From Prochlorococcus sp. AG-409-F19 (GTDB lineage Bacteria; Cyanobacteriota; Cyanobacteriia; PCC-6307; Cyanobiaceae), in NCBI GenBank assembly GCA_003215795.1, contig QCJV01000001.1, forward strand, positions 84,548 to 148,547: a stretch of 64,000 nt of DNA, given 5' to 3'. Below are positions 1-64,000 of the stretch, in pieces. Below the pieces are notes generated by a model. The model worked only from the letters and a program-made list of their open reading frames with translations. It searched no databases and was not told where the DNA came from. The translations under genes were made by a program, and so were the position numbers. How positions within the stretch are numbered: the stretch's first letter is position 1; the number at the start of each line of letters is the position of its first letter.

Positions 1-135
1 TATTCATACTTATTTCTACTTCCAGCAGGTATCTCAACCACTAGATTAACCAGGCCAGGAGATGGTGATGGTGAGATAGAGCCTAGATCCATTAGATATA
101 AGGATAGAAAGATAGAAAGATCGATTGACTATTAA
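1..135 (+). CDS. 3' end of an unidentified gene (partial)
   Basis: Frame 1 is open from the first base to a TAA at 133-135 (44 codons), while the other two forward frames stop early. The readable tail starts with a hydrophobic stretch (YLFLLPAG), followed by a polar part rich in Gly, Asp and Arg and a very charged end (KDRKIERSIDY). It could be the cytoplasmic or periplasmic tail of a membrane protein cut by the window edge. I do not recognise the family. The open frame is short enough that chance cannot be excluded. Confidence 0.4.
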   Translation, partial: YSYLFLLPAGISTTRLTRPGDGDGEIEPRSIRYKDRKIERSIDY

Positions 136-332
136 ATCATCCTTTTATTAATGAAAGGGGAAAGAACCTTAAATTGATTTTTAATTCTATACCTAATAGC
201 GATTAAAATAATAGTTTTTGAAGTTTTAGGAAAGCAATCTCATCATCAAATATTTAAAGCAAGAGGTGAGAAATGTTCACAAAAGTCATCTGACCATAAC
301 TTATTAATTTAAAATATCTAACTTTGATTAGT
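136..332. other. A+T-rich intergenic spacer
   Basis: This stretch lies between the tail of the first gene and the convergent HTH gene. It is A+T-rich, with no open frame of note and no strong hairpin that I could find. Just before it, at about 104-120, the end of the partial gene contains a short GATAGAAA direct duplication. Confidence 0.4.
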
Positions 333-797
333 TCAAGCAACTGACTTGTTCTTAACTGCTGGCTTAGAAGTTGTCTTTTCTTCTTTAGTATTCATTTGAT
401 CAAGATGTAATCTTATAAGCTTCAACTCTTCATGAATCGAAAATAAAATATTTTGTGTTGTAGTCGATGGTGAATTAAGTACTTCAACAGTTACTTCTTT
501 AATTCTTAGAATATCTTTTGCAAACCTAGCAACTTCATTTGAGTGAAAAAGCAAGGGGTCCTTCTGATCACTCCTAAATTCAGGGTTTAACTTCCTTGGA
601 TTAAAAGGTGGGTTTAGATTCCTAGGGTCAGTATTTGTATACCTATACACTGAGGCTCTAGATCTATTCAAAGATTTCTGAACATCATCAATCCCAACTA
701 ACGAATCCTGGCTAGCACTTGCGGCTTGATCTTCTAGCTTGGATTGTGCAGAAGATGATTCATAGAGTGAAGAATCTAACGCCGGCACATTGAACAT
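333..797 (-). CDS. Small HTH-domain protein of unknown role
   Basis: 154 residues. Residues ~34-100 read like a winged or AlpA/MerR-type helix-turn-helix used to pick DNA. A helix (IDDVQKSLNRSRASVYRY) is followed by a Pro/Asn-rich wing and then LLFHSNEVARFAKDIL, the usual layout of such a domain. A helical C-terminus (~105-140) may mediate dimerisation, and the first 30 residues and the last 15 are Ser/Lys-rich and probably disordered. It is divergent from proS with ~140 bp between them, so the two may share a control region. The DNA target is unknown. The HTH call is from pattern only. Confidence 0.65.
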   Translation of the reverse strand: MFNVPALDSSLYESSSAQSKLEDQAASASQDSLVGIDDVQKSLNRSRASVYRYTNTDPRNLNPPFNPRKLNPEFRSDQKDPLLFHSNEVARFAKDILRIKEVTVEVLNSPSTTTQNILFSIHEELKLIRLHLDQMNTKEEKTTSKPAVKNKSVA

Positions 798-940
798 CTT
801 TTTTCAGCAGGCGCAAACTTGTCAGAAATTAGCAGATGGAAGAAGACAGTTCTATATACAATTAGCTTGCTAGGACACTTTTGCAATTGGCGTTTTCAGG
901 AGCCTATTATTGTTATTGATAAATCCAAGGAGAAAGTTTC

Positions 941-2743
941 ATGCGCGTCTCCCGCTTGATGCTGGTGACGCTGCGAGACGCACCAGCAGAAGCCGAAGTA
1001 ATTTCGCACCAGCTACTACTAAGAGGGGGGTATATAAAGCGAGTAACGTCTGGAATATATGCATACATGCCTTTACTTTTAAAGGTCATAAAAAAAATCA
1101 CTTCTATCGTTCAAGAAGAACTAAATGCTAAAGGGTGCTTAGAAATGTTGTTGCCACAACTCCACCCAGCAGAAATCTGGAAGCAAAGTGGTAGATGGGA
1201 TGGTTACACAGCAGGTGAAGGGATAATGTTCCATCTAATTGACAGGCAGGAGAGAGAACTTGGCCTCGGACCTACTCACGAAGAAGTAATAACAAAAATA
1301 GCTGGAGATATTTTGCAATCCTATAAGCAATTGCCAATAAATTTATATCAAATTCAGACCAAGTTCCGAGATGAGATAAGGCCAAGGTTTGGATTGATGA
1401 GAAGTAGAGAATTCATCATGAAGGATGCTTATTCATTTCATGCAAACGAAAAAAGCCTTAAACATACTTATTTAGAAATGAATGATGCATATGAAAGGAT
1501 TTTCAAACGCTGTGGGGTAGAAACAGTTGCTGTAGATGCAGACAGCGGCGCCATAGGAGGAGCTGAGTCAAGAGAATTCATGGTTACTGCAGATGCAGGT
1601 GAAGACTTAATTTTATTAAGCCCTGACAAGAAATATGCTGCAAATCAAGAAAAAGCTTCTTCTCACCCTTCAAGGGCAAACATTTTAGAAAAAGGCAAAC
1701 CAAAATTAATAAAAACAAAAGGTCAATCAACGATAAAAGATTTATGTCTTGAACAAAATTTTCTACCCGATCAAGTAGTCAAAGTAATTATCTTATTAGC
1801 TACATTTGATAATAATATTCATCAGCCTATTTTAATCAGCATTAGAGGTGACCAGGAGTTAAATGAAGTTAAACTTATAAATGTAATCACCAAACATCTC
1901 CATAGAAATGTAATCAACTTATCTACGGTATCTATCAAAGAATTCAATAAAGAGGGTATTAATAATATTCCAATTGGATATATTGGCCCAGATCTTAAAG
2001 ATTCTTATTTAGATAAATCCACAAAATGGGAACATAGTTTCATTAGATTTGTAGATCACACTGCTGCAAATTTAAAATCGTTTGTATGCGGAGCAAATAT
2101 TGTTGACCATCATACGATTTTTGCAACTTGGTCTTCATTAGGAGTATTACCAAAAGTTGTTGACATAAGAAAAGCCATTCCTGGGGACAGCTCTCTCCAT
2201 GACAAAACTCAGAAACTTATCGCCAAAAGAGGTATTGAGATAGGACATATTTTTCAATTAGGTCGAAAATACTCTTCTTCACTCAACGCAAGTTTCACTA
2301 ACGAGTCAGGGAAGCAAGAGCCTTTTTGGATGGGTTGCTATGGAATAGGTGTTTCTAGGCTCGCACAGGCTTCTGTAGAGCAAAATCATGATAAGGATGG
2401 AATAATCTGGCCATTGTCAATTGCACCCTTTGAAGTAATTATCGTTATCGCTAATGTAAAAGATGACTCTCAATGCAAGCTTGCTAATGAAATGTATTTT
2501 AAGTTGAGAGATCAAGGTGTCGATGTGCTCATAGATGATAGAGCGGAAAGAGCTGGTGTGAAATTCAAAGATGCAGATTTAATAGGTATTCCTTGGAAAG
2601 TGATTGCTGGTAGAGATTCCTCTTCAAGAAAAGTAGAACTTGTTAATCGAACGACTAAAACTTCAAAATCACTTGATGCAGCAGAGGCTATCAAAAAGCT
2701 TATTTCAGAAATATCTACGTACAAAAAATCACTTTTGCCTTAA
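941..2743 (+). CDS. proS: Prolyl-tRNA synthetase
   Basis: Class II aminoacyl-tRNA synthetase that charges tRNA-Pro with proline. The 600 residues match the bacterial-type enzyme. Class II motif 2 lies around residues 136-157 (GLMRSREFIMKDAYSFH) and motif 3 around 463-475 (GCYGIGVSRLAQA). Between them, about 220-400, is the insertion domain that edits mischarged alanine, and it is more divergent than the core. The C-terminal anticodon-binding domain (~495-595) contains DVLIDDRAERAGVKFKDADL. The ATG start gives the canonical MRVSRLMLVTLRDAP N-terminus. A separate small gene, psb27, follows after 33 bp. Confidence 0.97.
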   Translation: MRVSRLMLVTLRDAPAEAEVISHQLLLRGGYIKRVTSGIYAYMPLLLKVIKKITSIVQEELNAKGCLEMLLPQLHPAEIWKQSGRWDGYTAGEGIMFHLIDRQERELGLGPTHEEVITKIAGDILQSYKQLPINLYQIQTKFRDEIRPRFGLMRSREFIMKDAYSFHANEKSLKHTYLEMNDAYERIFKRCGVETVAVDADSGAIGGAESREFMVTADAGEDLILLSPDKKYAANQEKASSHPSRANILEKGKPKLIKTKGQSTIKDLCLEQNFLPDQVVKVIILLATFDNNIHQPILISIRGDQELNEVKLINVITKHLHRNVINLSTVSIKEFNKEGINNIPIGYIGPDLKDSYLDKSTKWEHSFIRFVDHTAANLKSFVCGANIVDHHTIFATWSSLGVLPKVVDIRKAIPGDSSLHDKTQKLIAKRGIEIGHIFQLGRKYSSSLNASFTNESGKQEPFWMGCYGIGVSRLAQASVEQNHDKDGIIWPLSIAPFEVIIVIANVKDDSQCKLANEMYFKLRDQGVDVLIDDRAERAGVKFKDADLIGIPWKVIAGRDSSSRKVELVNRTTKTSKSLDAAEAIKKLISEISTYKKSLLP

Positions 2744-2776
2744 TTCTTATAGAGTCGTATTAACTACGAACACAAC

Positions 2777-3211
2777 ATGACTTGGGACTTCAATCAATTT
2801 TTCAGAAAATTCATTAAAGCGTCGTTATCAATCTGTCTTGGGATACTCCTAATTTTTCACCCTTTTGGACAAGGCCTGTTAGCAGCCAAACCATCAATGT
2901 CAGGGGATTTTGTTCAAGACACAGTATCAGTTGCTCAGGCCCTCAAGGCCACTATTGCTTTACCAGATGACGACGAAAGGATTTCTAATTCTAAAGACGA
3001 GGCTCTAGGCCTTATTACAGCCTATATATCAAGATACAGGAATCGACCCCAAGTAAATGGCTCATCTTCTTTTACCACCATGCAAACTGCACTTAACTCA
3101 ATGGCAGGGCACTATAAAACCTTTTCAAACAGGCCTTTACCAGAGAAATTAAAGGAACGTTTGAACAAAGAACTTACAAGAGCAGAGAAAGTCGTTGTAA
3201 AAGAAATGTAA
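2777..3211 (+). CDS. psb27: Photosystem II assembly protein Psb27
   Basis: A lumenal protein that binds CP43 during photosystem II assembly and repair. The 144 residues comprise an N-terminal signal peptide (hydrophobic core ~15-29, likely cut after LLAA near residue 37) and a four-helix bundle (~45-140). The bundle carries typical patterns such as EALGLITAYISRYRN, LNSMAGHYKTF and RPLPEKLKERL. Freshwater cyanobacterial Psb27 is lipid-anchored through a Cys after the signal peptide. Here the only Cys is residue 20, inside the hydrophobic core and without a good lipobox, so the mature protein is probably not a lipoprotein. It lies 33 bp after proS. Confidence 0.93.
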   Translation: MTWDFNQFFRKFIKASLSICLGILLIFHPFGQGLLAAKPSMSGDFVQDTVSVAQALKATIALPDDDERISNSKDEALGLITAYISRYRNRPQVNGSSSFTTMQTALNSMAGHYKTFSNRPLPEKLKERLNKELTRAEKVVVKEM

Positions 3212-3242
3212 ATATAACTTTTGATTGATTTGTTTGACTTAG

Positions 3243-4616
<1,374 letters not shown>

Positions 4617-4646
4617 TACCAAATACAAATCTTTAAAATAATTAAA

Positions 4647-5633
4647 ATGAATACAAAAGTTTTCGATGTAGTAGCTATTGGAAATGCAATCGTTGATGTA
4701 CTAATAAATGTGGAGGAAAGCTTCTTAATTAAGAATTCACTTCCAAAGGGGAGCATGACTTTAATTGATGAGAAGAAAGCAAAAGAACTTTATTTAAGTA
4801 GCACATCGGCCTTAGAGACATCAGGTGGATCAGCAGCAAATACTGCAGCAGGGTTATTAAACTTAGGTAGCTCTGCGAATTTTATAGGTCGGGTTAAAGA
4901 AGACAAACTTGGGAAAGTTTTTAGAGATGATATTTGTCAAGCAGGAGCTGGTTTCAATACATCTCTACTTAAAGAAGGTCCTTCTACAGGAAGATGTCTT
5001 ATTTATGTGACACCGGATGCAGAAAGAACCATGTGCACATATCTCGGTTGCTCTATTTTACTCGATGAAAAAGACATTGATTTCTCGATATTAAAAAAGG
5101 CTAAGGTATTATATTTAGAAGGTTATTTATGGGATCTTGATGAAGCAAAGAATGCATTTAAGACTGCAGCAATAGAATGCAAAAAAAATGGTGTTAAGGT
5201 AGCACTTTCCTTGTCAGATATTTTTTGTATTGAGAGGAATAGAGAAAGTTTTCAAACTTTAGTAGAAGAATATGTAGATATCCTATTCGCAAATGAAAAT
5301 GAAATAATTGCGCTTTACCAATCCTCAAGTTTCAAATCTGCAGTAGAAAATATTCAAGGAAAATGTGAAATTGCAGTCATAACTAGAGGAGCCAATGGCT
5401 CACTAATCCTCTCAAAGGGGGAAGATTATTCAATTAATTCATACAACTTTGGCAAGACAATTGATACAACCGGGGCAGGCGATTTATATGCAAGTGGCTT
5501 CCTTCACGGCTATATCAATTCCAAGAATTTGTTAACATGTGGAAAGTTTGGTTCAATTTGTGCTGGGCACATCGTCACTCAATTAGGTCCAAGACCTAAG
5601 GCTTCCCTAAGTGAACTGATAAATAATAATTAA
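4647..5633 (+). CDS. PfkB-family carbohydrate/nucleoside kinase (adenosine-kinase-like)
   Basis: A ribokinase-superfamily kinase that phosphorylates a sugar or nucleoside hydroxyl with ATP. The N-terminal substrate half has the GGSAANTAAGLLNLG motif (~61-75). The C-terminal signature DTTGAGDLYASGFLHG (~273-288) supplies the catalytic Asp and the anion hole. The length (328) and the AIGNAIVDVL start resemble adenosine-kinase-like members. Lying 30 bp behind purA, a role in purine salvage is plausible, but the substrate cannot be read from sequence. Confidence 0.9.
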   Translation: MNTKVFDVVAIGNAIVDVLINVEESFLIKNSLPKGSMTLIDEKKAKELYLSSTSALETSGGSAANTAAGLLNLGSSANFIGRVKEDKLGKVFRDDICQAGAGFNTSLLKEGPSTGRCLIYVTPDAERTMCTYLGCSILLDEKDIDFSILKKAKVLYLEGYLWDLDEAKNAFKTAAIECKKNGVKVALSLSDIFCIERNRESFQTLVEEYVDILFANENEIIALYQSSSFKSAVENIQGKCEIAVITRGANGSLILSKGEDYSINSYNFGKTIDTTGAGDLYASGFLHGYINSKNLLTCGKFGSICAGHIVTQLGPRPKASLSELINNN

Positions 5634-5657
5634 ACCTTTACAAAGCCTTAAAAGGTT
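5633..5657. terminator. Possible shared terminator hairpin between pfkB-type kinase and cutA
   Basis: The 7-nt arms AACCTTT (5633-5639) and AAAGGTT (5651-5657) can pair around an 11-nt loop. The arms cover the stop codons of two convergent genes only 4 bp apart. It is short, without a U tract, so it is a weak candidate. Confidence 0.3.
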
Positions 5658-5973
5658 GTGTAATCCATTCCATATATTCTTTACTTGAAGAAGCACTTAA
5701 GCAAATAATTTGAGGAAGCTCGTAAGTATGTTTATTCTTTAAAGTTGCAATCAAATGATTTAACAACTCTGGTTTGGTTTTTATAGTTATTTGGACTTCT
5801 TTAGAGCTCTCAATAGAGCCCTCCCACCAATAAATAGATTCAATATTATTCAAGCTTATGCATTTTGCTAACTCCATCTTTAAAATTTGGTTGGCCAGAT
5901 TTTGAGCATTGTTATAGTCACTCTCTGTTGTAATTACCAAAACCAGGTTCTCATCAATTAAGTCCAACGTCAT
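5638..5973 (-). CDS. cutA: CutA1 divalent-cation tolerance protein
   Basis: Small trimeric protein of the CutA family, linked to copper tolerance in E. coli but with an unclear molecular role elsewhere. The 111 residues show the family pattern: LVLVITTESDYNNAQNLANQIL at the start, CISLNNIESIYWWEGSIE in the middle (the conserved YWW-G segment) and a Y-P/E-x-P strand near the end (YELPQIICL). It is convergent with the kinase gene, with 4 bp between the stops. No metal-binding partner gene adjoins it. Confidence 0.92.
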   Translation of the reverse strand: MTLDLIDENLVLVITTESDYNNAQNLANQILKMELAKCISLNNIESIYWWEGSIESSKEVQITIKTKPELLNHLIATLKNKHTYELPQIICLSASSSKEYMEWITQPFKAL

Positions 5974-6031
5974 AAGGGGATATGAAATACGATCAGCTCA
6001 ATTTTAATTGCTAGTCAAAAGAGAAGTTAAG

Positions 6032-6841
6032 TTAGAGTTTGTTAATTAACTCCTTATAACTATTAGCTACACAAAGATCATCAACTAATCCCGGACGAGC
6101 TATTAAAAACAGATCAATCCCATACTTTCGAGCAATATTCTGCCAAAGCTTTTGCGTAACACCACCAGACTGTCTTGCAACAACTGTTGTTATACCCCAT
6201 TGCTTGCAAAGAGCCTCTTCTATCTGACCAAAGGAATCAGGATTCGAAGGTCTTACTACTGCTAAATTCTCAGGAGTTAAGTGACAACACAAAGCTTTTC
6301 TAATACCTTCAACTGTTGGCATAACTCTCGCAAAAACAATTGCGCCTGATCTTCGGCCACAGTCCAAAGCTTCTGACAAAACCCTTGAACCAATAGCAAA
6401 AAGAATTTTCTTTCCAACCAAGTCAAAATTTAAAAGATCTAGGTGGCTTTTAATCAAAAATGCTTCTGAAAAAGTTTCGGTGGAGCGATCAAAACGTATC
6501 AGGGGTTGATCTAATTTATTACAAACTATCTTGAGATTAGAACTTATTATCTCCGCAAAAGGATGTGTAGCATCAATTATCCATTCAAATCCATTATGCA
6601 AAAATCGAGCATTTTCTATAACCACTTGGATATCTTCCACTCCCGACAAAGCTCCTACCCATAGAGATTCCAAGGGAAGTTGGCAGTATTTCAATGAAGC
6701 TTCGTAAGAAACAACACTTACGCTAACTTTCCAACCTCTACGAATTAACGCATCAGCGAGCGGCACTCCATCTCCAGTTCCGGATAATAACCATAAATGA
6801 CGGTGGCAATTTCTTCTCATGTGCATCAAGATAGCTCTCAC
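6032..6841 (-). CDS. cobK: Precorrin-6x reductase (CobK/CbiJ)
   Basis: NADPH-dependent reductase that converts precorrin-6A to precorrin-6B in cobalamin synthesis. Near the N-terminus is the dinucleotide-type segment HLWLLSGTGDGVPLADALIRRGW, followed by WIIDATHPFAEIISSNL, both hallmarks of the family. The length of 269 fits. The first Met gives a seven-residue tail before a second Met (MRRNCHRHLW), which is the likelier start. It is divergent from ssb with about 13 bp between the annotated starts, so promoters must overlap the coding ends. cobM, another cobalamin gene, lies at 44680. Confidence 0.88.
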   Translation of the reverse strand: MRAILMHMRRNCHRHLWLLSGTGDGVPLADALIRRGWKVSVSVVSYEASLKYCQLPLESLWVGALSGVEDIQVVIENARFLHNGFEWIIDATHPFAEIISSNLKIVCNKLDQPLIRFDRSTETFSEAFLIKSHLDLLNFDLVGKKILFAIGSRVLSEALDCGRRSGAIVFARVMPTVEGIRKALCCHLTPENLAVVRPSNPDSFGQIEEALCKQWGITTVVARQSGGVTQKLWQNIARKYGIDLFLIARPGLVDDLCVANSYKELINKL

Positions 6842-6854
6842 TGCTTGAAAGAAA

Positions 6855-7325
6855 ATGAATCACTGCTTACTTGAAGTCACCGTCAAAGTAGCACCAACCA
6901 TTCGCTACACCCAAGACAATCAAACTGCTATAGCAGAAATGGATGTAATGTTTGACGGCCTTCGCTCGGAAGACCCCCCAGGGTTAATTAAAGTAGTTGG
7001 ATGGGGCAATCTAGCTCAAGAGCTCCAGAACAAAGTTCAAGTTGGACAAAGACTTGTGTTAGAAGGACGCATAAGGATGAACACAAATACAAGTCAAGAT
7101 GGCAGAAAAGAAAAGAAGGCAGAATTCACTCTCTCAAAAATTCACTCTTGTGCTGAAAATAATTCTCCCTCAAGCAGCATGGGAACCAATTTACAAACCC
7201 AACCTTCCACTTCATCAAAAGTTCTTCACGATTCTAAGGGCCCTGATAACATGAAGAAAATTGAGGATGCTGTGACTTGGGATAGTTCCCCTCTAATCCC
7301 AGATACCGACGACATACCTTTTTAA
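6855..7325 (+). CDS. ssb: Single-stranded DNA-binding protein
   Basis: Binds single-stranded DNA during replication, recombination and repair. Residues ~1-100 form the OB fold, with the cyanobacterial-type N-terminus (MNHCLLEVTVKVAPTIRYT) and the VEGRIRMNTNTSQDGRKEKKAEFTL-like strand region. A flexible Ser/Thr/Pro-rich linker (~105-145) follows. The acidic tip ends DTDDIPF, the conserved peptide that docks SSB onto partner proteins such as PriA. The length of 156 is typical. It is close to and divergent from cobK. Confidence 0.94.
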   Translation: MNHCLLEVTVKVAPTIRYTQDNQTAIAEMDVMFDGLRSEDPPGLIKVVGWGNLAQELQNKVQVGQRLVLEGRIRMNTNTSQDGRKEKKAEFTLSKIHSCAENNSPSSSMGTNLQTQPSTSSKVLHDSKGPDNMKKIEDAVTWDSSPLIPDTDDIPF

Positions 7326-7344
7326 GTCTTTATTCAATGGCTTG

Positions 7345-7548
7345 TTAGTCCACCAATTTTTCAGAAGCTAATGTCAAAAACCTTCCCAACTCTCTTTCCA
7401 ATGAAGCCAATTCATTCCTGAACTCTGGCCAAGAACCTTGATCAATCTTCTCTAGAATCAAAGCCCTATCTTCGTTTAAAAGCGTAATTAGCTTTTGAAG
7501 ATCAATAGATTTTTTGTCTAATGAAGCCATAACCATTTCTCCATACAC
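7345..7548 (-). CDS. Small conserved-looking protein, function unknown
   Basis: 67 residues, or 61 from the second Met (MASLDKKSI). It is highly charged and almost entirely helical by eye (LQKLITLLNEDRALILEKI, ELASLERELGRFLTLASEKL), suggesting a short helical hairpin or coiled coil. There is no signal peptide, no Cys and no recognisable motif. It is convergent with ssb, with 19 bp between them, and divergent from the DUF2854 gene 33 bp away. The neat fit between neighbours is the main argument that it is real. Confidence 0.6.
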   Translation of the reverse strand: MYGEMVMASLDKKSIDLQKLITLLNEDRALILEKIDQGSWPEFRNELASLERELGRFLTLASEKLVD

Positions 7549-7581
7549 AAAATTTAAGGCCTAGAAAGCTAAATTGAAAAC

Positions 7582-8151
7582 ATGAAAAAACAATTTTCAC
7601 CCGCCAGCATAATTTCCTTAACAGGAGGGGTTCTTGCAATAACAGGCCTTGTTTCTTTTTTCAATGACGCCGCGAACTTAAGTGTTCCGACATTCTTTTA
7701 CGGTGTTCCAATTCTGCTAATCGGTCTGGCCTTGAAAAATTCAGAATTGAATCCTGCCAATGGTTTAATCTCAGAAGCTGATCTGATAAAACTGAAAAGC
7801 AATGGTCCCAAGGAGCTTGCAGACCTCATAGGCGATGTAACAAGGTACAGATATGGGCAAAAAGCTCACTTAGAAACATCTCTTCAAGCCTTAAAGCTTT
7901 GGGACGATGCTAAACCACCAAAACTTAGAGAGATTGAATTGATAGAAATTGCTGAGAATTTTGGTATCCGCATGAAATTTGAATTTTGCGGTGTCCCATT
8001 AGAGAAGTGGGAGGCACAAAAAGAACGCCTAGGTCGATTCTTTGCAAAAAATTTAACAGCCGAAATAACTTTAATTAGCGACTCAGAACTTAAGCTAGAA
8101 CTCCTTCCAAAGACAAACATTTCAGCAACTCCAAAAGATGTTATCGAATAA
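7582..8151 (+). CDS. DUF2854 family membrane protein
   Basis: A family found in cyanobacteria and plant plastids with no established function. 189 residues. Two hydrophobic segments near the N-terminus (~10-28 and ~37-52, the second containing [18 protein letters not shown]) probably form a hairpin in the membrane. They are followed by a soluble domain with [20 protein letters not shown] and [14 protein letters not shown]. Its last five codons overlap the argB start (ATG at 8138), so the two are translationally coupled. The stop codon lies inside a 21-bp tandem duplication. Confidence 0.85.
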
Positions 8152-9052
8152 TTCCGAGTCAAATAAAAATAATTCCGAGTCAATTCATCATGAAAAAAAT
8201 GATGCTATTAGAGTTTCTGTTCTAAGCGAGGCCCTCCCATATATTCAAAAATTTGCAGGGCGTCGAATTGTTGTTAAGTATGGCGGTTCAGCAATGTCAG
8301 AAGAGAGTCTAAAAGAAGCAGTATTTCGTGATATTGCATTACTTTCATCCGTCGGAGCACAGCCTGTTGTTGTTCATGGAGGTGGACCAGAAATCAATCA
8401 TTGGTTATCGAAACTCCAAATTACTAGCAAATTTCGTGATGGTTTAAGGGTCACAGATTCAGCGACCATGGATGTAGTTCAAATGGTACTTATCGGAAGA
8501 GTTAACAAACAAATAGTTAATGGCATCAACAAGCTAGGAGCATCTTCTGTGGGGCTATGTGGAATCGACGGGGGTTTAATAGAAGCCCGAACTTGGGGCG
8601 ACGGAAGCTATGGTCTAGTTGGAGAAGTTAGTAGAGTAAATCCAGACGTCATAGATCCTTTGCTAAGTAAGGGATATATTCCAGTGATATCAAGCGTTGC
8701 AGCTTCAACTGATGGAACAACTTATAACATCAATGCAGATACAGTAGCTGGAGAAATTGCAGCAGCTATTGGCGCAGAAAAATTAATTCTCTTGACGGAT
8801 ACATTGGGTATCCTTAAAGACAAACAAGACCCTTCTTCACTTGTTCAAAAAATAAGGCTTCAGGAAGCTAGGCGCCTTATTGAAGAAGGAGTAGTACATG
8901 GTGGGATGAAACCAAAAACAGAGTGTTGTATTAGAGCATTAGCGCAGGGTGTTTCTGCGGCACATATTGTTGATGGTCGGATCTCACATGCGCTACTTCT
9001 AGAAATATTTACTGACAAAGGTATCGGCACAATGATTGTAAGCAGGGGGTGA
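8138..9052 (+). CDS. argB: N-acetylglutamate kinase
   Basis: Phosphorylates N-acetyl-L-glutamate in arginine synthesis; in cyanobacteria it is arginine-inhibited and relieved by PII. The amino-acid-kinase fold is clear: VVKYGGSAM (~44-52), [14 protein letters not shown] (~77-90), an [24 protein letters not shown] nucleotide segment (~197-220), and a C-terminal HGGMKPK. Length is 304. The N-terminus carries a repeated unit (NNSESNK then NNSESIH) made by a 21-bp duplication. No other Met lies nearby, so ATG 8138 is the likely start, overlapping the DUF2854 gene by 14 nt. Confidence 0.96.
8147..8183 (+). repeat. 21-bp tandem duplication at the DUF2854/argB junction
   Basis: The 16-nt string AATAATTCCGAGTCAA occurs at 8147-8162 and again at 8168-8183, a period of 21 nt. 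In the argB frame it encodes NNSES twice, so the unit is exactly seven codons and keeps the frame. The first copy contains the stop codon of the upstream gene. Confidence 0.9.
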
Positions 9053-9055
9053 ATC

Positions 9056-10153
9056 ATGAGTCGGAAAGCGACTCTGAAATTAGCCGAACTTGCCTTAGAA
9101 AAAGGTGCCTACAAAGAATGTCTCTCCATTCTAGAATCTCTTTTAGAAGGAAGAACTTTGCTAAAAAGCAATGATGATTCTATCGGGACTTTAATGGTTA
9201 CAGCCCTTATAGGACAAGGCAAAAATCAACAGGCCATTTCTATATGTGAAACACTTTTAAAGCATAAAAATGATGGAATCCGACAACAAGCTAAGCAATT
9301 TCTATCAATTTTAAAATCACCAGAGTTAGAGAGACCAGAAGAATGGTCGATTAAAATACCTTCGCTATCTATTGAAGACCCCTTAAGTAGTTTTACAGTT
9401 CTGAAAAAAAAAGCCTCTGAAGAGATTCCAAGGCATCGACCTACAGGCCAAACAAAGCCTTTACAAGCAGGGTTTACTCTCTTTAGTCTATTAGTAATTC
9501 TTCTCTTAACTATCCTTCTTAGTGGTTGCGTTCAATTCACAACCCAGGTAGAGCTGATAGGTGCAGATCGTATTAAGATGGGCTGGGACATCAAAAGCAA
9601 TTCCAACAAAAAATTGCCTTGGCAAGAAGAATTTGAGGCGTCAATAGAAAACATAGAGCCTAAAATAGCTATACAGACTAATGGCTACGGTCAACAAATT
9701 ATAAAATCACAATCACTAAGCTCTAAAGATGCAAACATTCTACTAAATGAGACTATTAGGGCAGCTGCTGGAATTGCTGGTCTTGAAATTCCCACAGCAA
9801 ATATAGAGTTAGTTGAGAGAAATTGGATACTTGGAATAAGACAAACTCTTAATCTTCATGTTGACCTTACTAGTCTCCCGGAGATCCCAAGATTAAAGCT
9901 TACAGTATCAATAATCCCTCCATCAAAAATACAAGAAGTTCCTAATAGCTATCCCAATAAGACAACTGTTACCAAAAATCAATTTAATTGGGAGCTTCAA
10001 ACAGGAGCTGTAAACTCTCTATCTCTTCAAAAATGGCACTGGAGCAACCTAGGGATAGGAAGTGTTCTGGTTTTTATGTTAATGACTCTAAGTATGATTT
10101 TACAAAGGCTTAAACTTCAAATGGGGTTTGGATTCCCTCAACTACCCCCTTGA
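9056..10153 (+). CDS. DUF3153-type membrane protein with N-terminal helical-repeat domain
   Basis: 365 residues in three parts. Residues 1-90 look like paired helices of the TPR kind (LALEKGAYKECLSILESLLEG, ALIGQGKNQQAISICETLLKH). Residues 139-157 are a membrane segment ending in a lipobox-like LSGC at 155-158. The rest (~159-330) is a beta-rich DUF3153-like domain with TTQVELIGADRIKMGWDI, and a second membrane helix sits near 335-352. DUF3153 proteins usually begin with the lipobox, so here an extra cytosolic domain is fused in front. It follows argB after 3 bp. Function is unknown. Confidence 0.75.
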   Translation: MSRKATLKLAELALEKGAYKECLSILESLLEGRTLLKSNDDSIGTLMVTALIGQGKNQQAISICETLLKHKNDGIRQQAKQFLSILKSPELERPEEWSIKIPSLSIEDPLSSFTVLKKKASEEIPRHRPTGQTKPLQAGFTLFSLLVILLLTILLSGCVQFTTQVELIGADRIKMGWDIKSNSNKKLPWQEEFEASIENIEPKIAIQTNGYGQQIIKSQSLSSKDANILLNETIRAAAGIAGLEIPTANIELVERNWILGIRQTLNLHVDLTSLPEIPRLKLTVSIIPPSKIQEVPNSYPNKTTVTKNQFNWELQTGAVNSLSLQKWHWSNLGIGSVLVFMLMTLSMILQRLKLQMGFGFPQLPP

Positions 10154-10174
10154 AAAGTCAATGAAGCACAACCC

Positions 10175-12418
10175 TTAAAATTGAATTGGATCAGGATCAA
10201 TTGATAGGCTGACTCCTTTTGCGAGACATCCCCAGAGAGCCTCCCCACACGGCAAAGGTAATGGGCTAAACGCAGGGCCATGAATCAAAAGTTGCCAACG
10301 GCTCTTCCCTGCAACTCGCTCTATCAAGGCAGGGGAAGGGCCTAAGAGCATCCATCCTTCGGAATTGCATTTAGGTCTTATATATTCAGCCACAGCAGTT
10401 GCTGAAGTAGCAGTCAAAGAAGCAGAGTCGCCCGATAAACGAAGTAAGCAGGCTCTGCTGTAAGGGAGTAAGCCTGCAGACCGACGAAGTTTCGATTCTT
10501 TCTGAAGAAAATCTTCATAACTTCCATCTACAAGGTGAACAATTACTGGATGAAATGGAGAATAAGTTTGTACAAGAACTTTCCCAGGTCTTTCACCTCG
10601 ACCAGCACGACCAGCTAATTGCATAAAAAGCTGCAAGGCCTGTTCTTCTGCAAAAAAATCAGGCCGATGCAGTAATCCATCTGCAGCAAGTACGACAGCA
10701 AGAGTAACTTTCGGTAAATCCATTCCCTTAGCAAGCATTTGCGTCCCTATCAGTACATCCGCCTCCCCTGCTGCAAATTGTGCAAGTAACCGTCGATGTC
10801 CATCACGACCTCTAGTTGTGTCTCTGTCAAAGCGCAGTAATTTCAATCCTTTAAGTTCTGCCTCTAAATTTTCCAAAACACGTTGAGTTCCAGCTCCAAA
10901 AGGTTTAAAAGCATTTGAGCCACATTGAATACATCTAAATCCAATACTTGTACGATAGTCGCACCAATGACATCGCAACCATCGGTAGCCTCTAGCGACT
11001 TGATGAACAGTTAAAGAGACATCGCAATTTGGACATTGAACGACATCCCCACAGCTACGACAACTTAAGAAACTACTGTATCCCCTTCTTGGAACCAAAA
11101 TAACTGCTTGCTCATTTAACTCTTTCAATACAGAAAGCTTGTCAATTAATGGTCTACTTAACAAGCGTCTATGGCCGTCCGAGAATTCCTGACGCATATC
11201 TACTACGACTACATCTGGCAATGGCTTATCTGCAATTCTACGCGTTAACCTGGCTAAAGTAATCTCCCCTTCGGGAGCAAGATTACTCCAAGTCACCAAT
11301 GAAGGAGTCGCACTACCTAAAACAACTCTTGCACCAGTTCTTTTAGCACGGTCTAAAGCCAATTCTCTTGCATGGTAACAAGGCATTGGAGAATCTTGCT
11401 TATAAGAGCTGTCATGTTCTTCATCAAGGACTATTAGACCCAAAGGCAATAATGGGAGAAAGATTGACGAACGTGTGCCTACAACCACAAGAGGCTCCTT
11501 TGTCTCCAAAATCTGACGCCAGGCACTTACCCTTTGCTTCTCCAAACAACCACTATGGTACTCAAGAACTTTCTCTCCAAAACGTCTTACACAACGATCA
11601 ACTAATTGAGGAATCAATCCAATCTCTGGTGTAAGGATCAAACAATGTCGGCCTTTAGCGAGTTCTTTCGCTACCATCTGTAGATATACTTCTGTTTTAC
11701 CTGAACCAGTTACTCCCCACAGAAGAAGAACTGATCCAGGACTTTGTTTCTCGAAAATTTGCAATGCATCTCTTTGCTCATCTGTAAGACAACATCTTGA
11801 TTCGTTATTAGAAATAGGCTCAACCGCACTTAACAAGTTTTTTTCGTTTTTTTGAACCTCAGGACGCTTTACCCGATCAACAACGGAATTTTTAAGACAG
11901 GTTTTTAGAAATGCAGATGAGAACCCATTTGATAGAAGTTTTTTTTGCCAAGTTCCACCACCCTCTTTTACAAGAAACGAGCACAATTCTTGTTGCCTAG
12001 GAGATAGGTTGCTTGAAGAAGTATTCAAATTATTCAAGAAAATCCACCAAAAACTCTTTTGATCAATTGTTCTTTTCTTTACTTGCCCTAACCAACCTGG
12101 TGGCAAAGCAGCCTTAAGCATTTTATAGGAACTGACATGACACTTGACAGCTACTGATTCTATCCATTCTCTCCAAATACAATCAACCGCCGCTTTTTGT
12201 AAAAGCCCTTCAACATTGGTCAAAGTAAATCTACCTTGATGATCTTCGGAAGACAGTATTGAATCCGTAACTTTAACGACCAGTCCATGCATGGGTCTCC
12301 CCTTTAAGGTCACAAGAACAATGTCACCTACATCAATTCCAAAATTCTTCCTATCACAATAGGTAAAACAACGGCCTTCCCTGCCTACATCAAGCCATAC
12401 ATCTATTTCAATGCCCAT
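10175..12418 (-). CDS. priA: Primosomal protein N' (replication restart helicase PriA)
   Basis: A 3'-to-5' DNA helicase that recognises stalled forks and reloads the replisome. 747 residues: an N-terminal DNA-binding region (1-200), Walker A GVTGSGKTE (235-243), a DEEH box (~335), and a zinc-binding module built from CRSCGDVVQCPNCDVSL, CHWCDYR and CIQCGS (eight cysteines, ~445-500). Helicase motifs V-VI contain GTQMLAKGMDLP and QLAGRAGRGERPG. It is convergent with the DUF3153 gene and divergent from the rpoD upstream region. Confidence 0.96.
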   Translation of the reverse strand: MGIEIDVWLDVGREGRCFTYCDRKNFGIDVGDIVLVTLKGRPMHGLVVKVTDSILSSEDHQGRFTLTNVEGLLQKAAVDCIWREWIESVAVKCHVSSYKMLKAALPPGWLGQVKKRTIDQKSFWWIFLNNLNTSSSNLSPRQQELCSFLVKEGGGTWQKKLLSNGFSSAFLKTCLKNSVVDRVKRPEVQKNEKNLLSAVEPISNNESRCCLTDEQRDALQIFEKQSPGSVLLLWGVTGSGKTEVYLQMVAKELAKGRHCLILTPEIGLIPQLVDRCVRRFGEKVLEYHSGCLEKQRVSAWRQILETKEPLVVVGTRSSIFLPLLPLGLIVLDEEHDSSYKQDSPMPCYHARELALDRAKRTGARVVLGSATPSLVTWSNLAPEGEITLARLTRRIADKPLPDVVVVDMRQEFSDGHRRLLSRPLIDKLSVLKELNEQAVILVPRRGYSSFLSCRSCGDVVQCPNCDVSLTVHQVARGYRWLRCHWCDYRTSIGFRCIQCGSNAFKPFGAGTQRVLENLEAELKGLKLLRFDRDTTRGRDGHRRLLAQFAAGEADVLIGTQMLAKGMDLPKVTLAVVLAADGLLHRPDFFAEEQALQLFMQLAGRAGRGERPGKVLVQTYSPFHPVIVHLVDGSYEDFLQKESKLRRSAGLLPYSRACLLRLSGDSASLTATSATAVAEYIRPKCNSEGWMLLGPSPALIERVAGKSRWQLLIHGPAFSPLPLPCGEALWGCLAKGVSLSIDPDPIQF

Positions 12419-12445
12419 AAAAAAACAGTTGCCTACTTCAGGAAA

Positions 12446-12475
12446 TTTTCATAAACTTAAAGAGTGCAGCATAAT
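12446..12475 (+). promoter_or_regulatory. Possible promoter for the rod-shaped RNA upstream of rpoD
   Basis: TTTTCA at 12446-12451 and CATAAT at 12470-12475 are separated by 18 nt, a fair sigma-70-type match that predicts a start near 12482. The -10 hexamer lies inside a perfect 15-nt inverted repeat, GCAGCATAATGCTGC, at 12466-12480, which could be an operator. Confidence 0.4.
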
Positions 12476-12481
12476 GCTGCT

Positions 12482-12610
12482 ATCTGAACAATACAGAATT
12501 CTGTTCAGAGGGAAGGTAAGAAGCGTAGCCAGAGGGGAAGTCCTCAAAAAAGGTTGAGCCTGCCTAAGAAAGCCCCTAACAATTCTGTAGACACCAGAAA
12601 AACCTTTTTC
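12482..12610 (+). ncRNA. Candidate rod-shaped non-coding RNA upstream of rpoD
   Basis: The transcript can fold as one long interrupted hairpin. TACAGAATT (12492-12500) pairs perfectly with AATTCTGTA (12581-12589), AGGG (12509-12512) with CCCT (12574-12577), AGGT (12514-12517) with GCCT (12562-12565), TAGCC (12526-12530) with GGTTG (12552-12556), and GAGG (12532-12535) with CCTC (12542-12545). The order is fully nested. The shape recalls 6S RNA, but this is shorter (~120 nt) and I cannot match a 6S sequence. It lacks the SRP RNA GGAA-tip signature. It could instead be a structured rpoD leader. The strand is uncertain. Confidence 0.4.
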
Positions 12611-12795
12611 AATTTCACAATTTCATACTAGTTTTTTCCTATTTTTCAATAGAGACATTTACCAATTAGAGGTTATTTGATTTTTATTTGTGAACTTAGG
12701 AATCGTCAATCTTCGATAAATTGTGATTGAAACTAAGGAGAATTAAGTCAATAACCCATTTCGAAAAGATTTTTGTCCTTTTTTGAGTCTTTCAA

Positions 12796-14082
12796 ATGAC
12801 CTCTGTCACCTCTTCAGCAGCTGTTGCCAAGGAAAAATCCAAGGTAACTAAATCAAAAAAAGCAAAAGTTGCTAGTGAAATTAGTAGAAAAAGTGCTAAT
12901 TCAAAGAGCTCTTCTCCTAATAAATCAAAGAAAAAGCTTGTTTCAGATTCATTCAACGCATCTAACTCTGACCAAAGTCTAGAACTTGCGGCCGATCAAC
13001 TTTTAACCGCAAACGAAGGAGAGAATCCAAGCAATTCATCTCTAGACTTACAAACCGATCCACTCCTTGGAGACATAACTGATCAAGAAGCAAGAGAGAA
13101 AGCACTTGCAAGTATAAAACTAGGTCCAAAAGGAGTCTATACAGAAGACTCTATAAGAGTTTATTTGCAAGAAATTGGCAGGATAAGGCTACTTAGACCT
13201 GATGAAGAAATTGAGCTTGCAAGAAAAATAGCTGATCTTCTTCACTTAGAAGAATTAGCGATTCAATTTGAAAGTGAGCATGGTCATGAGCCTTCAAAGA
13301 AAGAATGGGCTGCCTTAGTCAACATGCCAATGGCGAGATTCCGACGAAGATTAATGCTTGCTAGGCGTGCAAAAGAAAAAATGGTCCAATCGAACCTCAG
13401 ATTAGTTGTTTCAATCGCAAAAAAATATATGAACAGAGGACTGTCATTTCAGGATCTAATCCAAGAAGGAAGTCTTGGTTTAATTCGTGCTGCAGAAAAA
13501 TTTGATCATGAAAAAGGTTATAAATTTTCAACTTATGCAACTTGGTGGATTCGTCAAGCAATAACAAGAGCAATTGCAGATCAAAGTCGCACTATTAGAT
13601 TGCCAGTTCATCTCTACGAAACTATTTCAAGAATCAAAAAAACAACAAAGGTTCTTAGCCAGGAGTTTGGAAGAAAGCCAAGTGAAGAAGAAATTGCAGA
13701 GAGCATGGAAATGACTATTGAAAAACTGCGTTTTATAGCTAAAAGTGCCCAACTGCCAATTTCATTAGAGACCCCTATAGGTAAAGAAGAGGATTCTCGT
13801 TTAGGTGATTTCATAGAATCTGATTCAGAAAACCCAGAATTAGATGTTGCAAAAACACTTCTTAGAGAAGATTTAGAAGGTGTTCTCGCGACTCTTAGTC
13901 CTAGAGAAAGAGATGTATTAAGGTTGCGCTATGGCCTAGATGATGGCCGAATGAAAACTCTTGAAGAGATTGGACAAATTTTTGATGTAACAAGAGAACG
14001 CATTAGGCAGATTGAAGCAAAAGCATTACGCAAGCTTCGCCACCCAAACCGCAATGGTGTTCTCAAGGAATACATCAAATAA
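12796..14082 (+). CDS. rpoD: Principal RNA polymerase sigma factor
   Basis: Group 1 sigma-70 factor that directs most transcription. 428 residues: a Lys/Ser-rich, probably disordered N-terminus (1-75), region 1.2 ([15 protein letters not shown]), and region 2 with [21 protein letters not shown] and the -10-reading [14 protein letters not shown]. Region 3 ends in [20 protein letters not shown], the sigma finger. Region 4 has the -35-reading [23 protein letters not shown]. The cyanobacterial-style lysine-rich head replaces the long region 1.1 of E. coli. It is preceded by a structured intergenic region and followed 110 bp later by hemC. Confidence 0.97.
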
Positions 14083-14159
14083 ACCCAAGCTTCAAAAGAA
14101 TAAAAGCAAGCATCAGACTAATAAAGTATGACGAAGAGCTTTCCATAAGGTCAGGTCAC

Positions 14160-14180
14160 ATGAGTAAGGTAAGAAAGTAA
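14160..14180 (+). CDS. Possible six-codon upstream ORF before hemC
   Basis: ATG at 14160 opens MSKVRK and a TAA, 12 nt before the hemC start. An AAGGTCAGG stretch just upstream could serve as its ribosome-binding site. If translated it would place ribosomes at the hemC start. It is short enough to be chance. Confidence 0.25.
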   Translation: MSKVRK

Positions 14181-14192
14181 TAAAAATTCCTA

Positions 14193-15140
14193 ATGGCTCT
14201 AGACCAATTGCGTATTGCCTCACGACGCAGCCAATTAGCCATGGTCCAAACTAATTGGGTAAAGGGAGAGCTTGAGAAGGCCTGCCCCAGCATTGATATT
14301 TCAGTAGAAGCTATGGCCACTCAAGGCGATAAAATTCTTGATGTGGCCTTAGCCAAAATCGGTGACAAAGGTCTTTTTACAAAGGAACTTGAAGCTCAAA
14401 TGCTTGTTGGACGTGCTGATATAGCAGTGCATTCCTTAAAAGATTTACCGACCAACCTTCCTGAAGGGTTAATGCTTGGCTGCATTACAAAGAGAGAAGA
14501 CCCTGCTGATGCATTAGTTGTAAATAAAAAATTCAAGGAACATAAATTAAATAATCTCCCTGAAGGGTCAGTTGTAGGGACAAGCTCCTTGCGACGTTTA
14601 GCACAACTTAGGCATCATTATCCTCATTTAATTTTCAAAGATGTTCGTGGCAATGTCATTACAAGATTAGAGAAACTTGATGCAGGTAATTACGATTGCT
14701 TGATACTTGCAGCGGCAGGTTTATCAAGACTAGGCTTTGGGGATCGAATACACCAATTAATTCCTAGTGATATATCACTTCATGCAGTAGGGCAGGGAGC
14801 GTTAGGAATAGAGTGTGTACAAGGTAAAGAAGATGTACTGGAAATTATTAAATTACTAGAACATCAAGAGACTTCTCAACGATGTCTTGCAGAGCGTGCC
14901 TTCCTTAGAGAACTAGAAGGAGGATGCCAAGTTCCTATTGGTGTAAATAGCAAACTAGACGGTGAAAAATTAATACTTACAGGTATGGTTGCTAGCTTGG
15001 ATGGAAAAAACTTAATCAGAGATAAAGCCATCGGCTCTAGTTCCAATCCAGAAAATATTGGGTTAGAGCTTGCAAATGCTCTCAAAGCACAAGGCGCTAT
15101 GGAAATATTAGAAGCTATTTTTAAAGAAGCTAGGACCTAG
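14193..15140 (+). CDS. hemC: Porphobilinogen deaminase (hydroxymethylbilane synthase)
   Basis: Joins four porphobilinogen units into hydroxymethylbilane, on the path to heme, chlorophyll and cobalamin. 315 residues. The N-terminal [19 protein letters not shown], the [10 protein letters not shown] loop, [12 protein letters not shown] and [22 protein letters not shown] are all family signatures. The cofactor-binding Cys sits in [10 protein letters not shown] near residue 244, to which the dipyrromethane primer attaches. A small open frame of six codons ends 12 nt before the start. It is convergent with ppa. Confidence 0.97.
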
Positions 15141-15148
15141 AGACTAAA

Positions 15149-15745
15149 TTAATCAATTAATTTTGGTTCTATTTCCGCAAGGTATCTGCTCTCGCAAGCT
15201 TTAATTATCTCGACTGCTTTTTCTATTCCAAAAAAACCATTAACAGTGCATGTGCCTGGTTTCTTAAGATCTTTGTAATGCTCCCAATAATAAGTAGTTT
15301 CTTTAATCCAATGCTCACCAAGCATTTCAAAACTAATTATATGATCAAGACGCTTATCATCAGCAATTACTGCAATTACCTTATCATCAACTTCTCCGCC
15401 ATCGTCAAAAGTCATAATTCCAATAATTCTTGCCTCAACTATTGATCCAGGTACTAATGGCTCTGTAAGACCAACAATTTCTATGTCCAAAGGGTCGCCA
15501 TCTTCATCCCATGTTCTAGGGATGCATCCATATGCAAATGGATAAGCCAAGGTAGAGTAACCTACTCGATCAAGCTTTAAGTGCCCTGTTTCAGTGATTA
15601 ATTCGTATTTATTAATTGTATTGGAATTGAGTTCAACAATTGTATTCACCTTTAAAGCACCTTCATCAGCAAATGCAGGCAATACATGGAGCAAATTTGG
15701 CATGCTGCGACTAGGAGCCTGATCGAGATTAGCCATAGATATCAA
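15149..15745 (-). CDS. ppa: Inorganic pyrophosphatase (soluble, family I)
   Basis: Hydrolyses pyrophosphate to phosphate, pulling biosynthetic reactions forward. The metal-binding signature DEDGDPLDIEIVG is at about residues 79-91, with further acidic residues in DDKRLDHI. The length of 198 is a little above the bacterial norm because of an N-terminal extension (AFADEGALKVNTIVE region). The second Met (MANLDQAPSRSMPN) is the likelier start than the first (MISMANL). It is convergent with hemC, 8 bp apart, and is followed on the same strand by nothing close; the M32 peptidase lies 17 bp upstream. Confidence 0.95.
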   Translation of the reverse strand: MISMANLDQAPSRSMPNLLHVLPAFADEGALKVNTIVELNSNTINKYELITETGHLKLDRVGYSTLAYPFAYGCIPRTWDEDGDPLDIEIVGLTEPLVPGSIVEARIIGIMTFDDGGEVDDKVIAVIADDKRLDHIISFEMLGEHWIKETTYYWEHYKDLKKPGTCTVNGFFGIEKAVEIIKACESRYLAEIEPKLID

Positions 15746-15762
15746 TGATTATGAATTGCATC

Positions 15763-17304
15763 CTAAGAGCTAGAAGTGAGCATCTCTAACTTCTTCTCTA
15801 AATAATTGAGGAATGCATGACTTGAAAGAGCTTTTCCCGTAACTTCTTTAACTAATTTCTCAGCATTAACCTTTCGACCATAAACATGCACTTTTTTCCT
15901 TAACCACTTGAGCAACTTTGCCTCATTCCCATCTCTAATGCATTGACCAAGAGGGTCTTCACTAGTGGTTCCTTCACTTTTAAGTGAAATTGCCATAGCT
16001 TCAGAAAGTTGAGCACTAATAAGATGTCCAAGTAAATAAGAAGGGAAATAACCAAAAGCTCCTTCACTCCAGTGAACATCTTGCAAGCATCCTTCTGCAT
16101 CATTTGAAGGAGTTACGCCTAGAAGTTCTTTATATCTCTTGTTCCACTCATTAGGCAGATCCCAAACATCAAGGTCCTCCTCAAGTAAAGCAATCTCAAG
16201 GTCAGTCCTAATTAGGATATGAACTCCATAACTAAGCTCATCAGCTTCTACTCGATTCAAACCTGGCACTAATGGATTGAGCAATCGCCATAGATCTAAT
16301 CCATTGCCTACTGGAGCCCCTTCATAAGCAAAATACTTCCAGAATCTATTTGAGAAATCTCTACTGCGTGCAACTCTATTTTCCCAGAACAATGATTGAC
16401 TTTCATGAACAGCCATAGAAGTAGCTTGCCCTAAAGGCCATCCAAACCATTGATGACTCTGAGAAGGGAGACCTTGTTCATAAAGAGAGTGCCCCCATTC
16501 ATGAGCTGTAGCAAGGAAACAAGAAAATGGCTGGCCTTTAACAACTCGAGATGTCAATCGAAAATCCCGAGGACCAAGGGTAATTGAGAAGGGGTGAGGG
16601 GATCGTCCTAAAGAAGTTATATTTTCATCTCGCCCCCATTCATTCAATAAACGTTCACAAAGATTATGCTGAGATCTCTTATCTAAATCCCAGCCACCGG
16701 ATTTCATCTGAGAGCATGGCTTTAACTCATTTATTAAAGAAGGCAAACTATCCCTTAAAGGGTTAAATAATTCATTCAAACGCTTAATTGTCAAATCAGG
16801 TTCAAAAGGTTGGGCAAGTGTTTCCCAACAACTACGTGGTTCATCAAGCTGCCTTGCTTGTTCCTGCCTAAGTTCAATTAACTTTTTGAGCGCGGGGGCG
16901 AATCTCTCATAATCCTTATTTAATTTAGCTTCCTGCCATAGTGCATAGCCATTTGTCTTTGCAGTAGTCAAATCAACAACCAATTTAGAATCAAGCCTTT
17001 TTTGGCGATTAAATTCCAGTTGTAGAAGATCTAAATTTCGTTTCCGTTCACTAATCTCCGTTATATCCAGAAAAGTTTCTTCTTCTAATTCAGTTGATGC
17101 TTCAATAATCAAATCTTCGAATTCATGACTAGTTTGCCTGGAATGCAAAAGCTTTGCCAAAAGGCTTAATTGCTCTCCTCTCCAAGATGAAGCTCCTGAA
17201 GGCATCACAGTATTCTGATCCCAATAAAGGGTGCTATGAATTGATCCAAGAAGCTGCGTATCTCGAAGATATTTTCCCAATCTGAGCCAAATAGTACTAG
17301 TCAA
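15763..17304 (-). CDS. M32-family metallocarboxypeptidase
   Basis: Zinc carboxypeptidase of family M32 (Taq carboxypeptidase type) that removes C-terminal residues from peptides. The zinc motif HEWGH is near residues 267-271, followed by SLYEQGLPSQSHQWFGWPLGQATSMAVHESQSLFWEN, which includes the downstream Glu ligand and the HES-Q-SLFWEN signature. Length 513 matches the family. It has no signal peptide, so it acts in the cytosol. ppa starts 17 bp downstream, so the pair may be cotranscribed. Confidence 0.94.
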   Translation of the reverse strand: MTSTIWLRLGKYLRDTQLLGSIHSTLYWDQNTVMPSGASSWRGEQLSLLAKLLHSRQTSHEFEDLIIEASTELEEETFLDITEISERKRNLDLLQLEFNRQKRLDSKLVVDLTTAKTNGYALWQEAKLNKDYERFAPALKKLIELRQEQARQLDEPRSCWETLAQPFEPDLTIKRLNELFNPLRDSLPSLINELKPCSQMKSGGWDLDKRSQHNLCERLLNEWGRDENITSLGRSPHPFSITLGPRDFRLTSRVVKGQPFSCFLATAHEWGHSLYEQGLPSQSHQWFGWPLGQATSMAVHESQSLFWENRVARSRDFSNRFWKYFAYEGAPVGNGLDLWRLLNPLVPGLNRVEADELSYGVHILIRTDLEIALLEEDLDVWDLPNEWNKRYKELLGVTPSNDAEGCLQDVHWSEGAFGYFPSYLLGHLISAQLSEAMAISLKSEGTTSEDPLGQCIRDGNEAKLLKWLRKKVHVYGRKVNAEKLVKEVTGKALSSHAFLNYLEKKLEMLTSSS

Positions 17305-17649
17305 TGATTTACAAAGTCATTTAGGTCAGCCTAATATCCTATTCATTAAAAGAGTTGCAAATTTGAGTGTTTATAGGTTATTGATGTCCAGCAAACTTGG
17401 TTCAAAAGAGATTTATATTGAATCGAAGATTTAACTGCTTGGAGGATTTAGAGGAATCGTGGAGTTTGGCAGTTCAACAAGATCACTTTAAGAAACAACT
17501 TTTTGCATACTAGCTCTATAAGCTTCTTAATATCTTAAAATTCTACAAGCCTCCCTCATTATCAAGTAATTATTATTTTAAGCAAGTTAATTATTATTAT
17601 AAGCTAGCCTTGCTTATACTTATATTTTAAGAGTACATAAAAGGAAAAA
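17305..17649. other. 345-bp intergenic region with two similar A+T-rich repeats
   Basis: No convincing gene on either strand. The right half is strongly A+T-rich. It has two imperfect 17-nt copies, AATTATTATTTTAAGCA (17568-17584) and AATTATTATATAAGCT-like (17589-17605), spaced 21 nt, about two helical turns. They lie 45-80 bp before yjbQ and could bind a regulator. The bases 17384-17434 hold only a 16-codon open frame, which I do not call. Confidence 0.5.
17568..17605 (+). repeat. Paired 17-nt direct repeats upstream of yjbQ
   Basis: Two copies match at 15 of 17 positions and are spaced 21 nt start to start. Both are A+T-rich and end in TAAGC. The regular spacing would suit a dimeric regulator or a curved promoter. 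In such A+T-rich DNA the similarity could also be chance. Confidence 0.4.
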
Positions 17650-18114
17650 GTGAAGCAATTTATCGCTAATTTATCTATCAGAACCGAAGGAGAAGGTTTT
17701 ACTAATATCACAAATATATTAAACCAATGGATAAAAGATAATCAAATTAAACAAGGAATAATAATTTTAACGTCAAAACATACAAGTTGCAGCCTTATCA
17801 TCAATGAGAATGCTGACCCAAGAGTATTAGAAGACCTTTCGGCTTATATGAAAGCGATTGTTCCAGAAACATCATTTAAGAGTATTTCAGGCGGCCAAAA
17901 AGCACAGAAATATCTTCATTCTGAAGAAGGTGTTGATGATATGCCTGCGCATATACGAACAACACTGACTTGTACATCTTTATCACTAAGTATTAAAGAC
18001 TCATGCCTTGATCTTGGTACTTGGCAAGCTATTTATCTTTGGGAGCATCGATACACGAAAAAAGATAGGTTCATTGGGCTTCATGCAATTGCTGATAAAG
18101 CTAGTATTAAATAA
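17650..18114 (+). CDS. yjbQ: YjbQ-family protein (UPF0047)
   Basis: Small trimeric protein of the YjbQ/UPF0047 family; E. coli YjbQ has been linked to weak thiamin phosphate synthase activity, but the normal role is unsettled. 154 residues with the family signatures ILTSKHTSCSLIINENADPRV (~40-60) and GVDDMPAHIRTTLTCTSLSLSI, containing conserved His and Cys/Asp residues. The ending LGTWQAIYLWEHRY is typical. The start is GTG at 17650, with AAAAGGAAAAA just upstream as ribosome-binding site. It lies 190 bp ahead of the pterin dehydratase gene. Confidence 0.9.
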   Translation: MKQFIANLSIRTEGEGFTNITNILNQWIKDNQIKQGIIILTSKHTSCSLIINENADPRVLEDLSAYMKAIVPETSFKSISGGQKAQKYLHSEEGVDDMPAHIRTTLTCTSLSLSIKDSCLDLGTWQAIYLWEHRYTKKDRFIGLHAIADKASIK

Positions 18115-18305
18115 GCTTATTGATAACAGTTGCTAATCAACCATATCAAAAACAAAGGTCCCCAAGCTAAATAGAGTAGTCAGAGATGATAATCAAAATA
18201 AAAGTATCATAGAGAATATTTTATCAGAACGCAAAAATGACTTTTGTAATGATTGCATCCATGACATAACTAGTCAAGTCAAGACAAACCATCTAGATTA
18301 TTGAT

Positions 18306-18602
18306 ATGGAAACCAAACTTTTGTCACTTAAAGAACTCCAAGATTCATCCCATCTAGTACCAGACTGGGAAATACTTAATACTAGGCTCAGGAAAACTTT
18401 TAAATTCCAAAATTTTATTGAGGCTTTTGGCTTTATGACAAGAGTCGCAATGATCTCTGAATCAATTTGCCATCACCCCGAATGGAAAAATATTTACTCT
18501 GAAGTAAGTATTGAATTGACCACGCATGATTTGAATGGAATAAGCAATCTTGATATAAAGCTTGCTAAAGCCATTGATGAAATAATAATAAATCAACATT
18601 AA
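18306..18602 (+). CDS. Pterin-4a-carbinolamine dehydratase
   Basis: Dehydrates 4a-hydroxytetrahydropterin; related PCD/PhhB proteins act in pterin recycling. 98 residues, a full-length single domain. The catalytic segment SICHHPEWKNIYSEVSIELTTHD carries the paired His and the PEW motif of the family, and the end DLKLAKAIDEI fits. The gene is followed after 36 bp by a COG0523 GTPase. No aromatic amino-acid hydroxylase is in the window, so the true substrate is unclear here. Confidence 0.93.
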   Translation: METKLLSLKELQDSSHLVPDWEILNTRLRKTFKFQNFIEAFGFMTRVAMISESICHHPEWKNIYSEVSIELTTHDLNGISNLDIKLAKAIDEIIINQH

Positions 18603-18638
18603 TGTTAATTAAAACCATTAAATTTACTAAACATAAAA

Positions 18639-19718
18639 ATGAAAGGTTCATCAGGTGAAAACAAAAGTTCAAAAGAGCAAGAACAAATACCTGTTACTAT
18701 AATAACTGGTTTTCTAGGAGCAGGAAAAACAACATTGCTGAATCATATTCTTCAAAATCAAAAAGGATTAAGAACAGCTGTTCTAGTTAATGAATTTGGT
18801 GAAATAGGTATTGATAATGATTTAATTGTTACGACAACCGAAGACATGGTTGAGTTAACTAATGGCTGTATATGTTGCACAATAAATGGGGAGTTATTTC
18901 AAGCAGTAGAAAATATAATCCAGAAAAAAAGAGAGATTGATTATATTATTGTAGAGACAACAGGTTTAGCAGACCCGCTACCAATTGCCATGACATTTGT
19001 TGGTAGCGAACTAAAAGAACGAACTCGACTTGATTCAATTATTACGGTTGTTGATGCAGAAAATTTTAATGATACTTTACTCAAAAGTGAAATTTATAAA
19101 TCTCAATTAATTAATGGTGATATTCTAGTGATAAATAAATGTGATCTTATATCAGATGAAAAAGTTAAGAGCTTGGAAGATAAGGTCTCTACCATAAAAA
19201 AAGACCCAAGAATATTAAAAAGTAAAAATGGAGAAGTTCCCCTTGCTCTTTTATTGAGTGTTGGGCTTTTTGAATCTGACAATCTTCAGCCTCAAAAAGA
19301 TTTTAAAAAGGTCTCTGAGAATATTTCAAAAGAAGATTCTGATCACAGCGATTGCGACCATGACCATGGTCATTGCCATCACGATCATCACGATCATCAC
19401 GATCATCACGATATTGAAGGATATACATCTCTTTCTTTTAAATCTGATAGGCCTTTTTCACTTAGAAAATTTCAGAACTTCCTAGACAATCAACTACCTT
19501 CTTCTGTTTATAGAGCCAAGGGAATAATGTGGTTCAATGAAAGTGAGAAAAAGTATATTTTTCATCTTGCCGGTAAGCGCTTCACAATTGATGACAACGA
19601 ATGGCTGGAAGATAGAAAAAATCAAATTGTTTTAATTGGTAAGAAGCTTGATCACGAGTTATTAAAGAAACAACTAGAATCTTGTATTGCTCATAAAGAA
19701 GGGCAAGGTTTTGGATAA
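18639..19718 (+). CDS. COG0523/CobW-family metallochaperone GTPase with His-rich tail
   Basis: G3E GTPase of the kind that delivers zinc or other metals to target proteins. Walker A GFLGAGKTT (~23-31), the family's GCICC metal motif (~76-80), and NKCD for guanine specificity (~165-168) are all visible. Between the GTPase and the C-terminal CobW_C domain is a His/Asp tract (~236-258) encoded by tandem repeats of GATCATCAC, which probably binds or stores metal. Its end overlaps the iron-type ABC permease, suggesting a joint metal response. Which metal it carries cannot be read from sequence. Confidence 0.92.
   Translation: MKGSSGENKSSKEQEQIPVTIITGFLGAGKTTLLNHILQNQKGLRTAVLVNEFGEIGIDNDLIVTTTEDMVELTNGCICCTINGELFQAVENIIQKKREIDYIIVETTGLADPLPIAMTFVGSELKERTRLDSIITVVDAENFNDTLLKSEIYKSQLINGDILVINKCDLISDEKVKSLEDKVSTIKKDPRILKSKNGEVPLALLLSVGLFESDNLQPQKDFKKVSENISKEDSDHSDCDHDHGHCHHDHHDHHDHHDIEGYTSLSFKSDRPFSLRKFQNFLDNQLPSSVYRAKGIMWFNESEKKYIFHLAGKRFTIDDNEWLEDRKNQIVLIGKKLDHELLKKQLESCIAHKEGQGFG
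19379..19412 (+). repeat. Tandem 9-bp repeats coding a His/Asp tract
   Basis: Four near-identical copies of the unit GATCATCAC (reading as Asp-His-His) encode the HDHHDHHDHHD tract in the COG0523 protein. Such repeats can vary in copy number by slippage and so change the metal-binding tail. Confidence 0.85.
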
Positions 19719-21255
19719 TAAAATATTTAGTAAGTCTAAATTAAATAGCAAATTATTATTAAATAGCATTGCTATTTTTATATGCTTGATCATACTTTTA
19801 CCTTTTGTCAATCTTTTATATGAAGCAATAACTGGTCTTAAAAATGGAGGAGTAAATCTTGGACCTGATGGATTAAAACAAATAAGAGGAACAATTTCTC
19901 TTGTTATTTTAAGCACACTAAGTGGAGCTGTATTAGGAACAACCAATGGATGGTTACTAGCAAACTGTAGATTCAAAGGAAGGAAGTACCTTAGATTCGC
20001 TCAGCTATTACCTTTAGCTACGCCTGCTTACCTCTTATCGGCAATATTAATAGATCTTGGAAGTATTTATGGCGTAAGGATTCATGGAATGGGGTGGGGC
20101 ACTTTAATTATGGCCTTAACGACTTACCCTTATGTATTCCTTTTAAGCTCAGAAAGCTTCGCAAAAGGTGGCCAACGTCAAATGGAAGCTTGCAGAAGCC
20201 TTGGGGTCAATCCGTGGGAAAGCTTCAGGAGAATAGCACTTCCGATGGCAGTGCCAGCTATCGGAGCAGGCGTTGCTCTTATGGCAATGGAAATTATAAA
20301 TGAACTTGGAGCTGTTCAACTCCTAAACATTCCAAGTATTTCAGCTGGAATTGTAGAAAATTGGATTATAAAAGGCAATCCTTCAGGGGCCATAGCACTT
20401 GCTTTTATAGCATTAATAATTGTTCTTCTTCTTGTTGCATACGAAAAAAGATTAAGAAGAAGGAGCCGAAGATGGAGCGAAGGTATTTCAGGAATGGAAG
20501 CAACTAAATGGGAACTATATGGATCACGAGCTATTCTTGCTCAATCTATATCTATATTTCCACCATTATTTACTCTTGGGATACCTATTTACTGGGCAAT
20601 AATAAATTTTGATCAAATTAAACAAGGTCTTGACATAGAGCTTTTTCAACTGACAATGAGAAGTATTTTACTTGGAATAATTGCATCAGGATTAACAGTT
20701 CTAATGGCTATTTTCACAAGTGTTTGTAAACGTTGGTCTAAAAATAAATGGATGCAATTACTTCTATTTCTATCAGGGATTGGATATGCAGTACCAGGTG
20801 CAGTGATAGCTCTTGCACTTCTTTCAACTGCAGAATTAGGATGGATTCTCCCACCATTATTGCTACTTTTATGGGGCTACTCGGACAGGTTCCTAGCTGT
20901 AGCCAAAGGTGGCCTTGATGCTGGATTTGAAAGGATTAATCCAAATATAGATGAAGCCGCAATGAATCTTGGAGAGAAGTGGGTAGGTATACTAAGAAGA
21001 GTTCATTTACCCCTGCTAAAAGGACCCTTAATAGTTGGATCTCTATTGGTATTTGTAGACACTTTAAAAGAACTTCCTCTTACTTTTATCTTAAGACCAT
21101 TTGACTTTGATACTCTTTCAGTAAGGATTTTTCAATATGCAGGTGATGAAAGAATGGCAGAATCGATTATACCTGGGCTAATAGTTCTGGGAATAGGGCT
21201 ATTAGCATCTATTGCATTAATGCCAAGCCTTGATAATAAAAGAAAATTATCTTAG
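19711..21255 (+). CDS. Iron(III)-type ABC transporter permease (two fused permease halves)
   Basis: Integral inner-membrane permease of the FbpB/HitB/FutB type, which passes ferric iron from a periplasmic binding protein to the cytoplasm. About 514 residues carry two homologous halves. Each half has an EAA loop that touches the ATPase: EACRSLGVNPWESFRRIALP and EAAMNLGEKWVGILRRVHLP. The frame also opens at TTG 19687, but TTG 19711 has a clear AAGAAGGGCAAGG upstream and gives MDNKIFSKSK, so I choose it. Either start overlaps the COG0523 gene. No ATPase or binding protein adjoins it. Confidence 0.9.
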   Translation: MDNKIFSKSKLNSKLLLNSIAIFICLIILLPFVNLLYEAITGLKNGGVNLGPDGLKQIRGTISLVILSTLSGAVLGTTNGWLLANCRFKGRKYLRFAQLLPLATPAYLLSAILIDLGSIYGVRIHGMGWGTLIMALTTYPYVFLLSSESFAKGGQRQMEACRSLGVNPWESFRRIALPMAVPAIGAGVALMAMEIINELGAVQLLNIPSISAGIVENWIIKGNPSGAIALAFIALIIVLLLVAYEKRLRRRSRRWSEGISGMEATKWELYGSRAILAQSISIFPPLFTLGIPIYWAIINFDQIKQGLDIELFQLTMRSILLGIIASGLTVLMAIFTSVCKRWSKNKWMQLLLFLSGIGYAVPGAVIALALLSTAELGWILPPLLLLLWGYSDRFLAVAKGGLDAGFERINPNIDEAAMNLGEKWVGILRRVHLPLLKGPLIVGSLLVFVDTLKELPLTFILRPFDFDTLSVRIFQYAGDERMAESIIPGLIVLGIGLLASIALMPSLDNKRKLS

Positions 21256-21451
21256 TTAAGACTTTTAAGATAAATATAGATAATTCAAACTTATGATAAG
21301 TGTCAAAATAATAGGATTAGATATATTTTTGAGAAAAGCTATTTAGGTATAAATAATAATACTTCCTAATAAAATTAATCAATATATTTATATATGCTAT
21401 TTGGCAAATAGAAATTCCAGTTTAATTTCCAGAAAACAGTCTAATAAAATA
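21256..21451. other. A+T-rich intergenic spacer between the permease and larC
   Basis: No gene is seen. The stretch sits between convergent genes. It contains a small hairpin, CTATTT-GGC-AAATAG, near 21392-21412, and a duplicated TTCCAG-type word near its end. Confidence 0.4.
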
Positions 21452-22666
21452 TTAACTACCATCTTCATCGCTAGCAAAAGTGTCTGAAGATAATATTATT
21501 TCCTTGCGAACATCATCTAATGAGATTCCCTTTGAAATACTAATTCGCGACAATTCATCGTGTTCTGCTTTTAAAGTCAATTTCCCATCCGGTCTTTGAA
21601 CTTGCTTAACAAGGACTTTCCCATACGCAGTCAAACAAGTTCCAGATCTTCGACTAAGAACCCAGCGGCCTTCAATTTTCTCTCTAACACCAAGACTTGT
21701 TCCAAATTCAAACCAAGCTAAACGTAATTTTGTTAAATCATTTGGCTTAGCCAGTACTTTTATAGAGACTCCTAAACGACCTTTTTTCATTTGTATTGAC
21801 TGTGTAATTACTTCAATTGCGCCAAGGCTCCTAAGACGATCAATTAGAAAAGATATGTCTTCGGGAGACGCGTCATCTACCCAAGATTCTTGAAGTCCTA
21901 TCTCTTCCCATTGCAAGCAATCTGACGGTCTAGATTCAAGGGTTTTCAATAAGTAAGCCCTTAGAAAATTTGGCCTATTAAGTTCTCTATGACCTAAACC
22001 AACACCAATAGAATTAATTTCGAAATAATCTGGTTTGCCAAAAGTGTTTGCCAAACCAATCATTAAGGCTATCCCAGTGGGAGTTGTCAACTCTCCAGAT
22101 GTCTTTTTGTCTGATATAAGCTTGACTTCATATTTTTGTGCCATTTGCACAACAGCAGGCACAGGAACAGGTAAAAGGCCATGGGCAGTCTCAACAAAAC
22201 CTGAACCTGCTGGAGGATAATCCCAAAAGACAATCTCAGGGGAAAGATATTCTAATGAGGAACACACTCCAATAATATCTACCAAGGAATCTATGCACCC
22301 AAGTTCATGAAAATGAACTTGATCAATATTTACGCCATGGACATAAGCTTCTGCTTCAGCAAGTAATCTAAAAATCTTCAATGCATTCTCCTTAAGGGTT
22401 CTTGTCAATGAAGAATTTTCTATCAATGCTCTAATATCAAGCCAAGTCCTATATTTTGCATCACAACAGTTTTCTTCAACTAAAACCTTTATGCCTCTTA
22501 GAGCGAAGCTTTGTGACTCTTCAACTATTAAAGAATATGAACCCTCCAAGCCCAATATCTTTAGAGGCCTATCTATTACATCAAGAGGCACGCCCAAATC
22601 AATAAAGGCAGCCAAAAGCATGTCTCCAGAAACTCCCAAAGAGCAATCAATGAAAAGATTTTTCAT
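21452..22666 (-). CDS. larC: LarC-type nickel-insertion protein (DUF111)
   Basis: In Lactobacillus, LarC is a CTP-dependent cyclometallase that inserts nickel into the pincer cofactor of lactate racemase. The 404-residue protein has the family N-terminus LFIDCSLGVSGDMLLAAFIDLGVP. Further signatures are VHFHELGCIDSLVDIIG (~121-137) and KKTSGELTTPTGIALM (~187-202). In some lactobacilli the gene is split by a programmed frameshift; here it is one continuous frame. No larB, larE or lactate-racemase-like gene is in the window, so the client enzyme is unclear. Confidence 0.9.
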   Translation of the reverse strand: MKNLFIDCSLGVSGDMLLAAFIDLGVPLDVIDRPLKILGLEGSYSLIVEESQSFALRGIKVLVEENCCDAKYRTWLDIRALIENSSLTRTLKENALKIFRLLAEAEAYVHGVNIDQVHFHELGCIDSLVDIIGVCSSLEYLSPEIVFWDYPPAGSGFVETAHGLLPVPVPAVVQMAQKYEVKLISDKKTSGELTTPTGIALMIGLANTFGKPDYFEINSIGVGLGHRELNRPNFLRAYLLKTLESRPSDCLQWEEIGLQESWVDDASPEDISFLIDRLRSLGAIEVITQSIQMKKGRLGVSIKVLAKPNDLTKLRLAWFEFGTSLGVREKIEGRWVLSRRSGTCLTAYGKVLVKQVQRPDGKLTLKAEHDELSRISISKGISLDDVRKEIILSSDTFASDEDGS

Positions 22667-22759
22667 TTAACAATAGGAATTAATTTAACCATATAGAATT
22701 AGTATTTCATTTTAATATGGTTAAATATTTTTTGTCTTCCAAAGGTTATACTTAAGTAG

Positions 22760-23401
22760 TTATCTTTTAAAAGATTTTAAATTAGATTTATTTTTTGTAT
22801 TAATTTGATCAAGAATTTGACTATCTTCTACATATAGTATTTGTCCTTTTCTTCTAACATCAAGGCTTACAAAGTTTCTCAAAAATTCCAATGGTATTTC
22901 TCCTTTTAATTTTAACTTGAAAGGGAAATTCTTCTTAGTGCTTTTTTTGGGCTTTTGTCTAATCTTAACCACTAAATCTTTAGTTTCAGGTTTAGTGTAA
23001 ATCAACTCCCCACGGATAGAGAAATAGTCATCTCCTTCATCTACCTTGTCTAAATCTTCAGTAAGAGTACTATCAGGGTTTTCATTAAGATTCAAATCAT
23101 TAGACAAGCTTCTGTCTAATGTACTTGGCTCCCAAATTCCAATAATTTGCAAATGCAGCTGTTCGGAATTACGGCATCTTGGGTAAACAACCCAAAGATG
23201 AGGAACATCAATAGACAAACACCTTTTTATTAAACCAATTGCTTTCCCAAGCACTACTGCTTCTATTTTTTCATCATTTTCATCAACTATAAGCCCCCTA
23301 GAAAAGTGGTCAAGATCTTCAGGAAGATATCTACCTCTTACAAGACCAATTGCACGGTATTGCAATCGTTCAGTCACTGGTGGAATTGGGTGATGGCGCA
23401 T
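22760..23401 (-). CDS. Conserved-looking cyanobacterial protein, function unknown
   Basis: 213 residues without membrane segments. The N-terminal half (MRHHPIPPVTERLQYRAIGLVRGRYLPEDLDHFSRGLIVDE) is basic and strand-rich. A Ser/Asp/Asn/Glu-rich linker (~105-130) divides it from a C-terminal half with ISIRGELIY-like and LVVKIRQKPKK segments, which looks like a second beta domain. The duplicated look (GLVRGRYLP and IRGELIY, both before acidic runs) suggests two related OB-like folds. It ends ~90 bp before larC on the same strand. I do not recognise a named family. Confidence 0.65.
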   Translation of the reverse strand: MRHHPIPPVTERLQYRAIGLVRGRYLPEDLDHFSRGLIVDENDEKIEAVVLGKAIGLIKRCLSIDVPHLWVVYPRCRNSEQLHLQIIGIWEPSTLDRSLSNDLNLNENPDSTLTEDLDKVDEGDDYFSIRGELIYTKPETKDLVVKIRQKPKKSTKKNFPFKLKLKGEIPLEFLRNFVSLDVRRKGQILYVEDSQILDQINTKNKSNLKSFKR

Positions 23402-23457
23402 TAGAGAAAGAATGTCCCCTGCAAGAACAATCTACTAATTTTTTCAGGACGGCTCAA

Positions 23458-23796
23458 TTATCTATCTCCTAAAACAAAAGAAGAATCGGATTGATCTTGA
23501 TCTTCAAATGCTTCTATAGCAGCATCAATTGCATCTGAAGGTGAAGTGCTATCTTTTCCTGATTCAAAACTTCTTAGAACATTCATCAACTCCATAGGAT
23601 TTGAAGGAAAAAAAGAATCATTAGACTCATCAAAAGAAGAATGTATATCTTTCTCTTTGTCAAGATCAGCTAAATCTGCCACCAATAAGAAGCCATTACT
23701 TTTCAAGGGATTACCTTGAAAGGAGAGAACCAAAGCGGGAATGAGAAACGTTGCGTAAAATATATATCTTAAGAAGAAAAAGGCTTGGTTCTTCAT
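23458..23796 (-). CDS. Small secreted or membrane-anchored protein, function unknown
   Basis: 112 residues. The first ~30 (MKNQAFFFLRYIFYATFLIPALVLSFQG) read as a signal peptide or membrane anchor. The rest is acidic and Ser/Asp-rich, with no Cys and no domain I recognise (ADLADLDKEKDIHSSF, DAIDAAIEAFEDQDQSDSS). It is divergent from xth with 59 bp between the starts. The gene upstream of it on the same strand is the xth-divergent control region; the unknown 213-residue gene follows after ~55 bp. Confidence 0.55.
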   Translation of the reverse strand: MKNQAFFFLRYIFYATFLIPALVLSFQGNPLKSNGFLLVADLADLDKEKDIHSSFDESNDSFFPSNPMELMNVLRSFESGKDSTSPSDAIDAAIEAFEDQDQSDSSFVLGDR

Positions 23797-23855
23797 CTAA
23801 GCTATTGATTAAAGCAAACTGATTCTAATCTAACTAGAACCTAAAAGGCTGAACT

Positions 23856-24686
23856 GTGTTAATTGCTACTTGGAATGTCAACTCAATTCGCACAAGGCTA
23901 TCTCAAGTAGAAGATTTCCTTGATGAAATCCAACCGGATTTACTTTGCTTACAAGAAACTAAAGTCGAGAATAAATTATTTCCCAAGACTGCTTTTGAAA
24001 AAAAAGATTATAATGTGAACATCTTTGGGCAAAAAGCCTATAACGGAGTCGCATTAATCAGCAGGTTACCTTTGGAAGATGTCCGCGAAGGCATGCAAGG
24101 TGAACTGGGAGAAGATAGTTCTTCGAATTATTTTGACCAACAAAAAAGAGTTATAAGTGCATTGATTGATGGGATTAGAGTTATAAACTTATATGTGCCT
24201 AATGGTGCATCTCTTAATTCAGAGAAATATACTTACAAGCTCAAATGGTTAGCTTCTCTAAAAAAATACCTTAAGTCTCAATCAAAAAGAGAAGAACCTT
24301 TGTGCGTATTAGGTGATTTTAATATTGCACTTGAAGAAAAAGATATTTATAAAAAAGATCGTTTTAATAATGGAATTATGGCTAGCAAGTCAGAAAGAGA
24401 ATCTTTAAAAAGTATTTTAGATGAAAGTCAGTTGGAAGATGTATTCAGGATTTTTGAACAAAGCAGTGGCCATTGGAGTTGGTGGGATTACCGAAGTGGT
24501 TCCTGGCAAAGAGATGAAGGATGGCGCATTGACCACATTTATCTAAGCACAGAGCTAATTGCTAATTCTAAAAGCTGCCTGATTTACAAAAAAGCTCGGG
24601 GTAATCCTCAGCCTAGTGACCATGCACCAGTATTACTGGACATAAATTGGCCTCCCCTGGAATTGGAAGATCCCTATTTTCTATAA
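23856..24686 (+). CDS. xth: Exodeoxyribonuclease III (AP endonuclease)
   Basis: Cuts DNA at abasic sites and trims 3' ends in base-excision repair. 276 residues with every catalytic element of the exonuclease III family: WNVNSIRTRL (~6-15), LQETKVE (metal-binding Glu, ~33-39), YVPNGA (~112-117), GDFNIA (~152-157) and SDHAPVLLDI (catalytic His, ~258-267). The start is GTG at 23856, giving MLIATWNVNSIR. The long leader of hemL begins after its end. Confidence 0.96.
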   Translation: MLIATWNVNSIRTRLSQVEDFLDEIQPDLLCLQETKVENKLFPKTAFEKKDYNVNIFGQKAYNGVALISRLPLEDVREGMQGELGEDSSSNYFDQQKRVISALIDGIRVINLYVPNGASLNSEKYTYKLKWLASLKKYLKSQSKREEPLCVLGDFNIALEEKDIYKKDRFNNGIMASKSERESLKSILDESQLEDVFRIFEQSSGHWSWWDYRSGSWQRDEGWRIDHIYLSTELIANSKSCLIYKKARGNPQPSDHAPVLLDINWPPLELEDPYFL

Positions 24687-24790
24687 AAAGTCAAAAAGGG
24701 CCATGAGCTACTCAATCAATTGCTTAAAGAAGGGGAAATTTGAGATTTTTCAGAATTCCCTCTAAAAAAATTTTAATTTTGATGATTTCT

Positions 24791-24796
24791 TATAAT
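24791..24796 (+). promoter_or_regulatory. Perfect TATAAT -10 box upstream of hemL
   Basis: TATAAT at 24791-24796, followed by G. The -35 region is A/T-rich without a clear TTGACA. The predicted start near 24803 would give a leader of about 240 nt before the hemL GTG. Confidence 0.5.
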
Positions 24797-24822
24797 GTTT
24801 TGTCAAATTATCACAGTATTAA

Positions 24823-24873
24823 GGTTTGCCTCTCAAGAGGGGTCCTGCATCCCATAGAGCAAGCCCTCAAACC
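24823..24873 (+). promoter_or_regulatory. Structured element in the hemL leader
   Basis: GGTTTG (24823-24828) pairs with CAAACC (24868-24873), and AGGG (24838-24841) with CCCT (24864-24867), so the 3' arms stack as one run. An alternative small hairpin, CCTC-TCAA-GAGG, uses bases 24829-24840 and so competes with the AGGG arm. Two exclusive shapes in a long leader are what an RNA switch would look like, but no ligand class is recognised. Confidence 0.35.
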
Positions 24874-25044
24874 CCAAAAAGCTTTCCTAGCAATGGATCC
24901 AGAGATTAAAACTTTCACAAAAAGTCAAAGCCCTGACTATCTTCCGCTCACTCGAGGTAAAGAAAAAATTAGAACTTTTAGACGTATTCGACAGTTTTAC
25001 GCCATTATGACCAACTGTGTTATCAGTCCATTTGATTAGGTGCC

Positions 25045-26343
25045 GTGACAAACGTCTTCAATACAACTAATTCCCAGGACGTCTTTGATGCCGCGAAAGA
25101 ACTGATGCCTGGCGGCGTAAGTTCTCCTGTTCGTGCATTCAAATCGGTTAATGGTGATCCCATTGTTTTTGACCGAGTCAAAGGGGCCTATTCCTGGGAC
25201 ATAGATGGGAACCGCTTCATTGACTATGTTGGAAGCTGGGGACCAGCTATCTGTGGTCATTCTCATCCTGAGGTCACTGCAGCGCTTCAAGAAGCATTGG
25301 AGAAAGGAACAAGCTTCGGAGCACCTTGTGAACTGGAGAACAAGCTCGCCGAGATGGTCATAGAGGCATTGCCAAGTGTTGAAATGGTTCGTTTTGTGAA
25401 TAGTGGTACAGAGGCTTGTATGGCTGTACTTCGTTTAATGAGAGCTTTTACTGGTAGAGACAAACTAATAAAATTCGAAGGTTGTTATCACGGCCATGCA
25501 GACATGTTCCTTGTCAAGGCAGGGTCAGGTGTTGCTACGCTTGGATTACCAGATTCTCCTGGCGTACCAAGAAGTACTACTTCAAACACACTTACTGCTC
25601 CATATAACGACTTAGAAGCAGTAAAAAAACTTTTTGCAGAAAACCCTGATGCAATTTCAGGGGTGATTCTTGAACCAATTGTTGGAAATGCAGGTTTCAT
25701 TCCTCCTGAGCCTGGCTTTTTAGAAGGGCTACGAGAATTAACTAAAGAAAATGGAGCGTTGCTAGTCTTTGATGAAGTTATGACAGGCTTTAGAATTAGC
25801 TATGGGGGAGCCCAGGAACGCTTTGGGGTTACTCCTGATCTCACAACTATGGGGAAAGTAATAGGTGGTGGTCTCCCAGTAGGAGCTTATGGAGGAAGGA
25901 AGGACATCATGTCTATGGTTGCACCAGCAGGACCTGTTTACCAAGCAGGGACATTAAGTGGGAACCCTCTGGCAATGACTGCAGGCATCAAGACCCTGGA
26001 AATTCTTAAGCAAGAAGGTACATATGAACGATTAGAAAGCATGACAAAAAGGCTAATTAATGGAATCTGTCAATCTGCCAAGGCTGCTGGATTAGCAATT
26101 AATGGAAAGAGTATTAGTGGTATGTTTGGTTTTTACCTGTGCGATGGCCCAGTCAGAAATTTTCAAGAAGCAAAACAAACAAATTCAGAATATTTCGCGA
26201 AGCTTCACAGATCTATGCTCCAGAAAGGAGTTTATTTAGCACCAAGTGCATTTGAAGCAGGGTTTATGTCCCTTGCTCACTCAGAAGATGATATTGACGC
26301 TACTTTAAAAGCTTTCAATGATAGCTTTAATGAGCTAAGCTAA
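25045..26343 (+). CDS. hemL: Glutamate-1-semialdehyde 2,1-aminomutase
   Basis: PLP enzyme that forms 5-aminolevulinate, the entry compound for heme, chlorophyll and cobalamin. 432 residues; the PLP Lys is in [16 protein letters not shown] (Lys ~271). The substrate gate region [12 protein letters not shown] and [15 protein letters not shown] (Asp that touches the pyridine N) are intact. The N-terminus is [19 protein letters not shown]. The start is GTG at 25045. A ~240-nt leader with a TATAAT box precedes it, which may be a control point for tetrapyrrole supply. Confidence 0.97.
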
Positions 26344-26420
26344 CGATTAACTAGGATCAATTTAACTAAAAAGAAAGAAGGATGTTTCAGCAATTTTTAG
26401 ATAATCTAACTTAGATAGTA

Positions 26421-27245
26421 TTAATTTCTTCTTCCGCCAACAATCACAGGAGTACTTGAGCCATTTGTGCCAGGCAAGGAAGGCACAACTTGAGTTTTGC
26501 CATCCCATTTGTCTAGAAATAACTTATACAACACCTGATCATCAAGACTTCTATTAAGGGTCTCATATCTCTTAGCTTCTTGTTCTGCAATTTTTACTTC
26601 GGTTTGTGCTCTAAGCAATTTTTGTTCGGCAATCTGTTTCTCCTCAATCGCAGCTCTATATTCCTCTGCAATCTCCAAGCCAGTTAAATCAAGACCCTGA
26701 ATATCAACATAATCAAATTGACTTATTTCTTCAGCCACCGTCTTCTCAACTATCGCTGATATATCGCTCCATGAGCTCGCTATTGTAACTAATTCGTATT
26801 TAGAAAAGACTGATTTCAAAGCCTTAAGCAAAGAAGGCTTAATTATACGATTATAAATTTCCCTATCGTTATAGGAAATAGTTCTAAAAACACGTCCTGC
26901 TTCACTGGGCTTCAATGCATATTTGACTGTTGCTGTAGCTGCAATAACCTGAAGGTCCTTAGTTAAAGACTCAAATTCCTCAGGCCTAACTTGGGTTTGA
27001 ACATTAAAAGGATATGTAGACTGAACAAATGGAACCTTAAAATTGAGGCCAGGACGACGAGCACCACCACTTACCTTTCCCAAGGTTGTTACAACTGAGA
27101 CCTGCCCAGCAGGGACAATAAATAAAGCTTGAGTCAGTAATAATATGCCTGTAAATGAAACTATAAGAGCAAGTGTTGCAGCTCCACCTCCGCCCCCAGA
27201 ACCTCCAGGGGTAACGTTGCGCATTGGGTTAGTCATAAAAATCAC
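26421..27245 (-). CDS. Prohibitin/SPFH-domain membrane protein
   Basis: Membrane-anchored band-7 protein that forms ring-like scaffolds; cyanobacterial members are thought to support membrane quality control. 274 residues: a Gly-rich N-terminus, a membrane helix (~24-44, LALIVSFTGILLLTQALFIV), the SPFH domain (~45-190, PAGQVSVVTTLGKVSGGARRPGLNFKVP) and a coiled coil (~190-235, EEKQIAEQKLLRAQTEVKIAEQEAKRYETL). The third Met-like start MTNPMRN is the likelier start (MIFMTNPMRN). Its C-terminus is Gly/Ser-rich. It is convergent with hemL. Confidence 0.9.
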   Translation of the reverse strand: MIFMTNPMRNVTPGGSGGGGGAATLALIVSFTGILLLTQALFIVPAGQVSVVTTLGKVSGGARRPGLNFKVPFVQSTYPFNVQTQVRPEEFESLTKDLQVIAATATVKYALKPSEAGRVFRTISYNDREIYNRIIKPSLLKALKSVFSKYELVTIASSWSDISAIVEKTVAEEISQFDYVDIQGLDLTGLEIAEEYRAAIEEKQIAEQKLLRAQTEVKIAEQEAKRYETLNRSLDDQVLYKLFLDKWDGKTQVVPSLPGTNGSSTPVIVGGRRN

Positions 27246-27324
27246 CTTCTTCTGTTAGAGCATATCTACAAAAAGTTATTTTTGTGATTAATTCAATTCA
27301 CTTAATTATGTAATCAAAATAAAA

Positions 27325-27537
27325 TCATTTCCTTAGCCTTTCTTTAATTTCTTTTAAGACTGAGAGATAAAGAGTCTCATCAATCTCTTTAACATCATAT
27401 TCAAACGGCATCAAGCCATGATGGTGTTCATGCAAAACCATCCAACACATTCTTTCAATGTCATTATTTGATTTATCCAAGGCCTCAATTGTCTTTAAAG
27501 CTAGTTGATCTATTAGGTCCAAGTCTACCGATTTCAT
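27325..27537 (-). CDS. Small protein of unknown function
   Basis: 70 residues, helical and polar, with a single His/Glu-rich patch in MCWMVLHEHHHGLMPFEYDVKEIDE. The start MKSVDLDLIDQLALKTIEALDKSNNDIER and the end LKEIKERLRK are typical of a small soluble helical protein. The HEHHH string could bind metal, but nothing else supports that. It lies ~70 bp after yajQ and ~80 bp before the SPFH gene on the same strand. Confidence 0.6.
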   Translation of the reverse strand: MKSVDLDLIDQLALKTIEALDKSNNDIERMCWMVLHEHHHGLMPFEYDVKEIDETLYLSVLKEIKERLRK

Positions 27538-27606
27538 CTACCTAATTTAGGTTACTCAAAAGCAATACCCCGATTTTATAGGATATTTACATATTAAAAA
27601 TTAACT

Positions 27607-28104
27607 TTAACGATAATTCTCAAATTGCAAAGGCATTTCAAGATCTTCTTCTTGCTCCTTAAGTATTCCTATAGCCAATTGCAATTCATCTCTACTCTTT
27701 CCTGTAACTCTTAAACTATCTCCTTGAATTGAAACAGAAATTTTCTTAAATTGATCCCTGATAGTCTTCCCTAACTTCTTTGCTATATCTTGAGTTAAGC
27801 CTTTTTTTAGAACAACATTCTGTTTGAGTCTATTGCCCGAACAAGTGATTGGATCCTGGAAATCAAAGATCTTTAACGAAAGATTTCTCTTAGTGGCCTT
27901 TTGCAGAAGAATATCGCTAACAGCTTTCAAAGTCATATCACTAGCTGAAATAAGAATAATTTCATCTGCCTCAAGTATGATTTCTGTTTTTGAATCTTTC
28001 AAATCGTAACGCTGAGATACTTCTCTTTGCATTTGATCAATAACGTTTACCAACTCTTGGCGGTCAAAATCAGAAACAACATCAAAGGAATAAGATGCTG
28101 GCAT
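27607..28104 (-). CDS. yajQ: YajQ-family nucleotide-binding protein
   Basis: Family of small proteins, some of which bind cyclic di-GMP in other bacteria (for example Xanthomonas XC_3703). 165 residues with the two ferredoxin-like repeats: SYDVVSDFDRQELVNVIDQM at the start, then RYDLKDSKTEIILEADEIILISASDMTLKAVSDIL, and RDQFKKISVSIQGDSLRVTGKSRDELQ near the end. The length is normal. Upstream on the same strand are a SLOG-like gene and a P-loop/DRTGG gene. The ligand in this organism is unknown. Confidence 0.92.
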   Translation of the reverse strand: MPASYSFDVVSDFDRQELVNVIDQMQREVSQRYDLKDSKTEIILEADEIILISASDMTLKAVSDILLQKATKRNLSLKIFDFQDPITCSGNRLKQNVVLKKGLTQDIAKKLGKTIRDQFKKISVSIQGDSLRVTGKSRDELQLAIGILKEQEEDLEMPLQFENYR

Positions 28105-28229
28105 GTAATTCTTATGAAAAGCTCAATAATATTATATAAAAAATATTGAACTACTATATTTCGTAATTTGAGAAGCTGTCTCGACTATATTAATTAATCC
28201 AAAAAAGTCTTTTCTTTTAAAGGTAGGTC

Positions 28230-28748
28230 CTAATCGAAAAACAATAAACTTACAACCTTGCCCATATCTTCTGCACTATGACAACTGCTTAGCAAAGTCT
28301 CACTATCGTGAAATGCAAAGCAAATAAGCTGATCACATCGACTCATTATTTCTTGATTGCATAAACTACTTGCCATTGGCAATGAGAGGTCGTCGTGATC
28401 TGGTTTTTCTATTAGGTGAAGAACTTTGTCGAGCAAGCAGCAAATTTCAGGAGACTGTCGATCAATGCTTTGGGGTAACAAAACAGTTAGCAATGAAGGA
28501 TCAATATCTAAAACCGCTCGAATTACCGCAGCATTTACTCCCTGAGATCCAGACGTAACTAAAGAATGACCTTCTTGGGCTAATGAACGAGCAATTAATT
28601 CCACAAGGTGAATTGTCACAACTGGAACATGCCTGCTTCCTAAAAAAGCAATTCTCCTTTTTCCCTTATCCTGCAAAAGGGCAAGTTCCTGGGCCAAAGT
28701 ATCAATACGACCTATTTGAGGTAGATCTAGGGATTGACTTCGACTCAA
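28230..28748 (-). CDS. SLOG/DprA-like Rossmann-fold protein
   Basis: 172 residues with a DprA/SLOG-like nucleotide-binding core: RRIAFLGSRHVP (~31-42), IARSLAQEGHSLVTSGSQGVNAAVIRAVLD (~52-82) and TVLLPQSIDRQSPE (~88-101). DprA itself is longer and loads RecA; this short protein lacks its extra domains. SLOG proteins often sense or handle nucleotide ligands. It lies 27 bp after a P-loop/DRTGG protein gene and 125 bp before yajQ on the same strand, so the three may be cotranscribed. The function is unproven. Confidence 0.65.
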   Translation of the reverse strand: MSRSQSLDLPQIGRIDTLAQELALLQDKGKRRIAFLGSRHVPVVTIHLVELIARSLAQEGHSLVTSGSQGVNAAVIRAVLDIDPSLLTVLLPQSIDRQSPEICCLLDKVLHLIEKPDHDDLSLPMASSLCNQEIMSRCDQLICFAFHDSETLLSSCHSAEDMGKVVSLLFFD

Positions 28749-28775
28749 AGAGATTCTCTAATCATTAATTTGAAA

Positions 28776-29897
28776 CTAGCAATGATCGTGAAGTTTGGTA
28801 GAGATGCCTAGAAAACTAAATAATCTGTGCAAATCGCAATGTTCCTGAACTAGTCGGAAGGCATAAGTTGCCTTTACAGATTCATGTAAGCGAACATGGC
28901 CAAAAGCTTGTTCAATTACCTCAACAGTAGAAAGGGTGTCCTTATTAACTTTCAGTAAAGGCACCTCAAGCTCTTCAGCTCTATTAATAAGCTGAGGTAA
29001 CGGTTCTCCTTCACCTGTAAGAATTAGGCACTGAGTAGAAGCTTCTAAAGCAGCTAATTGAATGTCTGTTCTATCAGCACCAGTTACTACAGCCATATTT
29101 CGTCGTTTTCTAAAAAACTCCATTGCTGAATTTACGCTCATTGCTCCAATACTTAAAGTCTCAACCATTAACCCCAAATTATTTGAACAGCAAAGAACTT
29201 TCGCTTTAAGCCTTCTAACTAATTCTTCAACGGTGACACTTCTTAAAAGAGGTGATCTTGGCATAACTCCAAAAACATTAATCCCAAGTTTTTCCAAAGA
29301 TGGTACGACTTTCTCTTCAAGATCATTTACTTCATCTAGCGATACAGCATTTAGGACAACACCCAATAAACTCACTCCTAACTTCTCCTTAGCAGCCAAC
29401 AAAGAATCCACGCTTCGACTGTCCTGCCACAAATGCACCAAAAGTACCTTTGCATCAAGGGGCTTGACCAATTGTCCAAGACTTAATCCATAAAGAAGTC
29501 CTTCATTAATACTTCCTGCAGCCTCAAGAAGATTCACACCGCTAAAACCATCATCAAGCTTTTCTTTCATTTCCTTAAATCCTTCACTAGGTTCAAGGCG
29601 AGACTCAAAAATTCTTTGTTCAGCAGTTTCTGGTGCCAAAACATCAATGGAGGGAATCAACTGATCTTCTGCTAATCCAATAATCGAGGCAATAAAGCGA
29701 ACATCATCATCGATCAACGGCTGCTTGGGGTCCAACTTCTTATCTTCTAACTCGAGACTTGTAGCTAATGGCTTTCCAAAGCGGACAGATATATCTAAAG
29801 ACCTAAGGTACCTTGACAGGCCTAAAACTAAAGCAGACTTACCGCTAAAAGGCTCACAAGAACCGATCATTAAGGTCTTACCCATGACCGACTCCAT
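28776..29897 (-). CDS. P-loop/DRTGG-domain protein (BioD- or Pta-N-like)
   Basis: 373 residues. An N-terminal dethiobiotin-synthetase-like P-loop domain has GSCEPFSGKSALVLGL (~10-25), where the Lys and Ser bind phosphate, then a cofactor-type LLEAAGSINEGLLYGLSLGQLV segment. A C-terminal DRTGG domain follows (~215-340; NMAVVTGADRTDIQLAALE). The same pairing occurs before the phosphotransacetylase domain of long Pta proteins, but the transacetylase domain is absent, and the family is common in cyanobacteria as an unassigned protein. It may be a small-ligand sensor. Divergent from an SDR gene. Confidence 0.8.
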   Translation of the reverse strand: MESVMGKTLMIGSCEPFSGKSALVLGLSRYLRSLDISVRFGKPLATSLELEDKKLDPKQPLIDDDVRFIASIIGLAEDQLIPSIDVLAPETAEQRIFESRLEPSEGFKEMKEKLDDGFSGVNLLEAAGSINEGLLYGLSLGQLVKPLDAKVLLVHLWQDSRSVDSLLAAKEKLGVSLLGVVLNAVSLDEVNDLEEKVVPSLEKLGINVFGVMPRSPLLRSVTVEELVRRLKAKVLCCSNNLGLMVETLSIGAMSVNSAMEFFRKRRNMAVVTGADRTDIQLAALEASTQCLILTGEGEPLPQLINRAEELEVPLLKVNKDTLSTVEVIEQAFGHVRLHESVKATYAFRLVQEHCDLHRLFSFLGISTKLHDHC

Positions 29898-30030
29898 CTA
29901 TCATATTTGGCTAATATTAATCATCTTATAGAGACTTATGAAAGTGTTTGGCAAAATACTTTTTGATATTAAGAGTTAAATCTCCTGCAATCAAAGTTTC
30001 CACAACCACACATATAAAAAATTCCACCAA

Positions 30031-30789
30031 ATGTCTTTGATTGATCAAGAAGATTTTATACAAGAAAAGCCCAATAATGTCTGGGAAGGACGCAGGGTTG
30101 GAATCACCGGTGCATCAGGAAGCCTTGGTCTAGCTCTTTCCAAAGTGCTTCGCAAAAAAGGTTCTTTTATAATTGGGCTGACCCATAAAGCAATAACACC
30201 GAAGAAGGACTGCAAAGAAGGACCTAACCAGTGGATTCAATGGCATTGCGGAGAAGAAAAAAAGCTTCATGATGTCTTGATGTCTTTAGATGTACTAATC
30301 CTCAACCATGGAATCAATCCAGGCGCAAATCTAGACATAGATGGGCTGGATAAAGCTATTGAAGTAAATGCCTTAAGCAATTGGCGTTTAATTAAATATT
30401 TTTCAGAAATTACTTATTACCTAAAAGATACTTCGCATCCAAAAGAGCTTTGGGTTAACACATCAGAAGCTGAGATTCAGCCTGCCTTTAGCCCATCTTA
30501 TGAAATCAGCAAAAGGTTGATTGGTCAATTAGTGAGTTTCAAGCAGTCCTCTTTAAATGATAAAGATAAACCAAAATTAAAAATAAAAAAATTAATACTA
30601 GGTCCATTTAAATCTAAATTAAATCCGATTGGAATTATGAATCCAAATTCAGTTGCAGTTAAAATAATTAACCAATCTCTATCTAACTCTAATCTAATAA
30701 TTGTAACTCCCAATCCAATAACTTATTTTTTAATGCCTATAAATGAAATCTTAAGAGGGTTGTATTTCCAATTTTTCAAGCATAAATAG
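30031..30789 (+). CDS. Short-chain dehydrogenase/reductase (SDR)
   Basis: NAD(P)-dependent oxidoreductase with a Rossmann fold. The cofactor motif GITGASGSLG is at residues 24-33, and LILNHGIN replaces the usual NNAG near 85. The catalytic Tyr and Lys are in YEISK (~157-161) with a Ser (VNTSEAE) before them. The C-terminus ends in a hydrophobic stretch (NPITYFLMPINEILRGLYFQFFKHK), which suggests membrane contact. 252 residues. It is convergent with map. The substrate is unknown; I expect a lipid or isoprenoid, which is inference. Confidence 0.88.
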   Translation: MSLIDQEDFIQEKPNNVWEGRRVGITGASGSLGLALSKVLRKKGSFIIGLTHKAITPKKDCKEGPNQWIQWHCGEEKKLHDVLMSLDVLILNHGINPGANLDIDGLDKAIEVNALSNWRLIKYFSEITYYLKDTSHPKELWVNTSEAEIQPAFSPSYEISKRLIGQLVSFKQSSLNDKDKPKLKIKKLILGPFKSKLNPIGIMNPNSVAVKIINQSLSNSNLIIVTPNPITYFLMPINEILRGLYFQFFKHK

Positions 30790-30810
30790 AGAGAGGCTTC
30801 AACTAAATCT

Positions 30811-31647
30811 TTATCCCCTATCAGTCAAAATTTCACAGCCATCATTAGTTACCAAGATTGTATGCTCCCATTGAGCTGAAAGGCTGCCATCTTTAGTAAC
30901 TACTGTCCATCTATCACGAAGGGTTCTACAAGATTTACTCCCTGCATTCAAAATTGGTTCAACTGCCAATGTCATGCCTGATCTCAAAGTAACATTTGGA
31001 AGATCATTTGTTCGAAAATTAAATACAGAGGGCTCCTCATGGAGATTCCTACCAACTCCATGGCCTGTGTAATCCTCAACAACACTAAAATGATTTTTCT
31101 TCACATGATCTTCTATTGCACCAGCTATGTCCAAAAGAGTGTTATTAGACCTTATTTTTGACAACCCTGCCATTAAAGATTCTTGTGCAACTTGACTTAA
31201 TTTTTTCGCCTCATCGGATACCTGCCCAACACATATAGTTATACAGCTATCTCCATGATAACCATCAAAAAAAGCACCCGTATCAACCTTCAATAAATCG
31301 CCAGATTTAATAACTCTTTTTGAATTAGGTATACCGTGTACTACCTCATTATTGATACTTGCACAAATACTGCCTGGGAAACCATGGTACCCCTTAAAGC
31401 TTGGCAAGGCTCCTAAGTCTTTTATCCTTTTTTCAGCAAATTCATCCAGGTCGCCTGTAGAGAGACCAGGCTCAACCATTTCATTTATTTCGCGAAGAAC
31501 AGTAGCAACGATTTGACTTGATTTACGCATTATCTGAATTTCTCTTGAAGACTTAATTTCAACTCCCCTACGTTGCTGAATGCGTGGACCAGAATTTTTG
31601 TCAGGGAGAGATGAAGAAGCAAGTAAATCGGCGAAAAGTTTGTTCAT
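30811..31647 (-). CDS. map: Methionine aminopeptidase, type I
   Basis: Removes the starting Met from new proteins. 278 residues, with an N-terminal extension (1-30) rich in Ser and Arg. The pita-bread fold signatures are present: [22 protein letters not shown] (~82-103, His), [20 protein letters not shown] (two Asp metal ligands), [16 protein letters not shown] (metal-binding His) and [12 protein letters not shown] (Glu). Its start lies ~25 bp below a strong inverted repeat (31672-31704) in the upstream region, which could act in its leader RNA. Confidence 0.95.
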
Positions 31648-31671
31648 GCCGAGAAAAAAAATGGAAAGATT

Positions 31672-31704
31672 GATTCTCTAGCTCTTAGTTAGAGCTTGAG
31701 AATC
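31672..31704. promoter_or_regulatory. Strong inverted repeat upstream of map
   Basis: The arms 31672-31685 and 31691-31704 pair at 13 of 14 positions, with one T-T mismatch and a 5-nt loop TAGTT. It lies 25-57 bp upstream of the map start codon. On the minus strand it would be in the map leader; it could also be a binding site. A palindrome TATCAATATTGATA lies just beyond at 31716-31729. Confidence 0.55.
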
Positions 31705-31715
31705 TAATTCCACAG

Positions 31716-31729
31716 TATCAATATTGATA
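31716..31729. promoter_or_regulatory. Perfect 14-nt palindrome in the map-rplS interval
   Basis: TATCAATATTGATA reads the same on both strands, as expected for the operator of a dimeric regulator, and lies between two divergent genes. Its base composition makes a chance origin possible. Confidence 0.35.
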
Positions 31730-31901
31730 TATTCATCAACTTTTCATGATGAGTTCAGTAATGAATGAACGCTGATCCCATCTCAAAGTCGCCAAGAACT
31801 TGGGCTCAATACAGATGTCGCATTTCTTGTTGCTTATCACAAGGAAAATTATTGGGATTTTAATTTCTAAGACGCAAGGTCAATAAAAGAAGGTTTCCAG
31901 C

Positions 31902-31955
31902 ATGCGTATGATTGAATCCTTGGGTCAAGTTTTCGCAAGCATTGAAGGCTTATGA
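31902..31955 (+). CDS. Possible 17-residue leader peptide before rplS
   Basis: ATG at 31902, then MRMIESLGQVFASIEGL and TGA. AAAAGAAGG ends about 9 nt before the ATG, a strong ribosome-binding site for this organism. It ends 101 bp before rplS. No run of one codon indicates classical attenuation. It may also be chance. Confidence 0.35.
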   Translation: MRMIESLGQVFASIEGL

Positions 31956-32056
31956 AATGTGCCCTTAATTAACCGACAAGCTTCTTGCTCCTAGTTTTGC
32001 TTTCTAGAAAACTCTTTTTCATAAGAAAAAAATAGAAAATTGTATAAAATCGATTT

Positions 32057-32587
32057 ATGAACAGTTACAATAATTATTCGGCAAATAAAATTAAACCTGG
32101 GATGACGGAAGATTTAAAAAATAACCCTCCCAATGAGGAAGAGGTCAAAGCCCCGACTACGGACTCTCCAGCAGTCAGTCAAAAGAAAACCAATTCCAAA
32201 GAGGCATCTGATTCAAGCCCGAGGCAGGAGCTAACACCTCAAGGATTAATTGAACTTTTCGAAAAATCACAACAAAAGAAGAAGGTTGAAGAGGTTTACG
32301 TAGGGGATACCGTGCGTGTAGGGGTACGTATTAGTGAAGGTAATAAAGAACGTGTTCAACCTTATGAAGGGGTAATAATTGCAAAGAGACATGGAGGCGT
32401 AAATCAAACAATTACTGTTCGTCGCATTTTTCAAGGAATTGGCGTAGAAAGGGTTTTTATGGTTCACAGCCCGCAAGTCGCTTCTATAAAAGTTGAGCGT
32501 CGCGGTAAAGTAAGAAGGTCGAAGCTCTTTTACCTGCGTGATCGTGTTGGTAAAGCGACCCGAGTCAAGCAGCGCTTCGATCGCTGA
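32057..32587 (+). CDS. rplS: 50S ribosomal protein L19 with N-terminal extension
   Basis: Component of the large ribosomal subunit at the interface with the 30S subunit. The L19 domain occupies about residues 65-176, with [53 protein letters not shown] and the ending [26 protein letters not shown] ~60-residue N-terminal extension is polar, acidic and Ser/Thr/Pro-rich and has no counterpart in E. coli L19. An internal Met (residue 16) is an alternative start that shortens but does not remove the extension. tRNA-Trp follows 61 bp on. Confidence 0.93.
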
Positions 32588-32648
32588 GGTTCCGACCTCG
32601 TTCATTCCAAATGCCAATGTCAAAAATTGGTAGTAGGGCATCTCAAAT

Positions 32649-32721
32649 GCGCCGTTAGTTCAGTTGGTAGAACGCAGGTCTCCAAAACCTGATGTCGGGG
32701 GTTCAAGTCCTCCACGGCGCG
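32649..32721 (+). tRNA. trnW: tRNA-Trp (CCA anticodon)
   Basis: A complete cloverleaf of 73 nt. The acceptor stem GCGCCGT/ACGGCGC pairs over 7 bp (32649-32655 with 32714-32720). The D arm contains AGTTCAGTTGGTAGAAC, the anticodon loop is CTCCAAA (CCA), and the T arm contains GGGGGTTCAAGTCCTCC. The discriminator base is G at 32721. The 3' CCA is not encoded. Confidence 0.96.
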
Positions 32722-32756
32722 TTAGTAACCCTTTCAGTAGTTTCATTTTTTTACGA

Positions 32757-32945
32757 ATGGAGTTAGACCTTCAACCTGGTGATGTCGTAAAGGTCCTTGA
32801 GTCTGCCGCTCTAGGCTGGGTTAGGGCACGTGTAATACGAGTCAAATCTGGTGGTCGAGTTGTAGTACAAAGCGACCAGGGACGAGAATTCACTGCTAGA
32901 GGAAATCAAGTTAGGCTCATTGAACCGGCGGGATTCCGTCCATGA
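32757..32945 (+). CDS. Small basic SH3-like protein, function unknown
   Basis: 62 residues from ATG 32757. The compact beta pattern MELDLQPGDVVKVLESAALGWVRARVIRVKSGGRVVVQSDQGREF resembles small SH3-like or KOW-like barrels that bind RNA or proteins. It is basic, without Cys or membrane segments. It follows tRNA-Trp by 35 bp and precedes tRNA-Asp, a setting of translation genes. The frame runs on upstream into the tRNA gene, but the ATG is the only sensible start. I do not know its family. Confidence 0.65.
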   Translation: MELDLQPGDVVKVLESAALGWVRARVIRVKSGGRVVVQSDQGREFTARGNQVRLIEPAGFRP

Positions 32946-33118
32946 GGATCAACCACTTCCTTCATTTTCCAAGCTAATTAAAAAAAAGAAATAACAACCT
33001 TCTAAAACAAGCCTCTTTGAAAGGTTGACGGAAGAGAGGTTATAGGTTGATACTTCTTGTGCCGGGCTTAACGCATTAGGAAATCCCTAGAAGCTTCCAT
33101 CAAGTCCTCTCCTAAACT

Positions 33119-33192
33119 GGGACCGTAGTTCAACTGGTTAGAGCACCGCCCTGTCACGGCGGAAGTTGCGGGTTCGAATCCCGTCGGTCCCG
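33119..33192 (+). tRNA. trnD: tRNA-Asp (GTC anticodon)
   Basis: A complete 74-nt cloverleaf. The acceptor stem GGGACCG/CGGTCCC pairs over 7 bp (33119-33125 with 33185-33191). The D arm contains AGTTCAACTGGTTAGAGC, the anticodon loop reads CTGTCAC (GTC), and the T arm contains GCGGGTTCGAATCCCGT. The discriminator base is G at 33192. The 3' CCA is not encoded. gltX begins 22 bp downstream. Confidence 0.97.
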
Positions 33193-33214
33193 TATCCAAA
33201 ATTGACTAAAACTC

Positions 33215-34645
33215 TTGACAGTCAGAGTAAGACTCGCACCAAGTCCCACAGGTGATTTACATATAGGGACAGCCAGAACAGCATTATTCAATTGGTTATA
33301 TGCTCGTAAAAACAATGGGGTATTTTTACTTAGGATAGAAGACACTGATAAGGAAAGATCAAAACCAGAGTTCACAAAAAATATCCTTGAAGGGCTTAAA
33401 TGGCTTGGATTAACTTGGGATGAACAACCAGTCCTTCAGTCTGAGCGAATTGCTGAACATCGAAAAGCAATTGTATCTTTGCTCAAAAAAGGCCTTGCTT
33501 ATAGATGCTATGCAACTGAAGCAGAACTTCAACTTATGAGAGATACCCAAGCAAATTCAGGAGCAGCTCCTCACTATGACAATCGCCATAGAAATCTGAC
33601 TTCAGAAGAAGAAAGTAAATTCGTTGAAGAAGGAAGGACTTGTGTAATTCGTTTTCGAATTGATCAACAATCCACAATTACTTGGAACGACATTGTTAGG
33701 GGTCCAATGCAATGGAATAGCAAAGATCTAGGTGGAGACATTGTTATTTCCCGGAGAGCTCCAGCAAATGAAATAGGAGATCCTTTGTACAACCTAGTTG
33801 TAGTAGTAGATGATGCTGCAATGAAGATCTCTCACGTAATTCGTGGTGAAGACCATTTATCTAATACCGCAAAGCAAATTCTTCTTTATCAAGCTCTAGA
33901 TCTTCCGCAACCAGTCTTTGCACATACTCCCTTGATTTTGAGTGCAGAAGGGAAAAAGCTTTCAAAAAGAGATGGAGTTACTTCAATTAGTGATTTCAAA
34001 AAAATGGGTTATACCTCAAATGCTTTAACTAACTACATGACACTTCTAGGCTGGTCTCCACCTGATGGAATGGAAGAAAAATTTAGCTTAAAAGACTCGT
34101 CTCTAGTTTTTGACTTTAATAGAGTAAACAAAGCAGGTGCAAAATTTGACTGGGATAAGCTTAACTGGCTTAACTCGCAAGAAATTCACGATTGGTCTCC
34201 TGACAAACTTCTTGAAGAATTAAAATCTATATGGCTTTCAGAAGGCTGGATATCACCTGATAAAGAGTGGTCTTTAAAATTAGTCGAACTGATAGGTCCA
34301 TCCCTAACTCTCTTAAATGATGGACTTGAGGAAAGTCGAATCTTTTTTGATGAGCCTTCTCTACAAAATGATGCTATTAAGCAATTGGAAATGGAAGGCG
34401 CTAAAGAAGCTTTAAGTTATATCTTTAAAAAAATTGAGAAAAATAAATGGAATGGACAGAATCAAGATGTAGCAAAAAGCATAATATCTGACTGTGCTAA
34501 ATCATTAGGAGTCAAGAAAGGATTGATTATGAAAAGCCTTAGAGCAGCCCTCATGGGCACCCTTAAAGGTCCAGATCTAATCTCATCATGGGGTTTGCTT
34601 GCAATGCAATCTAAAGACCTTCCCAGGTTAAAAAAAGTACTTTAA
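33215..34645 (+). CDS. gltX: Glutamyl-tRNA synthetase
   Basis: Class I synthetase that charges tRNA-Glu; in cyanobacteria glutamyl-tRNA also feeds tetrapyrrole synthesis. 476 residues. The HIGH motif is in [12 protein letters not shown] (residues 10-21) and the KMSKS counterpart in [10 protein letters not shown] (~245-254). The start is TTG at 33215, giving [14 protein letters not shown], the canonical N-terminus. It follows tRNA-Asp by 22 bp. The C-terminal anticodon-binding half (~325-476) is as long as usual. Confidence 0.96.
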
Positions 34646-34664
34646 GTATCCCCCTCTTCCTTCT

Positions 34665-35860
34665 TTACTCCTCTGCAAGCAATCCTAATTTTTCAGCCAA
34701 TGGTTTTGCCGTTAATCCTTGTATTCCCACAGTCATAAGAATAGTTAGAAAAACCAACCCTTGTAGCCTGCCTGCTCCCAGAACACCCGCTTGTTCAAGA
34801 CGAATTGCAAAAGCGAGGCAACTGCAGCAGTGACTATCCCCCTGGGCGCAAGCCAACCAAGAAACAATCTTTGCTTAATATCTAAAGGCAATCCAATTGT
34901 TGCAAGGCTTACAGCTAAAGGTCTTACTACAACCATTAAAACGAGAACACAACTTACCCCACCCCAGCCAAGAGGACTTAATTCACTCCAAGAGACATCT
35001 GCAGCAAGAAGTGGGAAAAGCATTGTGATAGCAAGTTGAGCCAGCTCTCTTATTAATTCATCTAATTTATCAACCTCAATCGAAGGACTTCTGCCAACAA
35101 TAAAACCTGCAGCAACAGAAGCAGGCAAGCCTGATTCAGGCAATATCCATTCGCTAATCCCATAAAGAAGAAAAAGCACTCCAAGAGTCACTTGCAACCT
35201 AATCCCTATTGCAGAATCAGTTTTTATCCTTTTTAAAGCTTCTGAGAGAATCCACCCAGCAAATAAACCAATAATGACTCCACCTCCTAGTCTTGCTAGC
35301 AAGCCAAAGATCAATTCCCGCCATCCATGTAAATCTCCAACCAACAATTCCAGTAAAAGTAATGCTAAGACAGCTCCAATAGGTTCTAGAACAAGCCCCT
35401 CTGCCTCAAGGACATCTCCTAAAGGGGAAGCAAGCCTTATTTGCTGCACAAGTGGTGTTACGACAGTTGGACCGGTTGCTAAAACGATCGCACTATATAC
35501 AGCTGCAACATTCCAAGCCAGTCCAGCCAGAAGATGCGCAATGAGCCAAACAGCTCCTAAAGAAATAAATAGCCTTATAACTAAAATCCGAAAAACAGTA
35601 GATTTTATAGTTTCGCCAGGAAGCCTAAGATTCAAGCCTCCATCAAAAAGAACAAGGCTGACAAGTAGTCCAACTATAATTTCAAGTCCTTGCCCCAAGT
35701 CAAGAGGCTCAACAAGACCCAGTCCAGACCTGCCTATTAGCAGTCCAGAAAGTAGAAGCAAAACAACTCCAGGGAAGCCTGTGAGCACTGACAACAGCCT
35801 TGCTCCAGCACCAGCAAAAACCGTAACCCCCCAAAGCAGACCAAGCCTCTCAGGAGTCAT
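34665..35860 (-). pseudogene. Na+/H+ antiporter (CPA1/NhaP-like), interrupted by one-base frameshift
   Basis: A sodium/proton antiporter of 10-12 membrane helices. The 5' part of the frame (34745-35860) encodes 371 residues with GFPGVVLLLLSGLLIGRSGL, DGGLNL and ATGPTVVTPL, and ends in nonsense. The last real residues, LGWLAPRGIVTAAVASL, are followed in another frame by FAIRLEQAGVLGAGRLQGLVFL to a stop at 34665. Adding one A to the four-base run at 34809-34812 (an extra T on the coding strand) restores one 398-residue protein. A real mutation, a strain-level variant, slippage or a sequencing slip are all possible. Confidence 0.85.
34809..34812. other. Homopolymer at the antiporter frameshift
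   Basis: A run of four A on the plus strand. Five would keep the antiporter frame intact. Homopolymer runs are the commonest place for both natural slippage and base-calling error. Confidence 0.8.
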
Positions 35861-36091
35861 AGATAATAGAAAGCTGAGTAATCAGAATCAAGCAGATAGA
35901 ACAACCTTGAATTATAGAAATCATATCCACAACTAGTCTCATAGAACTTACATTTTCTTTTCTGTTCAACTCCTTTAAATCTTCTAGGAAGATTAAACAA
36001 AGCAACTAATTCAAAAAAAAAGGAATGCATTATGAAGGAATAGTATTTATGAAGGGCTGTTATAGGCATTAAATTTAAATCTGCAGCTAAA

Positions 36092-36280
36092 TTATTTAGC
36101 CCCGAAAAGATTGTTAACCAAGATTAAAACAATCAATCCTAGAATCAAACCTAACGAAGCCATGCGACCATTCCAAATTTCAGCTTGGGGAGTAAAGCCT
36201 CTTTTCCATGCATTTAGTTCAGTTTTAGTAACAGGTGGAGCATCCTTTTTCTTATTAACATCAGTAGAAGAAAAATTCAT
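36092..36280 (-). CDS. hli: High-light-inducible protein (Hli/Scp)
   Basis: Single-helix thylakoid protein related to light-harvesting proteins that binds chlorophyll and protects against excess light. 62 residues. The chlorophyll-binding helix is in ELNAWKRGFTPQAEIWNGRMASLGLILGLIVLILVNNLFG. It contains the E-x-x-N-R-x-A-M-type motif (here AEIWNGRMA) and a hydrophobic helix at ~42-58. A basic, Lys-rich N-terminus (~6-20) faces the stroma. It stands alone, 38 bp after tsaD on the same strand. Confidence 0.94.
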   Translation of the reverse strand: MNFSSTDVNKKKDAPPVTKTELNAWKRGFTPQAEIWNGRMASLGLILGLIVLILVNNLFGAK

Positions 36281-36318
36281 AACTTAAAATCCAAGAAAAA
36301 AAAGTTATAAATGGCATT

Positions 36319-37392
36319 TCAAAATGGCGGATTAGTTTTATAGAGGAGGTTTGACTGATCTAAAGGATGCCTTGCTGAAACACCAAGTTCTAGAGAACTA
36401 GACCTTGGTCCTGATCTTAAGCGTAACAATGCAGCAGTGCCTATCATTGCTGCATTATCTGTACAAAAGCTTTTTGGGGCCATATATATACTTATCAAGT
36501 TCTCAGAAGCTTTTCGAAACATCATTTCTCTTAATCGGTTATTGGCTGCCACACCGCCTACCAATACTAAGGAATTAAGTTCATTTTCAGTAGCACATTT
36601 GATACTTCTCTCTACCAAGACTTCCGCAACTACATTTTCAAAGCTAGCCGCAAGATTGGCTAAAGGAAGTTCTAGGCCCAATGAATTAAGACGTTCAACT
36701 TGGCGTGAAACAGCTGTTTTTAAACCACTAAATGAAAAATCGTAAGGGAAAAAGCCTCCTTCAGGGTTCGAAACTCTCCCTTTTGGGAAAGCAAAAGACT
36801 TAGGCTCTCCTTTATCTGCTAATTTCTCAATCTCTGGTCCTCCCGGATACGATAGTCCTAATAATCTCGCAACCTTATCAAAAGCTTCTCCAGCTGCATC
36901 ATCATGACTACGGCCAAGCCTGGTATAACACAAATCTGTATCAACTTTAATTAATTCTGTGTGCCCTCCACTGACCAATAATACTAAGTAAGGAGGTGAT
37001 GGAACAGACTCAGAAAGAAAAACCGACGAAAGATGCCCCTCTAAATGATGAATACCTAAAAAAGGACGATTATAAAGGCAGGCCAATGTTCTAGCTGTTA
37101 TCGATCCAACCAAAAGAGCACCTGTCAGTCCAGGGGTTACTGTTGCTGCTATTGCATTTACCTTAGAAATACTTATTCCTGATTGATCTATTGCTTTTTC
37201 TAGAAGAAAAGGCATTTTTTCAAGATGTCTTCTTGAAGCTATTTCTGGAACAACCCCTCCCCATTGAGAGTGTTCATCAGCTTGCGAAGCAATGCAATTC
37301 GCCAAAATTTGGAACTTATCCTCATGAAATTGGACAACTGCTACGGCTGTCTCGTCACAACTTGTTTCGAGGGCAAGTACTGTGTGCGTCAT
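36319..37392 (-). CDS. tsaD: tRNA N6-threonylcarbamoyladenosine synthase TsaD
   Basis: Transfers threonylcarbamoyl to A37 of tRNAs that read ANN codons. 357 residues with the ASKHA-fold start [16 protein letters not shown] (~4-19). The iron-binding pair is in [14 protein letters not shown] (~110-123). Also seen are SGGHTELI, a [28 protein letters not shown] segment (~165-190) and a C-terminal [18 protein letters not shown] with a conserved Asp. It is divergent from psaF, with ~75 bp between the starts. Confidence 0.96.
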
Positions 37393-37423
37393 TTAGGCGT
37401 ATCTCATTTAACTTAGTGGTAGT

Positions 37424-37460
37424 GAATCCTGTTCTTATAGGACAGGTTAAATAAGGATTC
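37424..37460 (+). promoter_or_regulatory. Two mutually exclusive pairings over the psaF ribosome-binding site
   Basis: GAATCCT (37424-37430) can pair with AGGATTC (37454-37460), which covers the AAGG ribosome-binding site at 37453-37456. Alternatively CCTGTTCT (37428-37435) pairs with AGGACAGG (37439-37446), one G-T pair included, around a TAT loop. Both use CCT at 37428-37430, so they cannot form together. Such an arrangement could gate psaF translation. Confidence 0.45.
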
Positions 37461-37466
37461 GAACTA

Positions 37467-38021
37467 ATGCGTCGTCTCTTCTCAATTATTCTTTCTGCTT
37501 TCCTTCTTTTAGGCTTAGCACCTATTGCAAAAGCTGCAGCTGGTCCAGCTCTCAATGAAGACAGACCTTCTACTGAATTCAATGATTCTGGGTTAACTCT
37601 TTGCTCAGAAAATTCCCGTTTCCAAGAACGTGCCAGCGCTGCATCTACTGCAAAAGACATCGCCAGATTTGAGCGTTATAGCAAAGCATCGTGTGGTGAT
37701 GATGGCTTGCCTCATTTAATTCTTGGGGCAACTATTGAACCTTTTGGTGCTTTGGCTAATCGTGGACACGAAGGTGATCTATTAATTCCTGCTCATATCT
37801 TTATTTATGTAGCTGGAATCATTGGTTGGTCCGGGAGGGAATATCTAAGAGCGACCAAGCAACTTAAGAATCCTGCTGACAGCGAAATATTCATTGACTT
37901 TGCTTTAGCCAGGAAATGTCTAATAAAAGGTGCAGCATGGCCTGTTGAGGCAAACAAGCAAGGCAGGAGTGGTGATCTTCGCGAAAAAGATGAAAACATT
38001 ACGTTAAATGGTCCTCGCTAA
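37467..38021 (+). CDS. psaF: Photosystem I subunit III (plastocyanin-docking PsaF)
   Basis: Thylakoid protein of photosystem I at the lumenal side, near the electron-donor site. 184 residues with an N-terminal signal peptide (1-24, MRRLFSIILSAFLLLGLAPIAKA). The mature domain starts AAGPALNEDRPSTEFNDSGLTLCSENSRFQERA. A membrane helix runs at ~108-128 (HIFIYVAGIIGWSGREYLRA). Cys residues near 52 and 73 probably form a disulfide. psaJ follows after a hairpin. A possible riboregulator precedes the start codon. Confidence 0.97.
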   Translation: MRRLFSIILSAFLLLGLAPIAKAAAGPALNEDRPSTEFNDSGLTLCSENSRFQERASAASTAKDIARFERYSKASCGDDGLPHLILGATIEPFGALANRGHEGDLLIPAHIFIYVAGIIGWSGREYLRATKQLKNPADSEIFIDFALARKCLIKGAAWPVEANKQGRSGDLREKDENITLNGPR

Positions 38022-38046
38022 AAGAAAGGTCCTTTGACCTTTCTTT
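38021..38046 (+). promoter_or_regulatory. 11-bp hairpin between psaF and psaJ
   Basis: AAAGAAAGGTC (38021-38031) pairs perfectly with GACCTTTCTTT (38036-38046) around a CTTT loop. It starts at the psaF stop codon and ends 28 bp before psaJ. No U tract follows, so it more likely stabilises or cuts the mRNA, or attenuates psaJ, than ends transcription. Confidence 0.6.
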
Positions 38047-38074
38047 AAAAAAGCTTTTCATCTACTAATTCATC

Positions 38075-38206
38075 ATGTTCAAAGTTTTCCAAACAAAATT
38101 ATTCAGATCAGCTCCTGTAGTTGGTTCCCTCTGGGTTCTCCTGACAGCAGGTATCCTTGTTGAATGGCAAAGATTTTTTCCAGATCTACTCTTCCACCCT
38201 ATGTAA
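38075..38206 (+). CDS. psaJ: Photosystem I subunit IX (PsaJ)
   Basis: Tiny one-helix subunit of photosystem I, adjacent to PsaF. 43 residues from ATG 38075 to TAA at 38204-38206: [20 protein letters not shown], then a membrane helix [15 protein letters not shown] and the ending PDLLFHPM. The Glu/Trp in VEW and the short lumenal end match the family. It lies 53 bp behind psaF, the usual order. The run of a perfect 15-bp hairpin begins 20 bp after its stop. Confidence 0.96.
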
Positions 38207-38225
38207 ATCAATTTTAAATTTTGAG

Positions 38226-38262
38226 AAATAAGAAGACTAACTTTTCATTAGTCTTCTTATTT
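38226..38262. terminator. Perfect 15-bp hairpin shared by psaJ and gmk
   Basis: AAATAAGAAGACTAA (38226-38240) pairs without error with TTAGTCTTCTTATTT (38248-38262) around the loop CTTTTCA. It sits in the psaJ 3' flank, and on the other strand it covers the last codons and stop of gmk. It is a good bidirectional terminator or 3'-end-stabilising element. Confidence 0.75.
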
Positions 38263-38794
38263 CATATAAAGCAGTATCTATATCGTCATTAATTACTATT
38301 GCGTCAAATTCCGACTTGGCATTTATCTCGCATTTAGCCCGTTCTAAACGGAGATTAATGTCATTTTCAGAATCTGTTGCTCTTCCTCTAATTCTTTTCT
38401 CAAGCTCTGTAAAACTTGGGGGAGCTATAAATATTTGGAAAGCATCTTTAAATGTTTTACGAATCTGCCGAGCCCCATCTAATTCAATCTCAAGTAAAAC
38501 CTTTTTACCAAGTGATAATTGTTTTTGAACTTCAGCTCTAGGAGTCCCATATAAATTCCCAGCAAATTCAGCCCATTCTAAAAAACCATCTTCTTTAATT
38601 AAATTCTTAAAATCTTTTTGCTTTAAAAAAAAATAGTGCTTACCATCTATTTCCCCCTCTCTAGGAGAACGAGTGGTTGCAGAAATAGAAAGCCAAATGT
38701 TCTTATCTTCTTCTATCAATTTCTTCACCAGTGTTCCTTTCCCCACGCCACTAGGTCCAGTAATCACTTTTAATCCATATTTGCACGTGTTCAT
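38237..38794 (-). CDS. gmk: Guanylate kinase
   Basis: Phosphorylates GMP to GDP with ATP. 185 residues, with the P-loop GPSGVGKGT at 12-20, the GMP-binding [18 protein letters not shown] (~40-57) and the lid-region [17 protein letters not shown]. The C-terminus ends in MKS, and its last eight codons are inside the 15-bp hairpin that also bounds psaJ. It is divergent from the NFACT gene and convergent with psaFJ. Confidence 0.96.
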
Positions 38795-38830
38795 AGAATT
38801 GATCCAATTTCAGTCAAAGACTAGCTAAAG

Positions 38831-40576
38831 ATGGCTAATAACAATCATCAAGAAAAAAATCAGACTAAGCCAAGATTGCAAACGATGGACATCACATCTT
38901 TAAAAGCTGTTCTCGCAGATTTACGAAAGAAAATAGTTCCTGGTCGATTCGAAAAAATCCAACAACTAGACAACTCCACACTTCAAATTTTATTGCGAGG
39001 ATTAGAGGGTTTAATTTGGATTGAACTTAGTTGGGATTCAGATTCAGCAAGAATTGTAGAAATAAAGGCTCCTAAACAGATCGAAGGGGAAAGCACTCTC
39101 AGTAAACAGATCAGATATGGTCTACGAGGAATGGCGCTAATCGAATTAAAACAACAAGGTTTTGATCGAGTAGTTGAGTTGGGGTTTTCCTTTAGGCCAA
39201 ATGAAGTAATCAAAAAACACTTACTCTTAGAAATAATGGGGAGACACAGCAATATCTTGTTTTTAGATGAGAAAAAACAAGTAATAACTTTAGGAAAACA
39301 AATACGTAATAATAAATCTCGTTTAAGACCTATCAGTACTGGTGACACTTATCTCCCTCCTCCTTCGTTGCAGGGAATAAAACCTAAAAAAGATGACGTA
39401 TTTAAAAAGTGGCGTAACAGTCTTTTAATTCTTCCAGTAACACTAAAGGAAGCGTTAAAAAGAACCTTCCAAGGAATTAGTCCTGCATTTATTCTTCAAT
39501 TAGCCAGTGAAGATAAAGATTCTGCCAATAGGCTTGTTAACATGCCAGTTCAACAATTAACAGAGAAAGAATGGGAGAATCTATTTTCTCGTTGGACCAT
39601 GTGGTTAAAAACCATAGAAGAAGAAAAATTCTGCCTATCTTTCAACGGTCCTACCCCTTATAGGGTATGGGGTGAAAAGCTATCTGAAAAGGAGCATAAA
39701 GAAAGCATTAGTCTTCAACTAGGTCATTACTACAAGACATATTTAACCAAAGAGCATCTCAATGTTGCATTAATAACACTATGCAAAGACCTAAAAAGAA
39801 AGAGAGATAATGAAGAAAAAGAATTAAAAAAACAAGAGAATCTATATTTTAAGATATCAGAGATAAAGTCTCTAAAACTACTTGCTGACAATATCCTTTC
39901 CAAAACCAATCCCAGCAAAAGTGATATAAAAAAAGCTCAAGAATTATATACAAAAGTAAAGAAGCTTCGCAGATCAAAAACAATTTTAATAGAAAGAATT
40001 GAATTTCATAAGAAGAGAATTAATTTCATAAATGAAACGGATTTGTTTCTTAACTTTATAATTAATGACCAAAATAGAGATGATGCCGAAAAACTAGAAA
40101 GTATACGAAGCCTAAAAGAAGATTTGGAAGAGTTCATTTTAGGAAAGCGTCAAAACAAATCAAATAGACCAAATAAGAAAGACAAGTCAGTCAAGATCCT
40201 TCGAATAAGAAGTCCAAATGGACTAGAGATACAAATAGGGAGAAATCATCAGCAAAACGAATCTATTAGTATTAAGAATGCTAAGAAAGGGGATATATGG
40301 TTTCATGTTCAAGAGTGTCCTGGTAGTCACGTAGTTATAAAGGCTGCCCATGGAAAACTAGAGGACCTCGACATAGATGTCGCTGCTAATTTGGCTGCTT
40401 TTTTTAGTAAAGCCAAGCAAAATAAAAATGTTTCAGTTTTAATGGCCCCAACAAATAGACTTCAGAAACTCAAAGGTGCCGCACCAGGAATGGTCATTCC
40501 TAAGGAAATCAAAGTTGTATGGGGCTGCCCTTCAGATGGTCAACACTATCTTGAGGAATCAACTAAAAATGCATAG
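38831..40576 (+). CDS. NFACT-family protein (RqcH/FbpA-like)
   Basis: Homologue of bacterial RqcH, which binds stalled 50S subunits and adds alanine tails to stuck peptides. 581 residues: an NFACT-N domain (~20-215; MDITSLKAVLADLRKKIVPG), coiled-coil middle (~330-420; RKRDNEEKELKKQENLYF and SKSDIKKAQELYTKVKKL), and the NFACT-R domain at the C-terminus with GDIWFHVQECPGSHVVIKAAHG. A Lys-rich, tRNA-contacting DNA-like stretch is typical. The true start may be the Met of MDITSL; the first 18 residues are Asn/Lys-rich. Confidence 0.9.
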   Translation: MANNNHQEKNQTKPRLQTMDITSLKAVLADLRKKIVPGRFEKIQQLDNSTLQILLRGLEGLIWIELSWDSDSARIVEIKAPKQIEGESTLSKQIRYGLRGMALIELKQQGFDRVVELGFSFRPNEVIKKHLLLEIMGRHSNILFLDEKKQVITLGKQIRNNKSRLRPISTGDTYLPPPSLQGIKPKKDDVFKKWRNSLLILPVTLKEALKRTFQGISPAFILQLASEDKDSANRLVNMPVQQLTEKEWENLFSRWTMWLKTIEEEKFCLSFNGPTPYRVWGEKLSEKEHKESISLQLGHYYKTYLTKEHLNVALITLCKDLKRKRDNEEKELKKQENLYFKISEIKSLKLLADNILSKTNPSKSDIKKAQELYTKVKKLRRSKTILIERIEFHKKRINFINETDLFLNFIINDQNRDDAEKLESIRSLKEDLEEFILGKRQNKSNRPNKKDKSVKILRIRSPNGLEIQIGRNHQQNESISIKNAKKGDIWFHVQECPGSHVVIKAAHGKLEDLDIDVAANLAAFFSKAKQNKNVSVLMAPTNRLQKLKGAAPGMVIPKEIKVVWGCPSDGQHYLEESTKNA

Positions 40577-40613
40577 AATGCTTTATTATTTTTACCCAAG
40601 TGAATTGTTCTAA

Positions 40614-40883
40614 ATGTTTGAATTTCTTCTTGGATCACATACATTCCTTGGGAATCATAGTTTCGCGGAGTTTTTAGTAGGATATATATTTGGTGCTGCG
40701 TTAATAGTTGGCGCACCAACAGTTTTTCTTCTACTGGTTTTCATTAGTGCACTAATGAAAACCAATGGGAAAATGGGAGGCTATAAAGAATACGCAAATT
40801 ACGGGAAATCTTCCTTAAATGATTGTCCACCATTCATTCTTCCAGATCCAACCAACCCTCAATCAAAACTAAGCAAAAGTTAA
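40614..40883 (+). CDS. Small one-helix membrane protein, function unknown
   Basis: 89 residues. One hydrophobic stretch of ~27 residues (VGYIFGAALIVGAPTVFLLLVFISALM, ~23-49) is flanked by a polar N-terminus (MFEFLLGSHTFLGNHSFAEF). The soluble C-terminus is rich in Gly, Lys, Asn and Pro (MKTNGKMGGYKEYANYGKSS). The size and shape resemble small photosystem subunits, but I cannot match it to PsbX, PsbZ or any other. It lies 37 bp after the NFACT gene. Confidence 0.6.
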   Translation: MFEFLLGSHTFLGNHSFAEFLVGYIFGAALIVGAPTVFLLLVFISALMKTNGKMGGYKEYANYGKSSLNDCPPFILPDPTNPQSKLSKS

Positions 40884-41070
40884 AAAATAAATTTTTTAGC
40901 AATTTCTAAATATATATTGGTGAGATTAATTTTAAATACCTTATAGAAAGTAAATAAACTTAGATATAGTCAAATAAATCTCTTCTTAACTTCGATTTAA
41001 AAGAATGGTTATTACATCAATATCTTTAGGAGTTAGTAATTATTCATTAATTCTTTAAAGTGATAGAGAA
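40884..41070. other. A+T-rich spacer upstream of tatC
   Basis: No gene, RNA gene or strong hairpin is visible. It is A+T-rich and probably contains the tatC promoter. Confidence 0.4.
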
Positions 41071-41835
41071 ATGAAAAGTGAGCCTAAGCAGTCCAAGCAA
41101 ATGACATTGCTTGGACACCTTGAAGAACTTCGCGAAAGAGTTCTCAAAAGTCTGATTTCAATAGTGGTTGGAGCATTCCTTTGCCTTCTTTTTGTTAAGC
41201 CTCTTATAAGAATCCTAGAAGCCCCTGCTGGTTCAATTCGTTTTCTTCAACTTGCCCCAGGGGAGTTCCTTTTTGTCTCAATCAAAGTTGCTGGATATGC
41301 AGGATTAACTCTTGCCTTGCCATACATAGTTTTTCAAATTCTTTCTTTTATTATTCCAGGTCTTACAAAACGAGAAAAAAAACTGATTGCTCCTGCTGTC
41401 ACTGGTTCAGCAATTCTCTTCATAATAGGAATATTCTTCGCATGGTGGACCCTTGTTCCCGCAGCATTAAAATTTCTAGTGAATTTTGGATCAGATGTTG
41501 TCGAGCCACTTTGGTCAATTGAAAAATATCTAGATTTTGTCCTTTTATTGATGATTAGTACTGGTTTATCTTTTCAAATACCAATCCTCCAATTAATTCT
41601 GGGTGTTTTAGGTCTTATCAAATGGAAGCAAATGCTATCAGGATGGAGATGGATCTTAATGACATCAGCGATTGCAGGAGCGGTAATTACTCCGTCTACT
41701 GATCCAGTAACAATGTTGCTGCTTGCAGGTTCAATATCTTTTTTGTTTCTTCTTGGTATTTTACTAGTTGCAGTAGTTGATCAATTCAAAGAAGAAATTC
41801 CTCCAACCCCTCACCCGCCCTCAAAGGCAAGCTAA
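41071..41835 (+). CDS. tatC: Twin-arginine translocase subunit TatC
   Basis: Six-helix inner-membrane or thylakoid protein that recognises twin-arginine signals and exports folded proteins. 254 residues. The conserved N-terminal LLGHLEELRERVLKSLI (~13-29) and the LAPGEFLFVSIKVAGYAGLTLALPYIVFQILSFIIPGL segment (~67-104) are diagnostic. Several hydrophobic helices follow. Its client in this window is probably PetC (RRQF in the signal). Its last 50 bases overlap the tail of the convergent DUF3067 gene. Confidence 0.95.
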   Translation: MKSEPKQSKQMTLLGHLEELRERVLKSLISIVVGAFLCLLFVKPLIRILEAPAGSIRFLQLAPGEFLFVSIKVAGYAGLTLALPYIVFQILSFIIPGLTKREKKLIAPAVTGSAILFIIGIFFAWWTLVPAALKFLVNFGSDVVEPLWSIEKYLDFVLLLMISTGLSFQIPILQLILGVLGLIKWKQMLSGWRWILMTSAIAGAVITPSTDPVTMLLLAGSISFLFLLGILLVAVVDQFKEEIPPTPHPPSKAS

Positions 41836-42142
41836 GAGCCCTCCCCAACCTAGGCTTTCTATCTTGATTAAATAACCAAGTCCTAACTTCTGAAGTTTGA
41901 TCCAGCCTATTAATAATCTCAATTATTTTTGAAAGTTCTTCCCGGTACTCTTCTTCAGTCAAAGAGAAAGATTGTTGTTCAAGGTAACCCCACATAATTT
42001 GTAGAAAAAGACTTTTACCTTTAACCAAAAGTTTTAATTCATATGTAACCCCCCAACGTTTCCTAAGAAACCCCATAACTTCCTCAACTTCTAAGGGCTG
42101 AGAGGCTTTTCTAGAAATAGGCTTATCGATAAAATCAACCAA
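41786..42142 (-). CDS. DUF3067 family protein
   Basis: Small soluble protein of a family found in cyanobacteria and plastids; its function is not known to me. 118 residues with the family segment VEEVMGFLRKRWGVTYELKLLVKGKSLFLQIMWGYLEQQSFSLTEEEYREELSKIIEIINRL (~18-80). The basic C-terminus (VRTWLFNQDRKPRLGRALSLPL) overlaps tatC tail to tail by 50 bp. It is divergent from petC with ~87 bp between the starts. Confidence 0.85.
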   Translation of the reverse strand: MVDFIDKPISRKASQPLEVEEVMGFLRKRWGVTYELKLLVKGKSLFLQIMWGYLEQQSFSLTEEEYREELSKIIEIINRLDQTSEVRTWLFNQDRKPRLGRALSLPLRAGEGLEEFLL

Positions 42143-42228
42143 TCTTATTTAAATACCTGTTTTTTAAAGCAGGAGAGTACCTTTAAGGGTCATAATAGAA
42201 GAAATTATGAGCTGTGTGAACATCTGGC

Positions 42229-42765
42229 ATGACACAAATGAGTCCTAGCGATGTGCCCTCTATGGGGCGACGTCAGTTCATGAACTTTCTAACATTTGGC
42301 ACTGCAACTGGAGTTGCCTTGGGAGCACTCTATCCAGTTGCAAATTTCTTTATGCCCCTTAGAGCTGGTGGGGGAACTGGAGGGTCAACAGCTAAAGATG
42401 AACTTGGCAATGACGTTACTGCTAGTGGCTGGCTAGCCAGCCATCCTGCTGGAGACAGAAGTCTCGTTCAAGGTCTTAAAGGTGACCCCACTTACTTAAT
42501 TGTTGATGGAGATTCAGCAATAGGAAATTTTGGTATAAATGCAATATGTACTCATCTTGGATGTGTAGTTCCATGGAATAGTGGGGCAAATAAATACATC
42601 TGCCCATGCCACGGGAGTCAATATGATGCAAATGGAAAAGTTGTTAGAGGACCTGCTCCACTCTCTCTAGCTTTAACTCACGTAGACATAGAAGATGACA
42701 ATGTATTAATCAGTCAGTGGACTGAAGCAGATTTTCGAACTGGTGAGAACCCTTGGTGGGCATAA
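42229..42765 (+). CDS. petC: Cytochrome b6f Rieske iron-sulfur protein
   Basis: Electron carrier of the cytochrome b6f complex with a 2Fe-2S cluster. 178 residues. The twin-arginine RRQFMNF at 13-19 precedes a membrane helix (~22-42). Cluster ligands are in CTHLGC (107-112) and CPCHGS (125-130). The Gly-rich hinge [13 protein letters not shown] lies near 43-57. It starts just 3 bp ahead of the petA open frame, and its export probably needs TatC, encoded 400 bp upstream. Confidence 0.97.
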
Positions 42766-42816
42766 CCTTTGTACCAATCCATCACTTGTTTTTTTAGCAA
42801 TCATTCAATCAACATC

Positions 42817-43749
42817 ATGCGTCGCATACTTAATTTCCTCCTAGGCTCTTTACTTTTTGGTCTTTCTTTAATAATTTCACCATCTACAACCTGGGCTTAT
42901 CCTTTTTGGGCACAACAAAATTATGAAAACCCTCGAGAAGCAACTGGGAAATTAGTTTGTGCAAACTGTCATCTTGCAAAAATGACTACACAAGTTGAAG
43001 TGCCACAATCGGTAGGTGCTGATAGTGTCTTCAAAGCTACCGTTAAGATTCCTTATAAGCCTGGAACTGAAGAGATAGGTGCTGATGGCAGCAAGGTGCC
43101 TTTACAGGTAGGAGCAGTAGTTATTCTTCCAGATGGATTTAAGCTTGCACCTCAAGATAGATGGAGTGAGAAAATAAAAGAAGAAACCAAAGGCGTATAT
43201 TTCACTCAATACAGTGAAGAGAAAGATAATATTATCCTCGTAGGTCCTCTTCCTGGCGATCAAAATAAAGAAATAGTTTTCCCAATTCTTTCACCTGACC
43301 CAGCGACAAACAAAGACATCCATTTTGGAAAGTATTCAATCAATATTGGAGGGAATAGGGGAAGAGGGCAAGTTTATCCCACTGGAGAAAAAAGCAATAA
43401 TTCTCTTTTTACAGCACAAAAATCAGGAACAATTTCTTTAATTGAAGCTGGAGAAGATGGCTCTACTAATGTCACAATCCAAACCAAAGAAGATGGTCAA
43501 ATAATAGAAACTATTCCTGTAGGCCCATCTTTGCTAGTGAAAGAGGGCGATCAAATAAAGGCTGGGGCTCCATTGACAAATGATCCTAATGTAGGTGGTT
43601 TCGGGCAGCTTGATACAGAAGTTGTACTTCAAAGTCCTGCCAGGGTACTTGGTCTTATAGCATTCTTTGCTGGTGTTGCTTTAACTCAGATACTACTTGT
43701 TCTGAAAAAGAAGCAAGTTGAGAAAGTACAGGCTGCTAATGGTATCTAA
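42817..43749 (+). CDS. petA: Apocytochrome f
   Basis: The c-type heme subunit of the b6f complex that passes electrons to plastocyanin. 310 residues from ATG 42817, which I prefer to the upstream ATG 42769 because it begins with a good signal peptide (1-27). The mature start YPFWAQQNY (Tyr28 as axial heme ligand) and the heme-binding CANCH (48-52) follow. A C-terminal membrane helix (~275-295) ends in KKKQVEK. It follows petC directly as one operon. Confidence 0.97.
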
Positions 43750-43780
43750 GTCTTAGAAGTATATAAATCAATAAATATAG

Positions 43781-44692
43781 ATGGTAGAGTTAATCGCGTA
43801 TTTAGTCTCACCAGGTTCTGAATTAATAAGTATAGGGCCGTTAGTTTTTAGATGGTATGGAATACTAATCGCAATAGCAGTATTTATTGGTCTCAATCTT
43901 TCAACCTACCTAGCAAAGTTTAAGGGCATAAGCAAAGACTTTTTCAACGACCTATTACCATGGCTAGTTTTAAGTTCAATTTTGGGAGCTAGAATTTATT
44001 ATGTTTTATTTGAATGGCGAAACTTTAATGGAATTAATTTTTGGAGTTCAATAAATCTATTTCACCTTAAATTCCCCCTCCCAAGATTTCTAGAGATCTG
44101 GGGAGGGGGAATTGCGATTCATGGTGCCTTGATAATGGGAACAATCTCAGTTTTATTTTTTTGCCGCAGAAAAAAAGAAAGTTTTTGGGATGTTTTAGAT
44201 GCGCTATTACCCTCTGTAGCGCTAGGGCAAGCAATAGGTCGATGGGGAAATTTCTTTAACAATGAAGCCTTTGGTTTGCCAACAGATCTTCCCTGGAAGT
44301 TATTTATTCCTCCAATTTCCAGGCCTGAAATTTTCTATGATCAAAGTTTTTTCCACCCAACATTCCTTTATGAATCGGTTTGGAATCTATGTGTTTTTTT
44401 CGTACTGATTTTATTATTTAGATTAAATATCAAAGGTTTTATCAGACTTCCATCTGGAGCCTTAAGTTGCATATATATTATTAGTTATAGCATTGGTAGA
44501 TTCTTTGTTGAAGGGTTAAGAACAGACCCACTTTGCTTAAGCTCAATTCCTCCTTTTTGCGAAGGGGGTTTCCGAATTGCACAAATTGTAAGCTTTCTTA
44601 TGATTTGCTTAGGAAGTTTTGGACTTTGTTGGATTTATCAGAAAAAAAGAAAAATGCCACCCCTAGGTGTTATTAAAAAATGGAAAAACTGA
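43781..44692 (+). CDS. lgt: Prolipoprotein diacylglyceryl transferase
   Basis: Membrane enzyme that adds diacylglycerol to the Cys of prolipoproteins. 303 residues and about seven helices. Signatures are [28 protein letters not shown] (~68-78), [15 protein letters not shown] (~104-118) and [17 protein letters not shown] (~146-162). It starts 31 bp after petA and overlaps the cobM start by 13 bases, so all four genes from petC may be one unit. Confidence 0.94.
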
Positions 44693-45441
44693 ATCCCATC
44701 TCAATAGTTGGAGCCGGTCCAGGAGCCATAGATTTGTTAACTATAAGAGCATTAGATAGAATCAAAAATGCTGACGTTCTAATCTGGACAGATTCCTTAA
44801 TTTCGCCTGATATTGCAGAACTAACAAGCAAAGATTGTGAAAAATTCAAAACAAGTTCTTTAACGCTTGAACAAATCCTGGAACTGCTGATCTCAAAAGC
44901 AAAACAAGGCCGGAAAGTAGTAAGGTTGCACGATGGTGATCCATGCTTATACGGAGCGATATCAGAACAAATATGTGGGCTTGCCGACGAAGGAGTCGAA
45001 GTTGAAGTAATCCCAGGGATCAGCGCATACCAAGCAACTGCTGCTGAATTACAAAAAGAACTAACTATTCCTGGAATTGTTCAAACAATAGTTCTGAGTA
45101 GAACGAATGGGAGAACACAAGTACCAGAGTCAGAAAATCTTGAAAACCTTTCAAAGATAGGAGCTTCTTTATGCCTTTACCTAAGTGCAAGGCATATCGA
45201 AGAGGTCCAGAAAAATTTATTGCGACATTATCAAGAAGACACGCCTGTGGCAATTGCACATAGGGTTACTTGGCAAGACCAATGGTTAAAAATAGTTCCC
45301 TTAAAGAACCTAGCTTTAGAATCCAGAAAAAAAGGGCTTTTTAGAACTACTCTTTATATCATCAGTCCTGCATTGAAATCACATGACCAACGTTCAAACC
45401 TATATCATAAGTCCCATAAACATTTATTTAGAAGCAAATAA
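44680..45441 (+). CDS. cobM: Precorrin-4 C11-methyltransferase
   Basis: SAM-dependent methylase of cobalamin synthesis. 253 residues with the tetrapyrrole-methylase core: [30 protein letters not shown] (~7-36), [16 protein letters not shown] (~87-102) and [23 protein letters not shown] (~110-132). ATG 44680 overlaps the lgt end. cobK, in the same pathway, lies 38 kb upstream. No cobalamin riboswitch precedes either gene that I can see. Confidence 0.92.
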
Positions 45442-45900
45442 ATGGTAGATTACAGAAATAGCCAAGACCGTTTAGACGTGCTGTCTAATATCAACAAAAA
45501 TTTTAAACCCATAGGACTTGCAATAAAAAAAGCTAGGGAAGAGCAGAATATATCACTCGTTTTTTTATCAAAGGCCCTGAAAATCAGTGAAGATTACTTA
45601 ATGGCTATAGAGAAAGGAGATAAAAGTTCTTTACCAGAGCCAGTTTATGTAAAAGCAATGTTAAGGAAGATATTTGAAAGGCTTAATATTGAAACACTTG
45701 ATTCAGAAGATCTCCTTAACAACAAAGAAGAAGGGAGTTCTTCCAAGAAGGGGACCAAGGAAAGTTCAAATAAAGGATTTTATATAATGACTATATTATT
45801 ATCATTACTTGCAATAATTCTTGGAGCATATTCAGCTAGATTTGTTCTTAAATACAACTTAGAGTTAAGTAACAACCAAGAGAATGTTTCCGCTCTTTAA
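45442..45900 (+). CDS. Short RodZ-like HTH membrane protein
   Basis: 152 residues. A helix-turn-helix of the RodZ kind occupies ~24-85 (IGLAIKKAREEQNISLVFLSKALKISEDYLMAIEKGD). A low-complexity Ser/Lys linker (~95-112) and a membrane helix (~114-133, YIMTILLSLLAIILGAYSARF) follow. The short C-terminus has 18 residues, so the periplasmic domain of full RodZ is absent. RodZ anchors MreB in cell-shape control; this short form may do only part of that. It starts immediately after the cobM stop. Confidence 0.75.
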   Translation: MVDYRNSQDRLDVLSNINKNFKPIGLAIKKAREEQNISLVFLSKALKISEDYLMAIEKGDKSSLPEPVYVKAMLRKIFERLNIETLDSEDLLNNKEEGSSSKKGTKESSNKGFYIMTILLSLLAIILGAYSARFVLKYNLELSNNQENVSAL

Positions 45901-45949
45901 TACAATAACAATTCTCTCAATCTAATAAAAATAGTATAAAATTTCAAAT

Positions 45950-47632
45950 TCAAGATGAATTAACTAAGACTTTCAAATCTACTCCAGTTAATTCTTTTAC
46001 TATAGGGATACAATTACTCAAACTCCAATGTTCAAGTCTTAGGTTCTCAATATGAGTTTCTGGTATCAAATCAATAATGAGCTCTGAGGGGCTCACGAAA
46101 AATTTCATCGATGCAATAGAAGATTCAGGTCTTCGATCAAGAGAAGTAGATAATCTCAAGATCAGGGCCATTTCTGAAACAATTCGCCGGAATTCCTTAT
46201 TTTCTAATGCCTGCCAGGCCTCGTGTCTCTTTTTAGGGAGACTTTTCCTGTGATATCTGGCAATGGCTGCAATCATTAGATGTTCAGAGTGAGAATATCC
46301 TAATAACTCTCCATGTCGTATTAAATACCATGAATGCTTATGATAAGAACCTAAGTTAATGTGTTGCCCACAGGAATGCAACATCGCGGCAGCCCATAAA
46401 AGGTCCCTTCCGGGACCTTTATCATGGTGCAAAATACCAGTCGTATTGTTATAGATAGATAGAGCGAAATTTGCTACTCGTTCAGATCGGATTCTGTTAA
46501 CAGAAAACCTTTCAACTTGATGAATCACTGTTCTCTGCCGGATACTTCCTTGAAGACTGAATTGATCTTTCAATAACCCTTCCCGGAACATCCAATTAAC
46601 GACTAACCCTTCTCGCAATGCTCGTTCACTAAGAACAACTTCTTTAATTTTGAGCATTTTCATTATTGTTTGCATTATCAAGGCGCCTGGAACGATAATT
46701 TCTGCGCGACGCTCACTCAACGAAGCAAGCTTACGTCTCTGCTGCGGAGACATTAAAAGAAGCTTGTCTACTAATCTTGTTAATTTCTCTTCAGAAAATG
46801 TGTACCCATGTTTTCTCAAAAAAGAGTCTTGATCTTCAGAAGCCACTAAAGCTCCAATAGCAAGTGCGGTTCCACTAGTTGCAACTAACTTTGCCGTTTC
46901 CTCAGGTTTAATACGAGAGAGAACTTTATTAACAGCTGGTTCCAAAGATCCCTGGATGAAAGTTCTTAAAAAATTCAATCTTGAAGAAGAGATCTGAGCA
47001 TCTTTTATAAAGTCTCTTTGCAGGCTCACTGCACCCAATCGAGTACTTGTTAGAGCTCTAGCATCTTGCTCATCAGCAAGAACTAGCTCTGTAGACCCAC
47101 CACCAATGTCTAGCAAAATATGTGGTTCCTGACCAAAAGGCATTCCAGAAAGGATACCCAAGTAAATAAGTCTCGCCTCCTCTGCTCCACTAATCAGTTC
47201 CACGTCTAGATCTAGCTCATCTTTAATTTGACTTAGAAAATTCCTGCCATTTGGCGCCTCTCTAACCGCACTTGTCGCAGCCAAGAGAATCTCTTCAACA
47301 TTTTGACTAATTGCAAGATCTTTAAAGCGCCTTAAAGTCTGCAGCACTCTAATTTTAGATAACTCAGTAAGGTCACCAGTTTCTAAATCTCTATTCCCCA
47401 GCCTAGTGGAAGACTTCTCAGCAAAGTCAATGCTAAATGTATTTAAGACAGGATCAACTGATGCAATAACCAAATGTGTTGAGTTAGTCCCTATGTCAAT
47501 AGCTGCAACACGGCGGATCTTCTCATTATTTCTAAATCGAGAATCTTTATTTTGAAAAGTTTCTGCTTTCTTATGTGAAAGAAATTCAAAACCTGTATTT
47601 TCAACAGGGATCTCTGACACAGCTAGTCTCAA
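45950..47632 (-). CDS. ppx: Exopolyphosphatase/guanosine pentaphosphate phosphohydrolase
   Basis: Removes phosphate from polyphosphate or from pppGpp. 560 residues. The first domain has VAAIDIGTNSTHLVIASV (~43-60) and ILLDIGGGSTELVLA (~171-185). The C-terminal HD-type domain has the HSCGQHINLGSYHKHSWYLIRHGELLGYSHSEH region (~405-440). The N-terminal ~40 residues precede the usual Ppx start. It is divergent from the ubiA-type gene with ~25 bp between the starts. Confidence 0.93.
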   Translation of the reverse strand: MRLAVSEIPVENTGFEFLSHKKAETFQNKDSRFRNNEKIRRVAAIDIGTNSTHLVIASVDPVLNTFSIDFAEKSSTRLGNRDLETGDLTELSKIRVLQTLRRFKDLAISQNVEEILLAATSAVREAPNGRNFLSQIKDELDLDVELISGAEEARLIYLGILSGMPFGQEPHILLDIGGGSTELVLADEQDARALTSTRLGAVSLQRDFIKDAQISSSRLNFLRTFIQGSLEPAVNKVLSRIKPEETAKLVATSGTALAIGALVASEDQDSFLRKHGYTFSEEKLTRLVDKLLLMSPQQRRKLASLSERRAEIIVPGALIMQTIMKMLKIKEVVLSERALREGLVVNWMFREGLLKDQFSLQGSIRQRTVIHQVERFSVNRIRSERVANFALSIYNNTTGILHHDKGPGRDLLWAAAMLHSCGQHINLGSYHKHSWYLIRHGELLGYSHSEHLMIAAIARYHRKSLPKKRHEAWQALENKEFRRIVSEMALILRLSTSLDRRPESSIASMKFFVSPSELIIDLIPETHIENLRLEHWSLSNCIPIVKELTGVDLKVLVNSS

Positions 47633-47687
47633 AGCATTAACAAGAATCTAGCAGCTCTTGTCTAATATTTCTAAAAACAACCTACAA

Positions 47688-48578
47688 GTGAAGAGTAATC
47701 TATCTACAAACAACCTGCGAGCTTTGTTTAGCCTACTCCGCTGGGATAAGCCTAGCGGAAGGCTGATTCTACTAATACCTGCAGGATGGTCTCTATGGCT
47801 AACTCCCTCCTCTCCCCCAACTGTGAACTTAGTTTCATTAATAATTCTTGGAGGAATGTTTGTCAGTGCCTCAGGTTGTATCGCAAATGACCTTTGGGAT
47901 AGAAGAATAGATTCTAAGGTTCATCGCACTAAAGAGAGACCCCTTGCCAAAGGAAGTATCCGAGTATCAACAGCCGTAATAATCCTTATATTCTTACTTC
48001 TTTTAAGCTTGCGCATAATTTTCCTACTCCCTATTGCCAGCCAAAGTATCTGTTTAAAACTTGCTGTTATCGCTTTGTTCCTTATCATTTTATATCCATC
48101 TTCCAAGCGATGGTTTCGTTACCCCCAAGCACTTCTAGCTGTCTGCTGGGGCTTCTCAGTCCTAATCCCCTGGGCTGCAAGCGAATCTTCTTTGAATGGG
48201 GGAGTCCCTCTACTGACATGCTGGCTAGCAACAATGATATGGACTTTTGGTTTTGATACTGTATATGCAATGGCCGACAAAGTTGACGATAGAAAACTAG
48301 GTTTAAATAGCAGTGCTCTAGCACTTGATAGAAGTGCTTGCAGAGTAGTATCTACTTGCTACGCCTTAACATCAATACTAATAGCAATAAGTGCCTCATT
48401 TAAAGGGATTGGTCCCATCTTTTGGCCTATCTGGCTAGTAGCAAGCATAAGCATGCAAAAAGAAGTTTTATCCTTAAATATTTTGCAACCAGAGATATCG
48501 GAATCTGGTAAACATTTCCGCAATCAGGTTTTACTTGGAGGGTTAATTTTGTCAGCCTTAATACTGGGTAATTTATAA
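47688..48578 (+). CDS. UbiA-family aromatic prenyltransferase (4-hydroxybenzoate-like)
   Basis: Membrane prenyltransferase that attaches a long isoprenoid to an aromatic ring, for quinones (plastoquinone in cyanobacteria). Near 300 residues, ~9 helices. The metal-diphosphate motif NDLWDRRIDSKVHRTKERPLA and the second motif DTVYAMADKVDDRKLG are intact. The frame opens at TTG 47658, but GTG 47688 (MKSNLSTNNLRALF) is an equally good start and I use it. It runs 3 bp ahead of the S66 peptidase gene, so coupling is likely. Confidence 0.93.
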   Translation: MKSNLSTNNLRALFSLLRWDKPSGRLILLIPAGWSLWLTPSSPPTVNLVSLIILGGMFVSASGCIANDLWDRRIDSKVHRTKERPLAKGSIRVSTAVIILIFLLLLSLRIIFLLPIASQSICLKLAVIALFLIILYPSSKRWFRYPQALLAVCWGFSVLIPWAASESSLNGGVPLLTCWLATMIWTFGFDTVYAMADKVDDRKLGLNSSALALDRSACRVVSTCYALTSILIAISASFKGIGPIFWPIWLVASISMQKEVLSLNILQPEISESGKHFRNQVLLGGLILSALILGNL

Positions 48579-48581
48579 AAA

Positions 48582-49481
48582 GTGGGTCTAATTCAATCAG
48601 AAACCAGAACAAATTCTTTAAAAGAGGGAGATAAAGTTTTGACCATTACCGTTAGTTCACCTATGAATGATGAAGATTCTCTTCTCAAAGGCATCAAAGT
48701 CTTTGAAGATTGGGGACTAACATGCCAGAACGAAGTAAGTGTTGGGAGGCATTGGGGTTATCTTGCAGAAAAAGATCAATTCAGATACAAACAACTCCAC
48801 TCAAAAACTAATCCCGACTTAATTGCATTTGCAAAAGGAGGATGGGGTGCTGCACGGTTACTTGAAAGCTATCAACCATGGCGGAAAGGTTGGTTTGTTG
48901 GCTACTCAGACTTATCATCATTGCTACTTGCTAGGCTTGCAGCCGGATTTGACGGTGCTGTACATGGTCCTTTAGTTAGTTCTATTTCGAAAGAACCTAC
49001 TTGGAGTAAAGATAGATTGAGGTCACTTCTATTTAACAAATCAGTCCCTGATCTTCAAGGTAGTTCTTGGAATAACGGGATAGCAACAGGTCCTTTAGTC
49101 GCAGCAAACTTAACAGTTGCATCACATTTACTTGGTAGCAAACATATGCCTAATCTAAAAGGTGCCATTTTAGTCTTAGAGGATATTGGAGAAGAGCCTT
49201 ACCGAATTGATCGAATGTTGACGCATTGGCGAATCAATGGTGTACTTCAAGATCTTGCTGGCTTGGCTTTCGGAAACTTCTTGAACTGTGAAGACCAAGA
49301 AAAAGATAAATCTCAAAGATTCTCTGTTGAGGAGATTCTTAAAGAGCGTTCTAGCGATCTAAATATCCCAGTTATTGCAGACCTTCCAGTTGGGCATTGT
49401 TGTGGGAATGCGGCCTTACCTCTAGGCTGGGAAGCTACTCTTGATGGGGAGAAAGGAGTCCTGAGCGTCAAGCCCTTTTAA
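48582..49481 (+). CDS. S66-family LD-carboxypeptidase
   Basis: Cleaves the D-Ala from muropeptide tetrapeptides in cell-wall recycling (LdcA type). 299 residues. The nucleophile Ser is in [13 protein letters not shown] (~105-117), with the catalytic Glu and His expected in [19 protein letters not shown] (~203-222) and [15 protein letters not shown] (~274-288). GTG 48582 gives [10 protein letters not shown]. It follows the UbiA gene by 3 bp and overlaps ispD tail to tail by 14 bp. Confidence 0.92.
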
Positions 49482-50142
49482 ACAGCAATGCTTCAGCAAT
49501 AATGAGATCAAATGGTGTGGTTACTTTTATATTTGATGAAGGTGACTCCAAGATTTTCACGGCTCGGCCCAATTTTTCAAATAAAGCTGCATCATCTGTA
49601 ACGCTCCAATTATTTTTGAGGGCTTGCTCATGAGCATCTTTCAGTTCAGCCACAGTAAAGCCCTGAGGAGTTTGTGCAGCCCATAGCTCAGAACGATCAG
49701 GTGTGTCAGTAATGAATCCATCTTTAGATACCTTCTTGATTGTGTCAGTAACTGGTGTGGCAGCAACCACAGCAATCCCTTGTTTAACCAACTCAGAGCA
49801 CTGATTCAATAATTGAGGTTCTACCAAACACCTGGCAGCATCATGAATAAGTACATGTTTTGCATCAGGAGGCAATCCATTCAAGCCTCGTTGAACAGAC
49901 TCTTGTCGGGTGCTACCACCATCTATCCAATGAATCTGTAATGCACATTCCTCAACTATAGAAAGGATTGCAGCCTTATCTAAAGGTTGCCCAACAATCC
50001 CAACCCAATCAATAGATGTAGAGGCCTTAACCGAATTTAAGGTCCATGCCAAAACTGATCGACCAGCAAGATCCAACAGCAATTTATTGCAGTGAGCTCC
50101 CATACGTGATCCGCTACCAGCAGCGGCGATTAATAAATGCAA
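49468..50142 (-). CDS. ispD: 2-C-methyl-D-erythritol 4-phosphate cytidylyltransferase
   Basis: Makes CDP-methylerythritol in the non-mevalonate isoprenoid pathway that feeds carotenoids, chlorophyll and quinones. 224 residues with [31 protein letters not shown] (~4-34), [10 protein letters not shown] (~103-112), WAAQTPQGF (~148-156) and [19 protein letters not shown] (~174-192). Length and motifs are normal. Its end overlaps the convergent S66 peptidase gene by 14 bp, and fabG starts ~116 bp away in the other direction. Confidence 0.96.
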
Positions 50143-50258
50143 AGCTTGCTCCTTTTAAGAAAGACTAGAAAACCTTTCCAGTTAATCAATGCTGCTCTAA
50201 TTTATTAGGCTTAGTACAATCTGCTTTGATCTTATTGATCAAGGAAACAAAACATCGC

Positions 50259-51011
50259 ATGAATTCTTCATCACTACTCAACGGCCACACAGCACTAATT
50301 ACAGGTGCCAGCAGAGGAATAGGCAAAGCAATTGCCATTGGACTTGCAAATTTAGGAGCTGAAGTTGTTATCAATTATGCAAGTTCAGAGCAACAAGCAG
50401 AAGAAATAGTATCTTTGATCAAAAGCTCTGGGGGCAAAGCCTATTCTCTTAAGGCAAATGTGGCTGATGAAGACTCTGCAAATCAATTAATAAATTCTGT
50501 CCTTGAGAAGAGTAATCAAATAGATATTTTGATCAATAATGCTGGGATTACAAAAGATGGGCTATTGATGAGAATGAAAACCGAAGACTGGCAATCAGTA
50601 ATCAATCTAAATTTGACTGGTGTTTTCTTTTGCACTAAAGCAGTTTCACGAACAATGCTAAAGAGAAAGCAAGGAAGGATTATTAATATTACATCCGTTG
50701 TAGGGATAATGGGCAATGCGGGACAAGCAAATTATGCGTCTGCAAAAGCAGGTGTCATTGGCCTTACAAGAAGTTCAGCCAAAGAATTCGCAAGCAGAGG
50801 TATCACAGTTAATGCGGTTGCTCCTGGCTTCATAGAAACAGATATGACAAAAGACTTAGATTCCGGGCCTATACTCTCAGCGATTCCTTTAGGCCGATTC
50901 GGTACTCCTGAGCATGTAGCAGGAACAGTTTGTTTTCTTGCTTCAGATCCTGCAGCCAGCTATATAACGGGACAAGTTTTCCAAGTTGATGGAGGGATGG
51001 TAATGAGCTAG
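50259..51011 (+). CDS. fabG: 3-oxoacyl-ACP reductase
   Basis: NADPH-dependent reductase of fatty-acid elongation. 250 residues from ATG 50259 (the upstream ATG 50226 is less likely). The cofactor motif TGASRGIGKAIA (~13-24), NNAGITKDGLLMRM (~90-103), the catalytic Ser in NITSVVG (~140) and YASAKAG (~153-159) are intact. It follows ispD divergently and is followed by the GT87-like gene 88 bp on. No acpP or fabD is in the window. Confidence 0.96.
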   Translation: MNSSSLLNGHTALITGASRGIGKAIAIGLANLGAEVVINYASSEQQAEEIVSLIKSSGGKAYSLKANVADEDSANQLINSVLEKSNQIDILINNAGITKDGLLMRMKTEDWQSVINLNLTGVFFCTKAVSRTMLKRKQGRIINITSVVGIMGNAGQANYASAKAGVIGLTRSSAKEFASRGITVNAVAPGFIETDMTKDLDSGPILSAIPLGRFGTPEHVAGTVCFLASDPAASYITGQVFQVDGGMVMS

Positions 51012-51099
51012 GCATCTCGCTAAATATAATTCTTGTTGTGAGATTATTCATTAAGAGCTAAACAAAACATCCAAGGAATTAGAGGTTAACGAGCAAATC

Positions 51100-52230
51100 A
51101 TGAGGATTTCGAAAACAGAAAATCGTCTCCTAATTATAGGTTTTATTTTACTAATTACTTCATTTTTTAATTATTGGCCAAGTTACTTTTGGGATCTTGA
51201 TGTTTATCAAAATGCGATAAATATATTTAACTCAGGGGGGTCACCATATTTTGAATTGAATGGGCTTAGGTTTGTATATGCACCCTATATACTTATTTTA
51301 TTTTCTTTTTTAGGTGCACATCTTTCATTCTCATTAATTATCTTTTATCTATCTTCCGTTTTTTTAATATTAAGAGAAAAATTAGGGAATCAGCTAATTT
51401 TATATTCATTAATTTCAACAGGAATTTTCTATAATGATTTCCTCGCAAGATCAATAGCAACAGGAAATATTACAATTTTCCTGCATTTTATAATAATAAG
51501 TTCAGCATTCATTAGATCCAGAAATCATCTAATATATTTTTTATTAGCAATTTCGATCGCAGGTTTTATTAAGCCCTATTTATTTGCATATGCTTTTCTT
51601 GGCTTTTTTCTTTGGCCCAAAGAGAAAAACTATGTAAAGTTACTATCAATAACTACATTACTAATTGGTTGCTTATTTGCATCACAATTATTATTAGCAC
51701 CAGGACTCTTTAGTAATTTCAAAGAATCATTATTCCTACAAGCTATTGGAACGATGAATGGACCAGGTAGAGATGTAGGACTGGCTCCTTATTGGATATT
51801 TGGTAATCTAATGAATCGTTGGCTCGCATTAGGATTACATTTTATCGTAGTAATTTTTCTAGGCATACCCTACATTAAATTAGGGAAAGCAATTGATAAA
51901 TTTTTAAATGCAGAAGACGCACTAAAGATTTTATTCTTTATATCCTTAATATTTATCACGTTTCTCAACCCAAGAATGAAAATTTATGATTATTGGATTG
52001 TAATTGGTTCATCGACAGGCATTATTTTTACTTTATTGCATCAAACAAAACTTTTATCTAACGAAAGGACTTTACCCTTAATAATCATAATTGGATTACT
52101 TTTCATCTTCATGCCAGTTATTTTTAAAATATATATTCCTCCAATAATCAGTTATTTTTCCTGCTTATTTTACTTTAAAGCTAATACTAATAGGATTTTA
52201 AAGACTCCTTCTTTCAAAAGTCACAACTAA
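51100..52230 (+). CDS. GT87-like (DUF2029) membrane glycosyltransferase
   Basis: Polytopic membrane protein of the GT-C mannosyl/arabinosyl-transferase superfamily, which uses lipid-linked sugar donors. 376 residues, about 9-10 helices. The family N-terminus WDLDVYQNAINIFNSGGSPYF carries the catalytic-type Asp in the first loop, and GRDVGLAPYWIFGNLMNRW (~223-241) is the second periplasmic loop. It is markedly more A+T-rich than its neighbours and stands alone between fabG and groL, which hints at recent transfer or relaxed selection. The acceptor is unknown. Confidence 0.75.
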   Translation: MRISKTENRLLIIGFILLITSFFNYWPSYFWDLDVYQNAINIFNSGGSPYFELNGLRFVYAPYILILFSFLGAHLSFSLIIFYLSSVFLILREKLGNQLILYSLISTGIFYNDFLARSIATGNITIFLHFIIISSAFIRSRNHLIYFLLAISIAGFIKPYLFAYAFLGFFLWPKEKNYVKLLSITTLLIGCLFASQLLLAPGLFSNFKESLFLQAIGTMNGPGRDVGLAPYWIFGNLMNRWLALGLHFIVVIFLGIPYIKLGKAIDKFLNAEDALKILFFISLIFITFLNPRMKIYDYWIVIGSSTGIIFTLLHQTKLLSNERTLPLIIIIGLLFIFMPVIFKIYIPPIISYFSCLFYFKANTNRILKTPSFKSHN

Positions 52231-52371
52231 AGCAGTTTTTGATCACTTCAATCAAGTATTAATCGTTTCATTCGCTTTTAGCCTCGAATCAACTTACCAA
52301 ATCCCTAGTGAATTTTTATAAATGTGCCTACGAGAAGCTTAAATCATGAGCTTAAAGGAATCGAATGAACA

Positions 52372-52566
52372 TTAATCGATAGGTTGCCCCAGTTCATCAC
52401 GCAACTTACGAATACGCTGCAAAAGCTTCAGCCTTCTACTTCTTGCAGTGGCGGTTAGGAAAAGTCGCAAAGGGAAGTAAATCACCGTCATCGTGCCGGC
52501 AAGCCCCGCCATCAATATAAAAAATAACGATCCTGAATCATTCATACTTTGAACATAATCGTCCAC
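52372..52566 (-). CDS. Small one-helix membrane protein, function unknown
   Basis: 64 residues. A hydrophobic helix (~13-36, LFFILMAGLAGTMTVIYFPLRLFLTA) is followed by a strongly basic helical tail (ARSRRLKLLQRIRKLRDELGQ), so the basic tail should lie in the cytoplasm. The start MDDYVQSMNDSG is acidic. It is convergent with the GT87-like gene and divergent from groL, whose start is 118 bp away. I do not recognise the family. Confidence 0.55.
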   Translation of the reverse strand: MDDYVQSMNDSGSLFFILMAGLAGTMTVIYFPLRLFLTATARSRRLKLLQRIRKLRDELGQPID

Positions 52567-52669
52567 GTGGCATTAAGCACTATTTGAATCTCAAAAATCA
52601 AAGGATTCGGCTTTCCCCACTTCTTAACATCTAACTTTTCGTAAGAGTGTAAAGGGAAATTGTGAATAG

Positions 52670-54373
<1,704 letters not shown>

Positions 54374-54430
54374 TCATCCTTTAAAGAGATCAGAAAAAAT
54401 TAATCTATTTTTTAACTTCACAGATAGTTT

Positions 54431-54922
54431 TCACGAAGCCTTAGGCATCTCCTCGACGGATGGAGTCAACCATCTTCTTAAGCTACTTAACTTTGGGATA
54501 GGAGGTGCTGGGACAAAAGGTCTAGGGGGTGCAGCAGATGGTATTTTTTCTGTATTTTCAACGAGCCCAGATGAAAGCTTATTCTCATTATCAGATAATT
54601 CTCTAATGTTCGGATGATCAGACATTTCAAGATTCTCTTGATTCTTAAGAAAATCTTTCGAGATGGCTAGATCATTAATGAAACTAGATTCTATCGGCAA
54701 TTCAGCTTGCTCAATTGCTAAAGATGAAAAACCTTGAGATATCTCTCTAGAATTTAACTCCAAGAAATCATTAATTTCAATCTCTGAATCCTCAAGAGCT
54801 TCAATACCGAAACGATGCACCAACTTAGATCGCAAATAAAGGAGCTGATCTTGATTTCCAAGTTCTATTGCTTCCGAGATCTTATGTTGAAGCTGAGTTT
54901 TTCGCAAAGATAGCAATTTCAT
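54431..54922 (-). CDS. Protein of unknown function behind the ABC-2 exporter genes
   Basis: 163 residues with no membrane segment. Residues ~1-45 look helical and basic (MKLLSLRKTQLQHKISEAIELGNQDQLLYLRSKLVHRFGI). The middle (~50-120) is acidic and Ser/Asn-rich. The C-terminus has a Pro-rich patch (AAPPRPFVPAPPIPKL) and ends in LRRWLTPSVEEMPKAS. It starts 24 bp after the ABC-2 permease gene and is probably the last gene of that minus-strand unit. I do not recognise the family. Confidence 0.55.
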   Translation of the reverse strand: MKLLSLRKTQLQHKISEAIELGNQDQLLYLRSKLVHRFGIEALEDSEIEINDFLELNSREISQGFSSLAIEQAELPIESSFINDLAISKDFLKNQENLEMSDHPNIRELSDNENKLSSGLVENTEKIPSAAPPRPFVPAPPIPKLSSLRRWLTPSVEEMPKAS

Positions 54923-54946
54923 AGTAATTTAGTTAATGCAAAAGGT

Positions 54947-55801
54947 TTAGATAAGTTTTCGATTTAATAATGGGCGAACAAAAAGAAACAACCCAATTGT
55001 TAAAGCGGTCAAAATCAATAAGCATTCATATCCGGTTATATCTCCATAAGGAGCTTGGATAAGAACACTCCCTAATCCAATTGAACTACTATAAGCAGCT
55101 CGAATAGGTTCTATAGCAAAGGTAAGGGGATTTATAGCTGCTAGCCAGCCCAACCATGTCGGCATGAAAGAAATTGGAACTAAAGCTGTGCTTGCAAATA
55201 ACAATGGAAGATTGGCTACAAATATCACTGCAATCAACTCAATGTGGCCAGGCAAAATAAATGCAAGGCCTAGGCTCAAAGCTGTAACAGCAAAAATCAA
55301 TATTAAAAGGGTTAGCAAAACCAAGAGAACACCGCCTTCGCCTGGCCAGCCATAACCAAGGAAGAAAGCAGCAGTCATAATTGCAAAACATTGCAAAAGG
55401 CTAATAGTAGATATATAGATAACCGAAGACACCACAATCGAACTACGGCTCTGCAACGGAGCTACTAACAATCTATTTAAGAATCCAAATTCACGGTCAA
55501 ACATTACTGGCAACCCTGCATTAAGTGCTCCACTAAATGCGGTAAATACAATTATGCCAGCTCCAAGAAATCTTCCATACTCCATACCTCCAGGGAGAAA
55601 GTCTGCAGGTGCATTTGCAAACAGAGCACCAAACAATATAAGCCATATTAAAGGCTGAAGTACCCCTGCAATTAAAGTAGAAGGTCTTCTAATTAACTGT
55701 AGAAAAAGCCTTTTCGTTAACGCAAAGACTTCCTGAACGAATTGATAAGTTGAGGAGTCTTCTTTGTTAAGAGAGCTTGATGAAGACAAAAGAGTGTTCA
55801 T
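54947..55801 (-). CDS. ABC-2 type exporter permease
   Basis: Membrane half of a two-gene ABC exporter (DrrB type). 284 residues with six helices and the ABC-2 signature LGAGIIVFTAFSGALNAGLPVMFDREFGFLNRLLVAPLQSRSSIVVSS (~85-132). The N-terminal EVFALTKRLFLQLIRRPSTLIAGVLQPLIWLILFGALF is typical. The ATPase gene lies 57 bp upstream on the same strand, followed further up by ctaB and ctaA. The transported molecule is unknown; a lipid, polysaccharide or heme-related compound are options. Confidence 0.9.
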   Translation of the reverse strand: MNTLLSSSSSLNKEDSSTYQFVQEVFALTKRLFLQLIRRPSTLIAGVLQPLIWLILFGALFANAPADFLPGGMEYGRFLGAGIIVFTAFSGALNAGLPVMFDREFGFLNRLLVAPLQSRSSIVVSSVIYISTISLLQCFAIMTAAFFLGYGWPGEGGVLLVLLTLLILIFAVTALSLGLAFILPGHIELIAVIFVANLPLLFASTALVPISFMPTWLGWLAAINPLTFAIEPIRAAYSSSIGLGSVLIQAPYGDITGYECLLILTALTIGLFLFVRPLLNRKLI

Positions 55802-55858
55802 AAAAATAAAAGTGACCAGGGTCTAAAGTATTTGTTCATTAAAAAGATTAGAAATTTT

Positions 55859-56872
55859 TTACCTCATAGACTGTTTTGCCTCTTTTTTAAAGTCCCTCTT
55901 ACTAGAAACTTCCAGCTCTGCATCCATAAGTGTTTTACCAGTTGCCTTTAAATAAACGTCATCCAAACTTGGGCGACTTTCAGACAACAAAAAGATTCCA
56001 TAACCAGCTTCAATCAAATGTGACCGCAATATTGACAAAGTTTCCGAGTCATCTGCAAAAAAGTTTAAAGAAAAGCCTTGAGCTCGATTAATAACTACAT
56101 CATTTAAACCTTTAAGACCCTGAATTAATTCTCTAACCTTTTCACCTTCCACTTGATTGCTAAACTCTTGTACCTTTAGAGTCACTCTGTTATTCCCTAA
56201 TTCTTCTTTTAGTTCGCTCGGTGAACCATTTGCAATAACTTCTCCAGAATCAATAATTGCCATCTGATCAGAAAGCGCATCAATCTCTTCAAGATAATGA
56301 CTGCTTAATAAAATTGTAGTGCCTTCATTATGTAGTTCCCTTAACAAAGACCAAACTTTAGAACGGCTTTCTATATCTAATCCAACAGTTGGTTCATCTA
56401 AAACTAACAATTCAGGTTCATGTAATAAGCCACATGCGAGGTCAAGACGTCTCTTCATACCACCAGAATAAGATCCAGATCGTCTGTCAATCCATGTAGT
56501 CATATCAAGTCGGTCAACCATCTCTTGAATTCGCCGATCACGATAATCTCTCCGTAAATGATAAAGATCACCATGAAGCTGCAGTAATTCCCTACCAGTT
56601 AGAATTTTGTCTATTGCTACTTCTTGAGCTACATACCCGATCTTATTTCTGATACTTCTTGGGTTTGTTAAAGCATTCTCTCCTGCCACAGTAACTGTCC
56701 CAGAATCGGGCTCCAAAAGAGTACAAAGAATCCTAAGAGTTGTACTCTTACCCGAACCATTCGGGCCTAAAAGACCAAAGAGAGCTCCTTTTGGAATTCC
56801 AAGAGTCAATTTCCTCAGAGCAGGCACAGATCCATAAGACTTCTCTAGATCATGAAGTTCAACCAAAAGCAT
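55859..56872 (-). CDS. ABC-2 type exporter ATPase
   Basis: ATPase partner of the permease downstream (DrrA type). 337 residues. Walker A GPNGSGKST (~38-46), the ABC signature YSGGMKRRLDLACGLL (~134-149) and Walker B LLVLDEPT (~155-162) are intact. After the nucleotide-binding domain is a C-terminal DUF4162-like tail (~250-330) with RSHLIEAGYGIFLLSESRPSLDDVYLKATGK, the usual end of this exporter type. It follows ctaB after 85 bp on the same strand. Confidence 0.93.
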   Translation of the reverse strand: MLLVELHDLEKSYGSVPALRKLTLGIPKGALFGLLGPNGSGKSTTLRILCTLLEPDSGTVTVAGENALTNPRSIRNKIGYVAQEVAIDKILTGRELLQLHGDLYHLRRDYRDRRIQEMVDRLDMTTWIDRRSGSYSGGMKRRLDLACGLLHEPELLVLDEPTVGLDIESRSKVWSLLRELHNEGTTILLSSHYLEEIDALSDQMAIIDSGEVIANGSPSELKEELGNNRVTLKVQEFSNQVEGEKVRELIQGLKGLNDVVINRAQGFSLNFFADDSETLSILRSHLIEAGYGIFLLSESRPSLDDVYLKATGKTLMDAELEVSSKRDFKKEAKQSMR

Positions 56873-56957
56873 TAAAGAGTGGATCAGTTAGCTAACTAAT
56901 AAGAATCTAGAGAATAAATTGAAATTAGGTGCGCAAAATTTAAATCAACAAAAATAT

Positions 56958-57962
56958 TCAGATTCTTATAGCAAGATTATTCATATTTGAAAGAAGGTAA
57001 ATAGCTTGATGGTGAAATTGATCAGCTAAAGATAAGCGGCTAATAACAAGCAAAAAGCAAATACCAAACATATATAGTATGGACCATCGAAACAATCCCT
57101 TTGCTCGAGTTAAATCTTCTGGATCAATTGCGAGTCTTCGAAACATTTGATATAGCCTGACGTTAAAAGGGACCAACAAGAAACCATATAAGAGACCCCC
57201 TTCAGGGAGAGCGAAAACACCGAACCAACTAAGTAGAATCGTAGCCCAGCCATATTGATAAATTGCCTTCGCGGTAAACACTGAGCCTTTTACAACTGGC
57301 AGCATAGGTATCCCTACTGATTGATAGTCATCTTTAAGAAGGATCGCCAAAGCCCAAAAATGTGCAGGAGTCCAAACCATTACTAAAGCAAACAGCCACC
57401 AGCCACTGAGACCAATATGCCCAGTTGCAGCAGCAGCTCCTACTAACGGTGGAATTGCTCCAGCCACTCCTCCAATGACAATATTTTGAGAAGTCCGTGG
57501 CTTCAAAAATGCTGTATACAGGAGTACATAACTGCACAATCCAAGCAAAGAAAGTCCTGCCGCCAAACAGTTAACGCCACTAACCAACAAAGTGGCAGCA
57601 GCCAATGTACAAGAGATTGCCCCAGCGAAAACACTAGAAGAAGACAATCGTCCCGAAGGCAATGCTCTTGAGCTTGTTCGTTGCATTCGACCATCAAGAT
57701 CCTGCTCCCAAAGACAATTCAAAGCACCTGCCGCAGCTGCAGCAAGTGCTCCACCACCTAGAGTGCACGCTAGTCTTGGTGAAGGCAATGGCCACCCTTC
57801 GCTTAAAGCCATACCCCCAAGAGTTGTTGCCAAAAGCAATGGAATAAGACGAGGCTTAGCAACTTCCAACCAAGGAGGAAGCTTTACTTTTTTTCTTGAA
57901 GGAACAACTTGATCACGGCTAGGAGAAGAAGAAAGTATCTGCGAAGAAGTGGAACTAACCAT
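56958..57962 (-). CDS. ctaB: Protoheme IX farnesyltransferase (heme O synthase)
   Basis: UbiA-superfamily membrane enzyme that adds farnesyl to heme b, giving heme O for the terminal oxidase. Nine helices; the diphosphate motif [26 protein letters not shown] and the second motif [27 protein letters not shown] are intact. The start at 57962 ([11 protein letters not shown]) leaves an 8-nt overlap with the ctaA stop, so translation is probably coupled. The next two genes down, on the same strand, are an ABC exporter pair. Confidence 0.96.
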
Positions 57963-58896
57963 GACAAACCTCCAAAGAAGAATCTTCAACAGCTAAGCAC
58001 TGACTTGAAGATGAGAAAGTTGGTGGTGTCCTACAACTAAGAGCTGCCAAGGAAGCAACTAACAAAGATGCAAAAAGCTGGTGAAATACTCTTACAAAAG
58101 GTTCATCTAAAGAAAGGTGAACGGAAAGTAATCCAAGACTAATTTGCATTATTAAAAAAAACAAAAGGGACAAAAGCAATGGCCATTGAGATCGAAACCA
58201 ACCACCCAACAGAAGGGAGGTCCCTACAAAAATGACGATACTGAAAGCAATAGGGATTGACGAAACCTTGTGAGAAGCAAGCCAATAGCAATCAGCTCCA
58301 TTGGCGATACATTTTTGTGCGGACCAAGTTGTTGCCATACGACTTCCCAATAAACTTTGGGAAATAATTAATAAAAGTGAACCTCCGCTACAAAACTTCC
58401 ACCAGAAAGGAGAATTAGTTCCATTAGATAAAAGTAACCTCTGAGATAAACCACTCATGAGAGCTACAAGAGTTAACGCCAAAAACAAATGTCCAATTAC
58501 AACCGTTGAGGGTAAAAGGTTGATAACAGTTAAAGCTCCAAGAACCCCTTGGAAAACAACTAAAAGAAGAATGATCAAGTTCATCCATGGCAACCATCTA
58601 GGCAAAACAGATCTATAAATTAAAGAAAAAATTAATTGAAGAGTAATTGCTATCCCAATAAAAAAAGCATCTAATCGATGAAACCACTCAAGAAAAACCT
58701 TTGCATTCATTTCCCCTAAAGGAAAAAATGACCCAAAACAAAGGGGCCAATCAGGGCAAGCCAGGCCTGCCTCCATAACTCGAGTAGCTCCTCCAATGAC
58801 AACTAAAGCTATGAGAGCTACCACAATATGAGCAGCCAACTTCCCAAGACGTCTCCTAATCAAATCTGGCGCTAAAATAGGAGTACTAAAAACCAA
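57955..58896 (-). CDS. ctaA: Heme A synthase (CtaA/Cox15)
   Basis: Oxidises the C8 methyl of heme O to the formyl of heme A, needed by the aa3-type oxidase encoded in the other direction. 313 residues and about eight helices in two repeats. The first repeat has [21 protein letters not shown] (paired Cys) and [21 protein letters not shown]-like heme-binding His (EWFHR). The second repeat has a Cys pair too ([10 protein letters not shown]). It overlaps ctaB by 8 nt. It is divergent from ctaC, with a 256-bp shared control region. Confidence 0.95.
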
Positions 58897-59152
58897 TCTA
58901 AGGGAGGCAATTCATGTATAGCAAGCTAGCTGTTCAGAAAATAACGGCACGTTATGTTTTCATACTTCAACTAAAAACATACTCTTAAAATCTCTCATTC
59001 CTGACAGAACATACTTTCCCTAGCCTTCTAAAGAATCAAAACCCCTTGAAAAGGAAGAAATTCTATCGAATTCATCTTGAACAGATAATTCGTTAATGCG
59101 AAAAAGAGTGATCCTATATAAGTTAGATAAAGATTAAATATGGAGTTTCATA
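58897..59152. other. 256-bp divergent control region between ctaA and ctaC
   Basis: No gene is visible. TATATAAGTTAGATAA-like A+T-rich sequence near 59115-59140 could be the ctaC -10 region. No strong hairpin or palindrome was found. Confidence 0.4.
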
Positions 59153-59977
59153 TTGCTGCAAAAAACAGCTATATACACGATTTCTATAAGTCTCCTTGTA
59201 ATTATTGGGGGGATATGGGCTGAAGACAATTTAAATCTATTACCTGTTATTGCAAGCTCAAATGCACCAATATACGACGAATTGTTCAAGGTGCTTTTTG
59301 TTATTGGAATAATACTCTTTGTTGGGATAACAGGACTTATTATTTATAGCCTGATTCGTTTTAGAAAAAAGCCAGGGCAACTTGGAGATGGGATGGCGAT
59401 CGAGGATAACCTTCCTCTTGAAATTTTCTGGACAGCCGTACCAGCAATAGTTGTTCTATTTGTTGGCCTTTATAGCTATGACATATATGAACGAATGGGG
59501 GGGATGCAATCACTATCTAGTAACTCACATGATCACCAATCTATGAATTCGGAGGGGAGAGTCTGGGGCGGTATTGGCTTGACATCTCAAAAGGCAACTG
59601 GGGGAAACTCCTTACCAAAGATTGATGTTGATGTAACAGCTTTGCAATTTGCATTCCTTTTTAATTATCCAGAAGGAGAAATTGTTTCTGGTGAACTCCA
59701 TGTACCTCGGGGCCAACCTGTCAGTCTCAAAATGGAATCAAAAGATGTTATTCATGCTTTTTGGGTTCCAGAATTTCGATTAAAGCAAGACATCATTCCT
59801 GGTCAGCCAACTGTAATAAACTTCACTCCCACTAAAACTGGCAGGTATCCAATAATATGTGCAGAACTTTGTGGTCCCTACCATGGGGGGATGCGTTCAA
59901 CTGTTGTTGTCGAAGAGCCAGAAGAATATCAAACATGGCTCAAAGAAAATTCTAAGCAACCAGAAATGGAACTATGA
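59153..59977 (+). CDS. ctaC: Cytochrome c oxidase subunit II
   Basis: Holds the CuA centre that takes electrons from cytochrome c or plastocyanin. 274 residues. An N-terminal signal/first helix (~1-24), a second helix (~42-65) and a third (~86-108) precede the cupredoxin domain. The CuA ligands are in CAELCGPYHGGM: Cys236, Cys240, His244 and Met247. Another His lies in DVIHAFWVPEFRLK near 202. The start is TTG at 59153; the ATG at 59139 is out of frame. ctaD follows with a 4-nt overlap. Confidence 0.95.
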   Translation: MLQKTAIYTISISLLVIIGGIWAEDNLNLLPVIASSNAPIYDELFKVLFVIGIILFVGITGLIIYSLIRFRKKPGQLGDGMAIEDNLPLEIFWTAVPAIVVLFVGLYSYDIYERMGGMQSLSSNSHDHQSMNSEGRVWGGIGLTSQKATGGNSLPKIDVDVTALQFAFLFNYPEGEIVSGELHVPRGQPVSLKMESKDVIHAFWVPEFRLKQDIIPGQPTVINFTPTKTGRYPIICAELCGPYHGGMRSTVVVEEPEEYQTWLKENSKQPEMEL

Positions 59978-61623
59978 GTATTTCATTCCCCCCAACCACT
60001 GAAAACAATTCAAATAGTCTTCAGCCTACTGGTTGGTTGCGTTTTATAAGTTTTAGCCTAGACCACAAAGTCATTGGTCTTCAATATCTCGTCTGTGGTT
60101 TTATCTTTTATCTTATCGGAGGGATACTTGCAGGAGCCATAAGAATTGAATTACTAAGTCCTATTTCTGACTTTCTAGCAAGAGATGTATATAACCAAGT
60201 TCTTACTCTTCATGGAACTATAATGATTTTCTTGTGGATTGTCCCAGTTGTAAATGGAGCCTTTGGAAATTATCTAATACCTTTTTATGTAGGAGCTCGT
60301 GATATGGCTTTCCCACGTTTGAATGCTGTGGCATTTTGGATGATCCCACCGGCAGGGTTAATGCTAATTACTAGTTATTTTATTAATGGCGCAGCCCAAT
60401 CAGGATGGACAGCCTATCCACCCTTAAGCATAACAACCCCAGCAGCAGGTCAAATTGTTTGGATAGTGAGTGTCCTTCTATTAGGCGGTAGCTCTATATT
60501 TGGAGGTATCAATTTCATAGCTACGATTCTCAAGCTTCGTAGACCTGGCCTTAAATTAATGCAATTGCCCATGTATTGCTGGGCAATGCTTGGCACAAGC
60601 ATTCTAGTAGTTTTATCAACGCCTGTTTTAGCTGGAACCCTCATACTTTTAAGTTTTGACATTGTTGCCCATACAGGATTTTTTAATCCGGCTCTTGGTG
60701 GCAACGTAATTGTTTATCAACATCTTTTCTGGTTCTATTCTCATCCTGCTGTTTACATAATGGTCCTACCAGCTTTTGGGTTGGTCAGTGAAATACTTCC
60801 TGTTCATTCTCGCAAGCCATTATTTGGATATACAACCATGGTCTATTCAATAATGGGGATTGTGGTTTTAGGCCTCATTGTTTGGGCTCATCATATGTTT
60901 ACGAGTGGGACACCTCCTTGGATGAGACTCTTCTTCACTATTGCTACTTCCTTTATTGCTGTACCAACAGGTATCAAGTTTTTTAACTGGGTTGCAACTC
61001 TCTGGGGGGGGCGAATATCCATAAATAGTGCAATTCTATTCTCTTGTGGTTTTATAGTTAATTTTGTATTAGGAGGAATTACAGGTGTTGCTCTAGCTCA
61101 AGTACCTTTTGATATTCATGTACATGATACCTACTTTGTAGTGGCTCACTTCCACTACATAGTCTACGGAGGATCTGTTTTTGTAATATTCTCCTCTATC
61201 TACCATTGGTATCCAAAATTCACAGGCAAGATGCTTGATGAAAAGCTTGGGATAATTCATTTTGCACTTACCTTTATTGGTTTTAATCTTTGTTTCGCAC
61301 CTCAGCATTGGTTGGGACTTAATGGAATGCCAAGACGAGTCGCGGAATATGACCCGCAATTTACTTTAATCAATCAAATCAGTAGCGTCGGAGCACTACT
61401 AATGGCTCTCAGCACTCTTCCATTTCTTTGGAATATTATTTATAGCTTTTTAAAAGGAGAAACAGCTGGGAATAATCCATGGCACGCTCTTACGCCAGAA
61501 TGGTTAACAACCTCTCCTCCACCTGTTGAAAACTGGCCTGGAGAAGCTCCTCTTGTAATTAAGCCTTATGGATATGGAGAAAATCGATCAGATGAAGGTA
61601 ATCCTCCTCTCAATCAAGATTAA
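59974..61623 (+). CDS. ctaD: Cytochrome c oxidase subunit I
   Basis: Core subunit with heme a, heme a3 and CuB that reduces oxygen and pumps protons. 549 residues and 12 helices. The CuB/heme segment VYQHLFWFYSHPAVYIMVLPAFG (~246-268, with the HPAVY motif of the His-Tyr crosslink) and HHMFTSGTPPW (~307-317) are intact. The heme-binding HDTYFVVAHFHYIVYGG (~384-400) follows. It overlaps the ctaC stop by 4 nt and ctaE begins 6 bp after it. Confidence 0.97.
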   Translation: MSISFPPTTENNSNSLQPTGWLRFISFSLDHKVIGLQYLVCGFIFYLIGGILAGAIRIELLSPISDFLARDVYNQVLTLHGTIMIFLWIVPVVNGAFGNYLIPFYVGARDMAFPRLNAVAFWMIPPAGLMLITSYFINGAAQSGWTAYPPLSITTPAAGQIVWIVSVLLLGGSSIFGGINFIATILKLRRPGLKLMQLPMYCWAMLGTSILVVLSTPVLAGTLILLSFDIVAHTGFFNPALGGNVIVYQHLFWFYSHPAVYIMVLPAFGLVSEILPVHSRKPLFGYTTMVYSIMGIVVLGLIVWAHHMFTSGTPPWMRLFFTIATSFIAVPTGIKFFNWVATLWGGRISINSAILFSCGFIVNFVLGGITGVALAQVPFDIHVHDTYFVVAHFHYIVYGGSVFVIFSSIYHWYPKFTGKMLDEKLGIIHFALTFIGFNLCFAPQHWLGLNGMPRRVAEYDPQFTLINQISSVGALLMALSTLPFLWNIIYSFLKGETAGNNPWHALTPEWLTTSPPPVENWPGEAPLVIKPYGYGENRSDEGNPPLNQD

Positions 61624-61629
61624 AAGTTC

Positions 61630-62232
61630 ATGACAACAATTCCCTCACCAAAAGAAAAATCTGAAGAATTAGCTTCCAGTGATCACCACCACTCTGATCA
61701 CAGATTATTTGGGCTAATAACTTTTCTAGTCGCAGATGGAATGACCTTTGCTGGATTCTTTGCTGCTTACCTAACTTACAAAGCTGTCAATCCTTTACTC
61801 CCAGACGCAATATACGAACTTGAATTACCTCTTCCTACTCTAAACACTATTTTACTGCTTGTTAGTAGTGCAACTTTCCACAAAGCAGGCAAAGCATTAG
61901 AAGCAGCTAACTCGAAACAATGTCAAAAATGGCTACTTATAACAGCTGGTCTTGGTATTGCGTTTCTCATCAGTCAAATGATCGAGTATTTTACTTTACC
62001 GTTTGGTCTTACAGATAATCTTTACGCAAGCACTTTTTATGCCTTAACAGGCTTTCACGGACTTCATGTAACTTTAGGGTCCATAATGATACTAATTGTC
62101 TGGTGGCAAGCTCGCTCACCAGGCGGTCGAATAACAAATGCAAATAAGTTTCCTTTAGAAGCAGCAGAGATCTATTGGCACTTTGTTGATGGCATTTGGG
62201 TGGTTTTATTCATCATCCTTTATTTACTTTAG
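61630..62232 (+). CDS. ctaE: Cytochrome c oxidase subunit III
   Basis: Accessory membrane subunit of the oxidase. 200 residues, about five helices, shorter than the mitochondrial form, as usual in bacteria. Signatures are HRLFGLITFLVADGMTFAGFFAAYL (~24-48), YALTGFHGLHVTLGSIMILIVWWQARSPGG (~135-164) and EIYWHFVDGIWVVLFIILYLL (~181-200). It is the last gene of the ctaCDE operon. A short His-rich stretch (HHHSDHR) lies at ~19-26. Confidence 0.95.
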   Translation: MTTIPSPKEKSEELASSDHHHSDHRLFGLITFLVADGMTFAGFFAAYLTYKAVNPLLPDAIYELELPLPTLNTILLLVSSATFHKAGKALEAANSKQCQKWLLITAGLGIAFLISQMIEYFTLPFGLTDNLYASTFYALTGFHGLHVTLGSIMILIVWWQARSPGGRITNANKFPLEAAEIYWHFVDGIWVVLFIILYLL

Positions 62233-62329
62233 TCTTGAATTCTTGATACCAAAAAAAGAAAGTTTGAAGTGTTTCTTGCCACATTTGCAGTTATTCGTCA
62301 GAATTAATAGAAATTAATAGATCTATTAA

Positions 62330-62704
62330 ATGCTGGTAGGCCAAGAACTACTCAACAAAGCCAGATCATTAAGCAAATGCTCTGAGGATGAGATCGCTAA
62401 AGGATGCGGATATGTAGGACCCAGTGGAAGGGTCTTGCGTAAAAGCTTTTACAGGGCACTAGTCCAAGCTAAAGGAATCAAGCTGCGTTCCAATGGGCCT
62501 GGGAGGCCAGGGAACAGATCTTCAAGAGGACGCCAGGCTGAGTTCAGGACAAAAGTCCATGGAAATGGCAACCTTCTAATTGGGCATGCCTACACAAAGA
62601 AACTTGGTCTAGAACCAGGTCAAGAATTTAGAATCGATGTTCGGAAAGATTCTGGAGCCATATGCTTACTTCCCTTAAGTGGGAAGAGTCTTGAACTAAA
62701 TTAG
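62330..62704 (+). CDS. cyAbrB-type transcriptional regulator
   Basis: DNA-binding protein of the cyanobacterial AbrB family, which controls carbon/nitrogen balance and other programmes. 124 residues. The N-terminal domain (~1-60) is cyanobacteria-specific: LNKARSLSKCSEDEIAKGCGYVGPSGRVLRKSFYRAL. The C-terminal AbrB-like beta domain (~70-116) contains RTKVHGNGNLLIGHAYTKKLGLEPGQEFRIDV. Length is typical. It is about 100 bp after ctaE and convergent with ribE, so it may be independent. Confidence 0.9.
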   Translation: MLVGQELLNKARSLSKCSEDEIAKGCGYVGPSGRVLRKSFYRALVQAKGIKLRSNGPGRPGNRSSRGRQAEFRTKVHGNGNLLIGHAYTKKLGLEPGQEFRIDVRKDSGAICLLPLSGKSLELN

Positions 62705-62757
62705 TTGATAGTCCTTAAATATTGAAAAAGCTAGGACTTGTTCTTGCATTTACATAA

Positions 62758-63414
62758 CTAAGAAAATCCATTATTTGCAAGCCAAGCTAAGGATAAATCT
62801 GTTGATTTTTCTTTCTTAGACTCATTAGCCATTTTTCTCAAAAGATTCTCCGCATATTTAGCCATTAAATCAGCTTCTAAATTTATTCTTTCGCCTATTT
62901 TTAGATATCTTAGTGCGGTGTTTGACCATGTATGAGGTACAACAGCTATAGAGAAAGTGTCTCCATCTTGAGTGCTTTCTGAGACTGTAAGACTGATACC
63001 ATTTAAAGCAATGCTCGCTTTTTCACAAGTATATTTAGCAAATGCAATATCTTCCCAACAGATTTTTATATTCCAGGACTTATTTAAAGATTCAATTGAA
63101 TGTATTTTTCCTAAACCATCAACATGCCCACTGACCAGATGGCCACCAAGACGGTCACAGAGCCTTAATGCAGGTTCCAAGTTAACAAATCTCTTTTCAT
63201 AAGCCTTCTCCCCCAAAGAAGTTCTTCTTAAGGTCTCTTCACTTATATCAGCTAAGAATGCATTCTTTCTTATTGCAGATACTGTTAAACAAACCCCATC
63301 CACCGAAATACTCTCGCCAAGCGTCAAAGGGAAAAAAGAAGTTGGAGGCTCAACTAATACACCCTCTCTATGAAGATGAATAGTTCCTACACCTTTAATA
63401 AGACCTGTAAACAT
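62758..63414 (-). CDS. ribE: Riboflavin synthase, alpha chain
   Basis: Combines two lumazine molecules to give riboflavin. 218 residues formed of two similar beta-barrel domains. Domain 1 starts MFTGLIKGVGTIH and holds SISVDGVCLTVS; domain 2 has GGHLVSGHVDGLGKIHS and SIALNGISLTVSES. The C-terminus has a Lys-rich tail, slightly longer than usual. It is convergent with the cyAbrB gene and divergent from the aldo/keto reductase by ~110 bp. Confidence 0.95.
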   Translation of the reverse strand: MFTGLIKGVGTIHLHREGVLVEPPTSFFPLTLGESISVDGVCLTVSAIRKNAFLADISEETLRRTSLGEKAYEKRFVNLEPALRLCDRLGGHLVSGHVDGLGKIHSIESLNKSWNIKICWEDIAFAKYTCEKASIALNGISLTVSESTQDGDTFSIAVVPHTWSNTALRYLKIGERINLEADLMAKYAENLLRKMANESKKEKSTDLSLAWLANNGFS

Positions 63415-63527
63415 TTAAAGAAACCTAAAAAACTCCTTAGTCCTAACCTGTTCCAAGATCTTACTTAAACAATGGATTCTTATGATAAAAATAAAGCTTC
63501 GTTTATTTAATATCTCATAAAGAAGTA

Positions 63528-64000
63528 ATGAACATAAAACGAAATCAATTTGGGATGGGGCCCGATGTAAGCCTCTTCACATTGGGCACCATGAGAGCAA
63601 CTGGATCTACAGAACAGATGTATTCAGTTGTTAAAGAAGCATGCTTGACGGGAATCAACCATATTGAGACAGCTCCTGCATATGGGAAAGCAGAGAATCT
63701 GCTAGGCACTGCAATGAGAAAACTGAACTCCGAAGGAGTTCGACCAGAAGGTGGATGGGTAATAACTAGTAAAATTCTTCCTGGAACAACTGTGAACAAA
63801 GGGAAGAGGCAACTGCAAGAAATTCTTACAACGCTAGGAATATCAAAGATTCATAATCTTGCAATCCATGGCTTAAATCTTGAGGAACACCTGAACTGGG
63901 CACTTAATGGTGAAGGATCTAAATTAATAAAGTGGGCAGAGCAAGAAAGATTAATTGGGCAAGTAGGGTTTAGTTCCCATGGAAGTTTCGAATTAATAAA
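63528..64000 (+). CDS. Aldo/keto reductase (partial, runs off the window)
   Basis: NADPH-dependent aldehyde/ketone reductase with a TIM barrel. The ATG at 63528 gives MNIKRNQFGMGPDVSLFTLG. Typical features are LGTMRATG, GINHIETAPAYGKAENLLGTAM (catalytic Asp/Tyr pair: His-Ile-Glu-Thr-Ala-Pro-Ala-Tyr, with Asp replaced by Glu) and WVITSKILPG (Lys). The catalytic Asp of this family usually precedes Thr-Ala; here it reads Glu. The last ~half is missing because the window ends. The substrate is unknown. Confidence 0.85.
   Translation, partial: MNIKRNQFGMGPDVSLFTLGTMRATGSTEQMYSVVKEACLTGINHIETAPAYGKAENLLGTAMRKLNSEGVRPEGGWVITSKILPGTTVNKGKRQLQEILTTLGISKIHNLAIHGLNLEEHLNWALNGEGSKLIKWAEQERLIGQVGFSSHGSFELI

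Follow-up and report, generated by a model that had tools for sequence, protein, structure and literature searches.

The window analysed here is a 64,000-nucleotide stretch of the Prochlorococcus sp. AG-409-F19 assembly (G000). On its minus strand lies a CPA1-like Na+(K+)/H+ antiporter gene of family PF00999 (34665..35860), recognised by its PF00999 match, its orthologues and a lone gap against its nearest relatives. The reading frame starts with an ATG at 35860, leaves the ancestral frame at a run of four T (34809..34812, minus strand; AAAA on the plus strand), placed from the sequence and the gene alignment, and from there reaches the natural stop at 34665 via another frame. The 371-amino acid open frame (34745..35860, minus strand) consists of 349 ancestral-frame codons and an out-of-frame tail with its stop at 34745; it reads LGWLAPRGIVTAAVASL, followed by LQFVLNKRVFWEQAGYKGWFF-stop as the out-of-frame tail. 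The 3' remainder of the gene (34665..34808, minus strand), recognised by coding constraint in the ancestral frame, carries, in another frame, the final portion of the antiporter domain, and a 63-amino acid ORF (34665-34856, minus strand) ends at 34665. The first-pass annotation had described two frames here, one of 371 amino acids and a second ending at 34665, and both are present on the minus strand.

The truncated product matched PF00999 with an E-value of 2e-35 and 122.8 bits (cut-off 26.2), which bears out the naming of the gene as a Na+/H+ antiporter. The match extends up to position 340 of the 375-position profile, whereas the protein of an intact relative extends to 375/375 (132.8 bits). 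The assembled copy is truncated and does not contain the complete PF00999 transmembrane domain. Judged by the profile match, the gene belongs to PF00999 despite the truncation of the assembled copy, and chance would be far too weak to account for the similarity found on both sides of the break.

The intact relative aligned to the solved structure of Na(+)/H(+) antiporter 1 (4czb), which we take to come from Methanocaldococcus jannaschii, over residues 21-355 (E-value 4.3e-10). Compared with the CPA1-like members of PF00999 (NhaP-type; structure 4CZB), the window copy lacks the final part of the domain owing to the break. Among the NCBIfam antiporter models that matched, equivalog cut-offs were reached neither by the window copy nor by the intact relative, so the ion specificity of the antiporter is not assigned. 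Ending after 349 true residues and without the last part of the domain, the product would probably be non-functional.

The gene is flanked by a convergent gltX (33215..34645, plus strand), which encodes a class I glutamyl/glutaminyl-tRNA synthetase (PF00749, 1.8e-96) and had a tblastn match at the same locus in 78/78 loci. Upstream of the antiporter gene lie a 62-amino acid ORF (36092..36280, minus strand; tblastn match in 47/78 loci) and tsaD (36319..37392, minus strand; PF00814, 3.4e-85; match in 46/78 loci), these neighbour counts being drawn from flanks of at most 3 kb per locus. The 62-amino acid ORF matched no Pfam family at an E-value of 0.001 and is presumably a high-light-inducible-type protein. 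Just upstream of gltX are genes for tRNA-Trp (32648-32722) and tRNA-Asp (33118-33193), beyond which a scan of the window against Rfam found no family at the gathering score.

Intact orthologues and constraint beyond the break

We compared the gene with its orthologues in related strains. The T-run has four T in the window and five in each of the five most similar same-genus relatives (G007, G003, G009, G010, and G002), in agreement with the earlier proposal that one added base at the run joins the two frames. When the 1196-bp stretch was aligned by BLASTN with its three nearest relatives (90.3, 89.7, and 89.5% DNA identity), a single gap appeared in 1197 columns, as expected for the one-base break described in the first-pass annotation, and the gene alignment put this gap at the T-run, where the annotation had located it (34809-34812). 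The gene was found in 12/13 same-genus relatives, each with an open frame of 398-403 codons, and the 398 residues previously predicted for the intact protein equal the length of the closest orthologues; the 13th relative, G012, gave no antiporter match. In an alignment of the 13 same-genus copies, G000 included, the gap is confined to G000, and the frame is intact in all 12 orthologues.

A wider search with the antiporter protein gave matches in 93/99 genomes, G000 included (92/98 relatives), and none in G012, G023, G045, G052, G072, and G091. At least one of the 93 matching genomes contributes a distant paralogue only (G034, 26% identity). The protein of the intact relative ran in a single frame, defined as no stops from query residue 15 or earlier to residue 385 or later, through 78/79 named loci and 29/29 loci from the genome search, two sets that overlap and are not additive (L002 and L031, for example, give the same match). 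The remaining named locus, L109, stops within the gene at the end of its contig. Most of the named relatives are Prochlorococcus whose names follow the single-cell style; the more distant ones are Synechococcus and Cyanobium. Among the genomes compared, the window's species is represented by G000 alone. Against the three nearest relatives the antiporter protein is 97-98% identical, compared with 86.6-87.6% for gltX and 89.1-90.8% for tsaD. By these identities the antiporter gene is strongly kept and is more conserved than both neighbours.

The substitutions that follow the break bear on its age. The 49 post-break codons (stop counted) show 15 synonymous differences between G000 and its nearest relative and 1 non-synonymous difference, a D to E replacement at codon 398, the last residue. 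Counting as private those substitutions by which G000 departs from a base shared by four close relatives, all 8 post-break cases fall at third positions; before the break, first, second, and third positions carry 6, 0, and 28 private changes, respectively. On this pattern the tail has been read in the ancestral frame through virtually the whole independent history of the lineage, so the break either arose very recently or is not real. A mutation in the very recent past would leave the same tail pattern as an artefact.

An established inactivation that had spread through the lineage, leaving a pseudogene, has the broken frame itself as its sole support. It is contradicted by the third-position bias and the 15-to-1 ratio in the tail, and also by the alignment with the nearest relatives, in which the gene has no further gap. 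We regard it as scarcely credible.

Slippage of the ribosome or of the polymerase at the T-run could in principle yield a complete protein despite the break, and there is indeed a homopolymer at the junction followed by a downstream frame that stays intact up to the natural stop. The run is only four T long, however. Slippery sites follow the rule of a tandem X XXY YYZ heptamer, and by inspection the in-frame CTT TTG context contains none; the RNA 3' of the break folds no better than its shuffles (z-score 0.43), and the arrangement occurs in 0/12 same-genus orthologues. Neither a conserved slippery site in the 13-copy alignment nor a stimulatory structure by fold z-score was found to indicate programmed frameshifting, and we consider slippage highly improbable. 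The first-pass annotation had left four causes open. Conserved slippage and old inactivation did not withstand these comparisons, leaving an amplification or assembly slip as the favoured cause and a very recent private mutation as a possible one.

Breaks elsewhere in the draft assemblies

The 29 contigs of the G000 assembly add up to 912,028 bases, with a completeness of 54.49%. The closest of its named relatives have names in the single-cell style, AG-436-K22 and AG-402-G10 among them. This size and completeness, together with the names of the relatives, suggest that G000 is probably a single-cell genome. We surveyed frame breaks in sampled stretches of three assemblies: G000 (433,453 of its 912,028 bases), G003 (480 kb), and G009 (867 kb). 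The comparison took in ORFs with a length of 100 amino acids or more that aligned over at least 200 columns with at least 80% identity, and an interior break was counted where at least 15 well-conserved codons lay on each side.

The sole clear interior break in G000 was that of the antiporter gene, in comparisons with 159 ORFs of G003 (147 kb aligned) and 202 of G009 (176 kb), two sets that overlap. No other clear interior break was found in the 176 kb of aligned G000 coding DNA; breaks in indispensable genes were seen in the sister assemblies only. Several further candidates were not counted. Some of them, for example those at 42769-43749, 47658-48578, and 28127 of the window, in an ORF at C3:7679 of G000 and in a photosystem II-type ORF on its contig C6, fall within about the first 35 codons and resemble upstream start extensions made by the ORF caller. 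A candidate near 54927 lies close to the start (position 98 of the relative's ORF), has 75-81% identity and disappears under the stricter interior filter. A 101-amino acid ORF on contig C3 of G009, which shifts against both G003 and G000, shows mostly more non-synonymous than synonymous differences and is doubtful as a gene. The many small gaps against G002 and G013, at 66-79% identity, are alignment noise and were left out of the break count.

The sister assemblies carry four breaks. In G009 (L116 and L180, contig C3), gmk is broken by one base in a C run and hisG by one base in a G run, each relative to both other assemblies. In G003 (contig C1), coxB has a one-base break in a G run near codon 20 (L113), and a helix-turn-helix gene, which we assume to be RodZ-like, has a two-base break in an A run (L112). 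Pfam searches of these genes returned Guanylate_kin, HisG, COX2_TM with COX2, and HTH_25. As a control, we counted the synonymous and non-synonymous post-break differences of G000 from each broken copy and, for comparison, from the intact sister. The counts were 10 and 11 against the broken copy vs. 9 and 10 against the intact sister for gmk, 27 and 7 vs. 30 and 7 for hisG, and 49 and 23 vs. 56 and 25 for coxB. With non-synonymous counts no higher than those of the intact sister, give or take one, the three broken copies are not decaying, so their breaks are either recent or errors. Since gmk, and hisG in a free-living autotroph, are expected to be indispensable, these two sister breaks are best read as errors. 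They are probably assembly errors, although unproven as such.

In the published work on single-cell genomes of Prochlorococcus, the benchmark cultures averaged 1.5 misassemblies per 100 kbp, along with 3.0 indels and 5.0 mismatches over the same length (PMC6122165). The window would, we infer, derive from the single-cell workflow benchmarked there. At this indel rate, 1.9 indels are expected per 64 kb, with a probability of at least one of 0.85. For the 176 kb of coding DNA aligned in the survey, the rate predicts about 5.3 indels, against one seen (probability of at most one, 0.03). Either the quality of the G000 assembly exceeds that of the benchmark or the survey overlooks some breaks, and with one break against 5.3 the benchmark error rate is not demonstrated for G000.

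Origin of the short T-run

We think it likely that the missing base reflects an amplification, sequencing or assembly error in what is probably a single-cell genome. The living cell would then carry an intact, conserved and otherwise ordinary CPA1-like Na+(K+)/H+ antiporter gene, and an error in whole-genome amplification, sequencing or assembly would have left the T-run one base short in the draft. The intact gene in all 12 same-genus orthologues, the unchanged constraint in the tail and the homopolymer breaks of the sister assemblies all support this reading; against it, a slip would be expected in a longer run than four or five T. Like homopolymer frameshifts in single-cell assemblies, of which the sister assemblies G003 and G009 offer similar cases in other genes, the antiporter break affects one base at a homopolymer, occurs in one assembly only and is flanked by intact constraint on both sides. 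It differs from them in the shortness of its run (four vs. five T), the runs of G, C or A in the sisters being roughly five to eight bases long. A private error accounts for most of the evidence and has counterparts in the sister assemblies, and it is ranked above a fresh private mutation. A lone broken frame of a core gene in draft cyanobacterial assemblies of this kind should accordingly not be equated with gene loss before the reads have been checked.

The same tail pattern is also compatible with a real, very recent frameshift, private to the cell or strain and too young for decay, which would truncate the antiporter before the end of the transmembrane domain and probably inactivate it, leaving the cell to rely on a second PF00999 antiporter. 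Outside the break the gene shows good conservation and no further gap against the nearest relatives, and the G000 assembly has few breaks overall. The second PF00999 gene (C3:57741-58940 of G000) is open, with a 458-amino acid frame, so loss of the first need not be lethal. Two PF00999 genes were found in 10/14 of all genomes searched. Confusion of the assembly by a second copy of the broken gene was considered and rejected: G000 gives one match with the antiporter protein, and the other PF00999 gene is distinct and lies on contig C3.

Several observations speak against a fresh mutation. The gene has a match in nearly all relatives, both PF00999 genes are present in 3/3 near-complete genomes of the genus, the protein is better conserved than its neighbours, and decay is not visible. 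With such wide presence and high conservation, a broken allele should be rare. A fresh private mutation therefore fits nearly as well as an error but needs a rare event in a conserved gene, and we hold it to be rather unlikely. That a wild Prochlorococcus-like cell truly carried a fresh loss-of-function allele of the antiporter, tolerated through the intact second PF00999 antiporter, seems to us unlikely and slightly more doubtful still; if true, it would count as a minor example of a private allele that has lost its function.

Elsewhere in G000, a photosystem II/antenna-type gene of PF00421 on contig C6 (11339-12502; L144), which we take to be Pcb-like, has 98.9% DNA identity to G009 across 532 bases, compared with about 89-92% for the other genes examined in detail. 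This high identity suggests recent recombination or strong conservation.
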